From Nitrospiraceae bacterium (GTDB lineage: Bacteria > Nitrospirota > Thermodesulfovibrionia > UBA6902), in contig QZJG01000025.1 in NCBI GenBank assembly GCA_003599275.1, positions 1 through 57,723 of the forward strand: DNA of 57,723 nt. Direction: 5' to 3'. The notes beneath the pieces are model-generated. The model saw nothing but the letters and a program-made list of their open reading frames with translations, was not told the origin of the DNA and did no database searches. The position numbers and the translations under genes were made by a program. Shown one piece after another: positions 1 through 57,723 of the stretch. The number at the start of each line of letters is the position of its first letter. Position 1 is the first letter of the stretch.

Positions 1-306
1 ATTATGGGCGGACTGGACAAGGGCAGCGATTTTTCCATCTTGAAAAATCCGGTTGAGCAAAAGGTCAAGGCGCTGGTCCTGATCGGCAAGGCAAAGGACA
101 AGATAGCTGCAGCGCTTGGGGGGACGGCTGAGACGGTAATTGCCGCAGACCTCGATGCTGCTGTTGAGATATCTCTTTCAAAGGCTTCCGCAGGTGATAC
201 GGTATTGTTGTCGCCCGGATGTGCGAGCTTCGACATGTTCCGGGATTTTGAAGACAGGGGAAGTAAATTCAAAGAAGCGGTGAGGAAGATAGCGGCATGT
301 ACTTGA
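1..306 (+). CDS. murD: UDP-N-acetylmuramoylalanine--D-glutamate ligase, C-terminal fragment
   Basis: MurD adds D-glutamate to UDP-MurNAc-L-Ala in the cytoplasmic phase of peptidoglycan synthesis. Only the last ~101 residues are present because the window starts inside the gene. The fragment opens with the IMGGLDKGSDF segment and contains LLSPGCASFDMF, both characteristic of the MurD C-terminal domain. The stop codon overlaps the ftsW start by 10 bases, which indicates translational coupling at this end of the dcw cluster. The upstream part, including the ATP-binding loop, cannot be judged. Confidence 0.93.
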   Translation: MMGGLDKGSDFSILKNPVEQKVKALVLIGKAKDKIAAALGGTAETVIAADLDAAVEISLSKASAGDTVLLSPGCASFDMFRDFEDRGSKFKEAVRKIAACT

Positions 307-1460
307 ATACGAGGAACACAAGGGGCATAGTCATATCGGTATCTATCCTGCTTGGGATCGGTATCTTCATGGTCTACAGCTCGACCGCGCTGATGTCTAC
401 GAAAAAATACGGCAGCGGTTTTCATTACCTTTGGAACCACCTTTTCACCGTGGCAGTCGGGGTCACTGCGATGGTCCTGCTTTCAAGGCTTGATTATCAG
501 AGGTTAAGGCCTCTGGTCAAGGTACTGCTCGCGGTCGGCCTGGTGCTTCTGGCGCTTGTGTTTGTTCCCGGCATCGGCATCTCGGCAAACGGCGCGAGGA
601 GATGGCTCAGGCTGTGGCCCACTACGTTTCAGCCTTCGGAGTTTGTAAAGCTGGTGATGGTCATATTTCTTGCAGATTACATGGACAGGAATATCCACAG
701 GATGAAGGACCTCCGTTACGGCATACTGATACCGATGGCGGTCATGCTCGTCTTCCAGGGGATCATCATAAAGCAGCCTGATTTCGGCGCGGTAATGAGC
801 CTCGGGATACTTACGATGACACTCCTTATACTCGGGGGCGTCAGGATGAGGTACATAGGCGCGATGGCTTTATGCGCCCTGCCGCTTGTATACATCGCCG
901 TTACGTCCTCTTCATACCGGATGAAGAGGGTAATGTGTTTTACCGATCCATGGAAAGACCCGCTCGGCTGCGGCTTTCAGCTTGTGCAGTCTTTTATCGC
1001 CTTCGGCAACGGGGGACTGACCGGGCTCGGCATCGGAGGCAGCAAACAAAAACTCTATTTCCTTCCGGAGGTCCATACCGATTTTATCTTCTCCATGATA
1101 GGTGAAGAAACGGGCCTGATAGGGGCGGTCATAGTGGTGGCCCTTTTCCTCTGGCTTTTTATAATGGGTTTAAAGGTCGCGGGCCGGGCAAAGGACCCCT
1201 TCAGTTATTTTCTTACGGTCGGTTTAACTATGATGATAGGCGTCCAGGTCATCATCAATTTTGCGGTCACGACCGGGCTGATGCCCACAAAGGGCCTGCC
1301 GCTGCCTTTTATAAGCTACGGCGGCTCAGCGCTTCTTATGAACCTGGCCGCGGTCGGAATACTGATCAGCATTTCAAGAAACAATGAGAGCAGGATTATG
1401 GAAAACAGGTCATATGACGGCGGTTTTTCGCTCCGTAGTCCTTATATGAGAGGGAATTGA
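297..1460 (+). CDS. ftsW: Peptidoglycan glycosyltransferase / lipid II polymerase FtsW
   Basis: This is a SEDS-family polytopic membrane protein that polymerises glycan strands at the division septum with a class B PBP partner. The 387-aa length is normal and about ten hydrophobic segments are visible. The family signature PFISYGGSALLMN is near the C-terminus (about residues 338-350), and the internal motif with SANGARRWLRL and FQPSEFVKL is intact. The start ATG at 297 lies inside the murD end, and the stop overlaps the murG ATG as ATGA. The position between murD and murG is the classical dcw order and supports ftsW rather than rodA. Confidence 0.95.
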   Translation: MYLNTRNTRGIVISVSILLGIGIFMVYSSTALMSTKKYGSGFHYLWNHLFTVAVGVTAMVLLSRLDYQRLRPLVKVLLAVGLVLLALVFVPGIGISANGARRWLRLWPTTFQPSEFVKLVMVIFLADYMDRNIHRMKDLRYGILIPMAVMLVFQGIIIKQPDFGAVMSLGILTMTLLILGGVRMRYIGAMALCALPLVYIAVTSSSYRMKRVMCFTDPWKDPLGCGFQLVQSFIAFGNGGLTGLGIGGSKQKLYFLPEVHTDFIFSMIGEETGLIGAVIVVALFLWLFIMGLKVAGRAKDPFSYFLTVGLTMMIGVQVIINFAVTTGLMPTKGLPLPFISYGGSALLMNLAAVGILISISRNNESRIMENRSYDGGFSLRSPYMRGN

Positions 1461-2596
1461 TGAACATAGTTATTGCAGGAGGCGGCACAGGAGGACATGT
1501 CTTTCCGGCGGTCGCCATAGCAAATGAGATTAAAAAGGCGATTGCCGGCGCCACGGTCACTTTTGTCGGCACGGCAAGAGGGATAGAGTCAAGGGTAATT
1601 CCCAAGGAAGGATATGATCTGAGATTTATAAGGTCCGAGGGGATAGTCGGCAAAAATATCTTCAGCACCATTAAATCGGCCCTGAAGATACCTCTTTCAT
1701 TAATGGATTCCCGCAGGCTGTTGAAAGAGCTGCAGCCCGATCTGGTATTCGGCGTCGGGGGCTACAGTTCAGGGCCTGTCCTGCTTTGCGCCTCATTGAT
1801 GGGCATTCCCACAATGATACATGAGCAGAACACGCTACCCGGCCTTGCCAATAAGGTGCTGGGCAGGTTCGTCGATACCATAGCTGTGACTTACCATGAG
1901 AGCATAAATTTCTTCCCGGAGGACAGGACGTATCTCACAGGCAACCCTGTAAGGGCCGAGATATTGAGCGGCGACAGGGAAAGGGGCCGCAGGATATTCA
2001 GTCTCGACAAAGATCTTTTTACCATATTTGTATTCGGGGGCAGCCGGGGCGCAAGCAATATCAACAAGGCGGTCAGCGAGTCCCTCGCGTATCTGGAGCC
2101 TCTCAGGGACAGGGTGCAGTTCCTGCACCAGACAGGAGACAGGGACCTCGATGCGGTGAGGGAGGCATACCGTTACCGGGATTTTAAAGGCACCGTTATT
2201 CCCTTTACGTACGATATGGCCGACGCATATGCGGTCGCCGACCTGGTCATATCCAGGGCGGGCGCAACCACTCTCGCGGAGCTGACTGCCTGCGGGAAGG
2301 CGGCCATACTTATTCCTTACCCGTTTGCAGCGGCGAACCATCAGGAAATCAACGCGAGAAAACTCTGGGACATCGGGGCCGCGCATATGATCCTTGACAG
2401 GGACGTAAACGCCAAGACCCTTGCCGACATGGTCAAATTTCTCATAGAGGACCCGGACGCCATAGGACAGATGGAGCGCATAAGCAAGTCCGTCGGGAAT
2501 CCCGATGCGACGAGGAGGATAATCGAACTCATGATGGGGCTGCTTAAAAAAAAATTGCAAACCGTAAATTGTAAATTGCAACTACAGATGAAATAA
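1460..2596 (+). CDS. murG: UDP-GlcNAc--MurNAc-(pentapeptide) pyrophosphoryl-undecaprenol GlcNAc transferase MurG
   Basis: MurG converts lipid I to lipid II at the inner face of the membrane. The N-terminal donor/acceptor loop GGGTGGHVFPA, a GVGGYSSGP loop, and the C-terminal SRAGATTLAEL and PYPFAAANHQ segments identify GT28 MurG. I take the ATG at 1460, which overlaps the ftsW stop (ATGA); a TTG three bases upstream is also in frame. The last ~13 residues (from about KLQTVNCKL) are encoded by an AT-rich direct repeat rather than MurG-like sequence. This suggests that repeat DNA extended the C-terminus. A dispersed hairpin repeat follows immediately. Confidence 0.95.
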   Translation: MNIVIAGGGTGGHVFPAVAIANEIKKAIAGATVTFVGTARGIESRVIPKEGYDLRFIRSEGIVGKNIFSTIKSALKIPLSLMDSRRLLKELQPDLVFGVGGYSSGPVLLCASLMGIPTMIHEQNTLPGLANKVLGRFVDTIAVTYHESINFFPEDRTYLTGNPVRAEILSGDRERGRRIFSLDKDLFTIFVFGGSRGASNINKAVSESLAYLEPLRDRVQFLHQTGDRDLDAVREAYRYRDFKGTVIPFTYDMADAYAVADLVISRAGATTLAELTACGKAAILIPYPFAAANHQEINARKLWDIGAAHMILDRDVNAKTLADMVKFLIEDPDAIGQMERISKSVGNPDATRRIIELMMGLLKKKLQTVNCKLQLQMK

Positions 2597-2601
2597 TGAA
2601 A

Positions 2602-2674
2602 TGTCATTGCGAGGAGCGGAGCGACGAAGCAATCACGAAAATTAGAGATTGCTTCGCTATTGCTCGCAATGACA
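2602..2674. repeat. Dispersed hairpin repeat, copy 1 (TCATTGCGAGG...CGCAATGA family)
   Basis: The arms TGTCATTGCG and CGCAATGACA enclose a second inverted pair, GAAGCAATC and GATTGCTTC. The same layout recurs at 5042-5137 and 30351-30425. It lies between murG and murC and supplies an in-frame TTG/ATG upstream of the likely murC start. It encodes nothing visible and looks like a MITE- or REP-like element. Confidence 0.85.
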
Positions 2675-2695
2675 ACAAATGAAAGTATAAACACT

Positions 2696-4111
2696 ATGTA
2701 CAAGAGATTTGAGAAAGTCCATTTTACCGGTATCGGGGGGGTCGGCATGAGCGGTATAGCCGAAGTCCTCAAGAACCTTGGTTATGAAGTATCGGGTTCC
2801 GACCTGAAAGAGTCGGAGACCACCCTGAGACTGAGAGGTTTGGGCATCAACACAACCATAGGACACAGGACGGAGAATATCGGCAATGCCGACGTCGTGG
2901 TCATCTCTTCCGCGGTTTCCTCTGACAATCCGGAGGTTGAGGCGGCGCGGAGGTCGTCCATTCCTGTTATACCGAGGGCCGAGATGCTTGCAGAGCTTGC
3001 AAGGCTGAAATACGGCGTGCTCGTGGCGGGCGCTCACGGCAAAACCACGACAACGTCGCTTGTATCGAGCGTCCTCGCCGAAGGCGGGTTCGATCCGACC
3101 GTAGTAATCGGGGGGAAATTAAAGGGCCTCGGAAGCAACGCAAGACTTGGCCAGGGGGAGTTCCTTGTGGCTGAAGCGGATGAGAGCGACGGTTCATTTC
3201 TCAAGCTCTCTCCGACTATCGCGGTTGTGACCAATATCGACAGGGAGCATATGGATTTCTTCAAGAACATCGATGACATAAAAAATGCCTTCCTTTCTTT
3301 TATCAACAAAGTGCCGTTTTACGGCCTCTCCATATTGTGCGGCGATAATGAATACATCAAGGAGCTTTTGCCGAAGGTACAGAGGAGATTCATTACATAC
3401 GGCCTGGGCGCCGACATGGACCTGACCGCCAAAAACATCAGGACGGAAGATTACAGGTCTGTGTTCGAGGCGGTTTTGAACGGGAAATCTCTCGGAGTTT
3501 TCGGGGTCCCGCTGATCGGTCTTCACAATGTGAGCAACTGTCTTGCCGCCATTGCCGTTGCGAATGAACTGAAGATGAGCATAGAGGGCATTCGCAAGGC
3601 GCTGCATGACTTCAGCGGCGTGCAGAGGCGCTTTGAGATGAAAGGGGAGATCGCCGGTATTAAGGTCATCGACGATTACGGACATCATCCTTCCGAGATC
3701 AATGCCACCCTGAGGGCCGCGAAAGAGGCGTTGATACAGAGCCATGGGTCTAAACTCCAGGCTGTCAGGGGCAGGCTTGTCGTCCTCTTTCAGCCTCACA
3801 GGTATTCGAGGACGCGGGACCTCATGGCTGATTTTACCCACTCCTTTGCCGATGCCGACAAGGTGGTGCTGATGGACATTTATCCCGCGGGGGAAAAACC
3901 GATAAGCGGTATCGATTCCGGGATATTGTTCAGGAGGATAAAGGACACCGGCAGGGACATCGAGTATATAAAGGACAGAGATGAGATATCAGGTTATCTT
4001 GCTCGTGAGTTGAGAGAAGGCGATACGCTCCTTACTCTCGGCGCGGGAGACGTGTGGAAGCTGGGCGAAGAATTTTTAAAATTAAAAATCGAGGGAATGC
4101 TGATTGGTTGA
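2696..4111 (+). CDS. murC: UDP-N-acetylmuramate--L-alanine ligase
   Basis: MurC adds L-alanine to UDP-MurNAc, the first amino acid of the stem peptide. The N-terminal HFTGIGGVGMSGIAE binding loop, the ATP loop GAHGKTTTT (about residue 111) and the C-terminal LFQPHRYSRT segment define the Mur ligase. I chose the ATG at 2696 (MYKRFEKVHF) because MurC homologues begin there. The frame is open upstream to 2660, but those codons come from the hairpin repeat. A GAAAG about 10 bases upstream is a weak ribosome site. The end overlaps the murB start by 8 bases. Confidence 0.95.
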   Translation: MYKRFEKVHFTGIGGVGMSGIAEVLKNLGYEVSGSDLKESETTLRLRGLGINTTIGHRTENIGNADVVVISSAVSSDNPEVEAARRSSIPVIPRAEMLAELARLKYGVLVAGAHGKTTTTSLVSSVLAEGGFDPTVVIGGKLKGLGSNARLGQGEFLVAEADESDGSFLKLSPTIAVVTNIDREHMDFFKNIDDIKNAFLSFINKVPFYGLSILCGDNEYIKELLPKVQRRFITYGLGADMDLTAKNIRTEDYRSVFEAVLNGKSLGVFGVPLIGLHNVSNCLAAIAVANELKMSIEGIRKALHDFSGVQRRFEMKGEIAGIKVIDDYGHHPSEINATLRAAKEALIQSHGSKLQAVRGRLVVLFQPHRYSRTRDLMADFTHSFADADKVVLMDIYPAGEKPISGIDSGILFRRIKDTGRDIEYIKDRDEISGYLARELREGDTLLTLGAGDVWKLGEEFLKLKIEGMLIG

Positions 4112-5030
4112 TTACAAACTGAAAGAGATATTCGACAAGGGGCTTTTCAGGGGCGTGATAAAATTTGATGAGCCCATGGCGGCGCATACTTCCCTGAGGC
4201 TTGGCGGGCCCGCGGAGGTCATGGTGTTTCCTGAAGACCTTGCGTCCCTGCAAAATGTTCTTCATGCTGCAACCGGGGAAAAAATACCGGTGTTTGTGTT
4301 TGGAGCAGGCACGAACCTCCTTGTGACTGACACAGGGATAGAAGGCGTCGTAATATCTTTGAGAGATTTCCGTGATGTGGGATTCACAGGAGAAACAGAC
4401 GGCAGCAGTGTTGTCATACATGCGGGCGCGGGGACGCCTCTTGCGGGCATTCTGCATTTTGCCCAAAAAAACGGGTGCTCCGGAATCGAGGCGCTTGCCG
4501 GGATACCGGGATATCTTGGCGGCGCTGTTTATATGAACGCGGGCTCGTTCGGAGTGGAAATGAAAGACGTGCTCGTTTCTGTTACGGTAATGAACGGCAG
4601 CGGAGAGGTTTCCATGCTCGGCAGGGACAAAATGGACTTCTCTTACAGGCAGTCGAATTTGCCTGAAGGTCCGGTAATACTCAGCGCCGATATTGCACTT
4701 GGAAGGGACAAGCCTGAAGAGATCGCGGGACGCATGAAGGAATTTCTGCAAAGGAAGAAAAATACCCAGCCGCTTGGGGAGCCTTCCGCCGGGTGCGTCT
4801 TTAAAAACCCTGAAGGGGACGCGGCCGGAAGGCTGATAGAGGCAGCCGGATGCAAGGGCATGAGGACCGGTGATGTCGAGGTGAGCTCAGTGCATGCAAA
4901 TTATTTTATTAACAAAGGCAGGGCGAAGTGTGCGGATTTTATCGGGCTTATGGAAGCAGTAAAGGAAAGAGTGAGGGAGCAGAGCGGGATCATTCTTGAG
5001 CCGGAGATAACGATTGTGGGAAAGAAGTGA
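4104..5030 (+). CDS. murB: UDP-N-acetylenolpyruvoylglucosamine reductase
   Basis: MurB is an FAD-dependent enzyme that reduces UDP-GlcNAc-enolpyruvate to UDP-MurNAc. The FAD-binding segments GAGTNLLV and the run around ALAGIPGYLGGAVYMNAG are clear, and YRQSNLP and EPEITIVG close the fold. The catalytic-loop motif reads SAGCVFKNP, with Cys where many homologues have Ser; this variant is probably functional. The start is TTG at 4104, overlapping the murC stop, with GAGGGA seven bases upstream. A second dispersed hairpin separates it from ddl. Confidence 0.94.
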   Translation: MVDYKLKEIFDKGLFRGVIKFDEPMAAHTSLRLGGPAEVMVFPEDLASLQNVLHAATGEKIPVFVFGAGTNLLVTDTGIEGVVISLRDFRDVGFTGETDGSSVVIHAGAGTPLAGILHFAQKNGCSGIEALAGIPGYLGGAVYMNAGSFGVEMKDVLVSVTVMNGSGEVSMLGRDKMDFSYRQSNLPEGPVILSADIALGRDKPEEIAGRMKEFLQRKKNTQPLGEPSAGCVFKNPEGDAAGRLIEAAGCKGMRTGDVEVSSVHANYFINKGRAKCADFIGLMEAVKERVREQSGIILEPEITIVGKK

Positions 5031-5041
5031 TGTTGTGAGTA

Positions 5042-5137
5042 TGTCATTGCGAGGGACAAGGTCCCGAAGCAATCTCATGAAGAGCTGATAGTTGACTGAT
5101 CGCTAAAAGAAGATTGCTTCGCTTTGCTCGCAATGAC
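5042..5137. repeat. Dispersed hairpin repeat, copy 2
   Basis: It has the same outer arms (GTCATTGCGAGG and CTCGCAATGAC) and inner GAAGCAATCT/AGATTGCTTC arms as the copies at 2602 and 30351, with a longer unrelated loop. It occupies the whole murB-ddl gap. Confidence 0.85.
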
Positions 5138-5173
5138 GATTAAAATTGCAATTAAGGCAAATGGAGAGAATCA

Positions 5174-6121
5174 ATGACTAAAAAACCAGTTACAACTAAA
5201 AGAATAGGCGTTCTGATGGGAGGGGAGTCCTCTGAGAGGGACATCTCCATCAGGAGCGGTCTTGCGATTTATCAGGGACTGCAGGAGCTGGGTTATAACG
5301 CGGCGCCAATTGACATAAGCAAAGATGTCGTAACAGTCCTGAGGAAGGAAAAGATCAAATTTGCATTTCTTGCCCTGCATGGAGGCATCGGGGAAAACGG
5401 CGCGATACAGGGGATGCTCGAAGTCCTGGGAACGCCTTATACGGGTTCCGGCATATTGGCTTCAGCCCTTGCCATGGACAAGGAGGTCTCAAAAAAGATA
5501 TTTACATATCACGGATTGCCGGTGGCGCCGTTTGTAGTCATGGAAAAAGGTAAATGGAAAAAGGAAAAAAATCTTCCATCTTCCGTCTCCCATCTTCCAT
5601 TCACTCTGCCGTGGGTCGTCAAGCCTGTTGCCGAGGGTTCGAGCATCGGCGTCAGCATCGTCAAAGAAGAAAAAGATCTGAGCTTATCTGTCGAGAAGGC
5701 ATTTTCTTTCGACCGGAGGGTCATGGTTGAAAAATTCATTCCGGGCAAAGAGGTGCATATCGGAATACTCGGGCACAGGGTCCTCGGAGGCGTGGAGGTG
5801 AGGCCTTCACTGGAATTCTACAACTACGAGGCAAAATACACCTCCGGACTGACTGATTATATAGTGCCGCCGGAGATTGACGAAGCGACATATGAAAAGG
5901 CCAAAGACATTGCATTGAAGGCCCACGAGGCGCTGGGATGTTCAGGGGCGAGCAGGGTGGACCTGAGGATAGATGAACAGGGAAACGTCCCTAATGTCCT
6001 TGAGGTCAATACACTGCCGGGGATGACCACGACGAGTCTTCTTCCCAAGATAGCAAAGTCCGCCGGCTTGAGTTTTAACGACCTTATAGAGGAGATAATC
6101 AGGCTTGCGCTCAAAGAATAA
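5174..6121 (+). CDS. ddl: D-alanine--D-alanine ligase
   Basis: Ddl is an ATP-grasp enzyme joining two D-alanines for the muramyl pentapeptide. The N-terminal [14 protein letters not shown], the [14 protein letters not shown] segment, [16 protein letters not shown] and the Mg-binding end [16 protein letters not shown] are all present, at 315 aa. Between VVMEKGK and PWVVKP there is an unusual stretch of about 18 residues ([18 protein letters not shown]). It is encoded by a direct repeat of the ATCTTCCAT type, as though a dispersed repeat had inserted in frame. The ribosome site GGAGAG precedes the ATG. The end overlaps ftsQ by 17 bases. Confidence 0.95.
5549..5610 (+). repeat. Simple direct repeat (ATCTTCCAT type) inside ddl
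   Basis: ATCTTCCATCTTCC is followed by related GTCTCCCATCTTCCAT units after an A-rich GGAAAAAGG run. It keeps the ddl frame and encodes a Lys/Ser/Pro-rich insertion in a loop just ahead of the ATP-binding lysine region. Confidence 0.6.
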
Positions 6122-6908
6122 CAAACGCAAAACGGTATCGCGGCGTCAGGGGAGATTTGCGGTCTTCTTCAAGAGGACGTTCATGGTCCTGTCGATTATT
6201 GTCTCGTCTGCTGCCGTGGTGACGGGCGCATATCTTCTGGCGCAGGCTTTTTATGTAAGGGACATCCAGGTCTCAGGCAATAATCATCTCGACAAAAGGG
6301 ACATCGAAGATATCCTGGACATCCGCAGGGAGCCGCTCCTGGACCTGGACCTCAAGACCCTTGATGCAAAGCTCAGGAGCAATGCGTGGATCAAAAAGGC
6401 GTCACTGAGATGGCAGCTCCCAGGCACCCTTGTGATCAATATTGAAGAGTCTGCTCCGAAGGCGCTGCTGAGTTTCGGGACGGGGACATTCCTTGTTAAT
6501 GAGGACGGCAATATAATGGAGAGGCTGCAGGATGCGGCCACGCCGTTTCTGCCGGTAATAAAGGGGATAGACCCCGCGTATAAAAAAAACATATCGGAAG
6601 CGATGAAGCTGGTGGATGCACTGAGCGCAAAGAATATCCTTGCCGACAGGCAGTCCGTGGAGATAGGGCTTGAATCATACGGCCTTTTTGTTAATATAGA
6701 CGGTGAGTTTATCATGGTCGGTTACGGGAGATACCCGGAAAAATTTGACAGGTGGATGGAGCTTGAGCCTGAACTGAGAAAGAGAGGGGTCCCGATTCAG
6801 TATGTGGACCTGAGGTTCAAGGATTCCGTTGTAGTGAAACCCGTAAAACCTGAAAAGGAAAAAGTCGGGGACAAAAAAAACAAAAAGAAGGAGAAGAAGA
6901 TTTCCTGA
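6105..6908 (+). CDS. ftsQ: Cell division protein FtsQ (POTRA domain)
   Basis: FtsQ is a bitopic inner-membrane divisome scaffold linking FtsB/L to the septal machinery. It has a basic cytoplasmic N-terminus, one membrane segment (about residues 27-49), a POTRA domain starting at [22 protein letters not shown], and an FtsQ beta domain ending in [14 protein letters not shown] highly charged Lys/Glu tail follows. The start is TTG at 6105 inside the ddl end, with GGAG twelve bases upstream. The ddl-ftsQ-ftsA order fixes the identity. Confidence 0.9.
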
Positions 6909-6921
6909 TTTCGGAGCAATT

Positions 6922-8193
6922 ATGCACTTTGGATTCATAAAAAACGTAGCGTCTAAAGACAGCAGGATCGTGGCAGGACTTGACGTTGGCTCGTCAAAGG
7001 TGTGCGCCCTGGTCGGTGAGGTCCCGTTGTCCGGTAGACGCGGCAATGAAAAGGCAAATGCCGGCATAAATATTATAGGTCTCGGCACGTCCCAGTCAAA
7101 GGGTATAAAAAAGGGAGTTGTCATCAACATAGAGCAGACCGTAGAGTCGATCAGGGAAGCGGTGGAAAAGGCCGGTGAGATGGCCTCTGTAGATATCAGG
7201 ACTGTCAACATCGGAGTTACCGGAGGGCATATAAGCTGCATACCGAGCCACGGTGTAATAGCGGTCAAGGAAAAAGAGATAGGGATGAAGGAAGTCGATA
7301 TGGCCATTGAAGCTGCAAAGGCAGTGGCGATCCCTTTTGACAGGGAGATACTCCATGTAGTCCCGTCCGAGTTTATCGTAAACGGGCAGGGCGGGATAAC
7401 GGACCCCAGGGGGATGGTAGGCGTAAGGCTCGAGGTGAAAGTCAATATTATTACGGGCGCTGCGTCTTCAATACAGAACCTGATCAAGTGCTGTCAGAAG
7501 GCCGGGCTTGAAGTCACTGACGTTGTGTTCCAGCCCCTTGCGGCTGCGGACGCTGTGCTTACTCATGATGAAAAGGACCTCGGGGTCGCCCTTGTCGATA
7601 TCGGCGGAGGCACAACGGATATCGCTGTTTTCCAGGAAGGGCAGATGTCCCATTTTTCGGTGCTGGCGGTAGGGGGCGGCAATTTTACCAATGATGTTGC
7701 AATAGGATTGAGGCTCCCTTTTCAGGAAGCCGAGCAGTTGAAAAAAGAATACGGCTGCACGATGCTTTCCCTGATTAATACCGGAGAAGAGATGAAAATC
7801 GGACATGCCGGGGGCAAAACAGGCAAAGATATGCCGAGAACACATCTCGTTGAAATACTTCAGCCCCGCGCCGAGGAATTGTTCAAACTGATAAAAGAGG
7901 AAATTACGGGCAAGGGGTATCACAGGCTGATAAACTCCGGCGTGGTCCTTACAGGAGGGGCCGTGCTGATGGAGGGGATGGACATAATGGCGGAAAACGT
8001 GCTTGAGCTTCCTGTAAGGACCGGACATCCGGCGGGCGTCACGGGCATTCAGGATATCGGCAGTCCGGCATATGCGGCAGGCATTGGATTGGCGCTCAGG
8101 GAAGCTGATGCGTTTGCGGAAGAAGAGAGGGCAAACGGCGAAAGTTTGATTCATGGAATAAAATCGAAAGTGAGCGGATGGTTCAGATCATAG
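6922..8193 (+). CDS. ftsA: Cell division protein FtsA (actin-like)
   Basis: FtsA is an actin-fold ATPase that tethers FtsZ filaments to the membrane. The phosphate-1 loop AGLDVGSSKVCALVGE, the SHUL/1C region with VTGGHISC, the phosphate-2 loop LVDIGGGTTDIAVF and the adenosine motif VVLTGGAVLMEG are visible. The C-terminus KSKVSGWFRS is a plausible amphipathic membrane-targeting helix. The start ATG at 6922 is 13 bases after ftsQ. Confidence 0.95.
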   Translation: MHFGFIKNVASKDSRIVAGLDVGSSKVCALVGEVPLSGRRGNEKANAGINIIGLGTSQSKGIKKGVVINIEQTVESIREAVEKAGEMASVDIRTVNIGVTGGHISCIPSHGVIAVKEKEIGMKEVDMAIEAAKAVAIPFDREILHVVPSEFIVNGQGGITDPRGMVGVRLEVKVNIITGAASSIQNLIKCCQKAGLEVTDVVFQPLAAADAVLTHDEKDLGVALVDIGGGTTDIAVFQEGQMSHFSVLAVGGGNFTNDVAIGLRLPFQEAEQLKKEYGCTMLSLINTGEEMKIGHAGGKTGKDMPRTHLVEILQPRAEELFKLIKEEITGKGYHRLINSGVVLTGGAVLMEGMDIMAENVLELPVRTGHPAGVTGIQDIGSPAYAAGIGLALREADAFAEEERANGESLIHGIKSKVSGWFRS

Positions 8194-8211
8194 GTATTGA
8201 TAAATGCAATT

Positions 8212-8360
8212 ATTGAAACCACAGAGACACAGAGACACAGAAAAAGAAGTTGAGAAATTGAGAAGATATGAAGTTGATGACAAATTCTCAGGTTCCCAAC
8301 TTCTCATCTTCGTATCTTTTTATATTTCCTCTGTGCCTCAGTGCCTCTGTGGTTGTTTTT
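8212..8360. repeat. Hairpin repeat with ACCACAGAG / CTCTGTGGT arms
   Basis: The left arm is a run of CACAGAGA units and the right arm (CTCTGTGCCTCAGTGCC, then CTCTGTGG) is its degenerate reverse complement. The inner AGAAGATATGAAGTTG and CAACTTCTCATCTTCG also pair partly. It fills most of the ftsA-ftsZ gap. Related sequence occurs at 33900-33985 (AAAGGCAC type) and a single arm occurs at 45755. Confidence 0.7.
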
Positions 8361-8421
8361 ATTTTGTAAATCAGGAAGAAACAATTTAAATAAAAAATTT
8401 ATTAAAGAAAGGAGAAATGCT

Positions 8422-9585
8422 ATGAAAATCTTTGAGCTGGAAGAGGTAGAGAGAAACCATACGAACAACCCCGCGAAGATCAAGATCGTTGGTGTAGGGG
8501 GAGGGGGGAGCAATGCCGTCAACAGCATGATAGCGTCGAATTTACAGGGAGTGGAATTTATAGCCGTCAATACGGATTCCCAGGCGCTTGAATTGTCCCT
8601 GGCACATCAGCGCGTGCAAATAGGCAATTCGCTCACAAAGGGATTAGGCTCAGGCGCAAGGCCTGAGATTGGAAGAGATGCGGCCATGGAAGACAGGGTC
8701 CTTATCGAAGACGCCTTGAGAGGCGCCGACATGGTATTTATCACGGCCGGCATGGGGGGAGGCACAGGCACGGGGGCCTCACCGGTAGTTGCGGAGGTGG
8801 CAAGGGAGTTAGGCATTCTCACAACGGCAGTTGTTACCAAGCCTTTTCTTTTAGAAGGGAACAAGAGGGCGAGGAACGCGGAGCAGGGGATTAAAGAGCT
8901 CCAGAAAAATGTAGATTCAATTATTGTTGTGCACAATCAGCGGCTGTCAAACATTACCGACAAAGAGACAACATGGCTGCAGGCCCTGAACCTTGCAAAT
9001 GACGTGCTGAGGCAGGCAGTAAGGGGCATAACCGACTTAATACTGATACCCGGACTTATAAACCAGGATTTTGCAGACATCAGGACCATCCTGTCCGACG
9101 GCGGCAGATCGCTCATAGGCATCGGCATCGCGAGCGGGGAAAACAGGGCCGTCCTTGCGGCCAAGATGGCAATCACAAGCCCCCTGTTGGAGGAAACCTC
9201 CATTGATGGCGCCAAGGGCGTATTAATCAACATCACTGGAGGTTCCTCCCTCACATTCCATGAGGTCAACGAGGCAGGCAGTCTCATCAGGGACGCCGTA
9301 CACGACGATGCGGAGATAATCTTCGGATCGGTCATTGACCAGGACCTCGACGATAAGATAACAGTTACGGTAATAGCAACCGGCTTCGAAGAAAAGCCCA
9401 AGTCAGTCATGCCCTCGCTTGACAAGTGGAGACCTTCTGCAAGCGATGTTACAGTGCTGAAAGGCTCATACAAGGTACTGGCAAAGGACACTCTCAAGGT
9501 AAGTGATGAAAATTATCTTGACGTGCCTACGTTCATGCGGAAGAACGGATTCACTACGGACGATAAAGATATAAAGACGGTTTAG
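8422..9585 (+). CDS. ftsZ: Cell division protein FtsZ
   Basis: FtsZ is the tubulin-like GTPase that forms the Z ring. The tubulin signature GGGTGTGAS, the N-terminal VGVGGGGSNAVN and the T7-loop region NQDFADIRTI are intact. The short linker ends in the conserved FtsA/ZipA-binding peptide LDVPTFMRKN, a little before the C-terminus. The ATG at 8422 follows a good AAAGGAG. The frame is open further upstream only through the repeat. The 3' end overlaps the convergent ferredoxin-type gene by 32 bases. Confidence 0.97.
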   Translation: MKIFELEEVERNHTNNPAKIKIVGVGGGGSNAVNSMIASNLQGVEFIAVNTDSQALELSLAHQRVQIGNSLTKGLGSGARPEIGRDAAMEDRVLIEDALRGADMVFITAGMGGGTGTGASPVVAEVARELGILTTAVVTKPFLLEGNKRARNAEQGIKELQKNVDSIIVVHNQRLSNITDKETTWLQALNLANDVLRQAVRGITDLILIPGLINQDFADIRTILSDGGRSLIGIGIASGENRAVLAAKMAITSPLLEETSIDGAKGVLINITGGSSLTFHEVNEAGSLIRDAVHDDAEIIFGSVIDQDLDDKITVTVIATGFEEKPKSVMPSLDKWRPSASDVTVLKGSYKVLAKDTLKVSDENYLDVPTFMRKNGFTTDDKDIKTV

Positions 9586-10480
9586 GCAGATATTCTTTTG
9601 AAGGCAATGCGCAGTGTTTCGACTGTGAGAAACTGAATATGCATTTCTCCGCCCCCAATTCTTTAGTGCAGGCGGAGATGCATTCACCGCAGTTTACGCA
9701 GTTTATGTCTTTTTTCAGAAGACGGGGCCTTACGTTCATGAAACATGCCTTTTCACAGCCCTTGCAGTCCGTGCAGGCAGCGAGTTTCGCAGGGTCCGTT
9801 TTTATCCTGAGTGAAACCGGGCTGGCCCAGCCGAAGAGCATTTGCATTAAACCCGCGGAGCAAACGAACTTGCAGAGCGTATGCCGGACAATCATCGATG
9901 AAATAAATATATAGATGGCGACCCCTGTGGTCCCAGCCTTCACGCCAAAGGTGAAATCCCGGCTTATCACCTGACTCCATACAGTCTTCGGATTTACAAA
10001 ATAGCCTGTGAGCATCACTCCGAAAAACAGTGGGATGAGAATCATGCAGAAGAGTGCAAGTATTATGTAAGGAAATCTTTTCCCGGCAGGCAGTCCGGGG
10101 TCATTGGGTTTTTTTGTGAAAAGGCTTCTCCTGCCGAATATCTTCATTGTAAAGAAATCGAAAAGCTCAAACAACGCGCCTTCAGGGCAAAGCCAGCCGC
10201 AGAAGAATCTGCCGGTGAAGACACCGAGAAGCGGAAAGACGGCAAGCACGCCGAGCCAGGGGAGTATTGCCTTGAGCAGGAAGCGCCATGCCACGTGTGA
10301 CGCATTTTCGAGTGAGGGGTCCAGGTAAACGCCTTCCGCCAATCCTATGCTCCATTCATTTCCCATTACTATAAGGCTTTTTGTGCCGGAGTCGATCCGC
10401 AGGATATCGAAAGCAGGTGCGAGGAGTATCAGGAGAATGAATGTTATCTGAGTGGTCCTTCTGTATACCTTGAGGCTCAT
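9554..10480 (-). CDS. NapH/CcoG-like membrane-bound 4Fe-4S protein
   Basis: This is a polytopic membrane iron-sulfur protein of the NapH/MauN/NosR-C type. These proteins pass electrons from the quinone side of the membrane to periplasmic reductases or maturation factors. Four to five hydrophobic segments are seen. Two CxxxCP-like motifs (CGWLCPEGALFE and CKFVCSAGLMQ) are followed by two 4Fe-4S clusters, CTDCKGCEKAC and CVNCGECISAC. No NapG, NosZ or cytochrome oxidase gene is beside it, so its partner is unknown. No clear ribosome site precedes the ATG. The end overlaps the ftsZ end on the other strand. Confidence 0.8.
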   Translation of the reverse strand: MSLKVYRRTTQITFILLILLAPAFDILRIDSGTKSLIVMGNEWSIGLAEGVYLDPSLENASHVAWRFLLKAILPWLGVLAVFPLLGVFTGRFFCGWLCPEGALFELFDFFTMKIFGRRSLFTKKPNDPGLPAGKRFPYIILALFCMILIPLFFGVMLTGYFVNPKTVWSQVISRDFTFGVKAGTTGVAIYIFISSMIVRHTLCKFVCSAGLMQMLFGWASPVSLRIKTDPAKLAACTDCKGCEKACFMNVRPRLLKKDINCVNCGECISACTKELGAEKCIFSFSQSKHCALPSKEYLPKPSLYLYRP

Positions 10481-10557
10481 GATTGTTTATACCATTTGCA
10501 GGAGGGCCGGGGCCATGAGGCGGGTCATATGAGCCGGATCATAAATATAATCAAGAT

Positions 10558-10589
10558 CGTCATTCCCGAAGTAGTAATCGGGAATGACG
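10558..10589. repeat. Perfect 12-bp hairpin (CATTCCCGA/TCGGGAATG)
   Basis: CGTCATTCCCGA and TCGGGAATGACG flank an 8-base loop. It lies downstream of dinB and upstream of the ferredoxin gene on the minus strand. There is no T-run immediately after it, so it is more likely a dispersed repeat than a terminator. A similar CATTCCCG...CGGGAAT hairpin occurs at 45818-45840. Confidence 0.6.
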
Positions 10590-10610
10590 GCAACAACTGG
10601 AAATAGTTTT

Positions 10611-11834
10611 TTATTTCTTCACAGTTACATTCCTCACACCGGACGGTCGCCATGCAGGGGATATGACGCCTGACTGCTCATCCTGTTCGAGATACGACGC
10701 CCACGTGACTGTGAAGTCTCCGTATTTGTCATTGACGGCATCAACGGCATGGAGGAGAGATTTCTCTTTGGCCGTATAATCGAACAAGGCCATTTGAGCA
10801 TTGTCCTCCTTTTTCAATTGCGAGATGCTGACTCCTAACAGTCTTACTTTGTCTCTCAATCGTATCGTGTTCAATATGCCGATTGCGTGACGGTATATTT
10901 CATGAGTTATATTGGTGGGCCCCGGTAAAGTGGTCTGTCTTGTAAATGTCTCAAAATCAGGATACCGTATTGTGAGAGAAACCTTCTTTCCGGCAAAGCC
11001 GTATTTTCTCGCCCGCCTTCCGACCATCTCGCTTAACTTCAGGACCTGCGCCTCAATCTGTTTCCTGTTTGAAATATCACGAGGCAGCGTCATGCTGTGC
11101 CCTATGGATTTAGGGTCTTCATCTTTGACGATGAGAGGCCTGTGGCAGATACCCTGCCCCATGAGCTTCAATGTCTCTCCGATGATGCCGAATTTATTTC
11201 TCAATAAACTTGCAGGCGCCTCGCCAAGCTCGGCGCAGGTCTTTATCCCAAGTTCGGCAAGCCTTCGCTCGATTGACGGACCGATGCCCCATAATTCTTT
11301 CACGGGTAAATTCTTAAGCACGGATTGAATATCTTCTTCCTTAAACCATCGTAAACCGTCCGGCTTTGCAATGTCGCTGGCAAGTTTTGCCATGAGAATA
11401 TTCGGCGCGATACCGACAGTGCAATTGATGCCGAACCGTTTTTTGACTTCCTTCTTGATCGAAAGTCCGATAGCCTCAGCCCCACCGAACAGGTGATGCG
11501 TTGTCGTCACATCGAGGAAGGCTTCATCAATGGAGTAGATCTCGATATCGGGCGTGAACCTGCTGTAAACTTTGGAAAGCTCCTTGCAGGTGTGAGTGTA
11601 TTTTTCACTATCTCCAACAACGAAGATGATATGCGGGCATAACTTTTTCGCCTCGTAAATATTCATTCCCGTCTTGACGCCGAACTTCCTCGCCTCATAC
11701 GAACGCGTCGTTACGACCGTCCTGCCGCCGGAACCGATAACGGCGATAGGCTTGCCGCGCAGCTTCGGATTGGCCTGCTGCTCCACCGAGGCAAAGAATG
11801 CGTCCATGTCTATGCAGAGGATGATGTTGTGCAT
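10611..11834 (-). CDS. dinB: DNA polymerase IV (Y-family translesion polymerase)
   Basis: DinB is an error-prone polymerase for lesion bypass. The catalytic motifs CIDMDAFFASVEQ and YSIDEAFLDVT, a helix-hairpin-helix region (LWGIGPSIERRLAELGIKTCAELGE) and the little-finger domain are all present, at 407 aa. A short C-terminal tail (SGVISPAWRPSGVRNVTVKK) follows the little finger; I see no clear beta-clamp motif. It is on the same strand as lexA and the two small genes after lexA, with accessory genes in between. Regulation by LexA is therefore plausible, though I see no operator directly upstream. No strong ribosome site is seen. Confidence 0.92.
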   Translation of the reverse strand: MHNIILCIDMDAFFASVEQQANPKLRGKPIAVIGSGGRTVVTTRSYEARKFGVKTGMNIYEAKKLCPHIIFVVGDSEKYTHTCKELSKVYSRFTPDIEIYSIDEAFLDVTTTHHLFGGAEAIGLSIKKEVKKRFGINCTVGIAPNILMAKLASDIAKPDGLRWFKEEDIQSVLKNLPVKELWGIGPSIERRLAELGIKTCAELGEAPASLLRNKFGIIGETLKLMGQGICHRPLIVKDEDPKSIGHSMTLPRDISNRKQIEAQVLKLSEMVGRRARKYGFAGKKVSLTIRYPDFETFTRQTTLPGPTNITHEIYRHAIGILNTIRLRDKVRLLGVSISQLKKEDNAQMALFDYTAKEKSLLHAVDAVNDKYGDFTVTWASYLEQDEQSGVISPAWRPSGVRNVTVKK

Positions 11835-11871
11835 GGCTGGTTTCCACGTGGCAGCAATAAGGATGGAACGA

Positions 11872-12603
11872 TTAATTTTCCTTCAGATGATTTTCAATAA
11901 TAGACTTTACATAAGTGGGCATTGATTTTTTCATCTTCTCAACACGCTCCTTAAATTTCTCAAATATTTCCACTTCGTGTTCAGCCCAAACTATATCAAG
12001 CCTTCTAATGCGTCTCAGGGCAATGTGTTTATAATCATTGGGACAGGCCCAATAACATGACTGGCAGACAGCAGTAGATTTTTCCTCAAGCCAATTTGAA
12101 CAGTGTTCACAAGACCAGGACTTTGCCCGATTACAGGAACCGCATAGCAGCATGTACTCTTTAGTATTTCTTTCGTTGTTATTACAATCCCCGGAAACTT
12201 CGTAAGGAACGCGGTGATCAACTTGTAAATATCTTTCCTCGTATAATTCAAGACAGATGGAACACTTACAGCCAAGATCTTCAATAAGTTTATTTTTGAA
12301 CTCTTTTGAAAATATCTTTCTCCCTCCGAGCTTATCGTGACTAATGTTGGAAAGCTCAGCGAATCTGTATGCAGCTATAGTCCGGCCCTCTGTATTCTTA
12401 ACATTGAAAGTTTCGAGTGGTATGCCCTGTTCCCGGACATCCCGTGCTGCTCTTGGTGGATGTTTATAGCCGTATTTCTTCTCAAGGTCTTCCGTAGTGA
12501 TGAAGCCATGTTTCAGAATATGTTCGATGACCGTCTTCGGACGCTTGCTTGTAACTGCTTTTAATCTGGCTAAGAACTCTCTTGGATATTTGCGCTGGGT
12601 CAT
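11872..12603 (-). CDS. HNH endonuclease, probable type II restriction enzyme
   Basis: This is a 243-aa protein with an N-terminal helix-turn-helix-like region (about residues 20-65) and an HNH nuclease core. The core has CKCSIC (112-117), the metal/catalytic DHR (129-131), and an LCGSCNRAKS motif (153-162). A further Cys cluster (CEHC...CQSC) looks like a zinc ribbon. Its ATG overlaps the stop of the upstream adenine methyltransferase by 4 bases, the usual arrangement of a restriction-modification pair. Recognition sequence and cleavage pattern cannot be told from sequence. Codon use is more AT-rich than the flanking dinB. Confidence 0.78.
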   Translation of the reverse strand: MTQRKYPREFLARLKAVTSKRPKTVIEHILKHGFITTEDLEKKYGYKHPPRAARDVREQGIPLETFNVKNTEGRTIAAYRFAELSNISHDKLGGRKIFSKEFKNKLIEDLGCKCSICLELYEERYLQVDHRVPYEVSGDCNNNERNTKEYMLLCGSCNRAKSWSCEHCSNWLEEKSTAVCQSCYWACPNDYKHIALRRIRRLDIVWAEHEVEIFEKFKERVEKMKKSMPTYVKSIIENHLKEN

Positions 12604-13514
12604 ATGGCAGCTTCAAATAATGAATTTTGGTGATGGAAGGATTCCCTTTTATTGATAGATAGGTTATCTATACGCAGCACCAAAGCAGGAGATAAGTATA
12701 AAGATTCAATAGTATTGTCGGCGCGTCCTAACAGCGTTGATTGAGATGATCTTCCGGCATCTATTTCTAAATGTTTTAATCTGAGAAAGTCAGGCAGAAG
12801 TTTGCCATACGCTTTAGAGCCTGTCCGTCCATCATAACTTACAATATACGAAATCTTTCTATTATTAAGTCTATGAAGCGCTTCAACAAACCGTTCACAT
12901 TGCAGTCCATTTATATATCTCGAATCACGAGTGCTGCAAACCCCCTGGTATGGCGGGTCCATATATACCATGTCAGATGATTCAGCGGCAGCCATGATGT
13001 CTTCATAATCTGAAGAAGTTACAGTTGATCGTCCTTTTAAAAGATGGGAGGCCCCAAGAATGTTGGCTTTCATCGTATCGGGGTTAGCGCCCTTTCTTCT
13101 ATTATCAGGACTTTGGTTAAACTCTCCATTAGAGTTGTATCGCACAGACGCCTTAACGCATCGGGCCAGCAAATAAAGAAAATAATCAGGGCGTTGAGAG
13201 TGATTGAATTTTTTGCGGACTAAATCATAGAATTCCCTTTCCCTTCCTTCTTGCGCAAACCAAAGCTTTTCGTATGCTTTAGCAATGACCTGCGGCTTGT
13301 TTATGATTTCATTCCATAAATCAATTAATGCGTTATTCAGATCATTAAGGTGAAAACTTTTCGCTTTTCTATGATATGCCGCTGCAATTGATACAGCCGC
13401 CGATCCTGAAAACGGCTCAATGAGTTTTTCAACATTTGACGGGAAAAAAGAAAGTATGATATTTGCTAAGGCACGCTTGCTGCCTTGATAAGGGATGGGA
13501 TGTGGAATAGCCAT
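12600..13514 (-). CDS. DNA adenine-N6 methyltransferase, D12 class (Dam-like)
   Basis: This is an alpha-class N6-adenine methyltransferase. The AdoMet-binding motif EPFSGSAAVSI (33-43), the N-terminal PYQGSKRALANII and the catalytic DPPY (186-189) are intact, at 304 aa. A D12-class protein beside an HNH nuclease indicates a type II restriction-modification module transcribed methylase first. The AT-rich codons differ from the neighbouring housekeeping genes. An orphan epigenetic methylase is the alternative, but the 4-base overlap with the nuclease argues against it. Confidence 0.88.
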   Translation of the reverse strand: MAIPHPIPYQGSKRALANIILSFFPSNVEKLIEPFSGSAAVSIAAAYHRKAKSFHLNDLNNALIDLWNEIINKPQVIAKAYEKLWFAQEGREREFYDLVRKKFNHSQRPDYFLYLLARCVKASVRYNSNGEFNQSPDNRRKGANPDTMKANILGASHLLKGRSTVTSSDYEDIMAAAESSDMVYMDPPYQGVCSTRDSRYINGLQCERFVEALHRLNNRKISYIVSYDGRTGSKAYGKLLPDFLRLKHLEIDAGRSSQSTLLGRADNTIESLYLSPALVLRIDNLSINKRESFHHQNSLFEAAI

Positions 13515-13610
13515 AACGTTATATAACCTCTTTGCTTTTTATGATACCCTATTATAATTAAGAATTATTCGCATTTAAAATATAATTCCTGTCAGCGTGT
13601 TTATATGCGG

Positions 13611-14438
13611 TTAAAAAACCCCGCACTCCAATAAACCTTTTGCCGAGACATTGCTTTCAACAACATTACTGCTCACTCCACTTGTCATCGTCCCATTCTT
13701 TATATGCCACTCTTTATTGTTGCGTTCAGAGAATTCTATTGCCTGCTGGCTCAGGTCATTGTAGAAGTTTTTATAGTCAGGATACCTTGTAACCATCGCA
13801 TTGTAATTGAGCCTGCCGAAGATGATTTTATCCACGAATGAAATAGATTCTAAGATGTCGGCAAAATCCTGGTCAATTATATTCGGAGTCGGATATGGCT
13901 CGATGCTTACCCACGTTTTGATTCCTTTTTTGTGCAAGCGGTAAAGACTATCAATCCGTTTCTTATAAGGCGCAGAAAAAGGTTCGTACTTTTTTCTGAA
14001 ATCTTCATTAAGTGAAATCAGAGTGATGCCGAATTCGTTTTCCCTGCTTAACAATGCCAGTTCCAAAGGCAACATCCCTTTTGTAAGAGCCGTGCATCTG
14101 ACGTCTGCTTTATTCAGCATCCTGATTAATCGCAAACTTAAATCAGATATTGATTCATAGCCATACATGAACGGATCAGTGCTGAAACATAGATGTACGA
14201 ACCTTATCTTGTCCCTATGTTTCGGGATTTCCTTCTCCAGAAGCTCAACGGCATTTGCGACAATCTTAGGCTTAATCCATTCGTCGTAGCTCTTTACCTT
14301 GCCAAATCTTTTAGCCATCATCATGGCGTAGCAGGGATACAAGCATCCATGCGAACAACCTTCCACATGGTTGATTGTATAGTCGCCATACTCAACGGCT
14401 GTTTTGTAGAGAAGGGATTTCCGTTGAATGCACTTCAT
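13611..14438 (-). CDS. Radical SAM protein, SPL/three-Cys family
   Basis: This 275-aa radical SAM enzyme has its cluster motif at CSHGCLYPC (C28, C32, C36), a C-x3-C-x3-C variant seen in the spore photoproduct lyase-like group (COG1533) and related three-Cys families. LCFSTDPFMYGYES, VRCTALTKG and WVSIEPYPTPN follow, as in that group. The substrate is unknown. It lies 12 bases downstream of a 90-aa gene that may be a remnant of its usual partner. It sits with the restriction-modification genes in an AT-rich island. A role in nucleic-acid repair or defence is inference. Confidence 0.75.
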   Translation of the reverse strand: MKCIQRKSLLYKTAVEYGDYTINHVEGCSHGCLYPCYAMMMAKRFGKVKSYDEWIKPKIVANAVELLEKEIPKHRDKIRFVHLCFSTDPFMYGYESISDLSLRLIRMLNKADVRCTALTKGMLPLELALLSRENEFGITLISLNEDFRKKYEPFSAPYKKRIDSLYRLHKKGIKTWVSIEPYPTPNIIDQDFADILESISFVDKIIFGRLNYNAMVTRYPDYKNFYNDLSQQAIEFSERNNKEWHIKNGTMTSGVSSNVVESNVSAKGLLECGVF

Positions 14439-14450
14439 AATTACTTGCCT

Positions 14451-14723
14451 TTAATGGAAAATGATGACATCTTTCCCTTGAAGTCCTCTTTCTGTCTTAC
14501 TGTCTACAGGGATAGTTTTCACGGAGCCATCACTTTTAAGCGCTTTAATCGCATTTTTAATATCTGTCTCAAGATAAGGGACTTCGTCAATGTTTTCCTG
14601 TTTCCCTGCAATCTTTACCCACTTGTCAAAATATTCCTTAAAGACAAAGTGTTTTATTTTCGTTTGAGGTTCATACTCCCAGAAGAAGAAATCGTAGCCT
14701 TTATTGTAAATCTCTTTTGCCAT
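14451..14723 (-). CDS. Small protein, possible shortened three-Cys-motif partner (TcmP-like)
   Basis: This 90-aa protein has no recognisable catalytic motif. The N-terminal part (WEYEPQTKIKHFVFKEYFDKW) recalls the start of TcmP proteins, and the C-terminal part (YLETDIKNAIKALKSDGSVK...GKDVIIFH) recalls their winged-helix end. If so, the central methyltransferase-like domain has been lost and the gene is a deletion derivative. It precedes the radical SAM gene by 12 bases, the context expected of the partner. An unrelated small DNA-binding protein remains possible. Confidence 0.45.
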   Translation of the reverse strand: MAKEIYNKGYDFFFWEYEPQTKIKHFVFKEYFDKWVKIAGKQENIDEVPYLETDIKNAIKALKSDGSVKTIPVDSKTERGLQGKDVIIFH

Positions 14724-14785
14724 TTGCCCCTAATCTCCCTTTCTTTAGTCAAGCTAATATAGCATACGATAACTTCATTTACGCA

Positions 14786-14998
14786 TTAAATCCCCCGTCC
14801 TGTTTTCTCCGTGTGTCTGCGAGGTATAAAGGAACTGTCTGCCGATTCCTTCCCGCGCTGCTCAATGATAGCGCCGAGCAATTCCGTTATGAATTCCTTG
14901 TCCCTGGCCATTCTTGTTACTACCCCCTCTCTTTCTTTTTTGGGCAATTCCTTTAACGCCCTCCAAAACATTTCCGATACTGCTTCATTAATTGTCAT
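14786..14998 (-). CDS. Conserved-looking small protein in the lexA operon
   Basis: This is a 70-aa, charged, helical protein (MTINEAVSEMFWRALKELPKKEREGVV...) that I do not recognise. I chose the ATG at 14998 because GGAGG lies about 10 bases upstream; the frame is open to 15043. No membrane segment or Cys cluster is present. It follows the lexA-linked 79-aa gene on the same strand. It is probably cotranscribed with it and may be the last original member before the inserted island. Confidence 0.5.
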   Translation of the reverse strand: MTINEAVSEMFWRALKELPKKEREGVVTRMARDKEFITELLGAIIEQRGKESADSSFIPRRHTEKTGRGI

Positions 14999-15074
14999 GA
15001 TCCCTGCCTCCCTCATTGATTTAACGCCCTTCATTTTACACACCCCTTGGTCCCCTCTTGATAGAGGGGAAAAC

Positions 15075-15314
15075 TCACGCCTCCACGCCCACCAGCCGCC
15101 ATATCAGGGATGTTGCGTCGAAAGCAAGCTCATACAGTGTTTTGCCGTCTGTCACGGAAAAATGATGGACCAGGTTCTGTCCCTCGGTTGTTTTCCACGT
15201 GTAGGTGATTTCTTTTACCTCAAAAGTCTTCCCCGACCATTTGAACTTGACAGGCCTTATCCTGTAACGCGGCCCGAATGAGACTATGACACTTATGTGT
15301 TCGCCGATCTGCAT
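15075..15314 (-). CDS. DUF6504-like small protein linked to lexA
   Basis: This 79-aa beta-rich protein has the pattern PVKFKWSGKTFEVKEITYTWK...HHFSVTDGKTLYELAFD...WRLVGVEA. It resembles DUF6504-type proteins that accompany SOS or translesion-polymerase genes. The resemblance is from memory of the pattern, not a search. It lies about 100 bases downstream of lexA on the same strand, with a GGCAGAC/GTCTGCC hairpin repeat between them. Confidence 0.55.
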   Translation of the reverse strand: MQIGEHISVIVSFGPRYRIRPVKFKWSGKTFEVKEITYTWKTTEGQNLVHHFSVTDGKTLYELAFDATSLIWRLVGVEA

Positions 15315-15338
15315 GGTTTTCTAATTAGAGTCTTCATT

Positions 15339-15358
15339 GGCAGACACGGAGGTCTGCC
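15339..15358. repeat. Short hairpin repeat GGCAGAC/GTCTGCC
   Basis: A 7-bp perfect stem with a 6-base loop lies between lexA and the 79-aa gene. The wording is common among dispersed repeats in environmental genomes. It is not followed by a T-run on the minus strand. Confidence 0.5.
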
Positions 15359-15415
15359 CCTGTAAGGGCATATCGCGATACGCTCCTACGCCAAACTCAT
15401 AACTCCAAACTCTTC

Positions 15416-16015
15416 TCATATTTTCCTTATTACGCCGATGACTTTCCCCTGAACTCTTACTTCATCCGCATTGTAACTCACCGGCTTCATGGTCTTGTTT
15501 TCCGGTTTCAAAACTATTTTCCCCTTTTCCCTGAAGACCTTTTTAACAGTCGCTTCATCCTCCATGAGAACGACCCCGATCTCGCCGTTTCCGATAGTGC
15601 TTTGAGGCCTGACGATTACGAAGTCGCCGTCAAGTATCCCTGCGTCAATCATGCTGTCGCCCGTGACTTTCAGGGAGAAAACGTCTTCTGCCGGGAAAAG
15701 GGTCTTATCAATGAAGATGTGCTGCCCGATTTCTTCAACCGCAAGGACGGGCTTGCCGGCCCTGATTTTTCCTGCTACCGGAACAGCAAGCCCCTCCGGC
15801 TGTCTGAGGCCGGGTATCTCAATGCCTCTTGATTTTGCGGGGTTTATTTTTATGAAACCCTTCTTCTCGATGGCCTTAAGGTGCATCCGTGCCGCCGCCC
15901 AGAGGATTTCAAACCGCTCGCCGATTTCCCTGACGGTCGGGGGGTAGCCGTGCTTTTGCGCGTACTCCCGGAGGAAGTCTAAAATCTTTTTCTGTTTCAC
16001 GGTTAATTTCAGCAT
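15416..16015 (-). CDS. lexA: LexA repressor
   Basis: LexA is the SOS master repressor and self-cleaves when RecA is activated. The 199-aa protein has an N-terminal winged helix (TVKQKKILDFLREYAQKHGYPPTVREIGERF). The self-cleavage site is Ala81-Gly82 (PVAGKIRAG), the nucleophile Ser121 is in TGDSM and the general base is Lys158 in ATVKK. There is no Shine-Dalgarno sequence. The predicted -10 ends 9 bases before the ATG, so the mRNA is probably leaderless. A dyad overlapping the -10 is a candidate self-operator. The likely operon runs through the two small genes and originally perhaps dinB. Confidence 0.94.
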   Translation of the reverse strand: MLKLTVKQKKILDFLREYAQKHGYPPTVREIGERFEILWAAARMHLKAIEKKGFIKINPAKSRGIEIPGLRQPEGLAVPVAGKIRAGKPVLAVEEIGQHIFIDKTLFPAEDVFSLKVTGDSMIDAGILDGDFVIVRPQSTIGNGEIGVVLMEDEATVKKVFREKGKIVLKPENKTMKPVSYNADEVRVQGKVIGVIRKI

Positions 16016-16016
16016 A

Positions 16017-16063
16017 TATACATTTGTATACTATATGCCGTTCTGTTTTGTCAAATTTGTCAA
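16017..16063 (-). promoter_or_regulatory. lexA promoter with candidate LexA operator
   Basis: On the minus strand TTGACA (16049-16054) is followed after 18 bases by TATACA (16025-16030). A second TTGACA lies at 16058-16063. The dyad TATAC-ATTT-GTATA (16017-16030) covers the -10 and ends next to the start codon. This is where a self-repressing LexA would be expected to bind. Confidence 0.55.
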
Positions 16064-16104
16064 GGGAAGTACAGAGGAAAAGAGCTAAATCTAAAAACGG
16101 CAGT

Positions 16105-16240
16105 TATATCCACAGATTTTATAAAGACAATAATATAATGAGATGGACACATATTGTATATCCACCCAAAAGGTGCACGGCAAAAGTTAGTCAATCTTTT
16201 AATAAATCTGTGCTAATCTGCGTAATCTGTGGACAAGTAC
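16105..16240. repeat. CACAGATT-type dispersed repeat pair
   Basis: ATCCACAGATTTTATAAAGA and a later region with AATAAATCTGTGCTAATC and AATCTGTGG form loose inverted arms in the lexA-norB gap. The rest of the gap holds no gene I can support. Confidence 0.45.
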
Positions 16241-16260
16241 TTTTTTTAGGATAAAGGAAG

Positions 16261-16295
16261 AGGTAAAAGACCGGACATTGCTGTCCGGTCTTAAA
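16261..16295 (-). terminator. Terminator of norCB
   Basis: A perfect 11-bp GC-rich stem AAGACCGGACA/TGTCCGGTCTT with a 4-base loop begins 9 bases after the norB stop. On the minus strand it runs into TCTTTT. Confidence 0.8.
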
Positions 16296-16300
16296 GAGGT

Positions 16301-17674
16301 TTATGGCTGCCTGGCAGGTAAAGGCTGTTTGCCGAGTGTGAAGAAGTCTTTGACAATGATTGCTGCTCCCACAAGAAAACCGACCCCGAAGATCGCCCTG
16401 AATATCCAGAACCAGAGGTTGTAGCCTGCCTTTACCGTCACATAATCGAGGCCGAGGAGACGTTCGAGGTATGTCTGCACCATGCCTGCTCCGGTTATCG
16501 TTATCACTATAAAGACCATGGATATCGTCATCCACCAGAAGGCCAGATAGCCTTTTGACTGGTTAAACTCTTTGACGCCCCTCAGGGAGGGAAGGGTCAC
16601 ATAAATCATGGACAGGATGAGCAGCACGTATGCGCCGTAAAAAGCGAGGTGCCCGTGCGCGGTTGTTATCTGTGTTCCGTGCGTCCACTTGTTTACCTGC
16701 GGGAGCGTGTGCACTACGCCCCACAGGCCCGCGCCGACAAAATTAAAGATTGCATGGGCCACCGTATAATAAAGTCCGACCCTGTTCTCTACGACTCCGC
16801 GTGTTTCGCGCGTGGTCCTGAAGGCGTCCCAAACCATCAGGAGCAGAGGTATCGGTTCAAGAGAACTGAAGATGCCGCCTACCCATAGCCAGTATTTGGG
16901 TGTGCCTATCCAGTAGTAATGATGTCCCAGTCCAAGAATGCCGGTGAAGAGCACGAGCCCGGTCTCTATATACATCCATTTTGCGAGCACCTTTACATCT
17001 GCGCCGAGAAGTTTGTGGAGCATGAATGCAAGAAGGGCAGCGGCGATCATCTCCCATGAGCCTTCGACCCAGAGGTGCACCACCCACCACCACCAGAACT
17101 GGTCTTTCACCATGCTTTTCGTATAGAACATTCCGGGGATGTACATGAGGGCGAGAAACGTCAGGCCTCCAAGTAAAACTCCCTGTACCGCCGTAAATTT
17201 TTTTGTCTTCAGAATGGTCATCAGGTTGTTGAACAGAAAAAGCAGCACCGACACGACAATGAGGACATCGGCCCATCGCGGGGCCTCGATATATTCCCGG
17301 CCCTCATTTAACAGGCGGGTACCGAAGATCTCCGTGTTGGCCTGGGGATTCAGACCCATAACAATATAACCGGCTACCACTGCGCCGACTGCAAGCACGG
17401 TCGCCCAGAACTGGAATTGCGCCAGCGGGACGCTCCACAATTCGGTCTCGGATTCTTCAGGCACGACATAATATGTGGCCCCCATCATCCCCATGAGCAG
17501 CCATACTACAAGGGCATTAATATGCAGTGTTCTGATGGTGTTGAAATTAAGAATGAAGAAATCAGGCCACATGAATTGGACAGCTGCGATGATCCCCACG
17601 AGGACCTGGACGAGGAAAAGGACCACGGCGGCCGTATAAAAATTCAGCGCTATCTTCTGACTTTGATATTGCAT
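16301..17674 (-). CDS. norB: Nitric oxide reductase large subunit (cNOR)
   Basis: NorB reduces NO to N2O at a heme b3/non-heme iron centre in the membrane. It is a 457-aa, 12-helix heme-copper oxidase-fold protein. The likely heme b ligand is His51 (LHINALVVW). The FeB ligands are His200, His251 and His252, with Glu204 of HLWVEGSWE, and Glu208 is retained. His340 and His342 (TAHGHLAFYG) serve hemes b3 and b. It follows norC by 21 bases and ends at a strong terminator. The cytochrome-c partner upstream supports cNOR rather than qNOR. The function could be denitrification or NO detoxification. Confidence 0.94.
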   Translation of the reverse strand: MQYQSQKIALNFYTAAVVLFLVQVLVGIIAAVQFMWPDFFILNFNTIRTLHINALVVWLLMGMMGATYYVVPEESETELWSVPLAQFQFWATVLAVGAVVAGYIVMGLNPQANTEIFGTRLLNEGREYIEAPRWADVLIVVSVLLFLFNNLMTILKTKKFTAVQGVLLGGLTFLALMYIPGMFYTKSMVKDQFWWWWVVHLWVEGSWEMIAAALLAFMLHKLLGADVKVLAKWMYIETGLVLFTGILGLGHHYYWIGTPKYWLWVGGIFSSLEPIPLLLMVWDAFRTTRETRGVVENRVGLYYTVAHAIFNFVGAGLWGVVHTLPQVNKWTHGTQITTAHGHLAFYGAYVLLILSMIYVTLPSLRGVKEFNQSKGYLAFWWMTISMVFIVITITGAGMVQTYLERLLGLDYVTVKAGYNLWFWIFRAIFGVGFLVGAAIIVKDFFTLGKQPLPARQP

Positions 17675-17695
17675 TGCTCTCCTCCCTTGGTAAAT

Positions 17696-18367
17696 TTATT
17701 TCAATGTAATCAGATACTCTGCCAGCATCCTTATCTCCTCATCACTCAGATGGGCAAAGGCCGGCATCGCGGAATTTTCAACGACCGAAGCCGGGTCTTT
17801 CAGATGCCTTATATGCCAGTCGATGTCAGGCTGTTTTGATCCTGTATGTGTGAGATCAGGCCCTGCCGTGCCGCCAAGTCCCGCGATCTGGTGGCATGCC
17901 GCGCAGTCGTTCTTCCGGAAAAGCATCTGCCCGGTGCTTGCGGTCCCTGCAGCGGCTGCAGCCGCAAGGACAGGTTTCGGGGGCCAGTCGTTTGTATCCA
18001 CTTTCGAGGTCCACTCAAGAAACGCTATCAGATTGTCCGCCTCTTCTTCGGAAAGTCCGAGTTTCGGCATAGCGGCGTCCGGCTTTATCGACCGGGGATT
18101 GAGAAGAAACTTTTTCAGATATCCTTTCGGTTTCCGCTCTGTGGCCTTCGTCATGTCAGGCGCAAAGTATGAGCCGTTGCCGAGGATGGTGTGGCAGCCG
18201 ATGCAGTCGTACTTATGCCAGACCTTCTTGCCTGCATCCACCTTTTCCGTAATTTCGGGCGCCCTCTTGTCCAGGGTCCCCATGGTATCTATGGTCAGAA
18301 TTACAAGGACGGCGAAACAGAGAAGACTGCCGTAGATAAACAGGTTTTTCGCAGCATTTGTACTCAT
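17696..18367 (-). CDS. norC: Nitric oxide reductase cytochrome c subunit, di-heme variant
   Basis: NorC anchors a periplasmic c-type cytochrome that feeds electrons to NorB. It has one N-terminal membrane segment (about residues 9-29), then a NorC-type heme site CIGCH (55-59). After an Ala-rich linker (about 134-143) there is a second cytochrome c domain with CAACH (155-159). Classical NorC has about 150 residues and one heme; this one has 223 residues and two heme sites. The extra domain may replace a soluble donor. AAGGAGG precedes the ATG. Confidence 0.9.
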   Translation of the reverse strand: MSTNAAKNLFIYGSLLCFAVLVILTIDTMGTLDKRAPEITEKVDAGKKVWHKYDCIGCHTILGNGSYFAPDMTKATERKPKGYLKKFLLNPRSIKPDAAMPKLGLSEEEADNLIAFLEWTSKVDTNDWPPKPVLAAAAAAGTASTGQMLFRKNDCAACHQIAGLGGTAGPDLTHTGSKQPDIDWHIRHLKDPASVVENSAMPAFAHLSDEEIRMLAEYLITLK

Positions 18368-18445
18368 TGAGTGACCTCCTTTTTTATTTTCTTGGCACAG
18401 ACCTCAAGATGATAATTTTATACATCAATCCCGCAGCGACGGAGA

Positions 18446-18473
18446 ATGATTTATATCATATGATTTAAATCAT
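18446..18473 (-). promoter_or_regulatory. Two adjacent FNR/DNR-type boxes upstream of norC
   Basis: ATGATTTATATCAT (18446-18459) and ATGATTTAAATCAT (18460-18473) abut each other. Each has the TGAT-N4-ATCA core of CRP/FNR-family regulators such as FNR, DNR and NnrR. They lie 79-106 bases upstream of the norC start. NO- or oxygen-dependent activation is inferred. Confidence 0.7.
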
Positions 18474-18504
18474 AGGTGAAGAAGTGCGGTCTTTGGGGCG
18501 GGGA

Positions 18505-19350
18505 TCAGTTCTTTCGTGATGGAGGCAGGATTGCACACGCCGTGCAAGTGTCTTTAAATCTTTCTCCCCTGCACAGGCGTGAAATCCCCTGATGACACAG
18601 GGCGAAGTCATATTTGAGCGGATCGTCGGGGTCGAACTTTTTCAGCGATTCCGTGATCTCTTTTGCGGTCTTCCAGTCCGAAGATTTCCTCTTTGTCAGG
18701 CCGAGGCATCCCGAAATTCTTGCGATGTGAACGTCAAGAGGGATGATTAGTTTTGAAGGAGGTATTTTGTCCCAGATGCCGAAGTCTATATCCTTCGTCC
18801 TCACCATCCATCTCAGGAAAAGGTTCATGCGCTTGCATGCGCTGCCGCCCGCGGGAGACGGGAAGAATTGCGAAATCCCCCCTTTGTCACCCCGGAGAAA
18901 ATAATCGACAAAACCGGTCAGGGCCTTTCCGATGTCTTCATCTTCCGTGTTGTAACAGTGATAAAACAGGTCCTTCAGCGAACCCCATTTTTTCAGGGCA
19001 GCGCCCAATCTGTTGACAAGGGAAAGAATATCCTCTTCTTTATTAAACCGGTAGCTGGTCCCCCTGAAATATTTTTTATCTTTTTTAAGCGAGAAATTTC
19101 TGAAAAATTCTGCGGGATGCCTGCCGCCGGGCTTGAGGATCTTTTCTATCACAGGTTTGAACAATTCCACCTTGCCATATGCAAAACATGAAGCGATGAG
19201 TCCCGCTGCTTCTATGTCTTCGGGTCCGGTATACTTGTGAGGGAACTCGACAGGGTCGTGTTTGATCCTCTCTTTGAAATTAAATTCGCCGTAAAATTTG
19301 TCGAGGGTTTGTTTGAGCGAAGAGCCATCCGAAAATTTGTCTGCCGGCAT
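18505..19350 (-). CDS. TIGR02757 (DUF2400) family protein
   Basis: This 281-aa protein has the conserved segments PHKYTGPEDIEAAGLIASCFAYG, YRFN..EDI, IPLDVHIARISGCLGLTKRK and DFALCHQGISRLC. Its C-terminal CxxC-containing end (DTCTACAIL) recalls the iron-sulfur loop of HhH-GPD DNA glycosylases, and the pattern PLDVHIARI resembles that fold. The molecular function is not established. Transcription is on the minus strand. The gene is upstream of norC but separated from it by the FNR-type boxes, so it is probably a separate unit. Confidence 0.8.
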   Translation of the reverse strand: MPADKFSDGSSLKQTLDKFYGEFNFKERIKHDPVEFPHKYTGPEDIEAAGLIASCFAYGKVELFKPVIEKILKPGGRHPAEFFRNFSLKKDKKYFRGTSYRFNKEEDILSLVNRLGAALKKWGSLKDLFYHCYNTEDEDIGKALTGFVDYFLRGDKGGISQFFPSPAGGSACKRMNLFLRWMVRTKDIDFGIWDKIPPSKLIIPLDVHIARISGCLGLTKRKSSDWKTAKEITESLKKFDPDDPLKYDFALCHQGISRLCRGERFKDTCTACAILPPSRKN

Positions 19351-19479
19351 AGCTCATATTCTAACACAGCCCGGACCTGCAGCCATTCCGGCCCGAATCC
19401 TTACTGCGCGCGGTCGGGGACAACGAATACTTTGATTCTTAAAAGACCCGTCGGGAGAGTATTGTTGAAGGACGTGAAG

Positions 19480-19508
19480 TTGACTTTGAAAGCGGAATTC
19501 TGTTAACT
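19480..19508 (+). promoter_or_regulatory. Promoter of tRNA-Met
   Basis: TTGACT (19480-19485) and TTAACT (19503-19508) have 17-base spacing and lie 18 bases before the tRNA. Confidence 0.5.
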
Positions 19509-19526
19509 TGAAATTCGCTTTCCGTC

Positions 19527-19603
19527 GGCGGTGTAGCTCAGTCGGTTAGAGCATACGGCTCATATCCGTAGTGTCGCTGGTTCGAGTCCAGCCACCGCCA
19601 CCA
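19527..19603 (+). tRNA. tRNA with CAT anticodon (elongator Met, or Ile2)
   Basis: The cloverleaf is complete. The acceptor stem GGCGGTG/CACCGCC is fully paired, the anticodon loop is CTCATAT, the T loop is TTCGAGT and the CCA is encoded. A paired first base (G1-C72) excludes initiator tRNA. Lysidine-modified Ile2 cannot be excluded from the sequence alone. Confidence 0.93.
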
Positions 19604-19630
19604 TCCAATTGTGAATTTGCTTTTTTTCTT

Positions 19631-19665
19631 TTGACGTATCGGGAAATTCCAATTATAATCTATCC
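19631..19665 (+). promoter_or_regulatory. marC promoter, probable leaderless start
   Basis: TTGACG (19631-19636), 17 bases, then TATAAT (19654-19659). The ATG begins 7 bases after the -10, at the predicted transcription start, and there is no ribosome site. Confidence 0.65.
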
Positions 19666-20253
19666 ATGTTTGAGACCGTAAAGAATCTGCTGGTGACGTT
19701 CATTCCCATATTTGTAGCGATAGATATATTTGCCGTGCTTCCGATATTCATATCCATAACCGGCGATATTGCGGATAGCGAAAGAAAGACGATAGTCAGA
19801 CAGTCGATAATTACGGCTTTGGCCGTAAGTCTTGCATTTGTGGCCCTGGGGGAAGCGGTCTTCAAGATATTGGGGATTACCGTCGATGACTTCAAAATAG
19901 CCGGTGGGCTGGTACTCCTCGTTATTGCAGTTCTTGATCTTATAAGATACGGCGGTGAGCGGAGAAAAGTGGAAGACACCGTCGGGGTTGTGCCTATAGG
20001 CGTGCCGCTGATTGTAGGGCCTGCCGTGCTGACCACGCTGATAGTCCTGATCAACCATTACGGCATCGTCCCGACCGTGATATCGCTTGTCCTGAATCTG
20101 TTCATTGTATGGGCTTCTTTTGTAAATGCGGAAAAAATCACGACCCTTATAGGCAAGAACGGCATTGTCGCCATTTCGAAGATCATGGCGATCCTGCTTG
20201 CCTCCATCGCAGTCATGATGATACGCCTCGGATTGCAGAATGTCATTAAATAA
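19666..20253 (+). CDS. MarC family integral membrane protein
   Basis: This 195-aa MarC/UPF0056 protein has six predicted membrane segments. The family patterns FIPIFVAIDIFAVLPIFISIT, FKIAGGLVLL and VVPIGVPLIVGPAVLTTLIVL are present. The transport or other role of the family is unresolved; older links to multiple antibiotic resistance are not supported by this sequence. A strong promoter places the transcription start at the ATG. Its end overlaps the thioesterase start by 14 bases, so the two are coupled. Confidence 0.88.
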   Translation: MFETVKNLLVTFIPIFVAIDIFAVLPIFISITGDIADSERKTIVRQSIITALAVSLAFVALGEAVFKILGITVDDFKIAGGLVLLVIAVLDLIRYGGERRKVEDTVGVVPIGVPLIVGPAVLTTLIVLINHYGIVPTVISLVLNLFIVWASFVNAEKITTLIGKNGIVAISKIMAILLASIAVMMIRLGLQNVIK

Positions 20254-20698
20254 AGATAACGAAACCCGTGTAACCTCTGTAAAAAAGAAGAGCGGGGGGG
20301 CGCCCCAAATCAAGCTGATTGACGACGGATACTGCTTTGTATGCGGGCTGAAAAACCCTCTCGGCCTGAAACTTGAATTCGTTTTTGACGGTAAAGCCAT
20401 AAAGACTGAATTTGTCCCGAAGAAGGAATATCAGGGATATTACAACATTGTTCACGGCGGGATCATCTCAACCCTGCTTGACGAGGCCATGGTCAAGCTT
20501 GCCATCGCCATGAACATGCCGGCCGTCACTGCGCAAATGGATATCCGTTTAAGAAAGGCATTGCTCGTCGGGCAAAAGATAACCGTTCAGGCAGAGGTGT
20601 TAAAAAATACGAAAAAGATTCTGGAAGTGCATGCCAGGGCGCTGACGGACGATAACACGGTTGTGGCTGAGGCAACGGGAAAGTTGATGAAGGTATGA
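20240..20698 (+). CDS. PaaI-type hotdog-fold thioesterase
   Basis: This 152-aa hotdog protein has an N-terminal CFVCGLKNPLGLKL motif, the catalytic-loop HGGIISTLLDEAM and the central strand region with TAQMDIRLRKAL. Members hydrolyse acyl-CoA or acyl-ACP thioesters. The substrate here is unknown. It overlaps marC and ends before a bidirectional terminator. Confidence 0.85.
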   Translation: MSLNKDNETRVTSVKKKSGGAPQIKLIDDGYCFVCGLKNPLGLKLEFVFDGKAIKTEFVPKKEYQGYYNIVHGGIISTLLDEAMVKLAIAMNMPAVTAQMDIRLRKALLVGQKITVQAEVLKNTKKILEVHARALTDDNTVVAEATGKLMKV

Positions 20699-20743
20699 TT
20701 CAGGATCGCGTGTTACACGAAAGTTTCAATAAGTTTTCAGCAT

Positions 20744-20781
20744 AAAAAAGAAGACACGGTTTTAAACCGTGTCTTCTTTTT
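20744..20781. terminator. Bidirectional terminator between thioesterase gene and 5S rRNA
   Basis: The near-perfect stem AAGAAGACACGGTTT/AAACCGTGTCTTCTT is flanked by an A-run on one side and a T-run on the other. It serves the plus-strand thioesterase gene and the minus-strand 5S gene. Confidence 0.88.
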
Positions 20782-20791
20782 CTAAATTTAA

Positions 20792-20907
<116 letters not shown>

Positions 20908-21013
20908 AAGCTGTTTTTCTAAACGAGCAAAAAATAATAACATCAAAAGGAAGAAAATATCAAGGGGGGGTAAAAAATAACTGCTAAAGGGACAGGCAAG
21001 TCAGGAAAACCCG

Positions 21014-23980
21014 TTACAGCACTACATCAAACACCATCTTCTTTTTTTCATCACCTTCTTTTCTCAGCACCTCTACCTTGACCGTATCTCCTGTTTTCTT
21101 ATTTAAGAGATAAATTTTTAAATCATCTATGCCCTTCATGGCTTTTTCATCTATCGAAAGAATGATGTCGCCGGTCCTGAGCCCCGCTTTTTCGGAGACG
21201 CTGTTTTCAGAAAAGCCGTTTATCCTGATCCCTTCTTTTTCTTCCGATATCGAGACCATGAGTTTTGGGGCGGTCATGCCTTCAACGGGCCGGGGAAAAA
21301 TTACATAGTCGGCGATGCCCATAGCAACTTCAGAATCGGGAAGAATTATTGCATAACTGCTTCCGTTTCTCCTGAAGGTCCTCAGGGGGATGCCTGAACC
21401 GTATTCAAGATGCCCGTTGCCGGCAAGGACCACCATTTGATATCCGGGATTTTTACCCAGGAATTCATCAATCGACAATGACATTGTTTCATCCCACAGC
21501 AACTGGGCCTGGTAGAAATAGTCGAAGTTTTTCTCCTCTGCGCCTTTGTGCTGTTTGAAAATATTTTTCAGTCTTTCCCTGTAAGTATTATCGGAGAAAT
21601 CCATTTGCGGCGGGATATCGTTCCTTTCCTCAGGTCCAAGTGAATCAAGCCCTTCGCGTGATACCTTTTCAATGATTTCACGCTTCAGGTTCAGCGCGAC
21701 AACGGGTATTTTCTCACTTTTAGCGAAATCGAGAACCGGCTTATACAGATTATAGTCAAAGCCCCATCTCTTGAAATATTCCGACTTTTTCAGGAAGTCG
21801 GCTTCATCCATTTCGCCTGCTATAAAGCTGTCAAGGACCTGCTGAAACGGCCGCTGGAACATTTCCATCCCGATCGCGAGTTTTTTATTTTTCCTGTATA
21901 TCCCCCTGATGACGTCAAGCTGGACAAAATGATGGGCGAACATATTGTGCGCCTCTCCGACATAGACGATCTTTTTATCTCCGACTCTGTCGATGACCTC
22001 CGGCAGCATTTTGATACTGGAAATGTCCACAGCGGGAGTATCTTCATAAGTGTCCATGGTTATCCCCCTTCCGGTTTGCTCAATCTTCCTGACAAGGTTT
22101 CTGCCGTTTTCAAACAGCAATTTGCTGTACTGCCCATAATGGAGTATTTTCCTGGATGCGGCGTCCGCCTCCATCTTTGATTTCCCGTTAATTATCCCGA
22201 TGACCTTTTCGGGGTTGAGCGGATTTACTTTTACAGTAAAAGAGAAACCTGCATCTTCAGAAGAGACCTTACCGAAAATTCTGTCTGTCAGGGGGTTGTC
22301 GGACCCAAAAATTATGACCGAAGACGACATAATGTCGGAGTTTTTAATATCTCTTTCATCTTTTATTACCGGATTATTACTTGCAAATATCTCCATGATA
22401 CTGGTGTAGATTCCCGCATTTTCCCGCGGCATGGCGATGATAAGGCATTTATCGCCCAGAAGCCTCGCAAGCACAGGGGCCAACTCCTGCCGGTCAAGCT
22501 TGCGGGCGACATCATAATCCTCGTCAAAGACTATCCTGTCCGGCCTCTCCGGGAAGGAAAATTCAAAGCTGTTTTTTACCTTATCGATATCGAGAGATTT
22601 TTTGACGGTGTCATTTCCGGTATATACGGTCAGTGGGAGCGTAAACCTGTAAGCTTTTTCCTTTTGACTGACCGTGAAATGCAGTTTATGGCCGCTACCG
22701 CTTTGGTCAGTTTTTAAACCGTCAATGCTGATTTCGGGTAACCCTGTGCCGTATACCCATTGATCGAAGAACCATGAAAGGTCCCGACCGTAAAACATTT
22801 CAAAAGACTCTTTCAGATCGTCCCATGAAGCCGGACTGAAAGGTCTCTTTTTCAATAGACTCTTCAAGGCGTTAAAAAACGCCTCCTCTCCGCCCATCTT
22901 CTTCAGCATGTGAAAAACCATAGCGGTCTTGCCGTAGCCGATTACCCGTGTCGATGAATCAACACGGCCCATGAAGTCTTTTAAGGGAAATTCATTTTCG
23001 GCTGTGATATAACTTTTGTAATCGGTCAGAATCTGTTTCCTGTACGCCCAGCCTTTATTCTTCTGCTCCTCGTAAAGGTGGTCTGCAAGATAAGTCGTCA
23101 ACCCTTCCGCCCAGTTGCCCTTTTCATAATCGACATAAACGAGATTGCCGAACCACTGGTGCAGGATCTCGTGCCCCAGCGAGGTCTCGACGATAAAGGG
23201 AAGCCTTACAACCGCGCTGCCCAGCAATGTAAAGGTCGGCATTGAATATCCGGTGGGCAGAAAGTTTTCGACTATTGAAAACCGCCTGTACGGGAATTCA
23301 CCGATGAGGCCTTCGTACAGGTCCAGGTATTTCTTTGTGAAATCTATATACGTCTGCGCGAGATGCAGGTCCTCCCTGAAAAAATACGCGTAGATATCGA
23401 CGTGCCTGAATTTGTCCTTTACGACGTTAAATCTGTCTGACGCGGTGAGATTGATGCTGTTCACGGGATATGGGAAATCGAAGGCAAATTCGGCGTGGTC
23501 GCCTTTTTCAGTCTTCTTGATCGCTTCAGCCTCTGAAACAGCCTCATACCCTTTGGGAAGGACCGCTTTAAGAGTGAACCGGCTTAAACCCCTTACTTCC
23601 GGATACCACAGATTTCCAAGAAATATCCCCTCCCTCCCTATGGAATTTTGCGCTGCCCCGTGGGTATCACTGAATGCGCCCCTGTAACTTATCTCGATAA
23701 GCCCGTCTTTATCGGTTGTTATTTTAAAAGTCCTGTCGTTCTCATGGACCGCCATCTGCCGGCCGTTAAGTTTAATGTAATTTATTTTGAGGTCTCCCTT
23801 GTTAAACAGAAGCTCCTGCCCTGCCTTGACAGCTATCCGGGACAAGCCGGAGAGGCCTGCATTCGGAACATCGACGGAGACTTCGAGGTTGTAATCAATT
23901 ACCGAAGCCGCGATGGCGGAGAAAGGAGAAAACAGCAGAATGGCTGCGATCAGGACCGTATTGATTTTCAAGAGACCCAT
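21014..23980 (-). CDS. M1-family metallopeptidase fused to ChaN-like and PDZ domains
   Basis: This is an exported multidomain protein of about 988 residues. A signal peptide (MGLLKINTVLIAAILLFSPFSAIAA) is followed by a gluzincin M1 domain. That domain has HEILHQW (zinc/catalytic, His270) and NWAEGLTTYLADH carrying the downstream zinc Glu. From about residue 660 to 890 comes a ChaN/DUF399-like domain (VYVGEAHNMFAHH, GMEMFQRPFQ, VVLAGNGHLEYGSGIP). A C-terminal PDZ domain (about 905-985, AGLRTGDIILSIDEK) ends the protein. The frame is open to 24079, but the signal peptide points to ATG 23980; neither start has a strong ribosome site. It probably acts in the periplasm. The combination of peptidase and heme-binding-type domain is unusual. 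Confidence 0.85.
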   Translation of the reverse strand: MGLLKINTVLIAAILLFSPFSAIAASVIDYNLEVSVDVPNAGLSGLSRIAVKAGQELLFNKGDLKINYIKLNGRQMAVHENDRTFKITTDKDGLIEISYRGAFSDTHGAAQNSIGREGIFLGNLWYPEVRGLSRFTLKAVLPKGYEAVSEAEAIKKTEKGDHAEFAFDFPYPVNSINLTASDRFNVVKDKFRHVDIYAYFFREDLHLAQTYIDFTKKYLDLYEGLIGEFPYRRFSIVENFLPTGYSMPTFTLLGSAVVRLPFIVETSLGHEILHQWFGNLVYVDYEKGNWAEGLTTYLADHLYEEQKNKGWAYRKQILTDYKSYITAENEFPLKDFMGRVDSSTRVIGYGKTAMVFHMLKKMGGEEAFFNALKSLLKKRPFSPASWDDLKESFEMFYGRDLSWFFDQWVYGTGLPEISIDGLKTDQSGSGHKLHFTVSQKEKAYRFTLPLTVYTGNDTVKKSLDIDKVKNSFEFSFPERPDRIVFDEDYDVARKLDRQELAPVLARLLGDKCLIIAMPRENAGIYTSIMEIFASNNPVIKDERDIKNSDIMSSSVIIFGSDNPLTDRIFGKVSSEDAGFSFTVKVNPLNPEKVIGIINGKSKMEADAASRKILHYGQYSKLLFENGRNLVRKIEQTGRGITMDTYEDTPAVDISSIKMLPEVIDRVGDKKIVYVGEAHNMFAHHFVQLDVIRGIYRKNKKLAIGMEMFQRPFQQVLDSFIAGEMDEADFLKKSEYFKRWGFDYNLYKPVLDFAKSEKIPVVALNLKREIIEKVSREGLDSLGPEERNDIPPQMDFSDNTYRERLKNIFKQHKGAEEKNFDYFYQAQLLWDETMSLSIDEFLGKNPGYQMVVLAGNGHLEYGSGIPLRTFRRNGSSYAIILPDSEVAMGIADYVIFPRPVEGMTAPKLMVSISEEKEGIRINGFSENSVSEKAGLRTGDIILSIDEKAMKGIDDLKIYLLNKKTGDTVKVEVLRKEGDEKKKMVFDVVL

Positions 23981-24130
23981 TTTTAATCTGAAAATTTGAT
24001 AAAGATTGTGAGAATCTGTTTGATAAAAAACTCTATTCCAGTATATCAGAACAGATGAAGAAATCAAATGAAGGGTCATTTGCAGGGTTTCGTCCTCTGC
24101 GCGTGAGGCAATACCGTAATGCCGCTGAAT

Positions 24131-24160
24131 TTGATTTTTGCTTTTCCAATATGATATAAA
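24131..24160 (+). promoter_or_regulatory. Promoter of the rpsF operon
   Basis: TTGATT (24131-24136), 18 bases, TATAAA (24155-24160). The predicted leader is about 78 bases and carries a CCG-loop hairpin. Confidence 0.5.
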
Positions 24161-24172
24161 AATAGCTCTTTG

Positions 24173-24195
24173 CTCTTCCCGCAGCCGGGGAAGGG
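24173..24195 (+). promoter_or_regulatory. Candidate S6:S18-binding leader hairpin
   Basis: CTTCCC and GGGAAG (plus two further pairs) enclose the loop GCAGCCG, which contains a CCG triplet. Leaders of rpsF operons in many bacteria carry a CCG-bearing hairpin bound by the S6-S18 pair for feedback control. Assignment is by position and the CCG only. Confidence 0.4.
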
Positions 24196-24244
24196 CTCTT
24201 GTCTTTCTTCATATGAGGGAAGAACTGATCCAAAAGGAGGACGT

Positions 24245-24676
24245 ATGAATTTTTACGAAAAAATAGTGATCCTTGACCCGAATCTCGACGACAGCGCCGC
24301 AGAAGAGGTAATCGGAAAGGTCAGGGACATAATCGTCAACCGGGGCGGTGAAGTCCTGAAGACGGAAAAATGGGGCCGCCGCAAACTGGCCTACGAGATG
24401 AACAAACATCAGAAGGGAAATTACTTTCTGCTTCTTTTCAAGTCCCCCCCATCGGCAATCTACGAGCTCGAAAGGCTTTGCAAGGTTGTTGACGCAATCA
24501 TAAGGTTTATGGTTGTAAAGCTGACCAAAAAGAAACAAATAGACGCTGCCGTGGCATCTGCGGCACAGGCATCGACAAAGAATGATACCCAGGATGCAAC
24601 AAAGCAAGCTCAGGTAAAGGCCGCGCCTGCCGCAGGGGGGGCTGAAGCCGCGTTGGAGGGCAACAAGAATGTTTAA
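24245..24676 (+). CDS. rpsF: 30S ribosomal protein bS6
   Basis: bS6 binds the 16S central domain with bS18. The 143-aa protein starts MNFYEKIVILDPNLDD and has the family core KTEKWGRRKLAYEMNKHQKGNYFLLLF. After the domain comes an Ala/Gln/Lys-rich tail of about 45 residues. A strong AAAGGAGG precedes the ATG at 24245, which fixes the start although the frame is open to 24170. It overlaps ssb by 8 bases, and rpsF-ssb-rpsR is the common order. Confidence 0.96.
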   Translation: MNFYEKIVILDPNLDDSAAEEVIGKVRDIIVNRGGEVLKTEKWGRRKLAYEMNKHQKGNYFLLLFKSPPSAIYELERLCKVVDAIIRFMVVKLTKKKQIDAAVASAAQASTKNDTQDATKQAQVKAAPAAGGAEAALEGNKNV

Positions 24677-25064
24677 TAAGGTGATCCTGGCAGGCAATCT
24701 TACAAGAGACCCTGAGATGAGATACACGCCCCAGGGGACATCCGTATGTAATTTTGGGGTCGCGGTCAATCGCAGGTATAAGCAGGGGGAAGACGTCAAG
24801 GAAGAGGTCACTTTTATAAACATCGTAGTCTTCGGCAAACAGGCGGATACATGCGGGCAATATTTAAACAAGGGCAGCGCCGTGCTTATCGAAGGCAGGC
24901 TGCAGGAGAGGCGATGGGAGACGGAAGACGGCCAGAAGAGGAGCAGGCATGAGGTCGTGGCCCAGAACGTGCGTTTCCTTTCCAAAAAGCAGGGCGGCGC
25001 CTCTGACCTGGATGCAATGGGAGGCGAAGCCCCTGATGAAACAACAGAACTGGAACCGTTCTGA
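24669..25064 (+). CDS. ssb: Single-stranded DNA-binding protein
   Basis: SSB is an OB-fold protein coating single-stranded DNA in replication and repair. [35 protein letters not shown], the [14 protein letters not shown] segment and [20 protein letters not shown] are diagnostic. At 131 aa the disordered linker is short. It ends in an acidic tail, TTELEPF, which keeps the terminal Pro-Phe used to recruit partners. It overlaps rpsF and is followed 73 bases later by rpsR. Confidence 0.95.
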   Translation: [131 protein letters not shown]

Positions 25065-25137
25065 GTAAGTCAGCCGTCTTCTTTAACAGTATTAAAAGGA
25101 ACAATAAACCGATATAAAAAAATAAAGGAGCTGAAAA

Positions 25138-25362
25138 TTGCAATACAAAAAATTCCAGAGAAGAAAATTCTGCAGGTTTTGCGCAGACAAGGGTATTCTG
25201 ATTGACTACAAGGACACCAAGACCCTCAGAAATTATCTTACCGAGAGAGGCAAGTTGATAGCCGGCAGAATGACAGGCAATTGTGCAAAACATCAGAGAG
25301 AGCTTACAAGGGCCATCAAGAGGGCGAGGAATATCGCTCTCCTTTCGTTCGTAGAGAAATAA
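25138..25362 (+). CDS. rpsR: 30S ribosomal protein bS18
   Basis: The 74-aa protein has the bS18 pattern [25 protein letters not shown]...[24 protein letters not shown] plus a third Cys in GNCAKHQ indicate the zinc-binding (C+) form. The start is TTG at 25138 with AAAGGAG upstream. No rplI follows, unlike the common rpsF-rpsR-rplI order; instead a DUF507 gene overlaps the stop. Confidence 0.95.
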
Positions 25363-25643
25363 TGAGAATTCCCAAGGGGTGGGTGCCCGTACTGTCAAAG
25401 GAAATTATTGAAGAACTCTTCAGGAAGGACCTGGTCGAATTGCAGGCGCCGAAAGAAAAGGTCGTGGAACTGCTGCACGAAGTTCTGCTCGCAGAGTTGA
25501 TGGTCGAAGACAGGCTCAACGAAGAAGTGCGGGAAATGCTGAAGAAATTCGACTCGGAGATAGAGAAGGGACGCCTCGACTATCGCAAGCTTTTTGAGCT
25601 TACAAAACAGAAGATCGTAAAGGAGCGGAATCTCATTTTATGA
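25362..25643 (+). CDS. DUF507 family protein, copy 1
   Basis: The 93-aa helical, charged protein [26 protein letters not shown]... has two DUF507-type halves with the pattern VVELLHEVLLAELMVEDRLNEEVREML. The function of the family is unknown. Its ATG shares one base with the rpsR stop (TAATG), so it is translationally coupled to ribosomal proteins. The second copy overlaps it by 4 bases. Confidence 0.8.
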   Translation: MRIPKGWVPVLSKEIIEELFRKDLVELQAPKEKVVELLHEVLLAELMVEDRLNEEVREMLKKFDSEIEKGRLDYRKLFELTKQKIVKERNLIL

Positions 25644-25918
25644 GGCTCTCGGACGACAAGATAAGCCACCTGACGCACATTGCCCTGAAAGGACTTCTCG
25701 ACAAAAAAGCGGTCACCCCTCTCGTGGAAGAGCTCGCCATCAGGCGCGAGATCAAGAGGGTCATCGTCAAAGAGCTGAAATTAGCCGAAGAAATAGACGA
25801 AGGCGTCAGAAAAAAACTCCAGTCATACTCAAAGAAAATCCCCGAAGGCTCCCCCGAATGGGACCTGCTCTACCAGAGGTTCTTCCAGGAAGGATCGGCG
25901 AAGAGAGGGAGAGGGTAA
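25640..25918 (+). CDS. DUF507 family protein, copy 2
   Basis: This 92-aa protein is paralogous in layout to the preceding gene: MRLSDDKISHLTHIALKGLLDKKAV, then REIKRVIVKELKLAEEIDEGVRKKLQSYSKKIPEGSPEWDLLYQRFF. It is highly charged with no membrane segment. ATGA overlap with copy 1 implies equal synthesis and perhaps a heteromer. It ends 21 bases before the convergent lnt gene. Confidence 0.8.
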   Translation: MRLSDDKISHLTHIALKGLLDKKAVTPLVEELAIRREIKRVIVKELKLAEEIDEGVRKKLQSYSKKIPEGSPEWDLLYQRFFQEGSAKRGRG

Positions 25919-25939
25919 GCCGCCATTATTAAATGGCTG

Positions 25940-27481
25940 TCAAGCCTTTTGTTTCCCGGAAAAAAGTTTGGCTGCTGCCAGCAGCGCCGACAACGCTGCG
26001 CAGATGTAAACGAACAGGTCCCCGTGTTTTGTGTAGAAACTTTTTTGACTGCCGACCGATATCTCTTCTGTCATGGCGGCTTCGACAAAGATGTCGCTTT
26101 TGCTTATTATCCTTCCCCTGCTGTCGATAAAGCCCGATATGCCTGTATTTGCGGCCCTTACCACCGGGACCCTGTTCTCGACAGCTCTGAACACGCCCAT
26201 TGAGAAATGCTGGTAGGGAGCGGCCGTGCGCCCGAACCATGCGTCATTTGTTATGGTCACCAGGACATTCGCACCGTTGTCGACAAATTTTCTGACGAGT
26301 CCCGGAAAGATGATCTCATAGCAGATCAGGCTGCCGATTCCGGCGGCAGGGGTCTTCATGACAACGGGCCCTTTCCCCCGGAGGAAATCACCGATGCCTA
26401 CGGTTATTTTTTCAATAAACGGGAAGAATTGCCTCAAGGGCACATATTCGCCGTACGGCACGAGATGGATTTTGTCATAGATTGACAGTACCCTGCCTTC
26501 AGGCGAAAGCAGGACGGAGCTGTTGGACAGGCGATTTGAGTCCTTTGCAACCATGCTCCCGAAAAGCAGATGGGTACCGAGCTTCTGCTGAAATGTAATG
26601 ATGTCCTGAGTGAGGTCATTGTCATAACCGAAAACAAAGGGCACAGCCGTTTCGGGCCAGACAATCAGATCAGGAGAATTTGCCGAGGTCGAAAGAGACA
26701 GCTTCTTGTAAGTGCTGATGACTTCCTTCTGGAATTCGACGTCCCATTTTTTGTCCTGGGGGATATTCCCCTGCACTACGCTGACTTTTATTTTCCGTCC
26801 GCTGCCGTTTTCCCTGAGCTTCTCAACGCCGTAATACAGAACACTCGCTGCAATAACTGCATAAATTACCATGCTCAAAGTAAGCTGTCTTCCGGTAAAA
26901 AAGCGGTCTTTCCCCGTCCGGCGGAAAATGATATCGAACGCCGCTCCGTTTGCGGCGGCCACAAGAAAAGAGACACCGTAAATACCTGTTATGTCGGCAA
27001 TCTGAATGACGGGCAGAAATTTGTACTGGGAATATCCCAGCGAAGACCACGGGAAACCTAAAATCGGGGCATGGGTGCGCAGTAATTCAAACGTGACCCA
27101 TAAAACGGGGACAGTAAAAACGGCGGGGAGCCTGGAATCTTTTGAAATATAATTAAACAGGACGGAGAATGCGCCTGCGTATACAGAAAGATAAAGGCAG
27201 AGCAGGATGAGAATGAAGGCGCTCAAAGGCGCTGCGATGTATCCATAAAAATACATGGAATGAAACACCCAGTATATTGTTCCCAAAAAACAGACGGAGC
27301 CGCCCAGCATTCCGAGTGAGAAAGAAGTCCCGGCGTTTTTCCCCCGCAGGGCCGCAAGAAGCGGAACAAGGGCTATCCATGCGAGGGGATACGCGTCGAA
27401 TGGAGGAAATGCAAAGACGAGCAGGAGGCCGGAGGCTATGGGCAGCAGGATATCCGTTTTTTTCATCATAAGACGCTGCAT
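25940..27481 (-). CDS. lnt: Apolipoprotein N-acyltransferase
   Basis: Lnt N-acylates the lipid-modified cysteine of lipoproteins on the periplasmic face of the inner membrane. At 513 aa it has an N-terminal bundle of about seven membrane helices and a nitrilase domain. The catalytic triad is visible as Glu in VWPETAVPF, Lys in YDKIHLVPYGEYVP and Cys387 in ICYEIIFP. A final membrane helix precedes the C-terminus. Its presence marks a diderm with mature triacylated lipoproteins, in line with the lipoprotein and PilP genes in the window. Confidence 0.94.
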   Translation of the reverse strand: MQRLMMKKTDILLPIASGLLLVFAFPPFDAYPLAWIALVPLLAALRGKNAGTSFSLGMLGGSVCFLGTIYWVFHSMYFYGYIAAPLSAFILILLCLYLSVYAGAFSVLFNYISKDSRLPAVFTVPVLWVTFELLRTHAPILGFPWSSLGYSQYKFLPVIQIADITGIYGVSFLVAAANGAAFDIIFRRTGKDRFFTGRQLTLSMVIYAVIAASVLYYGVEKLRENGSGRKIKVSVVQGNIPQDKKWDVEFQKEVISTYKKLSLSTSANSPDLIVWPETAVPFVFGYDNDLTQDIITFQQKLGTHLLFGSMVAKDSNRLSNSSVLLSPEGRVLSIYDKIHLVPYGEYVPLRQFFPFIEKITVGIGDFLRGKGPVVMKTPAAGIGSLICYEIIFPGLVRKFVDNGANVLVTITNDAWFGRTAAPYQHFSMGVFRAVENRVPVVRAANTGISGFIDSRGRIISKSDIFVEAAMTEEISVGSQKSFYTKHGDLFVYICAALSALLAAAKLFSGKQKA

Positions 27482-27498
27482 ATTCTAAATTAACGCTG

Positions 27499-27528
27499 TT
27501 GACAATTAAAAAAATTATCGGTTATAGT
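27499..27528 (+). promoter_or_regulatory. Promoter of tRNA-Phe
   Basis: TTGACA (27499-27504), 18 bases, TATAGT (27523-27528). It ends 8 bases before the tRNA. Confidence 0.7.
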
Positions 27529-27536
27529 CTTACTCC

Positions 27537-27612
<76 letters not shown>

Positions 27613-27709
27613 TGTATTCCGTGTTTTTGCAGGGCAGGAGTCAATTGCCGTTTTTTGTTCCATCCTCTTTTGTCCGTCTGAAATTATAAAAACAACAGGG
27701 ACCGATTTA

Positions 27710-28504
27710 TCAGAGCCCCGGAGGGTAACAGCCTGCAGCCGGGACTTTTTCGTCGGGAATTTTCCTGTGAGTGGGCATGAGCATATATTCATCCCTGCAC
27801 GCATCCGGCCTGTATGACTCCAGATCGAACACCCCTATCTTCTTCTCGAGCATCCTTGCGAGATGAGACATGCTGAAGCATACGATGAAATACCCGATTG
27901 CCACACAGAGGTAAGACGCATACATTTTGTCAGGCTGCCTCTGGCTGACGATTATCCCTGTCTGGGTCAATTCAATAACTCCAATTATAAATGTAACGGA
28001 CGTGTCTTTAAAGAGAGAGACAAAAAAACTCACGAGTGAAGGCACCATTATCTTAAGCGCCTGCGGAAAGACGATAAACTTCATCGCCTGATATCTTGTC
28101 ATCCCGCTTGTCAAGGCGGCCTCCATTTGTCCCCTCGGCACGGCCAGAATACCTGCTCTGAATATCTCGGCCTCATACGCGGCGGCATAAATTGACAGGG
28201 CTATGACGGCGCTCCAGAAGACGGAGATGTTTTTGCCCAGGACATAAGGGAGAAAAAAATAGAACCAGAAAATTAACATGATCAAGGGAGTCGCACGGAC
28301 TATCTCAATGTACAGCACACTGGGGACCTTTATATATTTTCTGCAGGAAAGCCTGCTGTAACCAAGCAGGGCGCCGACAAGAAAGCTGAAGGCTATAGCG
28401 AGGATTGCGAGGACGATATTGAGCAGCAACCCACCCACCGGGCCATTGGGATAGGCCCCTAAAAGATAAAATTTTATATTGGAAAATGATCCAGGGAAAT
28501 CCAT
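27710..28504 (-). CDS. Polar amino acid ABC transporter permease (GltK/GlnP-type)
   Basis: This inner-membrane permease has about five helices. The EAA loop region AEIFRAGILAVPRGQMEAALTSGMTRYQAMKFIVFPQALK identifies the histidine/glutamate/glutamine (HisMQ) family. The C-terminal ~35 residues (YRPDACRDEYMLMPTHRKIPDEK...) are hydrophilic and longer than usual. It is the third gene of an ATPase-permease-permease operon. No periplasmic binding protein gene is in view, so the substrate is uncertain. Confidence 0.88.
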   Translation of the reverse strand: MDFPGSFSNIKFYLLGAYPNGPVGGLLLNIVLAILAIAFSFLVGALLGYSRLSCRKYIKVPSVLYIEIVRATPLIMLIFWFYFFLPYVLGKNISVFWSAVIALSIYAAAYEAEIFRAGILAVPRGQMEAALTSGMTRYQAMKFIVFPQALKIMVPSLVSFFVSLFKDTSVTFIIGVIELTQTGIIVSQRQPDKMYASYLCVAIGYFIVCFSMSHLARMLEKKIGVFDLESYRPDACRDEYMLMPTHRKIPDEKVPAAGCYPPGL

Positions 28505-28510
28505 GTACCG

Positions 28511-29245
28511 TCAACCCCTTGTCTGATAGGCGCTTTTTGCAATGTCTATCCTCAATACTTTTTCGAGTATGATGATGATGGAAGCCATTACCCCGGCAAG
28601 GCCCACATAAAATAAAGTCGCCATTGTTGTCGCTTCGATGCCCCGGAAAGTGAGTGATTCGATCTGCTGTGTGGCCCAGGTCAACTCAGGGGCCGTTATG
28701 GCCATGCACAGGGATGTATTTTTGAAGTTATGCACCATTCTGGTCCCGAGGGGAGGCAGTGTGGCCCTGAACATTTGAGGAAGCAGCACATAGATATATT
28801 GCTGCACCCTGTTCAAGCCTGATGAAATGGCGGCCTCTCTCTGGCCGTGCGGTATGGCGAGCCTGCCGCTCCGCAGGATATCGGATACATAGGAGGCGTT
28901 GTCCACCGTTAATCCCATGACTCCGGCCACAACCGGATAATTGGGATAGGCGTTAAGCCTTGCGCCCCATCCGAAAGGAAGTATCTCGGGAAAGATAAAA
29001 TAAAAGAAGATGACCCAGAAGAGGCCCGGTATGTTGCGGAAGATTTCGACATAAATCGTCCCAAGCGCCCTGAGGATTTTTATCCTCGATATCCGCATTA
29101 TCGCGACTACCGTGCCGAGCAGGAGAGAGGTAACGGATGTGATCGCCATTAACAGGATGGTTATCTTGATTCCCGTTATTATCATCTGGAAATAGGGCTC
29201 CCTGAACGGAATGCTCCAGTCGAATTCGTAATTTAATTTGAAAAT
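28511..29245 (-). CDS. Polar amino acid ABC transporter permease (GltJ-type), probable rare start codon
   Basis: HisMQ-type permease with the EAA loop SDILRSGRLAIPHGQREAAISSGLNRVQQYIYVLLPQM. The first ATG (29185) would begin inside the first membrane helix (MIITGIKITILLM). The frame upstream encodes FKLNYEFDWSIPFREPYFQ, the expected N-terminus of this family. That stretch contains no ATG, GTG or TTG. An ATT at 29245 follows GAGGGGG at good spacing and lies 3 bases after the ATPase stop; an ATA at 29251 is the other candidate. I therefore extend the gene to 29245. A sequence error is an alternative. Confidence 0.75.
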   Translation of the reverse strand: MFKLNYEFDWSIPFREPYFQMIITGIKITILLMAITSVTSLLLGTVVAIMRISRIKILRALGTIYVEIFRNIPGLFWVIFFYFIFPEILPFGWGARLNAYPNYPVVAGVMGLTVDNASYVSDILRSGRLAIPHGQREAAISSGLNRVQQYIYVLLPQMFRATLPPLGTRMVHNFKNTSLCMAITAPELTWATQQIESLTFRGIEATTMATLFYVGLAGVMASIIIILEKVLRIDIAKSAYQTRG

Positions 29246-29247
29246 CT

Positions 29248-30009
29248 TTATTCCCCCTCTTCCTGTGGTTTAGTGAAAATCGGGATATGAAAAACCTTGC
29301 TCATGAATTCTCTGGTCCTCTCATGCTGGGGGTTTATGAATATATCAGGCGGACATCCCACTTCGAGGACTTCACCGGCATCCATAAAAACCACCCTGTC
29401 GGCGACTTTTTGGGCAAACCCTATTTCATGGGTCACCACCACCATCGTCATGCCTTCCTTGGCAAGAGAAATCATTACATCAAGGACATCGGTTATAAGC
29501 TCAGGGTCAAGGGCCGAGGTCGGCTCGTCAAAAAGCATTACCTTGGGCTCCATTGCAAGGCTCCTGGCTATGGCAACACGCTGCTGTTCACCGCCCGACA
29601 ACTGGGAAGGGAAGGCATCCTGCCTGTGCAAAAGCCCCACCCTCTCGAGAAGCTTGAGCGCCCTTTCTCTCGCCTGTTTCCTGGTCAGGCCCCTTACCTT
29701 GCACGGCGCAAGGGTTATATTTTTCAGCGCTGTTTTGTGAGGGTAGAGGTTGAAGTGCTGAAAGACCATGCCTATCTCAGCCCTCAGTGTGGTCAAATTC
29801 GTTTTGGGGTCCGAGAGGTATTTGCTGTCAACAACGATTTCACCGTCATCTATCCGTTCAAGTCTGTTTATGGTCCTGAGGAGAGTGCTTTTTCCCGCGC
29901 CGCTCGGCCCGCATATTACGACAACTTCACCTTTGGAGATTTCGAGATTGATATTTTTTAAGACGTGATGATTATTAAACCACTTGCTGGCGTTAATAAA
30001 CTTAATCAA
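29248..30009 (-). CDS. Polar amino acid ABC transporter ATP-binding protein (GlnQ/GltL-type)
   Basis: This ABC ATPase energises the two downstream permeases. Walker A is [10 protein letters not shown], the Q-loop region is [10 protein letters not shown], the signature is LSGGEQQR, Walker B is VMLFDEP and the switch is THE. I take the TTG at 30009 ([11 protein letters not shown]) with AGGAG upstream, giving 253 aa, the normal length. The frame is open to 30093 but encodes non-family sequence there. Confidence 0.9.
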
Positions 30010-30168
30010 TGGACTGCTCCTCTGGTTGGTGAAGATTAAGCTTTTGGGTATAAAGATAAAAATTATTATTTCAAAACATAAGTTTTTTGTCAATGTCGGG
30101 CTTTTGGATGTCTGATGCCGGGGAGCTCTTAAAAGGCATGAATTTTAAATATTTTTTGACGTAAAGGT

Positions 30169-30245
<77 letters not shown>

Positions 30246-30266
30246 TATAATAAAACAGGAGAATTA

Positions 30267-30296
30267 AAAATACCTTAAGAAAAGATTAATTGTCAA
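30267..30296 (-). promoter_or_regulatory. Promoter of tRNA-Ile
   Basis: On the minus strand TTGACA (30291-30296), 18 bases, TATTTT (30267-30272), 21 bases before the tRNA. Confidence 0.45.
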
Positions 30297-30350
30297 TTGG
30301 AACCGGCGTACCAAAAAATAGACATAGAACTGTAAGCGCTTGAATTGCCA

Positions 30351-30425
30351 GTCATTGCGAGGTCGATACGACCGTGGCAATCTCCCTGTAACAGCTTGAG
30401 ATTGCTTCGCTTCGCTCGCAATGAC
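30351..30425. repeat. Dispersed hairpin repeat, copy 3
   Basis: GTCATTGCGAGG and CTCGCAATGAC form the outer arms and GGCAATCTC/GAGATTGC the inner ones, as in the copies at 2602 and 5042. It sits between tRNA-Ile and the exonuclease gene. Confidence 0.85.
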
Positions 30426-30494
30426 AACTTTTCATGTCTATTTTTAAGGGCGGAGGTGGGGGCCGTAAAACCTGTTGCATCTTTTGACTGAAAA

Positions 30495-31190
30495 ATGTTA
30501 AATACTCCTGTGTCCAGGATCATCATCGACATAGAGACGATCGGCAGGGACTTCGATTCCCTCGATGAAATATCAAGGGAATATCTCCTGAAGTATGCCG
30601 AATCGGAGGACGATATCAGGGCCGCAAAGGAAGGACTCGGTTTTTCTCCTCTTACGGGCGAGATCGTCGCGATAGGCATGCTTAACCCTGAGACCGGGAA
30701 CGGCGCCGTGTACTTCCAGTCTCCGGAGGTCCTTCATGAACCTTTAAAGGAAGACGGAATAGAATTTATTGCCGATACGGAGCCGGGGATACTGAGGAGA
30801 TTCTGGGAGGCGGTCAAACATTACGACCAGGTCATAACTTTTAACGGGAGGGGTTTTGACGCGCCTTTTTTAATACTGCGCTCGGCGATCCATAAGATAA
30901 GACCGACAAAAGAACTCATGCCGAACCGTTATCATCTTTCACATACCGACCTGCTCGATCTGCTGACATTCTATGGCGCCGTGAGGAGAAAATTCAGCCT
31001 GCATATGTGGTGCATGGCATTGGGCATCAAGAGCCCGAAAGAGGACGGGGTCACGGGGTATGAGGTAAATAACCTCTTTAAACAAGGGCAGTACCTGACA
31101 ATCGCCAGATATTGCGTCGGGGATTTGCATGCGACAAAGGAGTTGTTTGAATACTGGAACAGCTATGTAAGGTTCTCTGCAAATTCCTGA
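30495..31190 (+). CDS. Predicted 3'-5' exonuclease related to the PolB exonuclease domain
   Basis: This 231-aa RNase H-fold exonuclease has Exo I IIIDIETIG (Asp/Glu metal ligands), Exo II ITFNGRGFDAPFLILRS, and a late YCVGDLHATKEL containing the Exo III Asp. LTFYGAVRRKFSLHMWCMALGIKSPK is characteristic of the stand-alone DNA_pol_B_exo2 group. A role in repair or RNA/DNA end trimming is inferred. It is just upstream of dnaA on the same strand but separated by 187 bases holding a dyad and a promoter. Confidence 0.8.
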   Translation: MLNTPVSRIIIDIETIGRDFDSLDEISREYLLKYAESEDDIRAAKEGLGFSPLTGEIVAIGMLNPETGNGAVYFQSPEVLHEPLKEDGIEFIADTEPGILRRFWEAVKHYDQVITFNGRGFDAPFLILRSAIHKIRPTKELMPNRYHLSHTDLLDLLTFYGAVRRKFSLHMWCMALGIKSPKEDGVTGYEVNNLFKQGQYLTIARYCVGDLHATKELFEYWNSYVRFSANS

Positions 31191-31201
31191 TGTTATCCTC
31201 T

Positions 31202-31276
31202 GATATTCTTTGTCTTTCCGGCCTGAAAAGACCCGCAAGAAAAAACTTGCCTATGACAAAGAATATCGGATATAAT
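31202..31276 (+). promoter_or_regulatory. dnaA upstream dyad and promoter
   Basis: GATATTCTTTGTC (31202-31214) and GACAAAGAATATC (31255-31267) are perfect inverted repeats. The right one lies inside the spacer of a promoter formed by TTGCCT (31247-31252), 18 bases and TATAAT (31271-31276). Confidence 0.5.
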
Positions 31277-31377
31277 AGCTCACTCTTCTACCCGGGGAAG
31301 TTGTCAACAATTTACAAACATATGTTAGTAACTATACTTGTCATTTCAAGACCCAATCAGTCCTGAGAAGAGAACTC

Positions 31378-32718
31378 ATGAATAATATTGAAGAAGTCTG
31401 GACAAAAACAATTGAAGCCATAGGCGCCAAAGTCGGCAGTCAGACCTTTGATCTGTGGTTCAGACCTATAAGGCTCGTAGAGCTTCAGGAACAGCAGCTT
31501 GTCCTTGAAGTCCCCAACAAGTTTTTCAAGGAATGGATTGAAGACCATTTTCCGGGGGTCATCCCTGAAACCGTCGAAAAATTCCTGAAAAAAAATATAT
31601 CCGTAAAATTCAGGATATTCGAAAAGAAAGATGATCCTGCGCTGAAAAAGATAGAGACGAAACAGGAAAACAGGAGGGCCAAGCTCGCAAACCGCGGCAT
31701 ATTCCTCAATCCGAAATTCGTTTTTGATACCTTTGTAGTAGGTGCAAGCAACCAGTTCGCCCATGCTGCCGCAAGGGCGATAGCCGATGCACCGGGCAAG
31801 GCGTATAACCCTCTTTTCATCTTCGGCGGCGTAGGTCTCGGCAAGACACACCTCATGAATGCCATAGGCAACAAGATAGTGGACAAACAGCCCAATACCA
31901 GGCTGATGTATGCCCCCGCAGAGCAGTTTACCAATGAATTCGTCTACTCCATGAGAAACGACAAGATGGACGAATTCAAGACCAAATACAGGAGCCTCGA
32001 TGTTCTCCTCATAGACGACATCCAGTTCATAGCCGGCAAAAGCGGTACACAGGAAGAGTTGTTCCATACGTTTAACGCCCTCTATGATTTGCATAAACAG
32101 ATCGTCTTCTCCAGCGACAGGCCGCCCAGGGACATTTCCCCTATTACCGAAAGGCTCAGGTCGAGGTTCGGCATGGGACTGATCGCGGACATTCAGATCC
32201 CGGACATAGAGACGAAGATCGCGATCCTGGGTAAGAAATCAGATATGGAGGGTATACAATTACCGGAGGACGTAAGTTACTTTCTGGCAAGCAGGATAAA
32301 GTCCAACATAAGAGACCTGGAGGCCTGCATGATAAGGCTGGGGGCGCATTCTTCCCTCACAGGGAGGACCATAACCGTAGAGATGACAAAGGAGATCCTC
32401 AGGGACCTTATCCATGATGAGGAAAAGGCCCTGACGGTCGATTATATTCAGAAACATGTATGTGAATACTTCGACAAGAAAGTGCAGGACATCAAGGCAA
32501 AGAAAAGAACGCGCGACATCGCCTTTCCGAGACAGATAGCGATGTATCTGAGCAAGGCCCTCACCGATTGCTCTCTGAGCGAGATAGGGAAAAATTTCGG
32601 CGGCAAGGACCATTCCACCGTGATCCATGCCTGCAAGCTCATAGAGGAGCGCAGGAAAAAAGACGAGGAGCTCGACAGGAAGGTCGATTACCTTATCAAG
32701 AAGATCAAAGGCAATTGA
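31378..32718 (+). CDS. dnaA: Chromosomal replication initiator DnaA
   Basis: DnaA is an AAA+ ATPase that opens oriC. At 446 aa, domain I (MNNIEEVWTKTIEAIGAKVGSQTFDLWF), Walker A GGVGLGKTHL, Walker B DVLLIDDIQF and the domain IV DNA-binding signature SLSEIGKNFGGKDHSTVIHA are all present. The domain II linker is short. dnaA-dnaN-gyrB without recF follows. I could not find a clear cluster of DnaA boxes in the flanking gaps. Confidence 0.97.
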   Translation: MNNIEEVWTKTIEAIGAKVGSQTFDLWFRPIRLVELQEQQLVLEVPNKFFKEWIEDHFPGVIPETVEKFLKKNISVKFRIFEKKDDPALKKIETKQENRRAKLANRGIFLNPKFVFDTFVVGASNQFAHAAARAIADAPGKAYNPLFIFGGVGLGKTHLMNAIGNKIVDKQPNTRLMYAPAEQFTNEFVYSMRNDKMDEFKTKYRSLDVLLIDDIQFIAGKSGTQEELFHTFNALYDLHKQIVFSSDRPPRDISPITERLRSRFGMGLIADIQIPDIETKIAILGKKSDMEGIQLPEDVSYFLASRIKSNIRDLEACMIRLGAHSSLTGRTITVEMTKEILRDLIHDEEKALTVDYIQKHVCEYFDKKVQDIKAKKRTRDIAFPRQIAMYLSKALTDCSLSEIGKNFGGKDHSTVIHACKLIEERRKKDEELDRKVDYLIKKIKGN

Positions 32719-32782
32719 AGGGTCAACGGTTCGCGGGAATGACATATAACGGATAATTTTCAAATAATACCGGGAGGACACA

Positions 32783-33889
32783 ATGAAGCTGAAGATACAG
32801 AAGGAAGAAATACAGAACGCGCTGCAGAGCATCCAGGGTATAGTTGACAGAAAGACCACGATGCCGATTCTCAGTCATTTCCTGTTGAAGGTAAACAAGA
32901 CTGCTTCCCTGATGGCGACCGACCTCGATATCGCCCTGAAAGGTCCTCTTAAGGCGGAGATACTTGAAGAAGGCAGTCTTTGCATCCCGGCAAGGAAACT
33001 GTTTGAGATAGCGAGGGAAGTCGAAGGGGAAATACTTCTTGAAGCGCAGGAGAACAACTGGATCAGGGCAACTTCCGGAAAGAGCACTTTCAAACTGATG
33101 GGTCTTCCGGAACAGGACTTTCCGGCATTGCCGGAGGTAAAGAAATCCGAGGAGCTCGTCATAGGCGCGGACAAGCTCGGGACCATGATCGAAAAGACCG
33201 CCTATGCAACCGGCGAAAGCGACACGAGATACACACTGAACGGTCTCCTGATGCATTTCATCCCGAAAAAGAAAGATGTAGAATTCAAAATGGTAGGCAC
33301 TGACGGGCATCGCCTCTCTTCAATTACTGTCAGCGTAGAAGGGAAATTGTCCGAAGAGAAGAAATTGATCCTGCCCAAGAAGGCCGCTCTCGAATTAAAG
33401 AAGCTCATCGAAGGAAGCTCGGAAGACGTTATTATATATATAGACAAGAACCACGTATTTTTCAGCATAAAAGATATTGTACTTACGTCGAGACTCATAG
33501 AAGGGACATACCCCAATTATGACCAGGTAATACCGAAGAACAATGAAAAGAAAGTCGTCATCGGCAAGATGGACTTTCTCAAGGCACTGAGAAGGACTTC
33601 CATAATGAGCAGGGAAAAGACCAATGCGGTGAGGTTCGATCTCGAGGCCGGAAAGATCACGCTGATATCCATGAATCCCGACATAGGTGAAGCAAGGGAA
33701 GAGATAGCCGCACAATATAAAGGGGACCAGATGACCGTAGGGTTCAACGCGCGTTATCTGATGGACATACTCCAGGCGATGGAGGGGGAATCGGTAGACG
33801 TAGAACTCCAGGAGCCGCTTAGCCCCACACTGGTGCTTGAGGAAAACAACAGGGATTATCTCTGCGTAGTAATGCCGATGAGGACGTAA
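32783..33889 (+). CDS. dnaN: DNA polymerase III sliding clamp (beta subunit)
   Basis: The 368-aa protein has three DNA-clamp domains. MKLKIQKEEIQNALQSIQGIVDRKTTMPILSHFLL starts domain 1, GTDGHRLS lies at the second domain and the conserved end LCVVMPMR closes domain 3. It encircles DNA and holds the polymerases, including DinB encoded in this window. A GGGAGG site precedes the ATG. Confidence 0.97.
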   Translation: MKLKIQKEEIQNALQSIQGIVDRKTTMPILSHFLLKVNKTASLMATDLDIALKGPLKAEILEEGSLCIPARKLFEIAREVEGEILLEAQENNWIRATSGKSTFKLMGLPEQDFPALPEVKKSEELVIGADKLGTMIEKTAYATGESDTRYTLNGLLMHFIPKKKDVEFKMVGTDGHRLSSITVSVEGKLSEEKKLILPKKAALELKKLIEGSSEDVIIYIDKNHVFFSIKDIVLTSRLIEGTYPNYDQVIPKNNEKKVVIGKMDFLKALRRTSIMSREKTNAVRFDLEAGKITLISMNPDIGEAREEIAAQYKGDQMTVGFNARYLMDILQAMEGESVDVELQEPLSPTLVLEENNRDYLCVVMPMRT

Positions 33890-33896
33890 AAATAAA

Positions 33897-33985
33897 AGTG
33901 ACAAAGGCACACAGGCACTAAGGCACAGAGTGAAAATTTTCCTTTGTGCCTTTGCCCCTCTAAACCTTTGTGCCTATTTTTTAAA
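33897..33985. repeat. Hairpin repeat with AAAGGCAC / GTGCCTTT arms
   Basis: AAAGGCACACAGGCACTAAG and the later CTTTGTGCCTTTG and CCTTTGTGCC are degenerate reverse complements. The repeat fills the dnaN-gyrB gap. It resembles the ACCACAGAG repeat before ftsZ in design. Confidence 0.65.
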
Positions 33986-33999
33986 CAGAAAGGAAGTAA

Positions 34000-36390
<2,391 letters not shown>

Positions 36391-36419
36391 TGGGCTGCAG
36401 GGTCCATGCATAAGACATA

Positions 36420-36590
36420 ATTTATAAAGGGTCTCATAATAATCCACACTTCCTTTGTCGTCATTCCCGCCCCTGACTACTACATTCGAGGGCAAGCTCC
36501 GGCAGTAATCCATTGTTCGACTGGGCTCACGGTGGCGCTCGTCAGTAAGCTTTTCTACTTCCGGTTTGAAGCTGTAGAAAAAGTCTCAAA
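36420..36590. repeat. gyrB-gph spacer with repeat-like debris
   Basis: The 390-base gap after gyrB contains CGTCATTCCCGCCCC, a sequence like the left arm of the genome's CATTCCCG repeats. It also has GTTCGACTGGGCTCACGGTGG and a short ORF with a good ribosome site at 36649. I see no RNA gene here. Confidence 0.35.
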
Positions 36591-36648
36591 GTGCATATAA
36601 TATCCGCCAGAGAATAAATCCTTACACTCAATTTAAGGAGGGGGCTGA

Positions 36649-36711
36649 ATGGCGAGATACAAGGCATGGCATGAAGGGATTTCAGTCCGCGAGCGGCTCA
36701 AGAAGGAATAA
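36649..36711 (+). CDS. Possible 20-aa small protein
   Basis: The ORF encodes MARYKAWHEGISVRERLKKE and is preceded by a strong AAGGAGGGGG at 7-base spacing, with TATAAT at 36596. It is basic and unrecognised. It may be a genuine small protein or the surviving N-terminus of a deleted gene. Confidence 0.25.
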   Translation: MARYKAWHEGISVRERLKKE

Positions 36712-36740
36712 CAGGAAATCACAGCCCGCCCTGATTCAGG

Positions 36741-36776
36741 TATAATAATTCCTTTAGAACAGCAGAAAGGAATTAT
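36741..36776 (+). promoter_or_regulatory. gph -10 element and hairpin masking the ribosome site
   Basis: TATAAT (36741-36746) is followed by a perfect 11-bp stem, ATAATTCCTTT (36745-36755) with AAAGGAATTAT (36766-36776). The right arm contains the AAAGGA ribosome site of gph, so folding would hide it. Confidence 0.45.
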
Positions 36777-36781
36777 CTCCC

Positions 36782-37456
36782 ATGCTCAAACTTTTAATAT
36801 TCGACCTTGACGGCACGCTTGCAGACACGGCGCAGGACATTGCCGATGCGATGAATTACGCGCTGATGCCGTTTGGCGTGAGAACATATTCAGTTGAAGA
36901 GACAAAGGCGATGGTCGGCTCCGGGATATCGAAGCTGTTAGGATCGCTGCTTCCGGATAATAATGACAAAAACAACGAGGCTGCCCTCAAGAGGTTTCTC
37001 GATTATTACTCCATGCATATTATCGACAACACAACGACATACCCTTTTGTAAAAGAGACCCTTCTGCAATTGGGAGATTTCAGGAAAGCGGTAGTGTCAA
37101 ACAAGAGGGAAGCCCTGTCGAAAAGGGTATTAGAGGGGATTGGTATCCTGCAGTTTTTTGAGGTCGTCCTGGGCAGTGACAGCGTGGCAGAGAAAAAGCC
37201 CTCACCTGTCCCTATTTTAAAGCTCCTGGATATGTTCGGCGTTTCAAAAAAGGAGGCTGTGATAATAGGGGACAGCAATTACGATATTGAAGCCGGAAAG
37301 GCAGCCGGGATAATGACTGTTGCCGTCACTTACGGCTTCCGCAGCAGGGAAGTATTGAGAGACGCCGATTTTATGATTGACAGGTTTGATGAAGTGTTGA
37401 AGGTATTGCCGGAACTGGAGAAAAGACAGGGTCATCCTTCGACAAGCTCAGGATGA
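36782..37456 (+). CDS. gph: HAD-family phosphatase, phosphoglycolate phosphatase type
   Basis: This HAD hydrolase has motif I FDLDGTLAD (nucleophile and acid Asp), motif II VVSNKRE, motif III Lys in EKKPSPVP and motif IV IIGDSNYDIEAGKAAG. Phosphoglycolate salvage after DNA repair is the usual assignment, but substrate range in this group is broad. The last eight residues, GHPSTSSG, come from a CATCCTTCGACAAGCTCAGG sequence typical of dispersed genome repeats. That repeat also supplies the stop and the possible start of the next gene. Confidence 0.82.
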   Translation: MLKLLIFDLDGTLADTAQDIADAMNYALMPFGVRTYSVEETKAMVGSGISKLLGSLLPDNNDKNNEAALKRFLDYYSMHIIDNTTTYPFVKETLLQLGDFRKAVVSNKREALSKRVLEGIGILQFFEVVLGSDSVAEKKPSPVPILKLLDMFGVSKKEAVIIGDSNYDIEAGKAAGIMTVAVTYGFRSREVLRDADFMIDRFDEVLKVLPELEKRQGHPSTSSG

Positions 37457-38232
37457 CACGTATGTATCGAAGGACAGGCTCTGTCGATATGAGCAGGGGA
37501 ATGACCTTGAAATCCGACGAAACACTTGACACTATTAAAGACATAAAATTGTTTCAGGCGAAAGACGGATACCGTTTCAGCATAGACGCGCTCCTGCTGG
37601 AAAATTTCATTTCAGCCAAACGGCTTGAAAAGGGCGTCGAGCTCGGCGCGGGTTCCGGTGTTATATCGATCCTGCTCGCAAAGAGACTGAAGCAGGCCAA
37701 GATAATTGCCGTTGAAATCCAGAAGGCCCTCGCCGGGCGGGCCATGAGGAATGTGGAATTAAACGGACTGAGTGACAGGATAGAGATACTGAATGAGGAC
37801 ATAAAGGACATAAAGAAGATTTTACCCGCCAATAAATTCGACTTTGTGTTCTCAAACCCCCCATTCAGAAAGACGAAGACAGGCCGATTAAGCGTCTATG
37901 AAGAACGCGCTGTTGCAAGGCATGAGATAGAGATGACCCTGCCGGACCTCATCAAGGCTGCCGCCGGACTGCTCAAGCATTCGGGCAGGCTTTTCCTGAT
38001 CTACCATCCGTTCAGGCTCGCGGAGTTAATAAGTTTCCTTCGGGCGGCACGGCTTGAACCCAGGAGAATGAGATTTGTTCATTCAAAAGAAGGGGGAGAG
38101 GCCAGGATGGTACTGATTGAGGCCGCAAAGGGATCGGGTATCTGGCTGAAGGTGGACCCGCCGCTCTACCTTTATGAAAACAATGAATATACCGCGGAGA
38201 TCAGGAATGTCCTTGACGCGCAGGAAGATTAA
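37453..38232 (+). CDS. tRNA1(Val) A37 N6-methyltransferase-like (TrmN6/YfiC type)
   Basis: This class I AdoMet methyltransferase has motif I VELGAGSGVISILLAKR and the N6-adenine-type catalytic NPPF (SNPPFRKTKTGR). It has the N-terminal signature ETLDTIKDIKLFQAKDGYRFSIDALLLENF of the TrmN6/COG4123 group. The start is uncertain. The ATG at 37453 overlaps the gph stop but lies in repeat-derived sequence; ATG 37462, 37489 and 37501 are in frame, and homologues would begin near the last. The target tRNA is inferred from the family. Confidence 0.8.
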   Translation: MTRMYRRTGSVDMSRGMTLKSDETLDTIKDIKLFQAKDGYRFSIDALLLENFISAKRLEKGVELGAGSGVISILLAKRLKQAKIIAVEIQKALAGRAMRNVELNGLSDRIEILNEDIKDIKKILPANKFDFVFSNPPFRKTKTGRLSVYEERAVARHEIEMTLPDLIKAAAGLLKHSGRLFLIYHPFRLAELISFLRAARLEPRRMRFVHSKEGGEARMVLIEAAKGSGIWLKVDPPLYLYENNEYTAEIRNVLDAQED

Positions 38233-38348
38233 AGCTCAAAAAAATCATCCGGGAATTCAGGAGTTATCTCAAGATCGTCCATCAAAAAGCCGAAAGGCCT
38301 TGACCTCACTTGTCTTTTACGTGGATTGTAAACGAGGAGAGCCTTCAT
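38229..38348 (-). CDS. Possible 39-aa protein resembling an antitoxin C-terminus
   Basis: The ORF encodes MKALLVYNPRKRQVRSRPFG followed by FLMDDLEITPEFPDDFFEL. The pattern PFG..x(4)..ITPEFPDDF recalls the toxin-binding C-termini of VapB/DUF2281-type antitoxins. No toxin gene is adjacent, and there is no strong ribosome site. It is probably a remnant or a free antitoxin-like peptide. It overlaps the end of the methyltransferase gene on the other strand. Confidence 0.3.
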   Translation of the reverse strand: MKALLVYNPRKRQVRSRPFGFLMDDLEITPEFPDDFFEL

Positions 38349-38392
38349 GAGGCTTTATAAATTCCATTCTCACGAAGCCCGGTACATACAAC

Positions 38393-38806
38393 TTATTCGG
38401 TCACTTCGATGACGCCTTCCATACCCTTCTCCCTGTGGTTTTTAAAAAACAGCAGCTTCTTGTCGCAGTAAAACGGGTATTTCCCGGCTTTGGTTGGAGT
38501 AAATTTTATGACCCTCTGGTCCGCGCTCATGGACTCCCTGATGTCCATGCCGCCCTCCGGAGAATGTATCACAATGTTGTGAGGGATGATTCCGGGTTTT
38601 TTCTTCACTATTAATTCTACAGGGATGTCTTTCTTGACAATTATATATTCGGGATCGAAAAAATATTCCCCTCCCACGATCTCTACTCTCTGCACCCCGT
38701 CCTTGTCGACAGGCACCATAATAATTTTTTTCTTTTCTCCGGCTTCCTGAGCCAGGGCTATTCCCGCAAACATTAAAAAAAATAACAGAAATTTAATGGT
38801 CCTCAT
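38393..38806 (-). CDS. Exported cupredoxin-domain protein
   Basis: The protein has 137 aa with a signal peptide (MRTIKFLLFFLMFAGIALAQ). The cupredoxin core shows type 1 copper ligands as His in PHNIVIH, then Cys in PFYCDKK, His in KNHREKGM and Met in the same segment. Such small blue-copper-like proteins carry electrons or bind copper in the periplasm. The spacing between Cys and the second His is longer than in plastocyanin. The ATG at 38806 follows GGAGGAGTG. It stands alone, facing the trmN6-like gene. Confidence 0.78.
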   Translation of the reverse strand: MRTIKFLLFFLMFAGIALAQEAGEKKKIIMVPVDKDGVQRVEIVGGEYFFDPEYIIVKKDIPVELIVKKKPGIIPHNIVIHSPEGGMDIRESMSADQRVIKFTPTKAGKYPFYCDKKLLFFKNHREKGMEGVIEVTE

Positions 38807-39032
38807 CACTCCTCCAATTGGACTGTTTATAAATATTTCGCTTATTAAAAATCATATCACGTCAGGCTTGCATCCGCAATCCATCCATTACCTGGTTGGT
38901 GTCAACCCGATGTTTTTCCGACGAACTGGATCTTTATATCGAAATTCATGTTTCTGCTATAATTAAGGTCACGATGAAAATGTTATTTAACTATAAATCT
39001 CCGGGTGCCATTCCCGATAATAGAAAGCGAAT

Positions 39033-40148
39033 ATGAGCCTGCTTGCCGACCTGCTCTCAAAGATAAAACAGCCCCAATTAAAAAGGGAGGTCCCGCCGAA
39101 TCTTAAAAATATAATACGGGATTCAGCAAAGAAATCCACTAATAGAAGAAGGCTGATCTTACTGTCTGTTCTGTTTGCTGTCGCTGTATCAGCCGGCGCA
39201 TATCTCGTCTATCTTACAAGGACCCTGACTGAAAAGCCTGTTAGCAATACTGACATAACATCGAAGGGAATACCTGCATCCGTAAAGCAGATGGAACCGG
39301 AAGGCGGAGCAGATAAAAATAATCCGCCTTTGTCATCTGCCGGCAAAACGGAGGACAATGCAATTCCTGTCCCGGGGAAAGAAAAAGTAGAGGGGGGTTC
39401 AGAAGAGAAGGAGAAAATCGCAACCCCGATCCGGCCCGCTGTAGCCGTCGGAAAACATAAAACGGAAAAAATATCGTTAGTCGCGGCAAAAGCCCCGGAT
39501 ATCAAAAATGAGAAAGATGCAACAGAAGAGGATGTGGCCCCCGACATGCTCCGTGCTACTCATCCGGAAACCGAAAAAAAACATGCAGGGGCAGACACCT
39601 ATCTATACAGAGCAAAAGAGTTTGAGATGAAAAAAGACTTTTCCGGGGCGCTTGCTAATTACAAGAAAGCGCTCGAGATGGAAAAGGACAATGCAGTCAT
39701 TATGAACAATATCGCATATATATTATTGGAGATGGACCTGATTGAGGAATCTATCAAGTATTCACAGATGGCGTTGGGGAAAAACAAAGACCATGCCGCT
39801 GCCCTGATCAACATCGGTATTGCTCATGCAAAGGCAGGGGACATTACTGCGGCGGGGGAGTATCTGAAACGCGCGTTTAGCCTGGAGCCCGACAACCGGC
39901 ACGTTGTCCTGAATCTTGCCGTCTTCCATGAAAAGCAGAAGGATTATGAAAGGGCTTCTGAATATTTCACGAGGCTGGCGCAATTGGGAGACGCGGAGGG
40001 GCCATTAGGCCTGGCGCGTATTTATGAAATACAGGGCAAAATAGAGGAAGCGATAAAACGTTACAGGGATATTTATGTAAATGGTGCATTGGATGAAAGG
40101 ACAAGGTCATTAGTAAGGCAGCGAATTATGGTCCTGCAAAATAGGTAG
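39033..40148 (+). CDS. TPR-repeat membrane protein with transposon-altered C-terminus
   Basis: The 371-aa protein has a cytoplasmic N-terminus (MSLLADLLSKIKQPQLKREV), one membrane helix (about 41-63), a long Lys/Glu/Pro linker and about five TPR units (about 190-350). The layout resembles the TPR proteins of type IV pilus or MSHA-type systems; this is inference. The element at 40144 is inserted within the last codons. The current end is VLQNR, with Arg and stop supplied by the element. Joining the two target-site copies restores VLQNMKY and a TGA stop. Confidence 0.82.
   Translation: MSLLADLLSKIKQPQLKREVPPNLKNIIRDSAKKSTNRRRLILLSVLFAVAVSAGAYLVYLTRTLTEKPVSNTDITSKGIPASVKQMEPEGGADKNNPPLSSAGKTEDNAIPVPGKEKVEGGSEEKEKIATPIRPAVAVGKHKTEKISLVAAKAPDIKNEKDATEEDVAPDMLRATHPETEKKHAGADTYLYRAKEFEMKKDFSGALANYKKALEMEKDNAVIMNNIAYILLEMDLIEESIKYSQMALGKNKDHAAALINIGIAHAKAGDITAAGEYLKRAFSLEPDNRHVVLNLAVFHEKQKDYERASEYFTRLAQLGDAEGPLGLARIYEIQGKIEEAIKRYRDIYVNGALDERTRSLVRQRIMVLQNR
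40136..40143. repeat. Target-site duplication, left copy (GCAAAATA)
   Basis: GCAAAATA directly abuts the left terminal inverted repeat. The identical octamer follows the right terminus at 43632-43639. Confidence 0.9.
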
Positions 40149-40165
40149 TGGGTCAGTTTGAATTT
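40144..40165 (+). repeat. Left terminal inverted repeat
   Basis: GGTAGTGGGTCAGTTTGAAT followed by TT. It matches the right end except G/C at position 17. Confidence 0.92.
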
Positions 40166-40184
40166 TCGAGATAGCAGAAATAAA

Positions 40185-40856
40185 TTAGTTGGTAGGATTA
40201 GAAGAAGTTGACGGAGAAGAGATTTCCGCTTGCCCTTGTTTTACATTACCAGATTGACCCTTAAATTTTATTCCTTGAAAGCCAAAGATTAAAAACAAAA
40301 AAGTTAAAACAGTAATCCAAAAAATTGCTGAGTTTCGTCTTTGTGCTTTTAATTGTTTATTCAGCTCTGTCCGTGCTATAGAGGCTTTTTTAACAATTGC
40401 TTTTAGTTGGTCAAACATCTCTTCAAATTCTCTGAAGTGATCTCCTGGATTATTTCTCGATGTTTCTGACGCCCTATCCCGTATACTTTCAATTGTTTCT
40501 AAATCTGTTATCCAATCTGACATAACATCAGTTATAACTACAGATTTATAATCGTCTTTAAATTTATCTAAATTTAATAAAAAGAAGCTGATGCCAGTTT
40601 CATATACATCATAAATCGCTCTTTTGCAATGATTTGCTGCTTTTAATAATTCGTCCTTATTGGTATTGCTCCCATCACTTCTTAGGTATCTCGCAAGATG
40701 ACAGCCAGCATATCTCAACTGATTTAGTGTTGGGACTGAAACAGCCTCAAGATGTCTTTCAATTTTCTTTAAGGCTTGTTCTGCTTGCGCATATAACTCC
40801 GCAACAATATTGGCATCAATGCTGTTTTGATCAACATAGAAGTGTTGGTGGGGCAT
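40185..40856 (-). CDS. Passenger protein with C-terminal membrane anchor
   Basis: This 223-aa unrecognised protein has a mostly alpha-helical soluble part (to about residue 170). One membrane helix (FWITVLTFLFLIFGFQGI, about 176-193) and a short Ser/Asn-rich tail follow. It starts 1 base after the 64-aa gene's stop (TAATATG), so the two are coupled. The architecture of a helical domain with a tail anchor is seen in some effectors and signalling proteins, but no function can be assigned. AT-rich codons are typical of the element. Confidence 0.65.
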   Translation of the reverse strand: MPHQHFYVDQNSIDANIVAELYAQAEQALKKIERHLEAVSVPTLNQLRYAGCHLARYLRSDGSNTNKDELLKAANHCKRAIYDVYETGISFFLLNLDKFKDDYKSVVITDVMSDWITDLETIESIRDRASETSRNNPGDHFREFEEMFDQLKAIVKKASIARTELNKQLKAQRRNSAIFWITVLTFLFLIFGFQGIKFKGQSGNVKQGQAEISSPSTSSNPTN

Positions 40857-40857
40857 A

Positions 40858-41052
40858 TTAATTTTTATGTTTTAGAGCCTTTTCTTTTAATTTGGAAATA
40901 TCAGAGGTTAACAAGTAACGTCCAAATTGCAGGAGGATATTGCCTGATGTGTGTTTCCTCACTGCCTTGTTAAGTAATTCTTCTTCATCTTTCTCTGTGT
41001 ATTTGGGAATAGTGGGGGGGATAAATATGGAAAAAATGGAGCGAAATGTCAT
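40858..41052 (-). CDS. Small passenger protein, 64 aa
   Basis: The protein is MTFRSIFSIFIPPTIPKYTE followed by DEEELLNKAVRKHTSGNILLQFGRYLLTSDISKLKEKALKHKN. The N-terminus is hydrophobic and the C-terminus basic. GGAGGG lies 7 bases before the ATG. GAGCGGTCA, a partial copy of the element's CTTGAGCGGTCAAG dyad, lies about 30 bases upstream. It is coupled to the 223-aa membrane protein gene. An immunity, antitoxin or adaptor role is speculation. Confidence 0.55.
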   Translation of the reverse strand: MTFRSIFSIFIPPTIPKYTEKDEEELLNKAVRKHTSGNILLQFGRYLLTSDISKLKEKALKHKN

Positions 41053-41264
41053 GCTAATACCCTCCGGCCCTCAGTATTTTTTATGACCGCTCCTCTTTCT
41101 AAGGAACTTACCATAGTACGTTACCAGCTTCTATAGAATCTGTCAAGTATTTTTTTTGATTTCTTCGGCACTTTGGTGTAATTTCTTAAACTGAGAACAC
41201 TAAGGTAATATTATGCACTAACTATCGGTTAGAAAATCAAGGGCTATAAAGATATTAGAAACTA

Positions 41265-42089
41265 TTATAGTAATAGAAATAAAATATCTTCAATATCCCA
41301 TAGACGATCTGTAACACCTGCCGCCATAGCAGGAGCACATCTTAATGTCTGATGTATCTGTCAGAAATTGTAATACATGAAATGAAGTGATACCGCATAA
41401 GTTAAGTTTTCAGCCTTCTTGCTGAACGCATTTGTAAGCCTTGTAAATCTTCTCATGCTCATACGCATAGTAAGATTCTGTCTTTCAACGTAGCTTGTCG
41501 AAACGTGCTTAGGATCGGGATTACCCTGTATTCTCTCTTTAATTATTCCTGTGCATTCAGCAGGGCTGTATTTCTTTTCCCCTTCAATATCATTGCCGTA
41601 AAGCTTTATAAGCTGACTATAATCTATCTCAGAACCGAAAGCATTTTCTACCGCATTTAGATAAGGTTTAAACCCGTCTGTAGTTAACTGCACTCTGTTT
41701 TTTAAACGCTCTGATAAATCCTTTATAAATATTGTTGCATTCTCTAAAGTCCTCTTTCCGACTAACCATGAAGGGACAAGCTTTGATTCTGAACAGATAG
41801 AAGTAAACGTGTAACAATCACCATACCCAAATTTGCCCTTTTTCTCATCCGGGACATTCTTTTCTTTCATAGCACAGAATGACCATATTTCATCACACTG
41901 GATAAGTTTGCATTCTAAATTTCTGAATGCGTTGTCTTGATAGTCAGCACAAGCCATACCGATATCAGCTAACAGTTTTAACACTGTGCCCTTTGCTACA
42001 CCTGTCATTCTACAGGTTGCCCGGATAGAATTGCCTTCAACTAGTGCCGCTATGATTTGCTTCTGTTTATCTGTTTTCAATCTGTTCAT
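41265..42089 (-). pseudogene. IS1-family-type DDE transposase with a nonsense codon
   Basis: The N-terminal helix-turn-helix (IAALVEGNSIRATCRMTGVAKGTV) is followed by a DDE domain: Asp66 in IQCDEIWSF, Asp138 in LTTDGFKPY, Glu202 in SYVERQN. MRMSMRRFTRLTNAFSKK is the strongly conserved stretch after Glu202. The reading frame stops at TGA (41361-41363) after YYNF, where homologues have Cys. In-frame translation then continues QIHQTLRCAPAMAAGVTDRL to TAA at 41265. A single base change therefore removes about 32 C-terminal residues. All three catalytic residues precede it, so partial activity is not excluded. Confidence 0.82.
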
Positions 42090-42095
42090 ATTTAT

Positions 42096-42127
42096 ATTGT
42101 ACTTGACCGCTCAAGCATTTGTCAAGA
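42096..42127 (-). promoter_or_regulatory. Transposase promoter with CTTGAGCGGTCAAG dyad
   Basis: On the minus strand TTGACA, 18 bases, TACAAT. The spacer holds the perfect 14-bp palindromic dyad CTTGAGCGGTCAAG (42102-42115). The same dyad lies in the promoter of the 90-aa gene. Confidence 0.65.
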
Positions 42128-42155
42128 TAAAAATGATTGATGCCGAAATATTGTC

Positions 42156-43175
42156 TCAATCTCTATAATCAAGTTTTAAAGTCTTCCCATATTTTTGCTT
42201 CGCTAAATCTAAGCGTTCCTTAAAGTCATCCCAACTTTTGCAGGTTTTCATGAGAAATATAACATTGGATAGCAAGTCTTTTAGCTCAGGATGTCCATAA
42301 TCAATTGTAAGATGTTGGAAAAACTTTCGTGAACGATTGCCAGAGGGAAGACGTGGATTTTTCTTTTTTAATTCTTCTAAGACCCCCGGTGCCAATCGAG
42401 AATATATAATATCATTTGTCCAGTGACCAACATAACTTGGCTTTTTTGTTGAAGATGGAATAGGCGGATATGGGACATTTTTCAGTCTGAATAATTCTCG
42501 ATAATATTCATCGGGGAAAGTTTTTGTCCATTTTGCCCATTCATCGGTTAAATATTTATCTAATATTTTTTGTAAAGCTATGCGGTCTCTGATTTCCTGA
42601 TATCCTGTTGCTTCATCAACAAGTGCGATAATCCCAACATGTGCAAGTCCGCGCATCACAATATCACAAGCCTTAACAATATGTTGATATTGACGTGGTA
42701 TTTGCTTGTTTTCTGATAAATAGTAATCTCTCATTTTCAAATATACTTCCGCCACCATAGGAAGCAGTTGAGCATCATACCCGACCATTTTCTTCCCGCT
42801 TTTATTAATAAAAAAAATGGGCGTGGTCGACATTAACAAGTCTTCGGAAATAAACGGTTTTAACGCTTCAGCCTGTAAAAAGAAGGGGATTCCGTCGACT
42901 GTGCTCAATACTCCAGTTCCAGCTTTAGGTGTGCGTGATCTGCCTAATGTTGTTAAAAATGCTGATTGAGTTAGTACCCGCTTCCCATTCGGCAACACGG
43001 CAGCAGATAAAATATTTTGACCTATTTTTAGAGTCCCTTCATATTCTGCCTTTGGCACATCAGCATTCCATCTTGCCGAAGCCGCTTTGCTTGCAATGTC
43101 TCTTCTCTGCTCTGGCGATAATACCTCTGCCCGCGCATGACCACCTTTGGCTTTATTGTTGTCTTTTTCTTCCAT
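42156..43175 (-). CDS. P63C-domain protein
   Basis: This 339-aa protein ends in a P63C domain (about residues 215-325): EWAKWTKTFPDEYYRELFRLKN, THDII-like TNDIIYSRLAPGVLEELKKKNP, then LTIDYGHPELKDLLSNVIFLMK and SWDDFKERLD. P63C is known from phage-type and plasmid-type proteins but has no assigned activity. The N-terminus carries the motif GGHARAEVLSPEQRRDIASK with AASARW after it, also present in the 90-aa protein next door. GGAGGTG precedes the ATG. A promoter with a 9-bp dyad controls it. Confidence 0.8.
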   Translation of the reverse strand: MEEKDNNKAKGGHARAEVLSPEQRRDIASKAASARWNADVPKAEYEGTLKIGQNILSAAVLPNGKRVLTQSAFLTTLGRSRTPKAGTGVLSTVDGIPFFLQAEALKPFISEDLLMSTTPIFFINKSGKKMVGYDAQLLPMVAEVYLKMRDYYLSENKQIPRQYQHIVKACDIVMRGLAHVGIIALVDEATGYQEIRDRIALQKILDKYLTDEWAKWTKTFPDEYYRELFRLKNVPYPPIPSSTKKPSYVGHWTNDIIYSRLAPGVLEELKKKNPRLPSGNRSRKFFQHLTIDYGHPELKDLLSNVIFLMKTCKSWDDFKERLDLAKQKYGKTLKLDYRD

Positions 43176-43197
43176 GCTTACACCTCCATTAATGTTA

Positions 43198-43234
43198 GTG
43201 CTTGCATTGTAAATTGTGCAAGCACAAAAGTCAA
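43198..43234 (-). promoter_or_regulatory. Promoter and operator-like dyad of the P63C gene
   Basis: On the minus strand TTGACT (43229-43234), 17 bases, TACAAT (43206-43211). The dyad GTGCTTGCA-N10-TGCAAGCAC (43198-43225) covers the spacer and the -10. Confidence 0.65.
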
Positions 43235-43293
43235 TGGGGTTAAAATATGGGGGAACATCGGTTAATGATGATGAGAATTTGTTAGGGGAAATT

Positions 43294-43566
43294 TTATTTG
43301 GACGACCAACGAGCCTTAGCGGCCTTTTGCGCTATCTCTTTGCGCTTCTTAGCAGACAGAGATTCTGCTCTAGCCTTGCCGCCCTTAAGTCCGCCACGTT
43401 GACCGAGTAGAACGGCAAGCGGGTCTTTACCCTCTGCAATGGCCTTCTGGACTATCTCTGAATCAAATAGGTTGTCAGTGGGTTTAACAAGCTGTCCAGT
43501 GGCTTGTGATACTATTGAGGATGCAATGAGGTTAATATCTGAAGTTTTTCTTTTCTTCTTATCCAT
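43294..43566 (-). CDS. Small basic passenger protein with RAESLS...KAAKARW motif
   Basis: The 90-aa protein ends in GGKARAESLSAKKRKEIAQK followed by AAKARWSSK. This matches the N-terminal motif of the P63C protein (about residues 11-38). The basic helix suggests nucleic-acid binding. The N-terminal part (MDKKKRKTSDINLIASSIVSQ...) is unrecognised. It is the first gene from the right end of the element. Its promoter contains the same dyad as the transposase promoter, so it may be the element's regulator; that is inference. Confidence 0.65.
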   Translation of the reverse strand: MDKKKRKTSDINLIASSIVSQATGQLVKPTDNLFDSEIVQKAIAEGKDPLAVLLGQRGGLKGGKARAESLSAKKRKEIAQKAAKARWSSK

Positions 43567-43579
43567 GCCTTTAGTGTAG

Positions 43580-43604
43580 CATGGTATTCTTGAGCGGTCA
43601 AGAT
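43580..43604 (-). promoter_or_regulatory. Promoter of the 90-aa gene with CTTGACCGCTCAAG dyad
   Basis: On the minus strand TTGACC, 17 bases, TACACT. The dyad (43590-43603) overlaps the -35. It is the reverse complement of the copy at 42102-42115. Confidence 0.6.
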
Positions 43605-43609
43605 GTCCT

Positions 43610-43631
43610 AAATTGAAACTGACCCACTACC
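43610..43631 (-). repeat. Right terminal inverted repeat
   Basis: Reverse complement begins GGTAGTGGGTCAGTTTCAAT. It abuts the right GCAAAATA copy at 43632. Confidence 0.92.
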
Positions 43632-43639
43632 GCAAAATA
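43632..43639. repeat. Target-site duplication, right copy (GCAAAATA)
   Basis: Exact copy of 40136-40143, immediately outside the right terminus. Confidence 0.9.
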
Positions 43640-43646
43640 TGAAATA

Positions 43647-43675
43647 TTGACTTTATTCTTCTATCTATGTTAAAA
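43647..43675 (+). promoter_or_regulatory. Candidate rplU promoter
   Basis: TTGACT (43647-43652), 17 bases, TTAAAA (43670-43675). The transposon ends only 7 bases before the -35, so any upstream activating sequence was displaced. Confidence 0.45.
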
Positions 43676-43706
43676 AATAGTTCTATTTTTTCTTTGGAGG
43701 CTAATC

Positions 43707-44018
43707 ATGTTTGCTATAATTGAGACCGGAGGGAAACAATACAGGGTTTCCGAAGGAGATGTATTGAAAATCGAGAAGATCGCTGAAAGCGACGGTACGG
43801 TAACGTTTGACAAGGTCCTGATGGTTTCTGACGATAAAGGGATTTCAGCAGGTGCCCCCTTCCTTTCTTCGGCAAAGGTCACTGCCGAAATTGTGGGAAC
43901 TGGCAAGTCTAAAAAGGTCCTTGTTTTCAAGATGAGGCCGAGGAAGAACTACAGGAAAATCAGGGGACACAGACAACCCTATACCGAAGTCAAGATTAAA
44001 GGGATACAGGTTTCATAA
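43707..44018 (+). CDS. rplU: 50S ribosomal protein bL21
   Basis: The 103-aa protein starts MFAIIETGGKQYRVSEGDVL and has the conserved KMRPRKNYRKIRGHRQPYTEVKI end that contacts 23S rRNA. TTGGAGG precedes the ATG. rpmA follows 26 bases later, the near-universal pair. Its upstream region was truncated by the element ending at 43631. Confidence 0.97.
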   Translation: MFAIIETGGKQYRVSEGDVLKIEKIAESDGTVTFDKVLMVSDDKGISAGAPFLSSAKVTAEIVGTGKSKKVLVFKMRPRKNYRKIRGHRQPYTEVKIKGIQVS

Positions 44019-44044
44019 ATATTATTTGTTGGAGGATATAGCAG

Positions 44045-44308
44045 ATGGCTCATAAAAAAGGCGTAGGAAGCTCACGGAACGGTCGCGATAGTCATGCTCA
44101 GCGACTCGGGGTGAAAATGTTCGGCGGGCAAATAGTGAAGGCAGGCAACATCCTTGTCAGACAGAGAGGCACAAAATTTCATGCAGGCTTTAACGTCGGC
44201 AAGGGAAGCGATGATACACTTTTTGCCATGATAGGCGGGGTAGTGAAATTCGAATATAAGGGAAAAGAAAGGCAGCAGATAAGCGTTTATCCGGTAGCAG
44301 GCGAATAA
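44045..44308 (+). CDS. rpmA: 50S ribosomal protein bL27
   Basis: The 87-aa protein is [29 protein letters not shown]... with [23 protein letters not shown]. It has the direct MAHKKG start without the N-terminal propeptide found in Firmicutes. GGAGGATATAGCAG precedes the ATG. A strong terminator follows. Confidence 0.97.
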
Positions 44309-44331
44309 AGACAAAGGTGTCGTAAATTGAC

Positions 44332-44360
44332 AAGGCGGGGTTTTATCCCGCCTTTTTTAT
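44332..44360 (+). terminator. rplU-rpmA terminator
   Basis: AAGGCGGG/CCCGCCTT stem with a short loop, then a T-run. Confidence 0.88.
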
Positions 44361-44409
44361 TTTGAGCGCATTCATAACTATAAGAAATTTAAATTCACAA
44401 ATATATAAC

Positions 44410-44439
44410 TTGACACGGAATAATATGCTCGATTATCAT
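44410..44439 (+). promoter_or_regulatory. Candidate atpBE promoter
   Basis: TTGACA (44410-44415), 18 bases, TATCAT (44434-44439), 26 bases before the atpB start. Confidence 0.5.
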
Positions 44440-44464
44440 TATGGTCACTTTTTAGAGGAAAATT

Positions 44465-45151
44465 ATGCACGAAGCTCCGATAATATTTCCAATTAATTTG
44501 ATCATTGCTGCGGGTATTCCGCCCTTTGTGGCCTTTTCCTGGGTTGCGACTGCGATCATTCTCGCCGTCGCGCTCATGGTGAGAAGCTCTCTTAAACTGG
44601 TCCCCGCAGGAGCACAGAATGTTGTCGAGGTGGTAACCGAATTCATACTGAATCTTGCCGAGACATCTATGGGACACCACGGCAGACAATTCCTGCCATT
44701 ACTGGCAACTCTCTTTTTATATATCCTTGTATGTAATTTCTTAGGGTTGATCCCGGGTTTTGAAGCGGCCACCGGTAATATTAATACGACCCTATCTCTT
44801 GCGCTGCCGGTATTTTTTGCCACACATTATTACGGGCTCAAAGCCCACAAGCTTGGTTATATAAAGCACTTTGTCGGCCCTGTAAGATCGATTGTTGCGC
44901 TGCCTTTGATGATTCTAATGTTTATCATCGAAATGATCGGACATCTCGCGCGACCAATTACGCTTTCCGTGAGGTTATTCGGTAATATGATGGCAAAGCA
45001 TATACTGCTTGGCGTATTGGCGATGCTTGCGCCATGGATTATTCCGACGCTTATTTTGGCGTTAGGCACTCTTGTGAGTTTAATTCAGGCATTCGTATTT
45101 GTTCTTCTGACTACATTATATCTTGCCGGTGCAGTTGAAGAGGCACATTAA
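44465..45151 (+). CDS. atpB: ATP synthase F0 subunit a
   Basis: Subunit a forms the ion half-channels next to the c ring. The 228-aa polytopic protein has the essential Arg in TLSVRLFGNMMAKH and a C-terminal TLVSLIQAFVFVLLTTLYLAGAVEEAH. atpE follows after 125 bases containing a 10-bp hairpin. The other F0F1 genes are not in the window, so the complex is encoded at split loci. Confidence 0.95.
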   Translation: MHEAPIIFPINLIIAAGIPPFVAFSWVATAIILAVALMVRSSLKLVPAGAQNVVEVVTEFILNLAETSMGHHGRQFLPLLATLFLYILVCNFLGLIPGFEAATGNINTTLSLALPVFFATHYYGLKAHKLGYIKHFVGPVRSIVALPLMILMFIIEMIGHLARPITLSVRLFGNMMAKHILLGVLAMLAPWIIPTLILALGTLVSLIQAFVFVLLTTLYLAGAVEEAH

Positions 45152-45221
45152 AATAGCGAGCCTGCCTAACGTACTGCAGGGGCAAGCGAACGAATATAAT
45201 TAAATATATTCCTTACATTAG

Positions 45222-45246
45222 ATTCCCTGTACTTGCTACAGGGAAT
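45222..45246 (+). promoter_or_regulatory. Hairpin between atpB and atpE
   Basis: Perfect 10-bp stem ATTCCCTGTA/TACAGGGAAT with loop CTTGC, 30 bases upstream of the atpE start. It is not followed by a T-run. It could protect the atpE part of the message, or it could be a dispersed hairpin. Confidence 0.45.
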
Positions 45247-45276
45247 ATCAATAAAGTTGCAAGAAAGGAGGGTAAC

Positions 45277-45630
45277 GTGAATAGGAAAGGCATAACTATC
45301 GTACTGTTAACGTTTGTGCTTGTTTGCATGCTGTCACCGTTCGTCTTAGCGTCAGAAACAGCAGAAGCAGCGACCGGAGGGTCGGACGCTAATGTCAAGG
45401 CAATGGCTGCAATAGGCGCTTCGTTGGCAATCGGAATCGCCGCGCTTGGTACCGGTATCGGTCAGGGAATAGGCGTAAGCAAGGCTTGCGAAGGAGCAGC
45501 AAGAAACCCGAACGCAGTCGCCAAGATACAGACTTTGCTCATCATCGGACTGGCGATGATCGAATCTCTGGCAATATACGCTCTACTCGTTTCACTCGGT
45601 ATTCTTATAAACCTGAAACTTTTCTTCTAA
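45277..45630 (+). CDS. atpE: ATP synthase F0 subunit c
   Basis: Subunit c forms the rotor ring. The 117-aa form has a signal-like N-terminal extension (MNRKGITIVLLTFVLVCMLSPFVLA) before the two-helix hairpin. The polar loop is ACEGAARNPNA. The ion site is Glu in GLAMIESLAIYALLV, followed by Ser and a Tyr five residues on, and helix 1 has GIGQG. Gln, Glu-Ser and Tyr are features of sodium-binding c subunits. The Thr found in the classic sodium site is Leu here, so ion choice is open. The start is GTG with AAAGGAGGG. Confidence 0.92.
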   Translation: MNRKGITIVLLTFVLVCMLSPFVLASETAEAATGGSDANVKAMAAIGASLAIGIAALGTGIGQGIGVSKACEGAARNPNAVAKIQTLLIIGLAMIESLAIYALLVSLGILINLKLFF

Positions 45631-45665
45631 TCATCCGGTTAGATACTGTAACGAGTTACTTCAAA

Positions 45666-45698
45666 GAAAGGCAGGAAAATATCCTGCCTTTCTTTTTT
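45666..45698 (+). terminator. atpBE terminator
   Basis: Perfect 11-bp stem GAAAGGCAGGA/TCCTGCCTTTC with a 5-base loop, followed by TTTTTT. Confidence 0.88.
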
Positions 45699-45749
45699 AC
45701 TCCCCCGAAGGAATATCAATTTTTCATTTAAAACTGTTAAAATTTCTTC

Positions 45750-45842
45750 AATAAAACCACAGAGGGCACAGAGAAAAGTAATGATTTAGGACAAGCCGAA
45801 ATGACAGAACATTGTGTCATTCCCGCTTGTCGGGAATCTTTC
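45750..45842. repeat. Repeat debris between atpE and ftsY
   Basis: A single AACCACAGAGGGCACAGAG arm is followed by the hairpin ATTCCCGCTTGTCGGGAAT, both resembling repeats elsewhere in the window. The remainder of the 280-base gap holds only the terminator and the ftsY ribosome site. Confidence 0.45.
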
Positions 45843-45910
45843 CTTGAGAAAGCAGATTATTCCCATTGAGTACTTTTTGTGGTTAATGACGTTATATAAA
45901 GGAGAGCATC

Positions 45911-46816
45911 GTGGGATTTTTCGACAAACTCAAACAGGGTCTGGCAAAGACAAGAAAGACCCTCATTGAAAATACGGAGGCCCTTTTCCGGGGAAGAACG
46001 GTCGATGAGGGCCTGCTGGAAGAACTCGAAGAGGTCCTGATTATGTCCGACGTAGGCCCCCAGGCTGCATCTGCAATAACCGGTTCCCTTAGAGAAAAAG
46101 TCAGGCAGGGAAAAGCCTCAAATACCCGTGACCTGAAAAACGCCCTGAAGGAAGAAATCAGGAGGATGCTTAAAGAAGGCACTGGGATTATGTGTGCGGG
46201 TGAAAAGCCCTATGTGGTGCTTACTGTCGGAGTCAACGGCGTAGGAAAAACGACCACAATAGGCAAGCTCGCGAGGCGTTTTACCGACCAGGGGTTTTCC
46301 GTAACACTCGCTGCCGCTGACACATTCAGGGCCGCGGCCATCGAGCAGCTTGAGATCTGGGCGCAAAGGGCGGGCGCTCAGATTGTTAAGCACAGAAGCG
46401 GAGCAGACCCTGCGGCTGTTGCGTTTGATGCAGTGGCATCCGCAAAGGCAAAAAATGTCGACGTCGTCATAATTGATACGGCAGGAAGACTCCATACAAA
46501 GACAAACCTGATGGAAGAGCTTAAAAAGATCAAGCGCGTTGTAAGCAAAGAGGCCCCTTCGGCGCCACATGAAATACTGCTTGTGGTTGACGCTACATCC
46601 GGCCAGAATGCGATTAATCAGGCAAAGATATTCAACGATGCGGTAGGCGTGACGGGGATTGCGCTTACAAAACTCGACGGCACCGCAAAAGGCGGCATCA
46701 TTATAGCAATAAACAAAGAGCTCAACATACCGGTAAAATTAATCGGCGTCGGCGAGGCCGTGGAAGACCTGCAGGATTTCAACCCTGCGGAATTTGTCGA
46801 TGCGCTTTTTGATTGA
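45911..46816 (+). CDS. ftsY: Signal recognition particle receptor FtsY
   Basis: FtsY is the SRP-GTPase that docks ribosome-SRP complexes at the membrane. G1 NGVGKTTTIGKLA, DTFRAAAIEQL, G3 DTAGRLHT and TKLDGTAKGG are intact. At 301 aa it is essentially the NG domain with a short amphipathic N-terminus (MGFFDKLKQGLAKTRKTL) and lacks the long acidic A domain. The start is GTG at 45911 with AAAGGAG upstream. The next gene overlaps or follows immediately. Confidence 0.96.
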   Translation: MGFFDKLKQGLAKTRKTLIENTEALFRGRTVDEGLLEELEEVLIMSDVGPQAASAITGSLREKVRQGKASNTRDLKNALKEEIRRMLKEGTGIMCAGEKPYVVLTVGVNGVGKTTTIGKLARRFTDQGFSVTLAAADTFRAAAIEQLEIWAQRAGAQIVKHRSGADPAAVAFDAVASAKAKNVDVVIIDTAGRLHTKTNLMEELKKIKRVVSKEAPSAPHEILLVVDATSGQNAINQAKIFNDAVGVTGIALTKLDGTAKGGIIIAINKELNIPVKLIGVGEAVEDLQDFNPAEFVDALFD

Positions 46817-46835
46817 GGTCACAAAACAGCAATCC

Positions 46836-47690
46836 ATGCGCAGAATTATTCTCCGGAGAATTTTCCTGACAGCGGCATTGGCCCTTCTGACGAATCTCCC
46901 GTTGTTTGCAATGAATGTGGAGCTCCGCCCGGAAAAGGTCATCCCCGGTGATGTCTTTCTTTTGAGAGTCCAACCCGATAAATCCGCAGCCGGCAATACC
47001 CCGCAGGCCGAGTTCGCCGGCAGAAAGATAGGGTTTTATCAGGATGCCGATAATCATTTTATCGCTTTGGTACCTGTCGATATTGACACCTCGCCGGGGA
47101 AATATCCCGTAACGATCAAGGCGGGAGACGAAGAGAAGATTTCTCATGTCAATGTTGGCCCGCACAAGTTCCCGACTAAAAAAATCACCCTGCCCGGGGA
47201 AAAGGTCATATTAAGCCCGGAGGACCTGCAGCGCGCGGGAAAAGAAGCCGAGCTTCTGAAAAACATTTTGTCTCAAACTACTTCTCCTGAATGGGATGGG
47301 CGTTTTAAAGCGCCGATGGACACAAAGGTTTCAGAAACATTCGGGGTCAAACGCATCATGAATGGGAAAAAGACAAGCGTTCACGGGGGGCTTGATTACA
47401 AAGGACAGATGGGTGCGCCCGTAAAAGCGGTCAATGCCGGGACGGTTGTATTAAGGGATGAATTTTTCTTCGGAGGAAATACATTAGTTATAGATCACGG
47501 GATGGGACTTTTTTCTGTGTACATGCATCTCTCGGAGTTCAAGGTTTCAAAAGATGAGAAGATATCAAAAGGTCATGTGATAGGACTTGTCGGCATGACA
47601 GGCCGGGCCACGGGGCCACATCTGCATTTCGGTTTTAACCTGCAGGGAGTAAGGGTCAATCCGGCGTCTCTGTTTAAATTGAAGTTGTAA
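46836..47690 (+). CDS. M23 family metallopeptidase, exported
   Basis: This is a LytM-type peptidoglycan endopeptidase or activator. A signal peptide (MRRIILRRIFLTAALALLTNLPLFA) leads to a beta-rich N-terminal domain and a C-terminal M23 domain. The zinc ligands are His and Asp in HGGLDYKG and the final HLHF, with YMHLS between them, so the site looks catalytically complete. I chose the ATG at 46836 at the signal peptide; starts at 46794 and 46800 are in frame and overlap ftsY. Confidence 0.85.
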   Translation: MRRIILRRIFLTAALALLTNLPLFAMNVELRPEKVIPGDVFLLRVQPDKSAAGNTPQAEFAGRKIGFYQDADNHFIALVPVDIDTSPGKYPVTIKAGDEEKISHVNVGPHKFPTKKITLPGEKVILSPEDLQRAGKEAELLKNILSQTTSPEWDGRFKAPMDTKVSETFGVKRIMNGKKTSVHGGLDYKGQMGAPVKAVNAGTVVLRDEFFFGGNTLVIDHGMGLFSVYMHLSEFKVSKDEKISKGHVIGLVGMTGRATGPHLHFGFNLQGVRVNPASLFKLKL

Positions 47691-47707
47691 TTATTTGTGA
47701 ATTCACA

Positions 47708-48952
47708 ATGAACGCATATCTTGCATTAATTATCACCGCCTATCTCCTCGTGGTCCTCTTCGGCTACTGGCTGGATTATCTGAATCTTTCCCATATGAAG
47801 AAACACGGCGCTGTTGTTCCACCTGAATTTGAAGGGCATATTGACCAGGCGCTTTTAAACAAGACACATGAATATAACATTGAGCATACAAAATTCGATT
47901 TTGTCCATTCGGCTTTCAATAATATTACTTTTCTGGTTTTTATATTTGTGCTGCTTAATTTATATAATTCATGGATTATCTCGCTCAACCTCCCGTTCAT
48001 CCTGACGGGATTAATGTTTTTTCTGTTTCTGACTTATGCTGAAACGGTCATCTCGATGCCCTTTGACCTCTACGGCACATTTAAAATTGAGAACAAGTAC
48101 GGCTTCAATACAATGACTTTTAAATTGTGGATGACCGATACAATTAAATCCCTCCTGATCTCCACAGTCCTGATGGGCCTGGTTATATCATCGGGGCTTT
48201 TCATTATTCAGAAGAGTCCTGATCTCTGGTGGTTTTATGTATGGTGCTTCTTCCTTGCCTTCGGCATTTTTATGATGTACATATCGCCTTATGTGATCGA
48301 GCCGCTGTTTCATAAGTTCACGCCGATTGAGAACGAAGAACTCGAAAGCGGCATCCGCATCCTGATGCAGAAGGTTGGAATAAAGGTCAGCAGGGTATTC
48401 AAGATGGACGCTTCAAAGCGGACCAAACATACAAACGCATATTTCACCGGGATCGGGAAGGTAAAAAGAATCGTGCTCTATGATACGCTCATTGAAAAAA
48501 TGGACAAAGATGAAATCCTCTCAGTCCTCGCACATGAGGCAGGCCACTGGAAGAAGAAGCATCTTTTGAAACATCTGATTGCTACAGAGATTATTGCACT
48601 TATTGTAATGTATCTTTCGTATCAAATCCTTCAAAGTGATTTTCTGCTTCGGGTGTTTCATGTCGGGGAAGACTCCTTCTTTGCGAAGGTTGTGCTTCTT
48701 GGATTTGTCGGTCCAATTGTGTCCTTCCCCTTTAGCCCCTTGTCCAACTATTTTTCAAGACGGCATGAGGATGAAGCCGATGCTTTTTCTTACGAAATGA
48801 CAGAGAATAACCAGAGCATGATCACCGCGCTTGTTAAGCTTTCAAAAGACAATCTCTCCAACCTTCATCCACATCCGCTTTACGCCTTGTTCCACTACTC
48901 GCATCCGCCCGTGCTTGAGAGGATAAGAAGGATAAGGGCAATGTCGGAATAA
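47708..48952 (+). CDS. M48 family metalloprotease (Ste24/CAAX prenyl protease type)
   Basis: This 414-aa integral membrane zinc protease has five to seven hydrophobic helices. HEAGHWKKKH carries the HExxH zinc site, and a downstream RRHEDEADAFSYEM supplies the third ligand Glu. The N-terminal region (GYWLDYLNLSHMKKHGAVVPPEFEG) matches the Ste24 layout. In bacteria it is likely to act in membrane-protein quality control. It lies 17 bases after the M23 gene and may be cotranscribed with it. Confidence 0.9.
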   Translation: MNAYLALIITAYLLVVLFGYWLDYLNLSHMKKHGAVVPPEFEGHIDQALLNKTHEYNIEHTKFDFVHSAFNNITFLVFIFVLLNLYNSWIISLNLPFILTGLMFFLFLTYAETVISMPFDLYGTFKIENKYGFNTMTFKLWMTDTIKSLLISTVLMGLVISSGLFIIQKSPDLWWFYVWCFFLAFGIFMMYISPYVIEPLFHKFTPIENEELESGIRILMQKVGIKVSRVFKMDASKRTKHTNAYFTGIGKVKRIVLYDTLIEKMDKDEILSVLAHEAGHWKKKHLLKHLIATEIIALIVMYLSYQILQSDFLLRVFHVGEDSFFAKVVLLGFVGPIVSFPFSPLSNYFSRRHEDEADAFSYEMTENNQSMITALVKLSKDNLSNLHPHPLYALFHYSHPPVLERIRRIRAMSE

Positions 48953-49046
48953 CTGCTTAAGAAATCCTTCCTTACCGAACCGTTGCCATAGAGTCCCCGG
49001 CCTCTAATTTCCATGTCCCTCCGGCAAAATTATTATTATTACATTG

Positions 49047-52000
49047 TTATTCGCAAAATCTCATTGCCTTTGCTTTCGTGTAATTCTCACACGAACCTAA
49101 TTCACATGCCGTTTTCCAGTCAGCGCATGCTTTACCTCTGTTTCTTAAAGAATAAAACGTATTCCCCCGGTTGATATATGCAAGGGTATTTTTCCGGCTT
49201 ATTTCAATAGCGCGGTTAAAATCCGAAAGAGCGCTGTCATGCTTATGCATAAGCAAATAAGAATATCCCCTGTTGTTAAAGGCACGATCATCTTTAGGAT
49301 TAAGTTCTATCGCTTTGTCAAAGTCGGAAATGGCAAGGTCATGTTTTCCGCTTCGGCCATAAGTCATACCGCGATGAACATAAGCGTCGGTGTACCCCGG
49401 GTTTATTTCAATTGCTTTGTTTAAGTCCGAAATTGCATGCTGTAAATCACCCGCATCGCTGTAAGCCAATCCCCGGTTGTAGAAGGCTTGACTGCTGACA
49501 GGATCTTTCTCAATTGCCTTATTGTAATCAGCAATGGCCTTTTCATAGTCATTCATGCTGAAATAAATATTCCCCCTGTTGTTGTATGCATCCGAATAAT
49601 CGGGGTTTTTCTCAATTGCCTTGCCGTAATCGGATAACGCACGTTCAAATTCTTTTTCGTTCTGATAAGCCAGTCCTCTGTCAAAGTAGGCTTTAACGTA
49701 TTCAGTATTTAATTCGAGAGCCTTAGTATAATCAGCAATAGCGTCATCAGTATTCCCTCTATTAAAATAGGCTATTCCACGATTGTGATAGAAGATGTCC
49801 TTCTTCGGATTTATTTTTATTGCCTTATTGTAATTCGAGATTGCCTGTTCGTAATTCGCTTTGCTTATATAAATGTTGCCTCTATTGTTATATGCTTCTG
49901 CATTATCCGGCTCCAATTCTATGGCTTTGTTATAATCTGAGAGGGCAAGGTCTGTTTTATTAGCATCCTGATAGGCAAGCCCGCGGTTGGTAAATGCGCT
50001 CGAATTCCACGGATTTATTTCAATGGCCCGGTTGTAATCTGAAATAGCCTGATCGTAATTGTCTTTGGCGTGATAAACATTCCCCCTGTTAATATATGCA
50101 CCTTCATTGTAAGGATCTAATTCTAAAGCCTTGTTGTAATCGGACAGCGCTAAATCGAATTTGTCTTCCGCCATGTAAGCGAGACCACGGCCTATAAAGG
50201 CGTCGATGAATTTTTGATTTAGTTCGAGAGCCTTATTGTAATCTGAAATCGCTTTGTCATACGACCCTTTGTTGTAAAAGACAAGCCCGCGGCCATAGTA
50301 ACCATCTTCAAATGGAAATATTTTTAAAGCAGCGTCATAATCCGCTATAGCAGCGTCATACAGATTTTTAAGAGAATAAATTCCTGCTCTGTTGTGAAGC
50401 ACTTTGGCATAAGCAGGGTTTATCTCTAATGCCTTATTGAAATCCTCCATTGCCCTGTCATATTCTTTCTTGGAATTATATGCAACTCCTCTCCCGTTAT
50501 AAGCAATAATATCTTTGGGATTTAACTCTATCGCCTTACTATAATCAGATATGCCGCCGTCAACATCATCCTGCCTGGCAACTTTTGCAAAGCCCCTGAT
50601 CTCATAAGCAATATGATAATCGGGGTTATCAATAACAGCATTATTGATTTCAATAAATGCCTCATCAGACATCCCTAAATGGTCAAGCGCTTCGCCTTTA
50701 AAGAGGCGGGCCGCGGTCTCGCTTTTTATTTTTTGATTTAATGCGTCGTCAGCAACTTTGAGGAGCGGCTCAAGCATTCTATTCAGCAGGTCGGTCTCAA
50801 GGACTTTTTCTATCCTCGCCTTAGCCTCTTTAAATTGTCCTCTGACCCCGTATATCAGGGGTGCAAAATCTTTACCCAAATATGCCTGTGCATATTCAAA
50901 GTCTTTCTCAATGGCCCCGGCATAATCTGTCACAGCCTGTTCCATGTCCCCCTTGTCTTTATAAAGGTCTCCACGCAAAAGATAACCGGCGGCAGTTATC
51001 AATACTATGTCTGCAAGCTTTTCATGCTCGTAGAGCGCCTGATAATAGTCGCCTTTATCATGATAGGCGTATCTTCTGTCGGCATATGCAACATCGGGGT
51101 TCTGTCCATCTTCATAAACAAAGACATTTTGCATTAATCTGTTAAGCGCAGTTTCCATCTCTTGTTGTTCAGCCTTTCCTTCTTTGCTGTATTGGATGGT
51201 ATATAAGACGGGGAGAGCAGTTTCCGATTTTTGCAAAACAGCGGCCACGTTAGTGGCTTTATCTTTGTAATAAGCAGCTTTATTAAATGGAAATTTTCGA
51301 TTTAGAACGGCGTCCCATTCGCTTTGATATTTATCGCTGAGCTCCTTTGCAGACTCCATGTTTCTGGCAATATTGAAAGACGTTTCACCACCTTTACTTT
51401 CTCCTATTGAAATTGCGGTTACATCCCATACCGTCTTATCTTTTTCCTTAAAATATCCGAACCTTAATTTCATACGGCTCTTTTCAGAAATGCCCATAAC
51501 CTCCGACGGATAAGAGAAGGAGAGTCTTTTCGATTCGTAATGAAACACCTTGTTGTAGTCAAAGGAGATTTTAATTGTTGAAAAAGCATCGGCAAGCAAA
51601 TCCTTCATCATTAGTAACTCCCGCCATTGACTGAAATCGCCGTTATATGAAAGATAGACAAAATTGGTCAGCATTTTCATGTCCGGGATATGTCCGTCCT
51701 CCACAAGCCCTGTCTGCCCAACCCTTAACATTGTCATACAGCCACCGGGGATAGGAAGAGAAAAAGCCGCCAATTTCCAATCGCTGAATTCCATTATCCA
51801 TGTATTTGCAAGCCATTTCCTTCCGTAAGAATCTGTGAAGACATATTCATCCTTGGCCCTGCCGAGCGAGGTGATTTTTACATTCTCCTGTCCAACCCGG
51901 CGGGGAAAATAAAGCCCTTTTAGGACCGTATCCATAAACAATTTGGAATCACTGTAAAATTTATCCAGCGACACATCATCGGGTTTCTGAATGGAAAGGA

Positions 52001-53078
52001 AAAGGGTGTCTCTAATCCCTCCGTAGATCATATGCCCATTGTTCGGGAGATCGACTTCCTTGGTCTCCTTTGGATATTGCACATACCAGCTGCCGCTTTC
52101 ATTTTGTGAGATTAGTCCTGGGAAAGCCGAATCGTAATTGGAGTGGAGCAGGACCTTTGACCCTTTTCCATTGGGGAAGATAGCGTCCTTATTTTCTTTG
52201 AAGAGGGATTTCAATAAATTGTAAGTGAACCATCTTGTGCCGTCCATCAGCTCCTGTTTCAGTTCCTGATATGATCTGGGGAGGGTAACCTCTCTTTTTA
52301 ATCTGGCCGCCTTAGTTATATATGTATTCTCCAGTAAATATTTCGCTTTCTGATCGACAATCGCTTTATCCGTTTTTGCATTAACAACCTCAGCAACCGG
52401 AAGAGCGTAATTTAAGTTTTCATTTTCAGATTTCAGCAGGACAATTCCAATGACCTTTCCATCTTTGTCAAGCAAAGGGCCGCCGCTGTTGCCGGAAGAG
52501 GCTGCCGCCGAAAATCTGATCCATTTCCATTCACCTGACTCGTCTTCAAGCGTATTGGAAGTATAAAGACCGTCCCTTATTACAATCCCTTCACCGAGGG
52601 CATTGCCGACGGCAAACACTTTCTGATTTATCTGCGGCTTTAGATTAATCTCCAGAAAATCTTTTGCAGTTTTGTCCTTCAGAGAAAAAACAACAAAATC
52701 CTTGCGTTCAGAGTACTTGGTAATTTTGTCAATGCTGTACACGTTCTTATCTTTATCCCTGAGATAGACTTCCTTATACTGGCTGTTCAGAGCAAGATTC
52801 ATGACATGGACTGCCGTTACAAATTCGGTGGGGCTTATTGCAAAGGCAGAGCCGATTGAGTAATAGTCATCCGTACGAATGTAATAAGGAAGGAGCTCAA
52901 GCGGCAAAGGCTTTTCATAAGTCAAAGAATCCTCAACCGGCTTTGGAACTACAACTTCAAACACTGCATTGCTGATTAAATTCAGCGTGCTTTCATCCAG
53001 TGAGGTGTCGGCAGAGGCAATGCCTGCCGTAAATGCACATACGATTAGCATTAAAATAATAATTAAAGAATATTTCAT
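49047..53078 (-). CDS. Exported trypsin-like serine protease with 15 TPR units
   Basis: This 1,343-aa protein has a signal peptide (MKYSLIIILMLIVCAFTAGIASA). Its S1-type protease domain has the triad His91 (FVTAVHVMN), Asp127 (ERKDFVVF) and Ser198 (SSGNSGGPL). A central domain of about 450 residues without recognised motifs follows. The C-terminal half holds 15 contiguous 34-residue TPR units with NRG(x)AY...A(x)SDYNKAIELNP repeats. The ATG at 53078 has GAGGAG upstream; the frame is open to 53114. The TPR array probably binds protein partners for periplasmic proteolysis. It may also have been amplified by recombination. Confidence 0.88.
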   Translation of the reverse strand: MKYSLIIILMLIVCAFTAGIASADTSLDESTLNLISNAVFEVVVPKPVEDSLTYEKPLPLELLPYYIRTDDYYSIGSAFAISPTEFVTAVHVMNLALNSQYKEVYLRDKDKNVYSIDKITKYSERKDFVVFSLKDKTAKDFLEINLKPQINQKVFAVGNALGEGIVIRDGLYTSNTLEDESGEWKWIRFSAAASSGNSGGPLLDKDGKVIGIVLLKSENENLNYALPVAEVVNAKTDKAIVDQKAKYLLENTYITKAARLKREVTLPRSYQELKQELMDGTRWFTYNLLKSLFKENKDAIFPNGKGSKVLLHSNYDSAFPGLISQNESGSWYVQYPKETKEVDLPNNGHMIYGGIRDTLFLSIQKPDDVSLDKFYSDSKLFMDTVLKGLYFPRRVGQENVKITSLGRAKDEYVFTDSYGRKWLANTWIMEFSDWKLAAFSLPIPGGCMTMLRVGQTGLVEDGHIPDMKMLTNFVYLSYNGDFSQWRELLMMKDLLADAFSTIKISFDYNKVFHYESKRLSFSYPSEVMGISEKSRMKLRFGYFKEKDKTVWDVTAISIGESKGGETSFNIARNMESAKELSDKYQSEWDAVLNRKFPFNKAAYYKDKATNVAAVLQKSETALPVLYTIQYSKEGKAEQQEMETALNRLMQNVFVYEDGQNPDVAYADRRYAYHDKGDYYQALYEHEKLADIVLITAAGYLLRGDLYKDKGDMEQAVTDYAGAIEKDFEYAQAYLGKDFAPLIYGVRGQFKEAKARIEKVLETDLLNRMLEPLLKVADDALNQKIKSETAARLFKGEALDHLGMSDEAFIEINNAVIDNPDYHIAYEIRGFAKVARQDDVDGGISDYSKAIELNPKDIIAYNGRGVAYNSKKEYDRAMEDFNKALEINPAYAKVLHNRAGIYSLKNLYDAAIADYDAALKIFPFEDGYYGRGLVFYNKGSYDKAISDYNKALELNQKFIDAFIGRGLAYMAEDKFDLALSDYNKALELDPYNEGAYINRGNVYHAKDNYDQAISDYNRAIEINPWNSSAFTNRGLAYQDANKTDLALSDYNKAIELEPDNAEAYNNRGNIYISKANYEQAISNYNKAIKINPKKDIFYHNRGIAYFNRGNTDDAIADYTKALELNTEYVKAYFDRGLAYQNEKEFERALSDYGKAIEKNPDYSDAYNNRGNIYFSMNDYEKAIADYNKAIEKDPVSSQAFYNRGLAYSDAGDLQHAISDLNKAIEINPGYTDAYVHRGMTYGRSGKHDLAISDFDKAIELNPKDDRAFNNRGYSYLLMHKHDSALSDFNRAIEISRKNTLAYINRGNTFYSLRNRGKACADWKTACELGSCENYTKAKAMRFCE

Positions 53079-53169
53079 ATTTCTCCTCTGAATAGTGCCA
53101 AGAATTTTTCGCACTTTCTCTGATGACCTGGATCTGATTTCATGATTTCAAGCTGCTGCTCCCTCTGCC

Positions 53170-53394
53170 TTGGCTGAATTGGTTTCAGAACGAACTCCCG
53201 AAGCATGGAACATATGGCAAATCCCATCCAATCCAGTGCCCTAATTCATGTGCCATAATTCGGGCAGTGAAGTACTTAGTGATGTTGTTGGGCTCATCAG
53301 CCTCTGCAAGCAGGTTTCCGAATGCATCGTAAATGTATCTTGTCGTAGCACCATCCCTCATAGGGAAATGCCCTGCGAGAGATTTTTTAAAATT
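53170..53394 (-). pseudogene. RHS/YD-repeat and zincin-like gene remnant
   Basis: In one minus-strand frame, with no start codon at the head, the translation runs MRDGATTRYIYDAFGNLLAE, then ADEPNNITKYF, an RHS-core segment. It then continues TARIMAHELGHWIGWDLPYV with an HExxH zinc-protease motif and stops after CFGSSF. RHS proteins often carry variable toxic C-termini, so this looks like the junction of a lost RHS toxin gene. The rest of the 500-base gap holds only short inverted repeats. Confidence 0.5.
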
Positions 53395-53499
53395 TAAAGG
53401 AAATCTTAAAGACGGATTAATTTAACAGGTTTAAAAACCTTTGTCACCTGTCAGAATTGACAGTGTCAAAATGTTGGCTGCAGATGGAGATTGACCCAA

Positions 53500-53532
53500 A
53501 TAAAAAGACCACTCCTTTAAAAGAGTGGTCCT
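53500..53532 (-). terminator. Terminator of the lipoprotein/pil operon
   Basis: GACCACTC/GAGTGGTC stem with an 8-base loop, followed on the minus strand by TTTTTATT. It lies about 50 bases after the lipoprotein stop. Confidence 0.8.
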
Positions 53533-53577
53533 GATACTGCAGATTAGAACGAACCCTATATTTTTTAGGGGGAATCC

Positions 53578-54048
53578 TTATGAGTCATCTTCAGCTTCCG
53601 TGACTTCCAGCGATACAGACTTGGACAATGAACCCGATGTGATCTGGAAATTACTTGCATATTCAACCCCAACCACAAAATCGAAATAAAGGGTGTAAGA
53701 CCCATTTTCATCAGTTGTTACGGTCATAGGGGCATCTTTGGCAGGAGCGCCGTCATCGGGATTGCCATCATATAATTGGATGGAAGATGCAAACGGTTCC
53801 GCTAATGTATTGAAAATCGTTACACTTACATCTTCAAGCGGAATGCCGTTGGCATTCTTGACGACTATCGTAAAAGATCCTGTACGCGATCCCGAAGAGT
53901 CTGTTGCATATTCCCAGGGTATTGATGAAACACTGGTGGTTATTGAGCCGTCAGCAGGCGCGTCGGCGTCTCCCCCGGCGCCTCCTCCGCAAGCGGACAA
54001 TATAAAAACAAAACCGATTATAGCCAGAATAACTGAACTCTTTTTCAT
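53578..54048 (-). CDS. Lipoprotein with Ig-like domain
   Basis: The 156-aa protein has a lipoprotein signal (MKKSSVILAIIGFVFILSAC, lipobox LSAC) and a Gly/Ala/Asp-rich spacer. One bacterial Ig-like domain follows: SFTIVVKNANGIPLEDVSVTIFN ... VTTDENGSYTLYFDFVVG. It is probably exposed in the periplasm or at the outer membrane. It lies 11 bases after pilQ on the same strand, so it is the last gene of the pil operon and could assist the secretin, though this is inference. Confidence 0.78.
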   Translation of the reverse strand: MKKSSVILAIIGFVFILSACGGGAGGDADAPADGSITTSVSSIPWEYATDSSGSRTGSFTIVVKNANGIPLEDVSVTIFNTLAEPFASSIQLYDGNPDDGAPAKDAPMTVTTDENGSYTLYFDFVVGVEYASNFQITSGSLSKSVSLEVTEAEDDS

Positions 54049-54059
54049 TAGTCCTCCCT

Positions 54060-55778
54060 CTATTTCACAATCTTTGGCGTTATGAAGATCAACAGCTCGG
54101 TCGAATCAGTAACGTCCTTTTCGTTCTTGAACAGCCATCCGAGTCCGAATATCCTGCCGAGACCCGGCACGGCAGACACGTCTTTTGAATTGTTTGTCTT
54201 GAATATCCCGCCGAGGGCAAGTGTGTCCCCGTCCTTTATAAGGATCTGCGTCGAGACCTCATTGGTGTCAATGGTCGGAACACCGGAGAAAGACGTACGT
54301 GAGAAATCGGCCTCATTCTTCTTCGCCTCGATATTCATGAAGATCGTCCCGTCCGGGGTAATGTGCGGCGTAACGAGAAGTTCGAGGGCGGCGTCAACAA
54401 ATGCGGTCTGTGTCCCCTCCTGAGAGGTTGTTTCATAAGGTATCTTTTTGCCCTGCATGATCTTGGCTTTTTGATTGTCCATGGTGATGACCCTCGGGTT
54501 GGAAATTATCCGGCCTTTACCCGTGCTCTCCATGGCAGACAACTGGATATCAAGCGCCCTCAGTGTCTTGGCGCTTATATAACCGATGCCCAGCGAGCCG
54601 CCCGCCCCCTGACCGACCGCGGCAGGCAGGTTGACCAATAACGGGTTGCTGGAAAAAAAACCGCTGCTTCCCGTGTTGCCGGGCAAGGGAGGGGTTATCC
54701 CCGAAATTTGCGTTTGCGGGGTAGGTTTCAGAAGCGCTCCCCACTGGATACCCAATTCTTTTGTAAAGTTCGTGGTGACCTCGACGATCCTTGCGTCAAT
54801 ACTTACCTGGGGAGTCGGAACATCGAGCGCACTGATAAGGTTCCCGTATTCTTCATGCTTTTGGTCTACGTCTTTAATAATGACGGAACTGGTCCTTTCA
54901 TCAACACTGATAAAGCCTCTGTTGGTGAGTATCTTTGCCGTATCTATGGCCTTCTTGACATCGGCGACACTGGCAAAATTAATCGGATAAACCTTTGTAA
55001 TTAAGTTCCCGGACTTTTCCATTGATTCTTTGGCCCTGGCTATCTCTTCTTCCTCCTTGGCAAGCACGGCGGTTGGGGCGATGCGGATAATGTTGCCGTC
55101 AAATGTTTTTGACAAACCATAATTCCTGAGTATCACCTCAAGCGCCTGGTCCCATGGCACATCGATAAGCTTCATCGAAAACTTGCCCTTGACATCCGGG
55201 CTGACGACAATGTTATAACCGCTTATATCGGAGATAAGTCTGAATATATGATGGAGCTCCGCGTCCTGAAAATCGATATTTATCTTCTCGCCCGTATATC
55301 TCTCTGCTGACGCCTCTCCTTCGGTCTTTGAGGCCTCAGGCGCTTCCTCCGCTTTAGATGATGCCGTCTCGCCTGCTTCCGGGTTTTCAAATGCGAGAAC
55401 AAGTGAGTTGTCCTTGTATACAGGCTCAACCTCCACAGGCACTGTGAAGGCGATCTTCAGTTTCGAGGCATCAGGGTCGTCCGCGTCCTTTGCAGGTGTT
55501 ATCTCCAAAACTCCGGCCCTGTCGATGGTCAGCTTTTTTGTAAACTTCCCGAGGTCGGTGTTCTGCAGCTCGACTACGAGCTGGTAAGGGTCGGAGGGCT
55601 TGTAAACAGTATAATTAAACGGGGCGCTGCCTTTTATCTCTATCTCCGTGGTCCCGTCCCTCTCCACTACGGTTATGCCGGTCACCGATGACCGCTCTTC
55701 CGAATAGGAATCGTGTCCGGGACCGCATATGGCTGCAAGCAAGACCGTTAAGAGTAATAAATATTTTCTGATTAGCAT
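54060..55778 (-). CDS. pilQ: Type IV pilus secretin PilQ
   Basis: PilQ forms the outer-membrane pore for the pilus. The 572-aa protein has a signal peptide, one AMIN domain (about 30-130), an STN/secretin N0 domain (INIDFQDAELHHIFRLISDISGYNIVVSPDVKG), an N1 domain and the secretin core. The core includes VPTPQVSIDARIVEVT, IISNPRVITMDNQKA and GDTLALGGIFKTNNSKDVSAVPGLGRIF. The sequence ends ELLIFITPKIV. It is shorter than proteobacterial PilQ because only one AMIN domain is seen. Confidence 0.95.
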   Translation of the reverse strand: MLIRKYLLLLTVLLAAICGPGHDSYSEERSSVTGITVVERDGTTEIEIKGSAPFNYTVYKPSDPYQLVVELQNTDLGKFTKKLTIDRAGVLEITPAKDADDPDASKLKIAFTVPVEVEPVYKDNSLVLAFENPEAGETASSKAEEAPEASKTEGEASAERYTGEKINIDFQDAELHHIFRLISDISGYNIVVSPDVKGKFSMKLIDVPWDQALEVILRNYGLSKTFDGNIIRIAPTAVLAKEEEEIARAKESMEKSGNLITKVYPINFASVADVKKAIDTAKILTNRGFISVDERTSSVIIKDVDQKHEEYGNLISALDVPTPQVSIDARIVEVTTNFTKELGIQWGALLKPTPQTQISGITPPLPGNTGSSGFFSSNPLLVNLPAAVGQGAGGSLGIGYISAKTLRALDIQLSAMESTGKGRIISNPRVITMDNQKAKIMQGKKIPYETTSQEGTQTAFVDAALELLVTPHITPDGTIFMNIEAKKNEADFSRTSFSGVPTIDTNEVSTQILIKDGDTLALGGIFKTNNSKDVSAVPGLGRIFGLGWLFKNEKDVTDSTELLIFITPKIVK

Positions 55779-55781
55779 TGT

Positions 55782-56306
55782 TTACCTCTCCTTTGAAAAT
55801 TCCAGGGTTATTTTCCTCGGGCGAAGGCTTCCCTTGAAATCTTTTGAATATTCCGCCAAGACCACCCTGTCTTTTGTTATCTCTTCGACCCGCCCCTTGT
55901 TAAGACCGATAATGGACCCTTTCCTTACCGTAAAAGACCTGTTGTCCGGGGTTGTAAGAAGCGCAAAATACCCGTCTCCCTTTCTTGCGACAGCCACCAG
56001 CGAGAATTCACTTATGTCGTAACTTTCGAGGGTGCCGGGCCCTGTCCTTCCACTCTCCTTTTTGGCGCTTTTCTTGGAGGCGACTATAAGAGGCTCGAAA
56101 GGATCACGCCTGTTCCCCTGCTGGTATATATAACCTTCTTCCTGAGGCGCTTCCTGAACAACCGGCTGCTGCTGCAAAGCAGCCTCTTTCCCTGCCTCAG
56201 TCGTCTTCAGCTTCTTTACTGCCTTTACAGCAGGCTGGTCTTTGCAGCCGTACAGGACAAAGAAAATGGAAATAATTATGGCAAAAAAAGACGCCGCTGA
56301 TTTCAT
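55782..56306 (-). CDS. pilP: Type IV pilus assembly lipoprotein PilP
   Basis: PilP links the inner-membrane PilNO complex to PilQ. The 174-aa protein has a lipoprotein-like signal (MKSAASFFAIIISIFFVLYGC), a Gln/Glu-rich linker and a C-terminal beta domain. The domain contains RRDPFEPL, ESYDISEFSLVAVARKGDGYFALLTTP and VRKGSIIGLNKGRVEEITKDRVVL, typical of PilP. It overlaps pilO by 4 bases and precedes pilQ by 3 bases. Confidence 0.92.
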   Translation of the reverse strand: MKSAASFFAIIISIFFVLYGCKDQPAVKAVKKLKTTEAGKEAALQQQPVVQEAPQEEGYIYQQGNRRDPFEPLIVASKKSAKKESGRTGPGTLESYDISEFSLVAVARKGDGYFALLTTPDNRSFTVRKGSIIGLNKGRVEEITKDRVVLAEYSKDFKGSLRPRKITLEFSKER

Positions 56307-56962
56307 TGTCCTTTTTTCTCCTTTTTCACTTTATTACCTTTTTTACCTTTTTCGTCTTTTGCTTCCGGTATTTCATCGGCGCTTATGGATGCAAAGGTAA
56401 GCGCAGTAAATTTGGCAAGTATAAGTCCCGCTCTCTCTCCGCCTTTTTTTGCTTCCTTGACGCGAAGGTCCAGGTCCGATATATTCACGAGGCGCGGCAG
56501 CCGGCTTATGTGGCTGAAAAAGACCCCGAGGTTGTGATATCCGGTCAAAACCTCTACCTTTACCGGGATCTCCACATAGAGACCTTCGGGATTCGTCTTC
56601 CTCGCATCAGGTTTCCACAGGAGTATTTCCAGCCCTGATTGGAGGCCGGAATCCGATATCTGCTTAAGGAGCAGCGAGACCTCTTTCTCCTCGGGCATTT
56701 GCTCCCTCAATTTTGCGAGCCTCGCCTTAAGCGATTTATTTTCTGCAATAAGGGCATCAAGTTTTTTGACCTTCGCCTCACTGGCGGCTATCTCCTGGTC
56801 CAGCTTTGCAAGGCCGTCGCCGAGGGCCTTTATTTCTTTTGTCTTCGGCAGGAAGACAAGAAAAACGAACAGTGCAATAAACAGCAGGGACGGCAGAAGG
56901 GCAATCGCAAGCTGTATTCGGGGTGAAAGGTTCCTGACCTTGCTTATAATATTGATCGTCAT
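56303..56962 (-). CDS. pilO: Type IV pilus assembly protein PilO
   Basis: The 219-aa inner-membrane protein has one helix (about 16-38), a coiled-coil (ALGDGLAKLDQEIAASEAKVKKLDALIAENKSLKARLAKLREQMPEE as several short heptads) and a ferredoxin-like periplasmic domain. That domain contains SGLQSGLEILLWKP and YHNLGVFFSHISRLPRLVNISDL. The C-terminus is a very Lys-rich tail (KGKKGNKVKKEKKGQ). It pairs with PilN in the alignment subcomplex. Confidence 0.92.
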   Translation of the reverse strand: MTINIISKVRNLSPRIQLAIALLPSLLFIALFVFLVFLPKTKEIKALGDGLAKLDQEIAASEAKVKKLDALIAENKSLKARLAKLREQMPEEKEVSLLLKQISDSGLQSGLEILLWKPDARKTNPEGLYVEIPVKVEVLTGYHNLGVFFSHISRLPRLVNISDLDLRVKEAKKGGERAGLILAKFTALTFASISADEIPEAKDEKGKKGNKVKKEKKGQ

Positions 56963-56965
56963 CGC

Positions 56966-57496
56966 CTAAGCCTTTATCCTGAAAGTGAGTTTAAATTTAT
57001 ACACGGAGAATTCGTCTATATTAGTCTGGCGTGATTCTACCAGCATAACGTCAGTCAGATATTTCGATGCCTTCAGGCCCTGGACATAACCGACGAGGTC
57101 ATCGTTCGTATGCGCAAAACCGTCTATGCTCATTAAGCCCCCTTTGTCGACCAGGGCCGTCAGCCATACCCCCTTTGGAAGCTTGTCGCTGACTTCATCA
57201 AGGAGCCTCAGAGGGATGACCTGGTTCCTCTTTAGCTGTTCGATAATCATGGTCTTCCTTCTGAACTCCTCATTGTCTTTTTCGTAGCTCTGGACTTCTT
57301 TTATCATCTCTTTCAATTCTGCCAGCCTTTTTTCCTTTGCAGACACCTCGGCCTTCATGGAGGAAACCCTGCTGTTTAAATAGACGGCAAATACGAGAAG
57401 CGCCGCTGCCAGCACGGCCGTCGCGACTGCGCCGTATATTAAAACAGACGGTATCTTTATCTCTTTTTTGCTGGGGATGAGATTGATCCTGATCAT
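56966..57496 (-). CDS. pilN: Type IV pilus assembly protein PilN
   Basis: The 176-aa bitopic protein begins MIRINLIPSKK, the conserved cytoplasmic PilM-binding motif. One helix (about 20-42), a coiled-coil (about 43-90) and a ferredoxin-like domain follow (VWLTALVDKGGLMSIDGFAHTNDDLVGYVQGLKASKYLTDVMLVES, shown in pieces). It is ATGA-coupled to pilM and lies 3 bases before pilO. Confidence 0.94.
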   Translation of the reverse strand: MIRINLIPSKKEIKIPSVLIYGAVATAVLAAALLVFAVYLNSRVSSMKAEVSAKEKRLAELKEMIKEVQSYEKDNEEFRRKTMIIEQLKRNQVIPLRLLDEVSDKLPKGVWLTALVDKGGLMSIDGFAHTNDDLVGYVQGLKASKYLTDVMLVESRQTNIDEFSVYKFKLTFRIKA

Positions 57497-57723
57497 TTGT
57501 CTCCCACTCTCCTTAAAGCAAGGCCCACGGCGACCGACATCGCGGGCGCGATTTTCCCAAGGTACTCGCTGTCAAACGTCTCAGGCACATGGATATTTTT
57601 AAACGGCTCAGCGACCCTGATATTTATGCCGGACTTTTCCCCTAACAGGGCGGCAAACCCGGCCGTGAGAGACGCGCCTCCGCAGAGGATTATCCCATCG
57701 ATGTTTTCGTAATTTGTCGTGTC
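57493..57723 (-). CDS. pilM: Type IV pilus assembly protein PilM, C-terminal fragment
   Basis: PilM is an actin/FtsA-like cytoplasmic ATPase that binds the PilN N-terminus. Seventy-six residues remain before the window ends. IDGIILCGGASLTAGFAALL is the adenosine-motif region and APAMSVAVGLALRRVGDK the conserved C-terminus. The stop overlaps the pilN ATG. Confidence 0.92.
   Translation of the reverse strand, partial: DTTNYENIDGIILCGGASLTAGFAALLGEKSGINIRVAEPFKNIHVPETFDSEYLGKIAPAMSVAVGLALRRVGDK

Follow-up and report, generated by a model that had tools for sequence, protein, structure and literature searches.

An IS1-related unit transposon from a Nitrospiraceae bacterium represents a widespread family with a conserved shell and apparently exchangeable cargo genes

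Contig QZJG01000025.1 of a Nitrospiraceae bacterium (assembly GCA_003599275.1), analysed here as one window of 57,723 nt, carries at positions 40144-43631 a 3,488-bp element with an IS1-like transposase inside, which is a complete unit transposon. By sequence comparison, this element is a member of a widespread family in which two core genes are kept and the surrounding genes are swapped. The shell consists of inverted ends, a small gene named s90 near one end and the transposase downstream of s90 on the same strand. We put at about three in four the probability that this shell is kept while unrelated genes, partly of toxin-antitoxin (TA) or anti-phage types, differ in its slots.

The element is bounded by 22-bp terminal inverted repeats identical at 21/22 positions, one at 40144..40165 (plus strand) beyond the transposase and slot 2, and the other at 43610..43631 (minus strand) adjoining s90. 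Both are flanked by the octamer GCAAAATA (40136..40143 on the left and 43632..43639 on the right), i.e., the target duplication. The first-pass annotation had called these repeats and octamers as well as five open reading frames (ORFs), all of which were recovered as given there. The 3′ end of a host TPR-repeat gene (39033..40148, plus strand; from the ORF list and a domain match) lies at the insertion point. The element is a single copy in its assembly (3.05 Mb, 88.6% complete), where the exact end 16-mer occurs at two sites only, both of them element ends; a third site carries 2 mismatches, and the pattern read backwards, as a control for this count, gave 1 and 2 sites. Among seven same-genus loci checked for an empty site, one (L121) can be aligned across the joined flanks at 69%, with small gaps and reaching only ~20 nt past the junction. 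A motif search of L121 for the next gene past the junction did not find it, and the remaining loci do not decide the matter; L121 is therefore weakly consistent with an empty site rather than proof of one.

Paired GGnnnTG ends with a 7-9 bp duplication were found at 59 of the 75 transposase loci examined (the window element is counted in both numbers), the duplication being 8 bp in 54 of the 59, and the other 16 loci showed no end pair with a duplication. The same caller returned ends plus duplication in 0 of 114 mock intervals, a somewhat lenient control because the mock stretches were shorter than the loci (median 4,665 nt vs. 12,801 nt). Chance repeats flanking ordinary chromosomal genes were rejected as the source of the ends on this control, and such an origin is extremely improbable given also that relatives bear ends of the same type with differing duplications. 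Most transposase fragments were left unfetched, so near-complete genes predominate among the 75 loci, 14 of which are the window or were fetched through P63C, a cargo domain. End identity was 16/16 in 44 of the 59 elements and 13 or fewer in 5, and the lengths of 1908-5059 bp (median 3065) mean that none of the 59 is a bare insertion sequence (IS). One locus with matched ends and no duplication (L044) was added as a 60th element for the cargo and tree analyses. A search of related genomes, proposed in the first-pass annotation, found P63C-bearing relatives with the same end type and other duplications in several phyla; this outcome and the 59/75 against 0/114 counts bear out its claim of a complete, cargo-bearing IS1-type element.

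The transposase (41361..42089, minus strand) is a single open frame of 242 codons, with no insA/insB two-ORF layout. It scored 52.4 bits against the IS1 model NF033558, under the curated cut-off of 100; across the 23 aligned transposases, this was the model with the most members matched (23/23 at E ≤ 0.001) and the best E-value (7.4e-21), in line with an IS1-related enzyme. Residues D66, D138 and E202, invariant in 23/23, are taken by motif to be the DDE catalytic triad. Membership in IS1595 was rejected, as the window protein had no IS1595 match and the IS1595 model fits only 12/23 (best 1.3e-5). Against solved structures, the transposase profile reached at best only E = 0.29. The IS1 family, in which ISMhu11 is the name of one subgroup, follows a rule of GGnnnTG ends and 8-9 bp duplications; its classical members have two ORFs, insA and insB, with a frameshift, and single-ORF relatives exist. 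The GGTAGTG ends and 8-bp duplication of the window element fit this rule, and 58 of the 59 delimited elements have a duplication of 8 or 9 bp (the caller itself demanded GGnnnTG). The differences from IS1 are the score below the curated cut-off, a D138-E202 spacing of 63 residues versus ~24 in classical IS1, the single ORF together with the extra gene s90, and the lack of a bare element among the 59.

Four genes of the element had been listed as passengers, of which the P63C, 64-aa and 223-aa genes stand as slot cargo, whereas the 90-aa gene s90 (43294..43566, minus strand) is, judged by its fixed place in relatives, part of the backbone. It encodes a basic protein with a GGKARA..AKARW tail. 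Relatives of s90 were scored in 49 of 59 delimited elements; in 47, regardless of cargo, the gene precedes the transposase on the same strand. The calls in L046 and L267 run in the wrong direction and are possibly spurious, and the s90-like N-terminus in L045, L046 and L053 is recognized by eye only. In the window's phylum, 295 genomes yielded 44 s90 places taken as full length, of which 35 have a transposase within 4 kb; 5 of the other 9 have a GGTAGTG end upstream.

The s90 protein is a putative transposon regulator. The same exact 13-mer, an operator-like palindrome, lies upstream of the transposase (42103..42115, plus strand) and of s90 (43589..43601, minus strand), with related sites in relatives. 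Such palindromes were found upstream of the transposase in 29/59 elements (5/1180 shuffled) and upstream of s90 in 26/47 (0/940 shuffled); the consensus was itself drawn from these data, and the copies on the transposase side are partly inherited. Strong words common to the two regions occurred in 11/47 matched and 55/400 mismatched pairs, indicating that the palindrome is family-wide rather than element-specific. It may be that s90 binds the TGCTTGAnCGnTCAAGCA-type palindrome before itself and before the transposase and represses both, a putative circuit whose chances are even at best. A different palindrome, GCTTGCA..TGCAAGC, lies upstream of P63C (43200..43223). From the viral upstream regions surveyed for it, only identical ones were removed, and at least L133 and L177 in that set carry this transposase; one of its five matches in elements (L247) is of the s90/transposase palindrome type.

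In the window element, slot 1, between s90 and the transposase, holds the P63C gene (42156..43175, minus strand), and beyond the transposase lies a pair encoding a 64-aa protein (40858..41052, minus strand), which ends one base before the next gene, and a 223-aa protein (40185..40856, minus strand; from the ORF list) with one hydrophobic stretch near its C-terminus by eye. The 64-aa protein had no match in Pfam or NCBIfam, the 223-aa protein had none in plasmids, and PADLOC models matched 0 families in P63C and the 223-aa protein; a role for these genes is suggested by their position. The slots of relatives hold P63C, PD-lambda-2B-like proteins, RosmerTA-like or Gp49 TA pairs and others, in classes that rest on models from seeds picked by eye. 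The cargo scan covered 149 of 157 ORFs, with 8 omitted as unlikely genes, and found PD-Lambda-2_B matches in 7 of the 149. Seven elements carry a PD-lambda-2B-like helix-turn-helix/peptidase protein with a companion gene, the HigB toxin gene being recognized in only two (L096 and L108); the L096 protein scored 139 bits in PADLOC, its two companions had no PADLOC match, and one of them is HigB-like by Pfam. Other cargo includes RmrA (237 bits) with RmrT (50 bits) in L101, HEC-06 (576 bits) in L114, and a helix-turn-helix protein plus M78 in L102 (by Pfam). Three of five Gp49-class members match Pfam and two (L252 and L255) do not, all five, like both RosmerTA-like members, being their own seeds. 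Members of the winged-helix class were put together by eye, the model being built from these same ten, and HARE-HTH is touched by L118 only, below the cut-off.

Cargo gene class is not tied to transposase phylogeny. The tree covers 59 of the 60 transposases (L056 was left out for its shortness; translations were stripped of stop signs and the frameshifted L013 was read in one frame). On it the gene classes need 32 changes, against a shuffled mean of 32.6, and the PD-lambda-2B-like class, with 7 rows, takes 7 changes. Of 17 close pairs chosen for comparison, most have non-homologous middles set between conserved blocks, and the idea that all genes form one set of transposition genes was rejected because close relatives differ in their middles. 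Cassettes may be exchanged by recombination within the conserved left and right blocks. The cargo could instead be baggage captured at random, with a TA content that mirrors the abundance of TA genes in mobile DNA: 22/60 elements fall outside the named classes, 42/60 have no recognized TA or defence match, the 18/60 that do are a raw share, and TA genes are frequent in the cargo of Tn7-like transposons as well. We consider random capture rather improbable, since no bare element occurs among the 59 and the same classes recur on separate branches, as the PD-lambda-2B-like class does. The preferred reading, exchange of functional modules, has slot genes that would stabilize the element ("take me or die") or shield the host from phage, by which a low-copy element would be kept.

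The P63C protein (PF10546, 105.9 bits) matches phrog_2384, a family of unknown function, and its domain scored only 20.6 bits against phrog_2899 (Ant type anti-repressors). Its predicted model (mean pLDDT 79.4, pTM 0.56) had no Foldseek match in the PDB at E ≤ 0.001, its profile reached only E = 0.025 against solved structures, and no title on P63C function was found among the matches listed for "P63C". It occurs in 14/60 elements, a share inflated by five (L005, L007, L012, L013 and L014) reached only through P63C. Instead of addiction or defence cargo, P63C and the other slot-1 proteins might be transposition accessory factors or transposon regulators, as P63C lies between s90 and the transposase in 9 of 10 elements with s90 scored (the tenth, L046, is the apparent s90 mis-hit), its N-terminal tail is common to s90 (62% over 29 aa), the L051 protein has a repressor-type helix-turn-helix in its place, and a palindrome precedes the gene. 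This alternative is unlikely, as sister elements with close transposases hold unrelated genes in the slot, P63C is seen in both orientations (9 opposite, 5 same), and it occurs in phages and plasmids too. Four of 14 plasmid records were inspected. Judged by position, P63C may be an addiction- or defence-type slot module that binds DNA through its tail and controls its own expression, a role we rate at even odds or lower.

Tn7-like transposons are larger, have several transposition genes and use a separate transposition system. The available text of PMC8649781 describes their cargo as enriched in defence and TA genes (ImmA included), a likeness to the family here. IS with passenger genes (tIS) carry genes unrelated to transposition (available text of PMC7986276 and PMC3129680, which cite a 2009 paper on IS1595), and complete IS ends around such genes are likewise found in the window element; however, none of the delimited elements here lacks cargo, the cargo accompanies a second gene that is conserved and changes from one close relative to another, and IS1595 fits more weakly than IS1. 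The Tn3 family, according to the accessible part of PMC7157771, gained different TA types several times near its transposition genes, with the "take me or die" model, and is alike in both respects, whereas the elements here have another transposase, no recognized resolvase, and cargo that extends to anti-phage-type genes and P63C. The anti-phage system PD-lambda-2 has three components, A, B and C (PMC9519451, as far as its available text goes); seven elements resemble it in a B-like protein with a companion, with a HigB-like gene in two, and differ in the L096 companions lacking a PADLOC match and in five lacking a recognized HigB, and it is absent from the window element itself. Among the literature matches listed, no title or abstract start concerned TA or defence passengers carried by IS1-type elements.

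The likeliest overall picture is a conserved shell, under the control of a small protein that it encodes, which spreads and is retained together with interchangeable addiction or anti-phage modules; the single functions are each near or below even odds. Its fullest form is tentative and somewhat doubtful as a whole: the family would serve specifically as a shuttle that ferries small immune modules, in which the shell's own small DNA-binding protein (s90 or, in one end-type group, another protein of ~100 aa) acts through the shared palindrome to repress the transposase, block recombination swaps cassettes, and P63C and the 64-aa/223-aa pair are undescribed anti-phage or addiction modules. Delimited elements are present in the cultured hosts Mesorhizobium loti, Hoeflea and Acidiphilium, which makes the shuttle idea testable. 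The work also brings out s90 as a second gene of the transposon, a relative of which in M. loti is called "histone H1" in a public record. If true, the shuttle idea would go some way towards accounting for the movement of very small TA and anti-phage modules among phyla that are far apart, and the slots would be a catalogue for finding further modules, i.e., a guilt-by-position route to new ones, P63C among them.

The first-pass annotation had read positions 40144–43631 as a complete, cargo-bearing IS1-type transposon, a reading now supported with one amendment, on the 90-aa gene; the ends and target duplication that it described are confirmed. As it had stated, the terminal inverted repeats of this 3,488-bp element (40144–40165 and 43610–43631; 21/22 identical) are flanked on both sides by the octamer GCAAAATA (40136–40143 and 43632–43639). 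The element is single copy in the assembly (3.05 Mb, 88.6% complete), in which the exact 16-nt end occurs at no other place. The insertion lies where a TPR-repeat gene ends, with genes resembling, by eye, those of ribosomal proteins L21 and L27 downstream, and the element has a G+C content of 38.0% vs. 47.4% and 43.7% in the adjoining 10 kb on each side. When seven same-genus loci were compared for an empty site, L121 (L numbers denote the relative loci compared) matched at 69% across the joined flanks, but just about 20 nt beyond the junction; the other six spoke neither for nor against such a site. All five genes are on the minus strand; starting at 43631, they encode the 90-aa basic protein s90, a 339-aa P63C protein (PF10546, 105.9 bits), the transposase, a 64-aa protein and, separated from the latter by one base, a 223-aa protein that has a hydrophobic segment close to its C-terminus. 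The 242-aa transposase scores 52 bits against the NCBIfam IS1 model, under the cut-off of 100. Among 23 aligned transposases, including this one, the IS1 model matches all 23 and gives the best E-value (IS6 matches 18, IS1595 12), and D66, D138 and E202 are invariant in all 23 rows.

Relatives with other duplications, which the annotation had named as a check, were reached through P63C relatives in GTDB contigs, each element with its own duplication. The transposase is matched in 43 of 295 genomes of the window's phylum (fragments counted) and in 40 of 247 genomes of the phylum to which the Acidobacteriota locus L007 belongs. Paired ends with a 7–9 bp duplication were found at 59 of the 75 fetched transposase loci (8 bp in 54, 9 bp in four, 7 bp in one), vs. 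0 of 114 mock intervals, which were shorter than the loci. The ends are 16/16 identical in 44 of these 59 elements and just 12 or 13 identical in five (L118, L263, L264, L266 and L269), among which there may be false calls. Lengths range from 1,908 to 5,059 bp (median 3,065), and no bare IS is present among the 59, all being at least 1,908 bp. The transposase matches of L013 and L056 are divided between frames in otherwise delimited elements, and the 5-kb element of L012 contains an additional end-like sequence at L012:4695, which may mark a fusion or a nested insertion. Among plasmids, 14 records matched and four were examined; all four contain s90, and three (Mesorhizobium loti, Hoeflea and Acidiphilium) show paired ends with 8-bp duplications.

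The 90-aa gene, earlier listed as a passenger, is instead a backbone gene: a relative is present in 49 of the 59 elements, and in 47 it precedes the transposase, with which it is co-oriented, and points inward from a fixed place. The profile match begins 39–82 nt from the element end in 37 of the 49. Of 44 s90 places judged full length across the 295 genomes, 35 have a transposase no more than 4 kb away; five of the remaining nine keep a GGTAGTG end just upstream. The 'histone H1' label on the s90 gene L316:2075–2284 (M. loti plasmid) is probably a misannotation. In all five delimited elements whose ends read GGTAGTGTCYTAATTT, s90 is absent and is replaced by a different conserved protein, about 100 aa long, with the motif ..VVWxGxVxVF..CYAWS... 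This protein is encoded at L012:4786–5172, L114:3714–4010, L259:4605–4886 and L270:6852–7169, and also in L014, L262 and L265; a model built from four of the five elements found it in none of the s90 elements. The s90 tail, GGKARA..AKARW, reappears at the N-terminus of P63C (62% over 29 aa). Because the P63C of L051 has a repressor-type helix-turn-helix in its place, this common tail is suggested to bind DNA.

Close relatives differ in cargo within a conserved shell. In most of 17 chosen close pairs, a conserved left block of about 300 nt (end and s90) and a conserved right block of about 850 nt, which begins about 45 nt ahead of the transposase, enclose unrelated DNA. The exceptions are L275/L276, with the right block alone in common, L001/L005, which also have P63C in common, and L109, L111, L115, L252 and L253, in which the left block is split or extended. 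On a tree of 59 transposases, gene classes require 32 changes vs. 32.6 with shuffled labels, 93 of 200 shuffles being as low.

The cargo of 60 elements (the 59 plus L044, with matched ends and without duplication) comprises P63C (14), coiled-coil/winged-helix proteins (10, grouped by eye), PD-lambda-2B-like proteins, each beside a companion gene (seven), Gp49-like pairs (five, three confirmed by Pfam), RosmerTA-like pairs (two) and something else (22). Among the best-supported cargo, PD-Lambda-2_B is matched in seven of 149 cargo ORFs, and L096 and L108 additionally have a HigB-like gene; PADLOC matched the B protein alone of L096 to PD-lambda-2, and nothing for the window's P63C and 223-aa proteins. 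Also among the best-supported cargo are matches to RmrA (237 bits) and RmrT (50 bits) in L101, to HEC-06 (576 bits; GmrSD by Pfam) in L114, to HicA in L056 and L098, and to Panacea in L044, L103, L253 and L275. By raw count, 18 of the 60 elements have a TA or defence match and 42 do not. A DUF3467 gene accompanies Gp49-like/XRE pairs in four elements (L251, L252, L255 and L093), which suggests a three-gene unit. Two P63C elements carry two-gene units of a soluble and a small membrane protein (L012:7347–8560 and L047:3314–4320; assigned by eye), whose C-termini are alike by eye only. Also recurrent in the slots, i.e., between s90 and transposase or beyond the transposase, are an AAA ATPase (L115:4046–5901, by Pfam, with Clp protease; L269:7132–8337, by eye), an SDH-type serine protease (L097:7073–7993, by Pfam; L276:6468–7529, by eye) and a proteasome-like protein (L092:314–1000, by Pfam; L256:4991–5851, by eye).

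In the window, an exact 13-nt palindrome lies upstream of s90 and again upstream of the transposase. In 29 of 59 elements, a related 18-nt palindrome, scored at 13/18 or better with a consensus derived from the same data, stands in front of the transposase (shuffled, 5/1180; inside the gene, 0/59), these copies being partly inherited; in 26 of 47 it precedes s90 (shuffled, 0/940). Since matched s90/transposase pairs (11/47) have only a slight advantage over mismatched ones (55/400), the palindrome is a family-wide site, and its candidate regulatory role is suggestive. P63C has a separate palindrome, GCTTGCA..TGCAAGC, a pattern that precedes P63C in five of 14 elements and in 20 of the 72 viral genes compared (0/72 within the viral gene; 2/720 shuffled).

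We propose that s90 represses its own gene and the transposase, that slot genes, presumably including P63C, retain the element through addiction or host protection, and that cargo would be exchanged by recombination within the conserved blocks. Among the published models consulted, the closest is the 'take me or die' model of Tn3 transposons with TA pairs (PMC7157771), with parallels in the defence cargo of Tn7-like elements (PMC8649781) and in passenger-carrying ISs, or tIS (PMC7986276, PMC3129680). No paper on IS1-type elements with TA or defence cargo was among the literature matches listed, in a search with little reach into subscription papers and none into ISfinder. What makes the element of interest is its family, in which a minimal IS1-related shell has a second conserved gene and carries cargo that is exchangeable and in part defensive.
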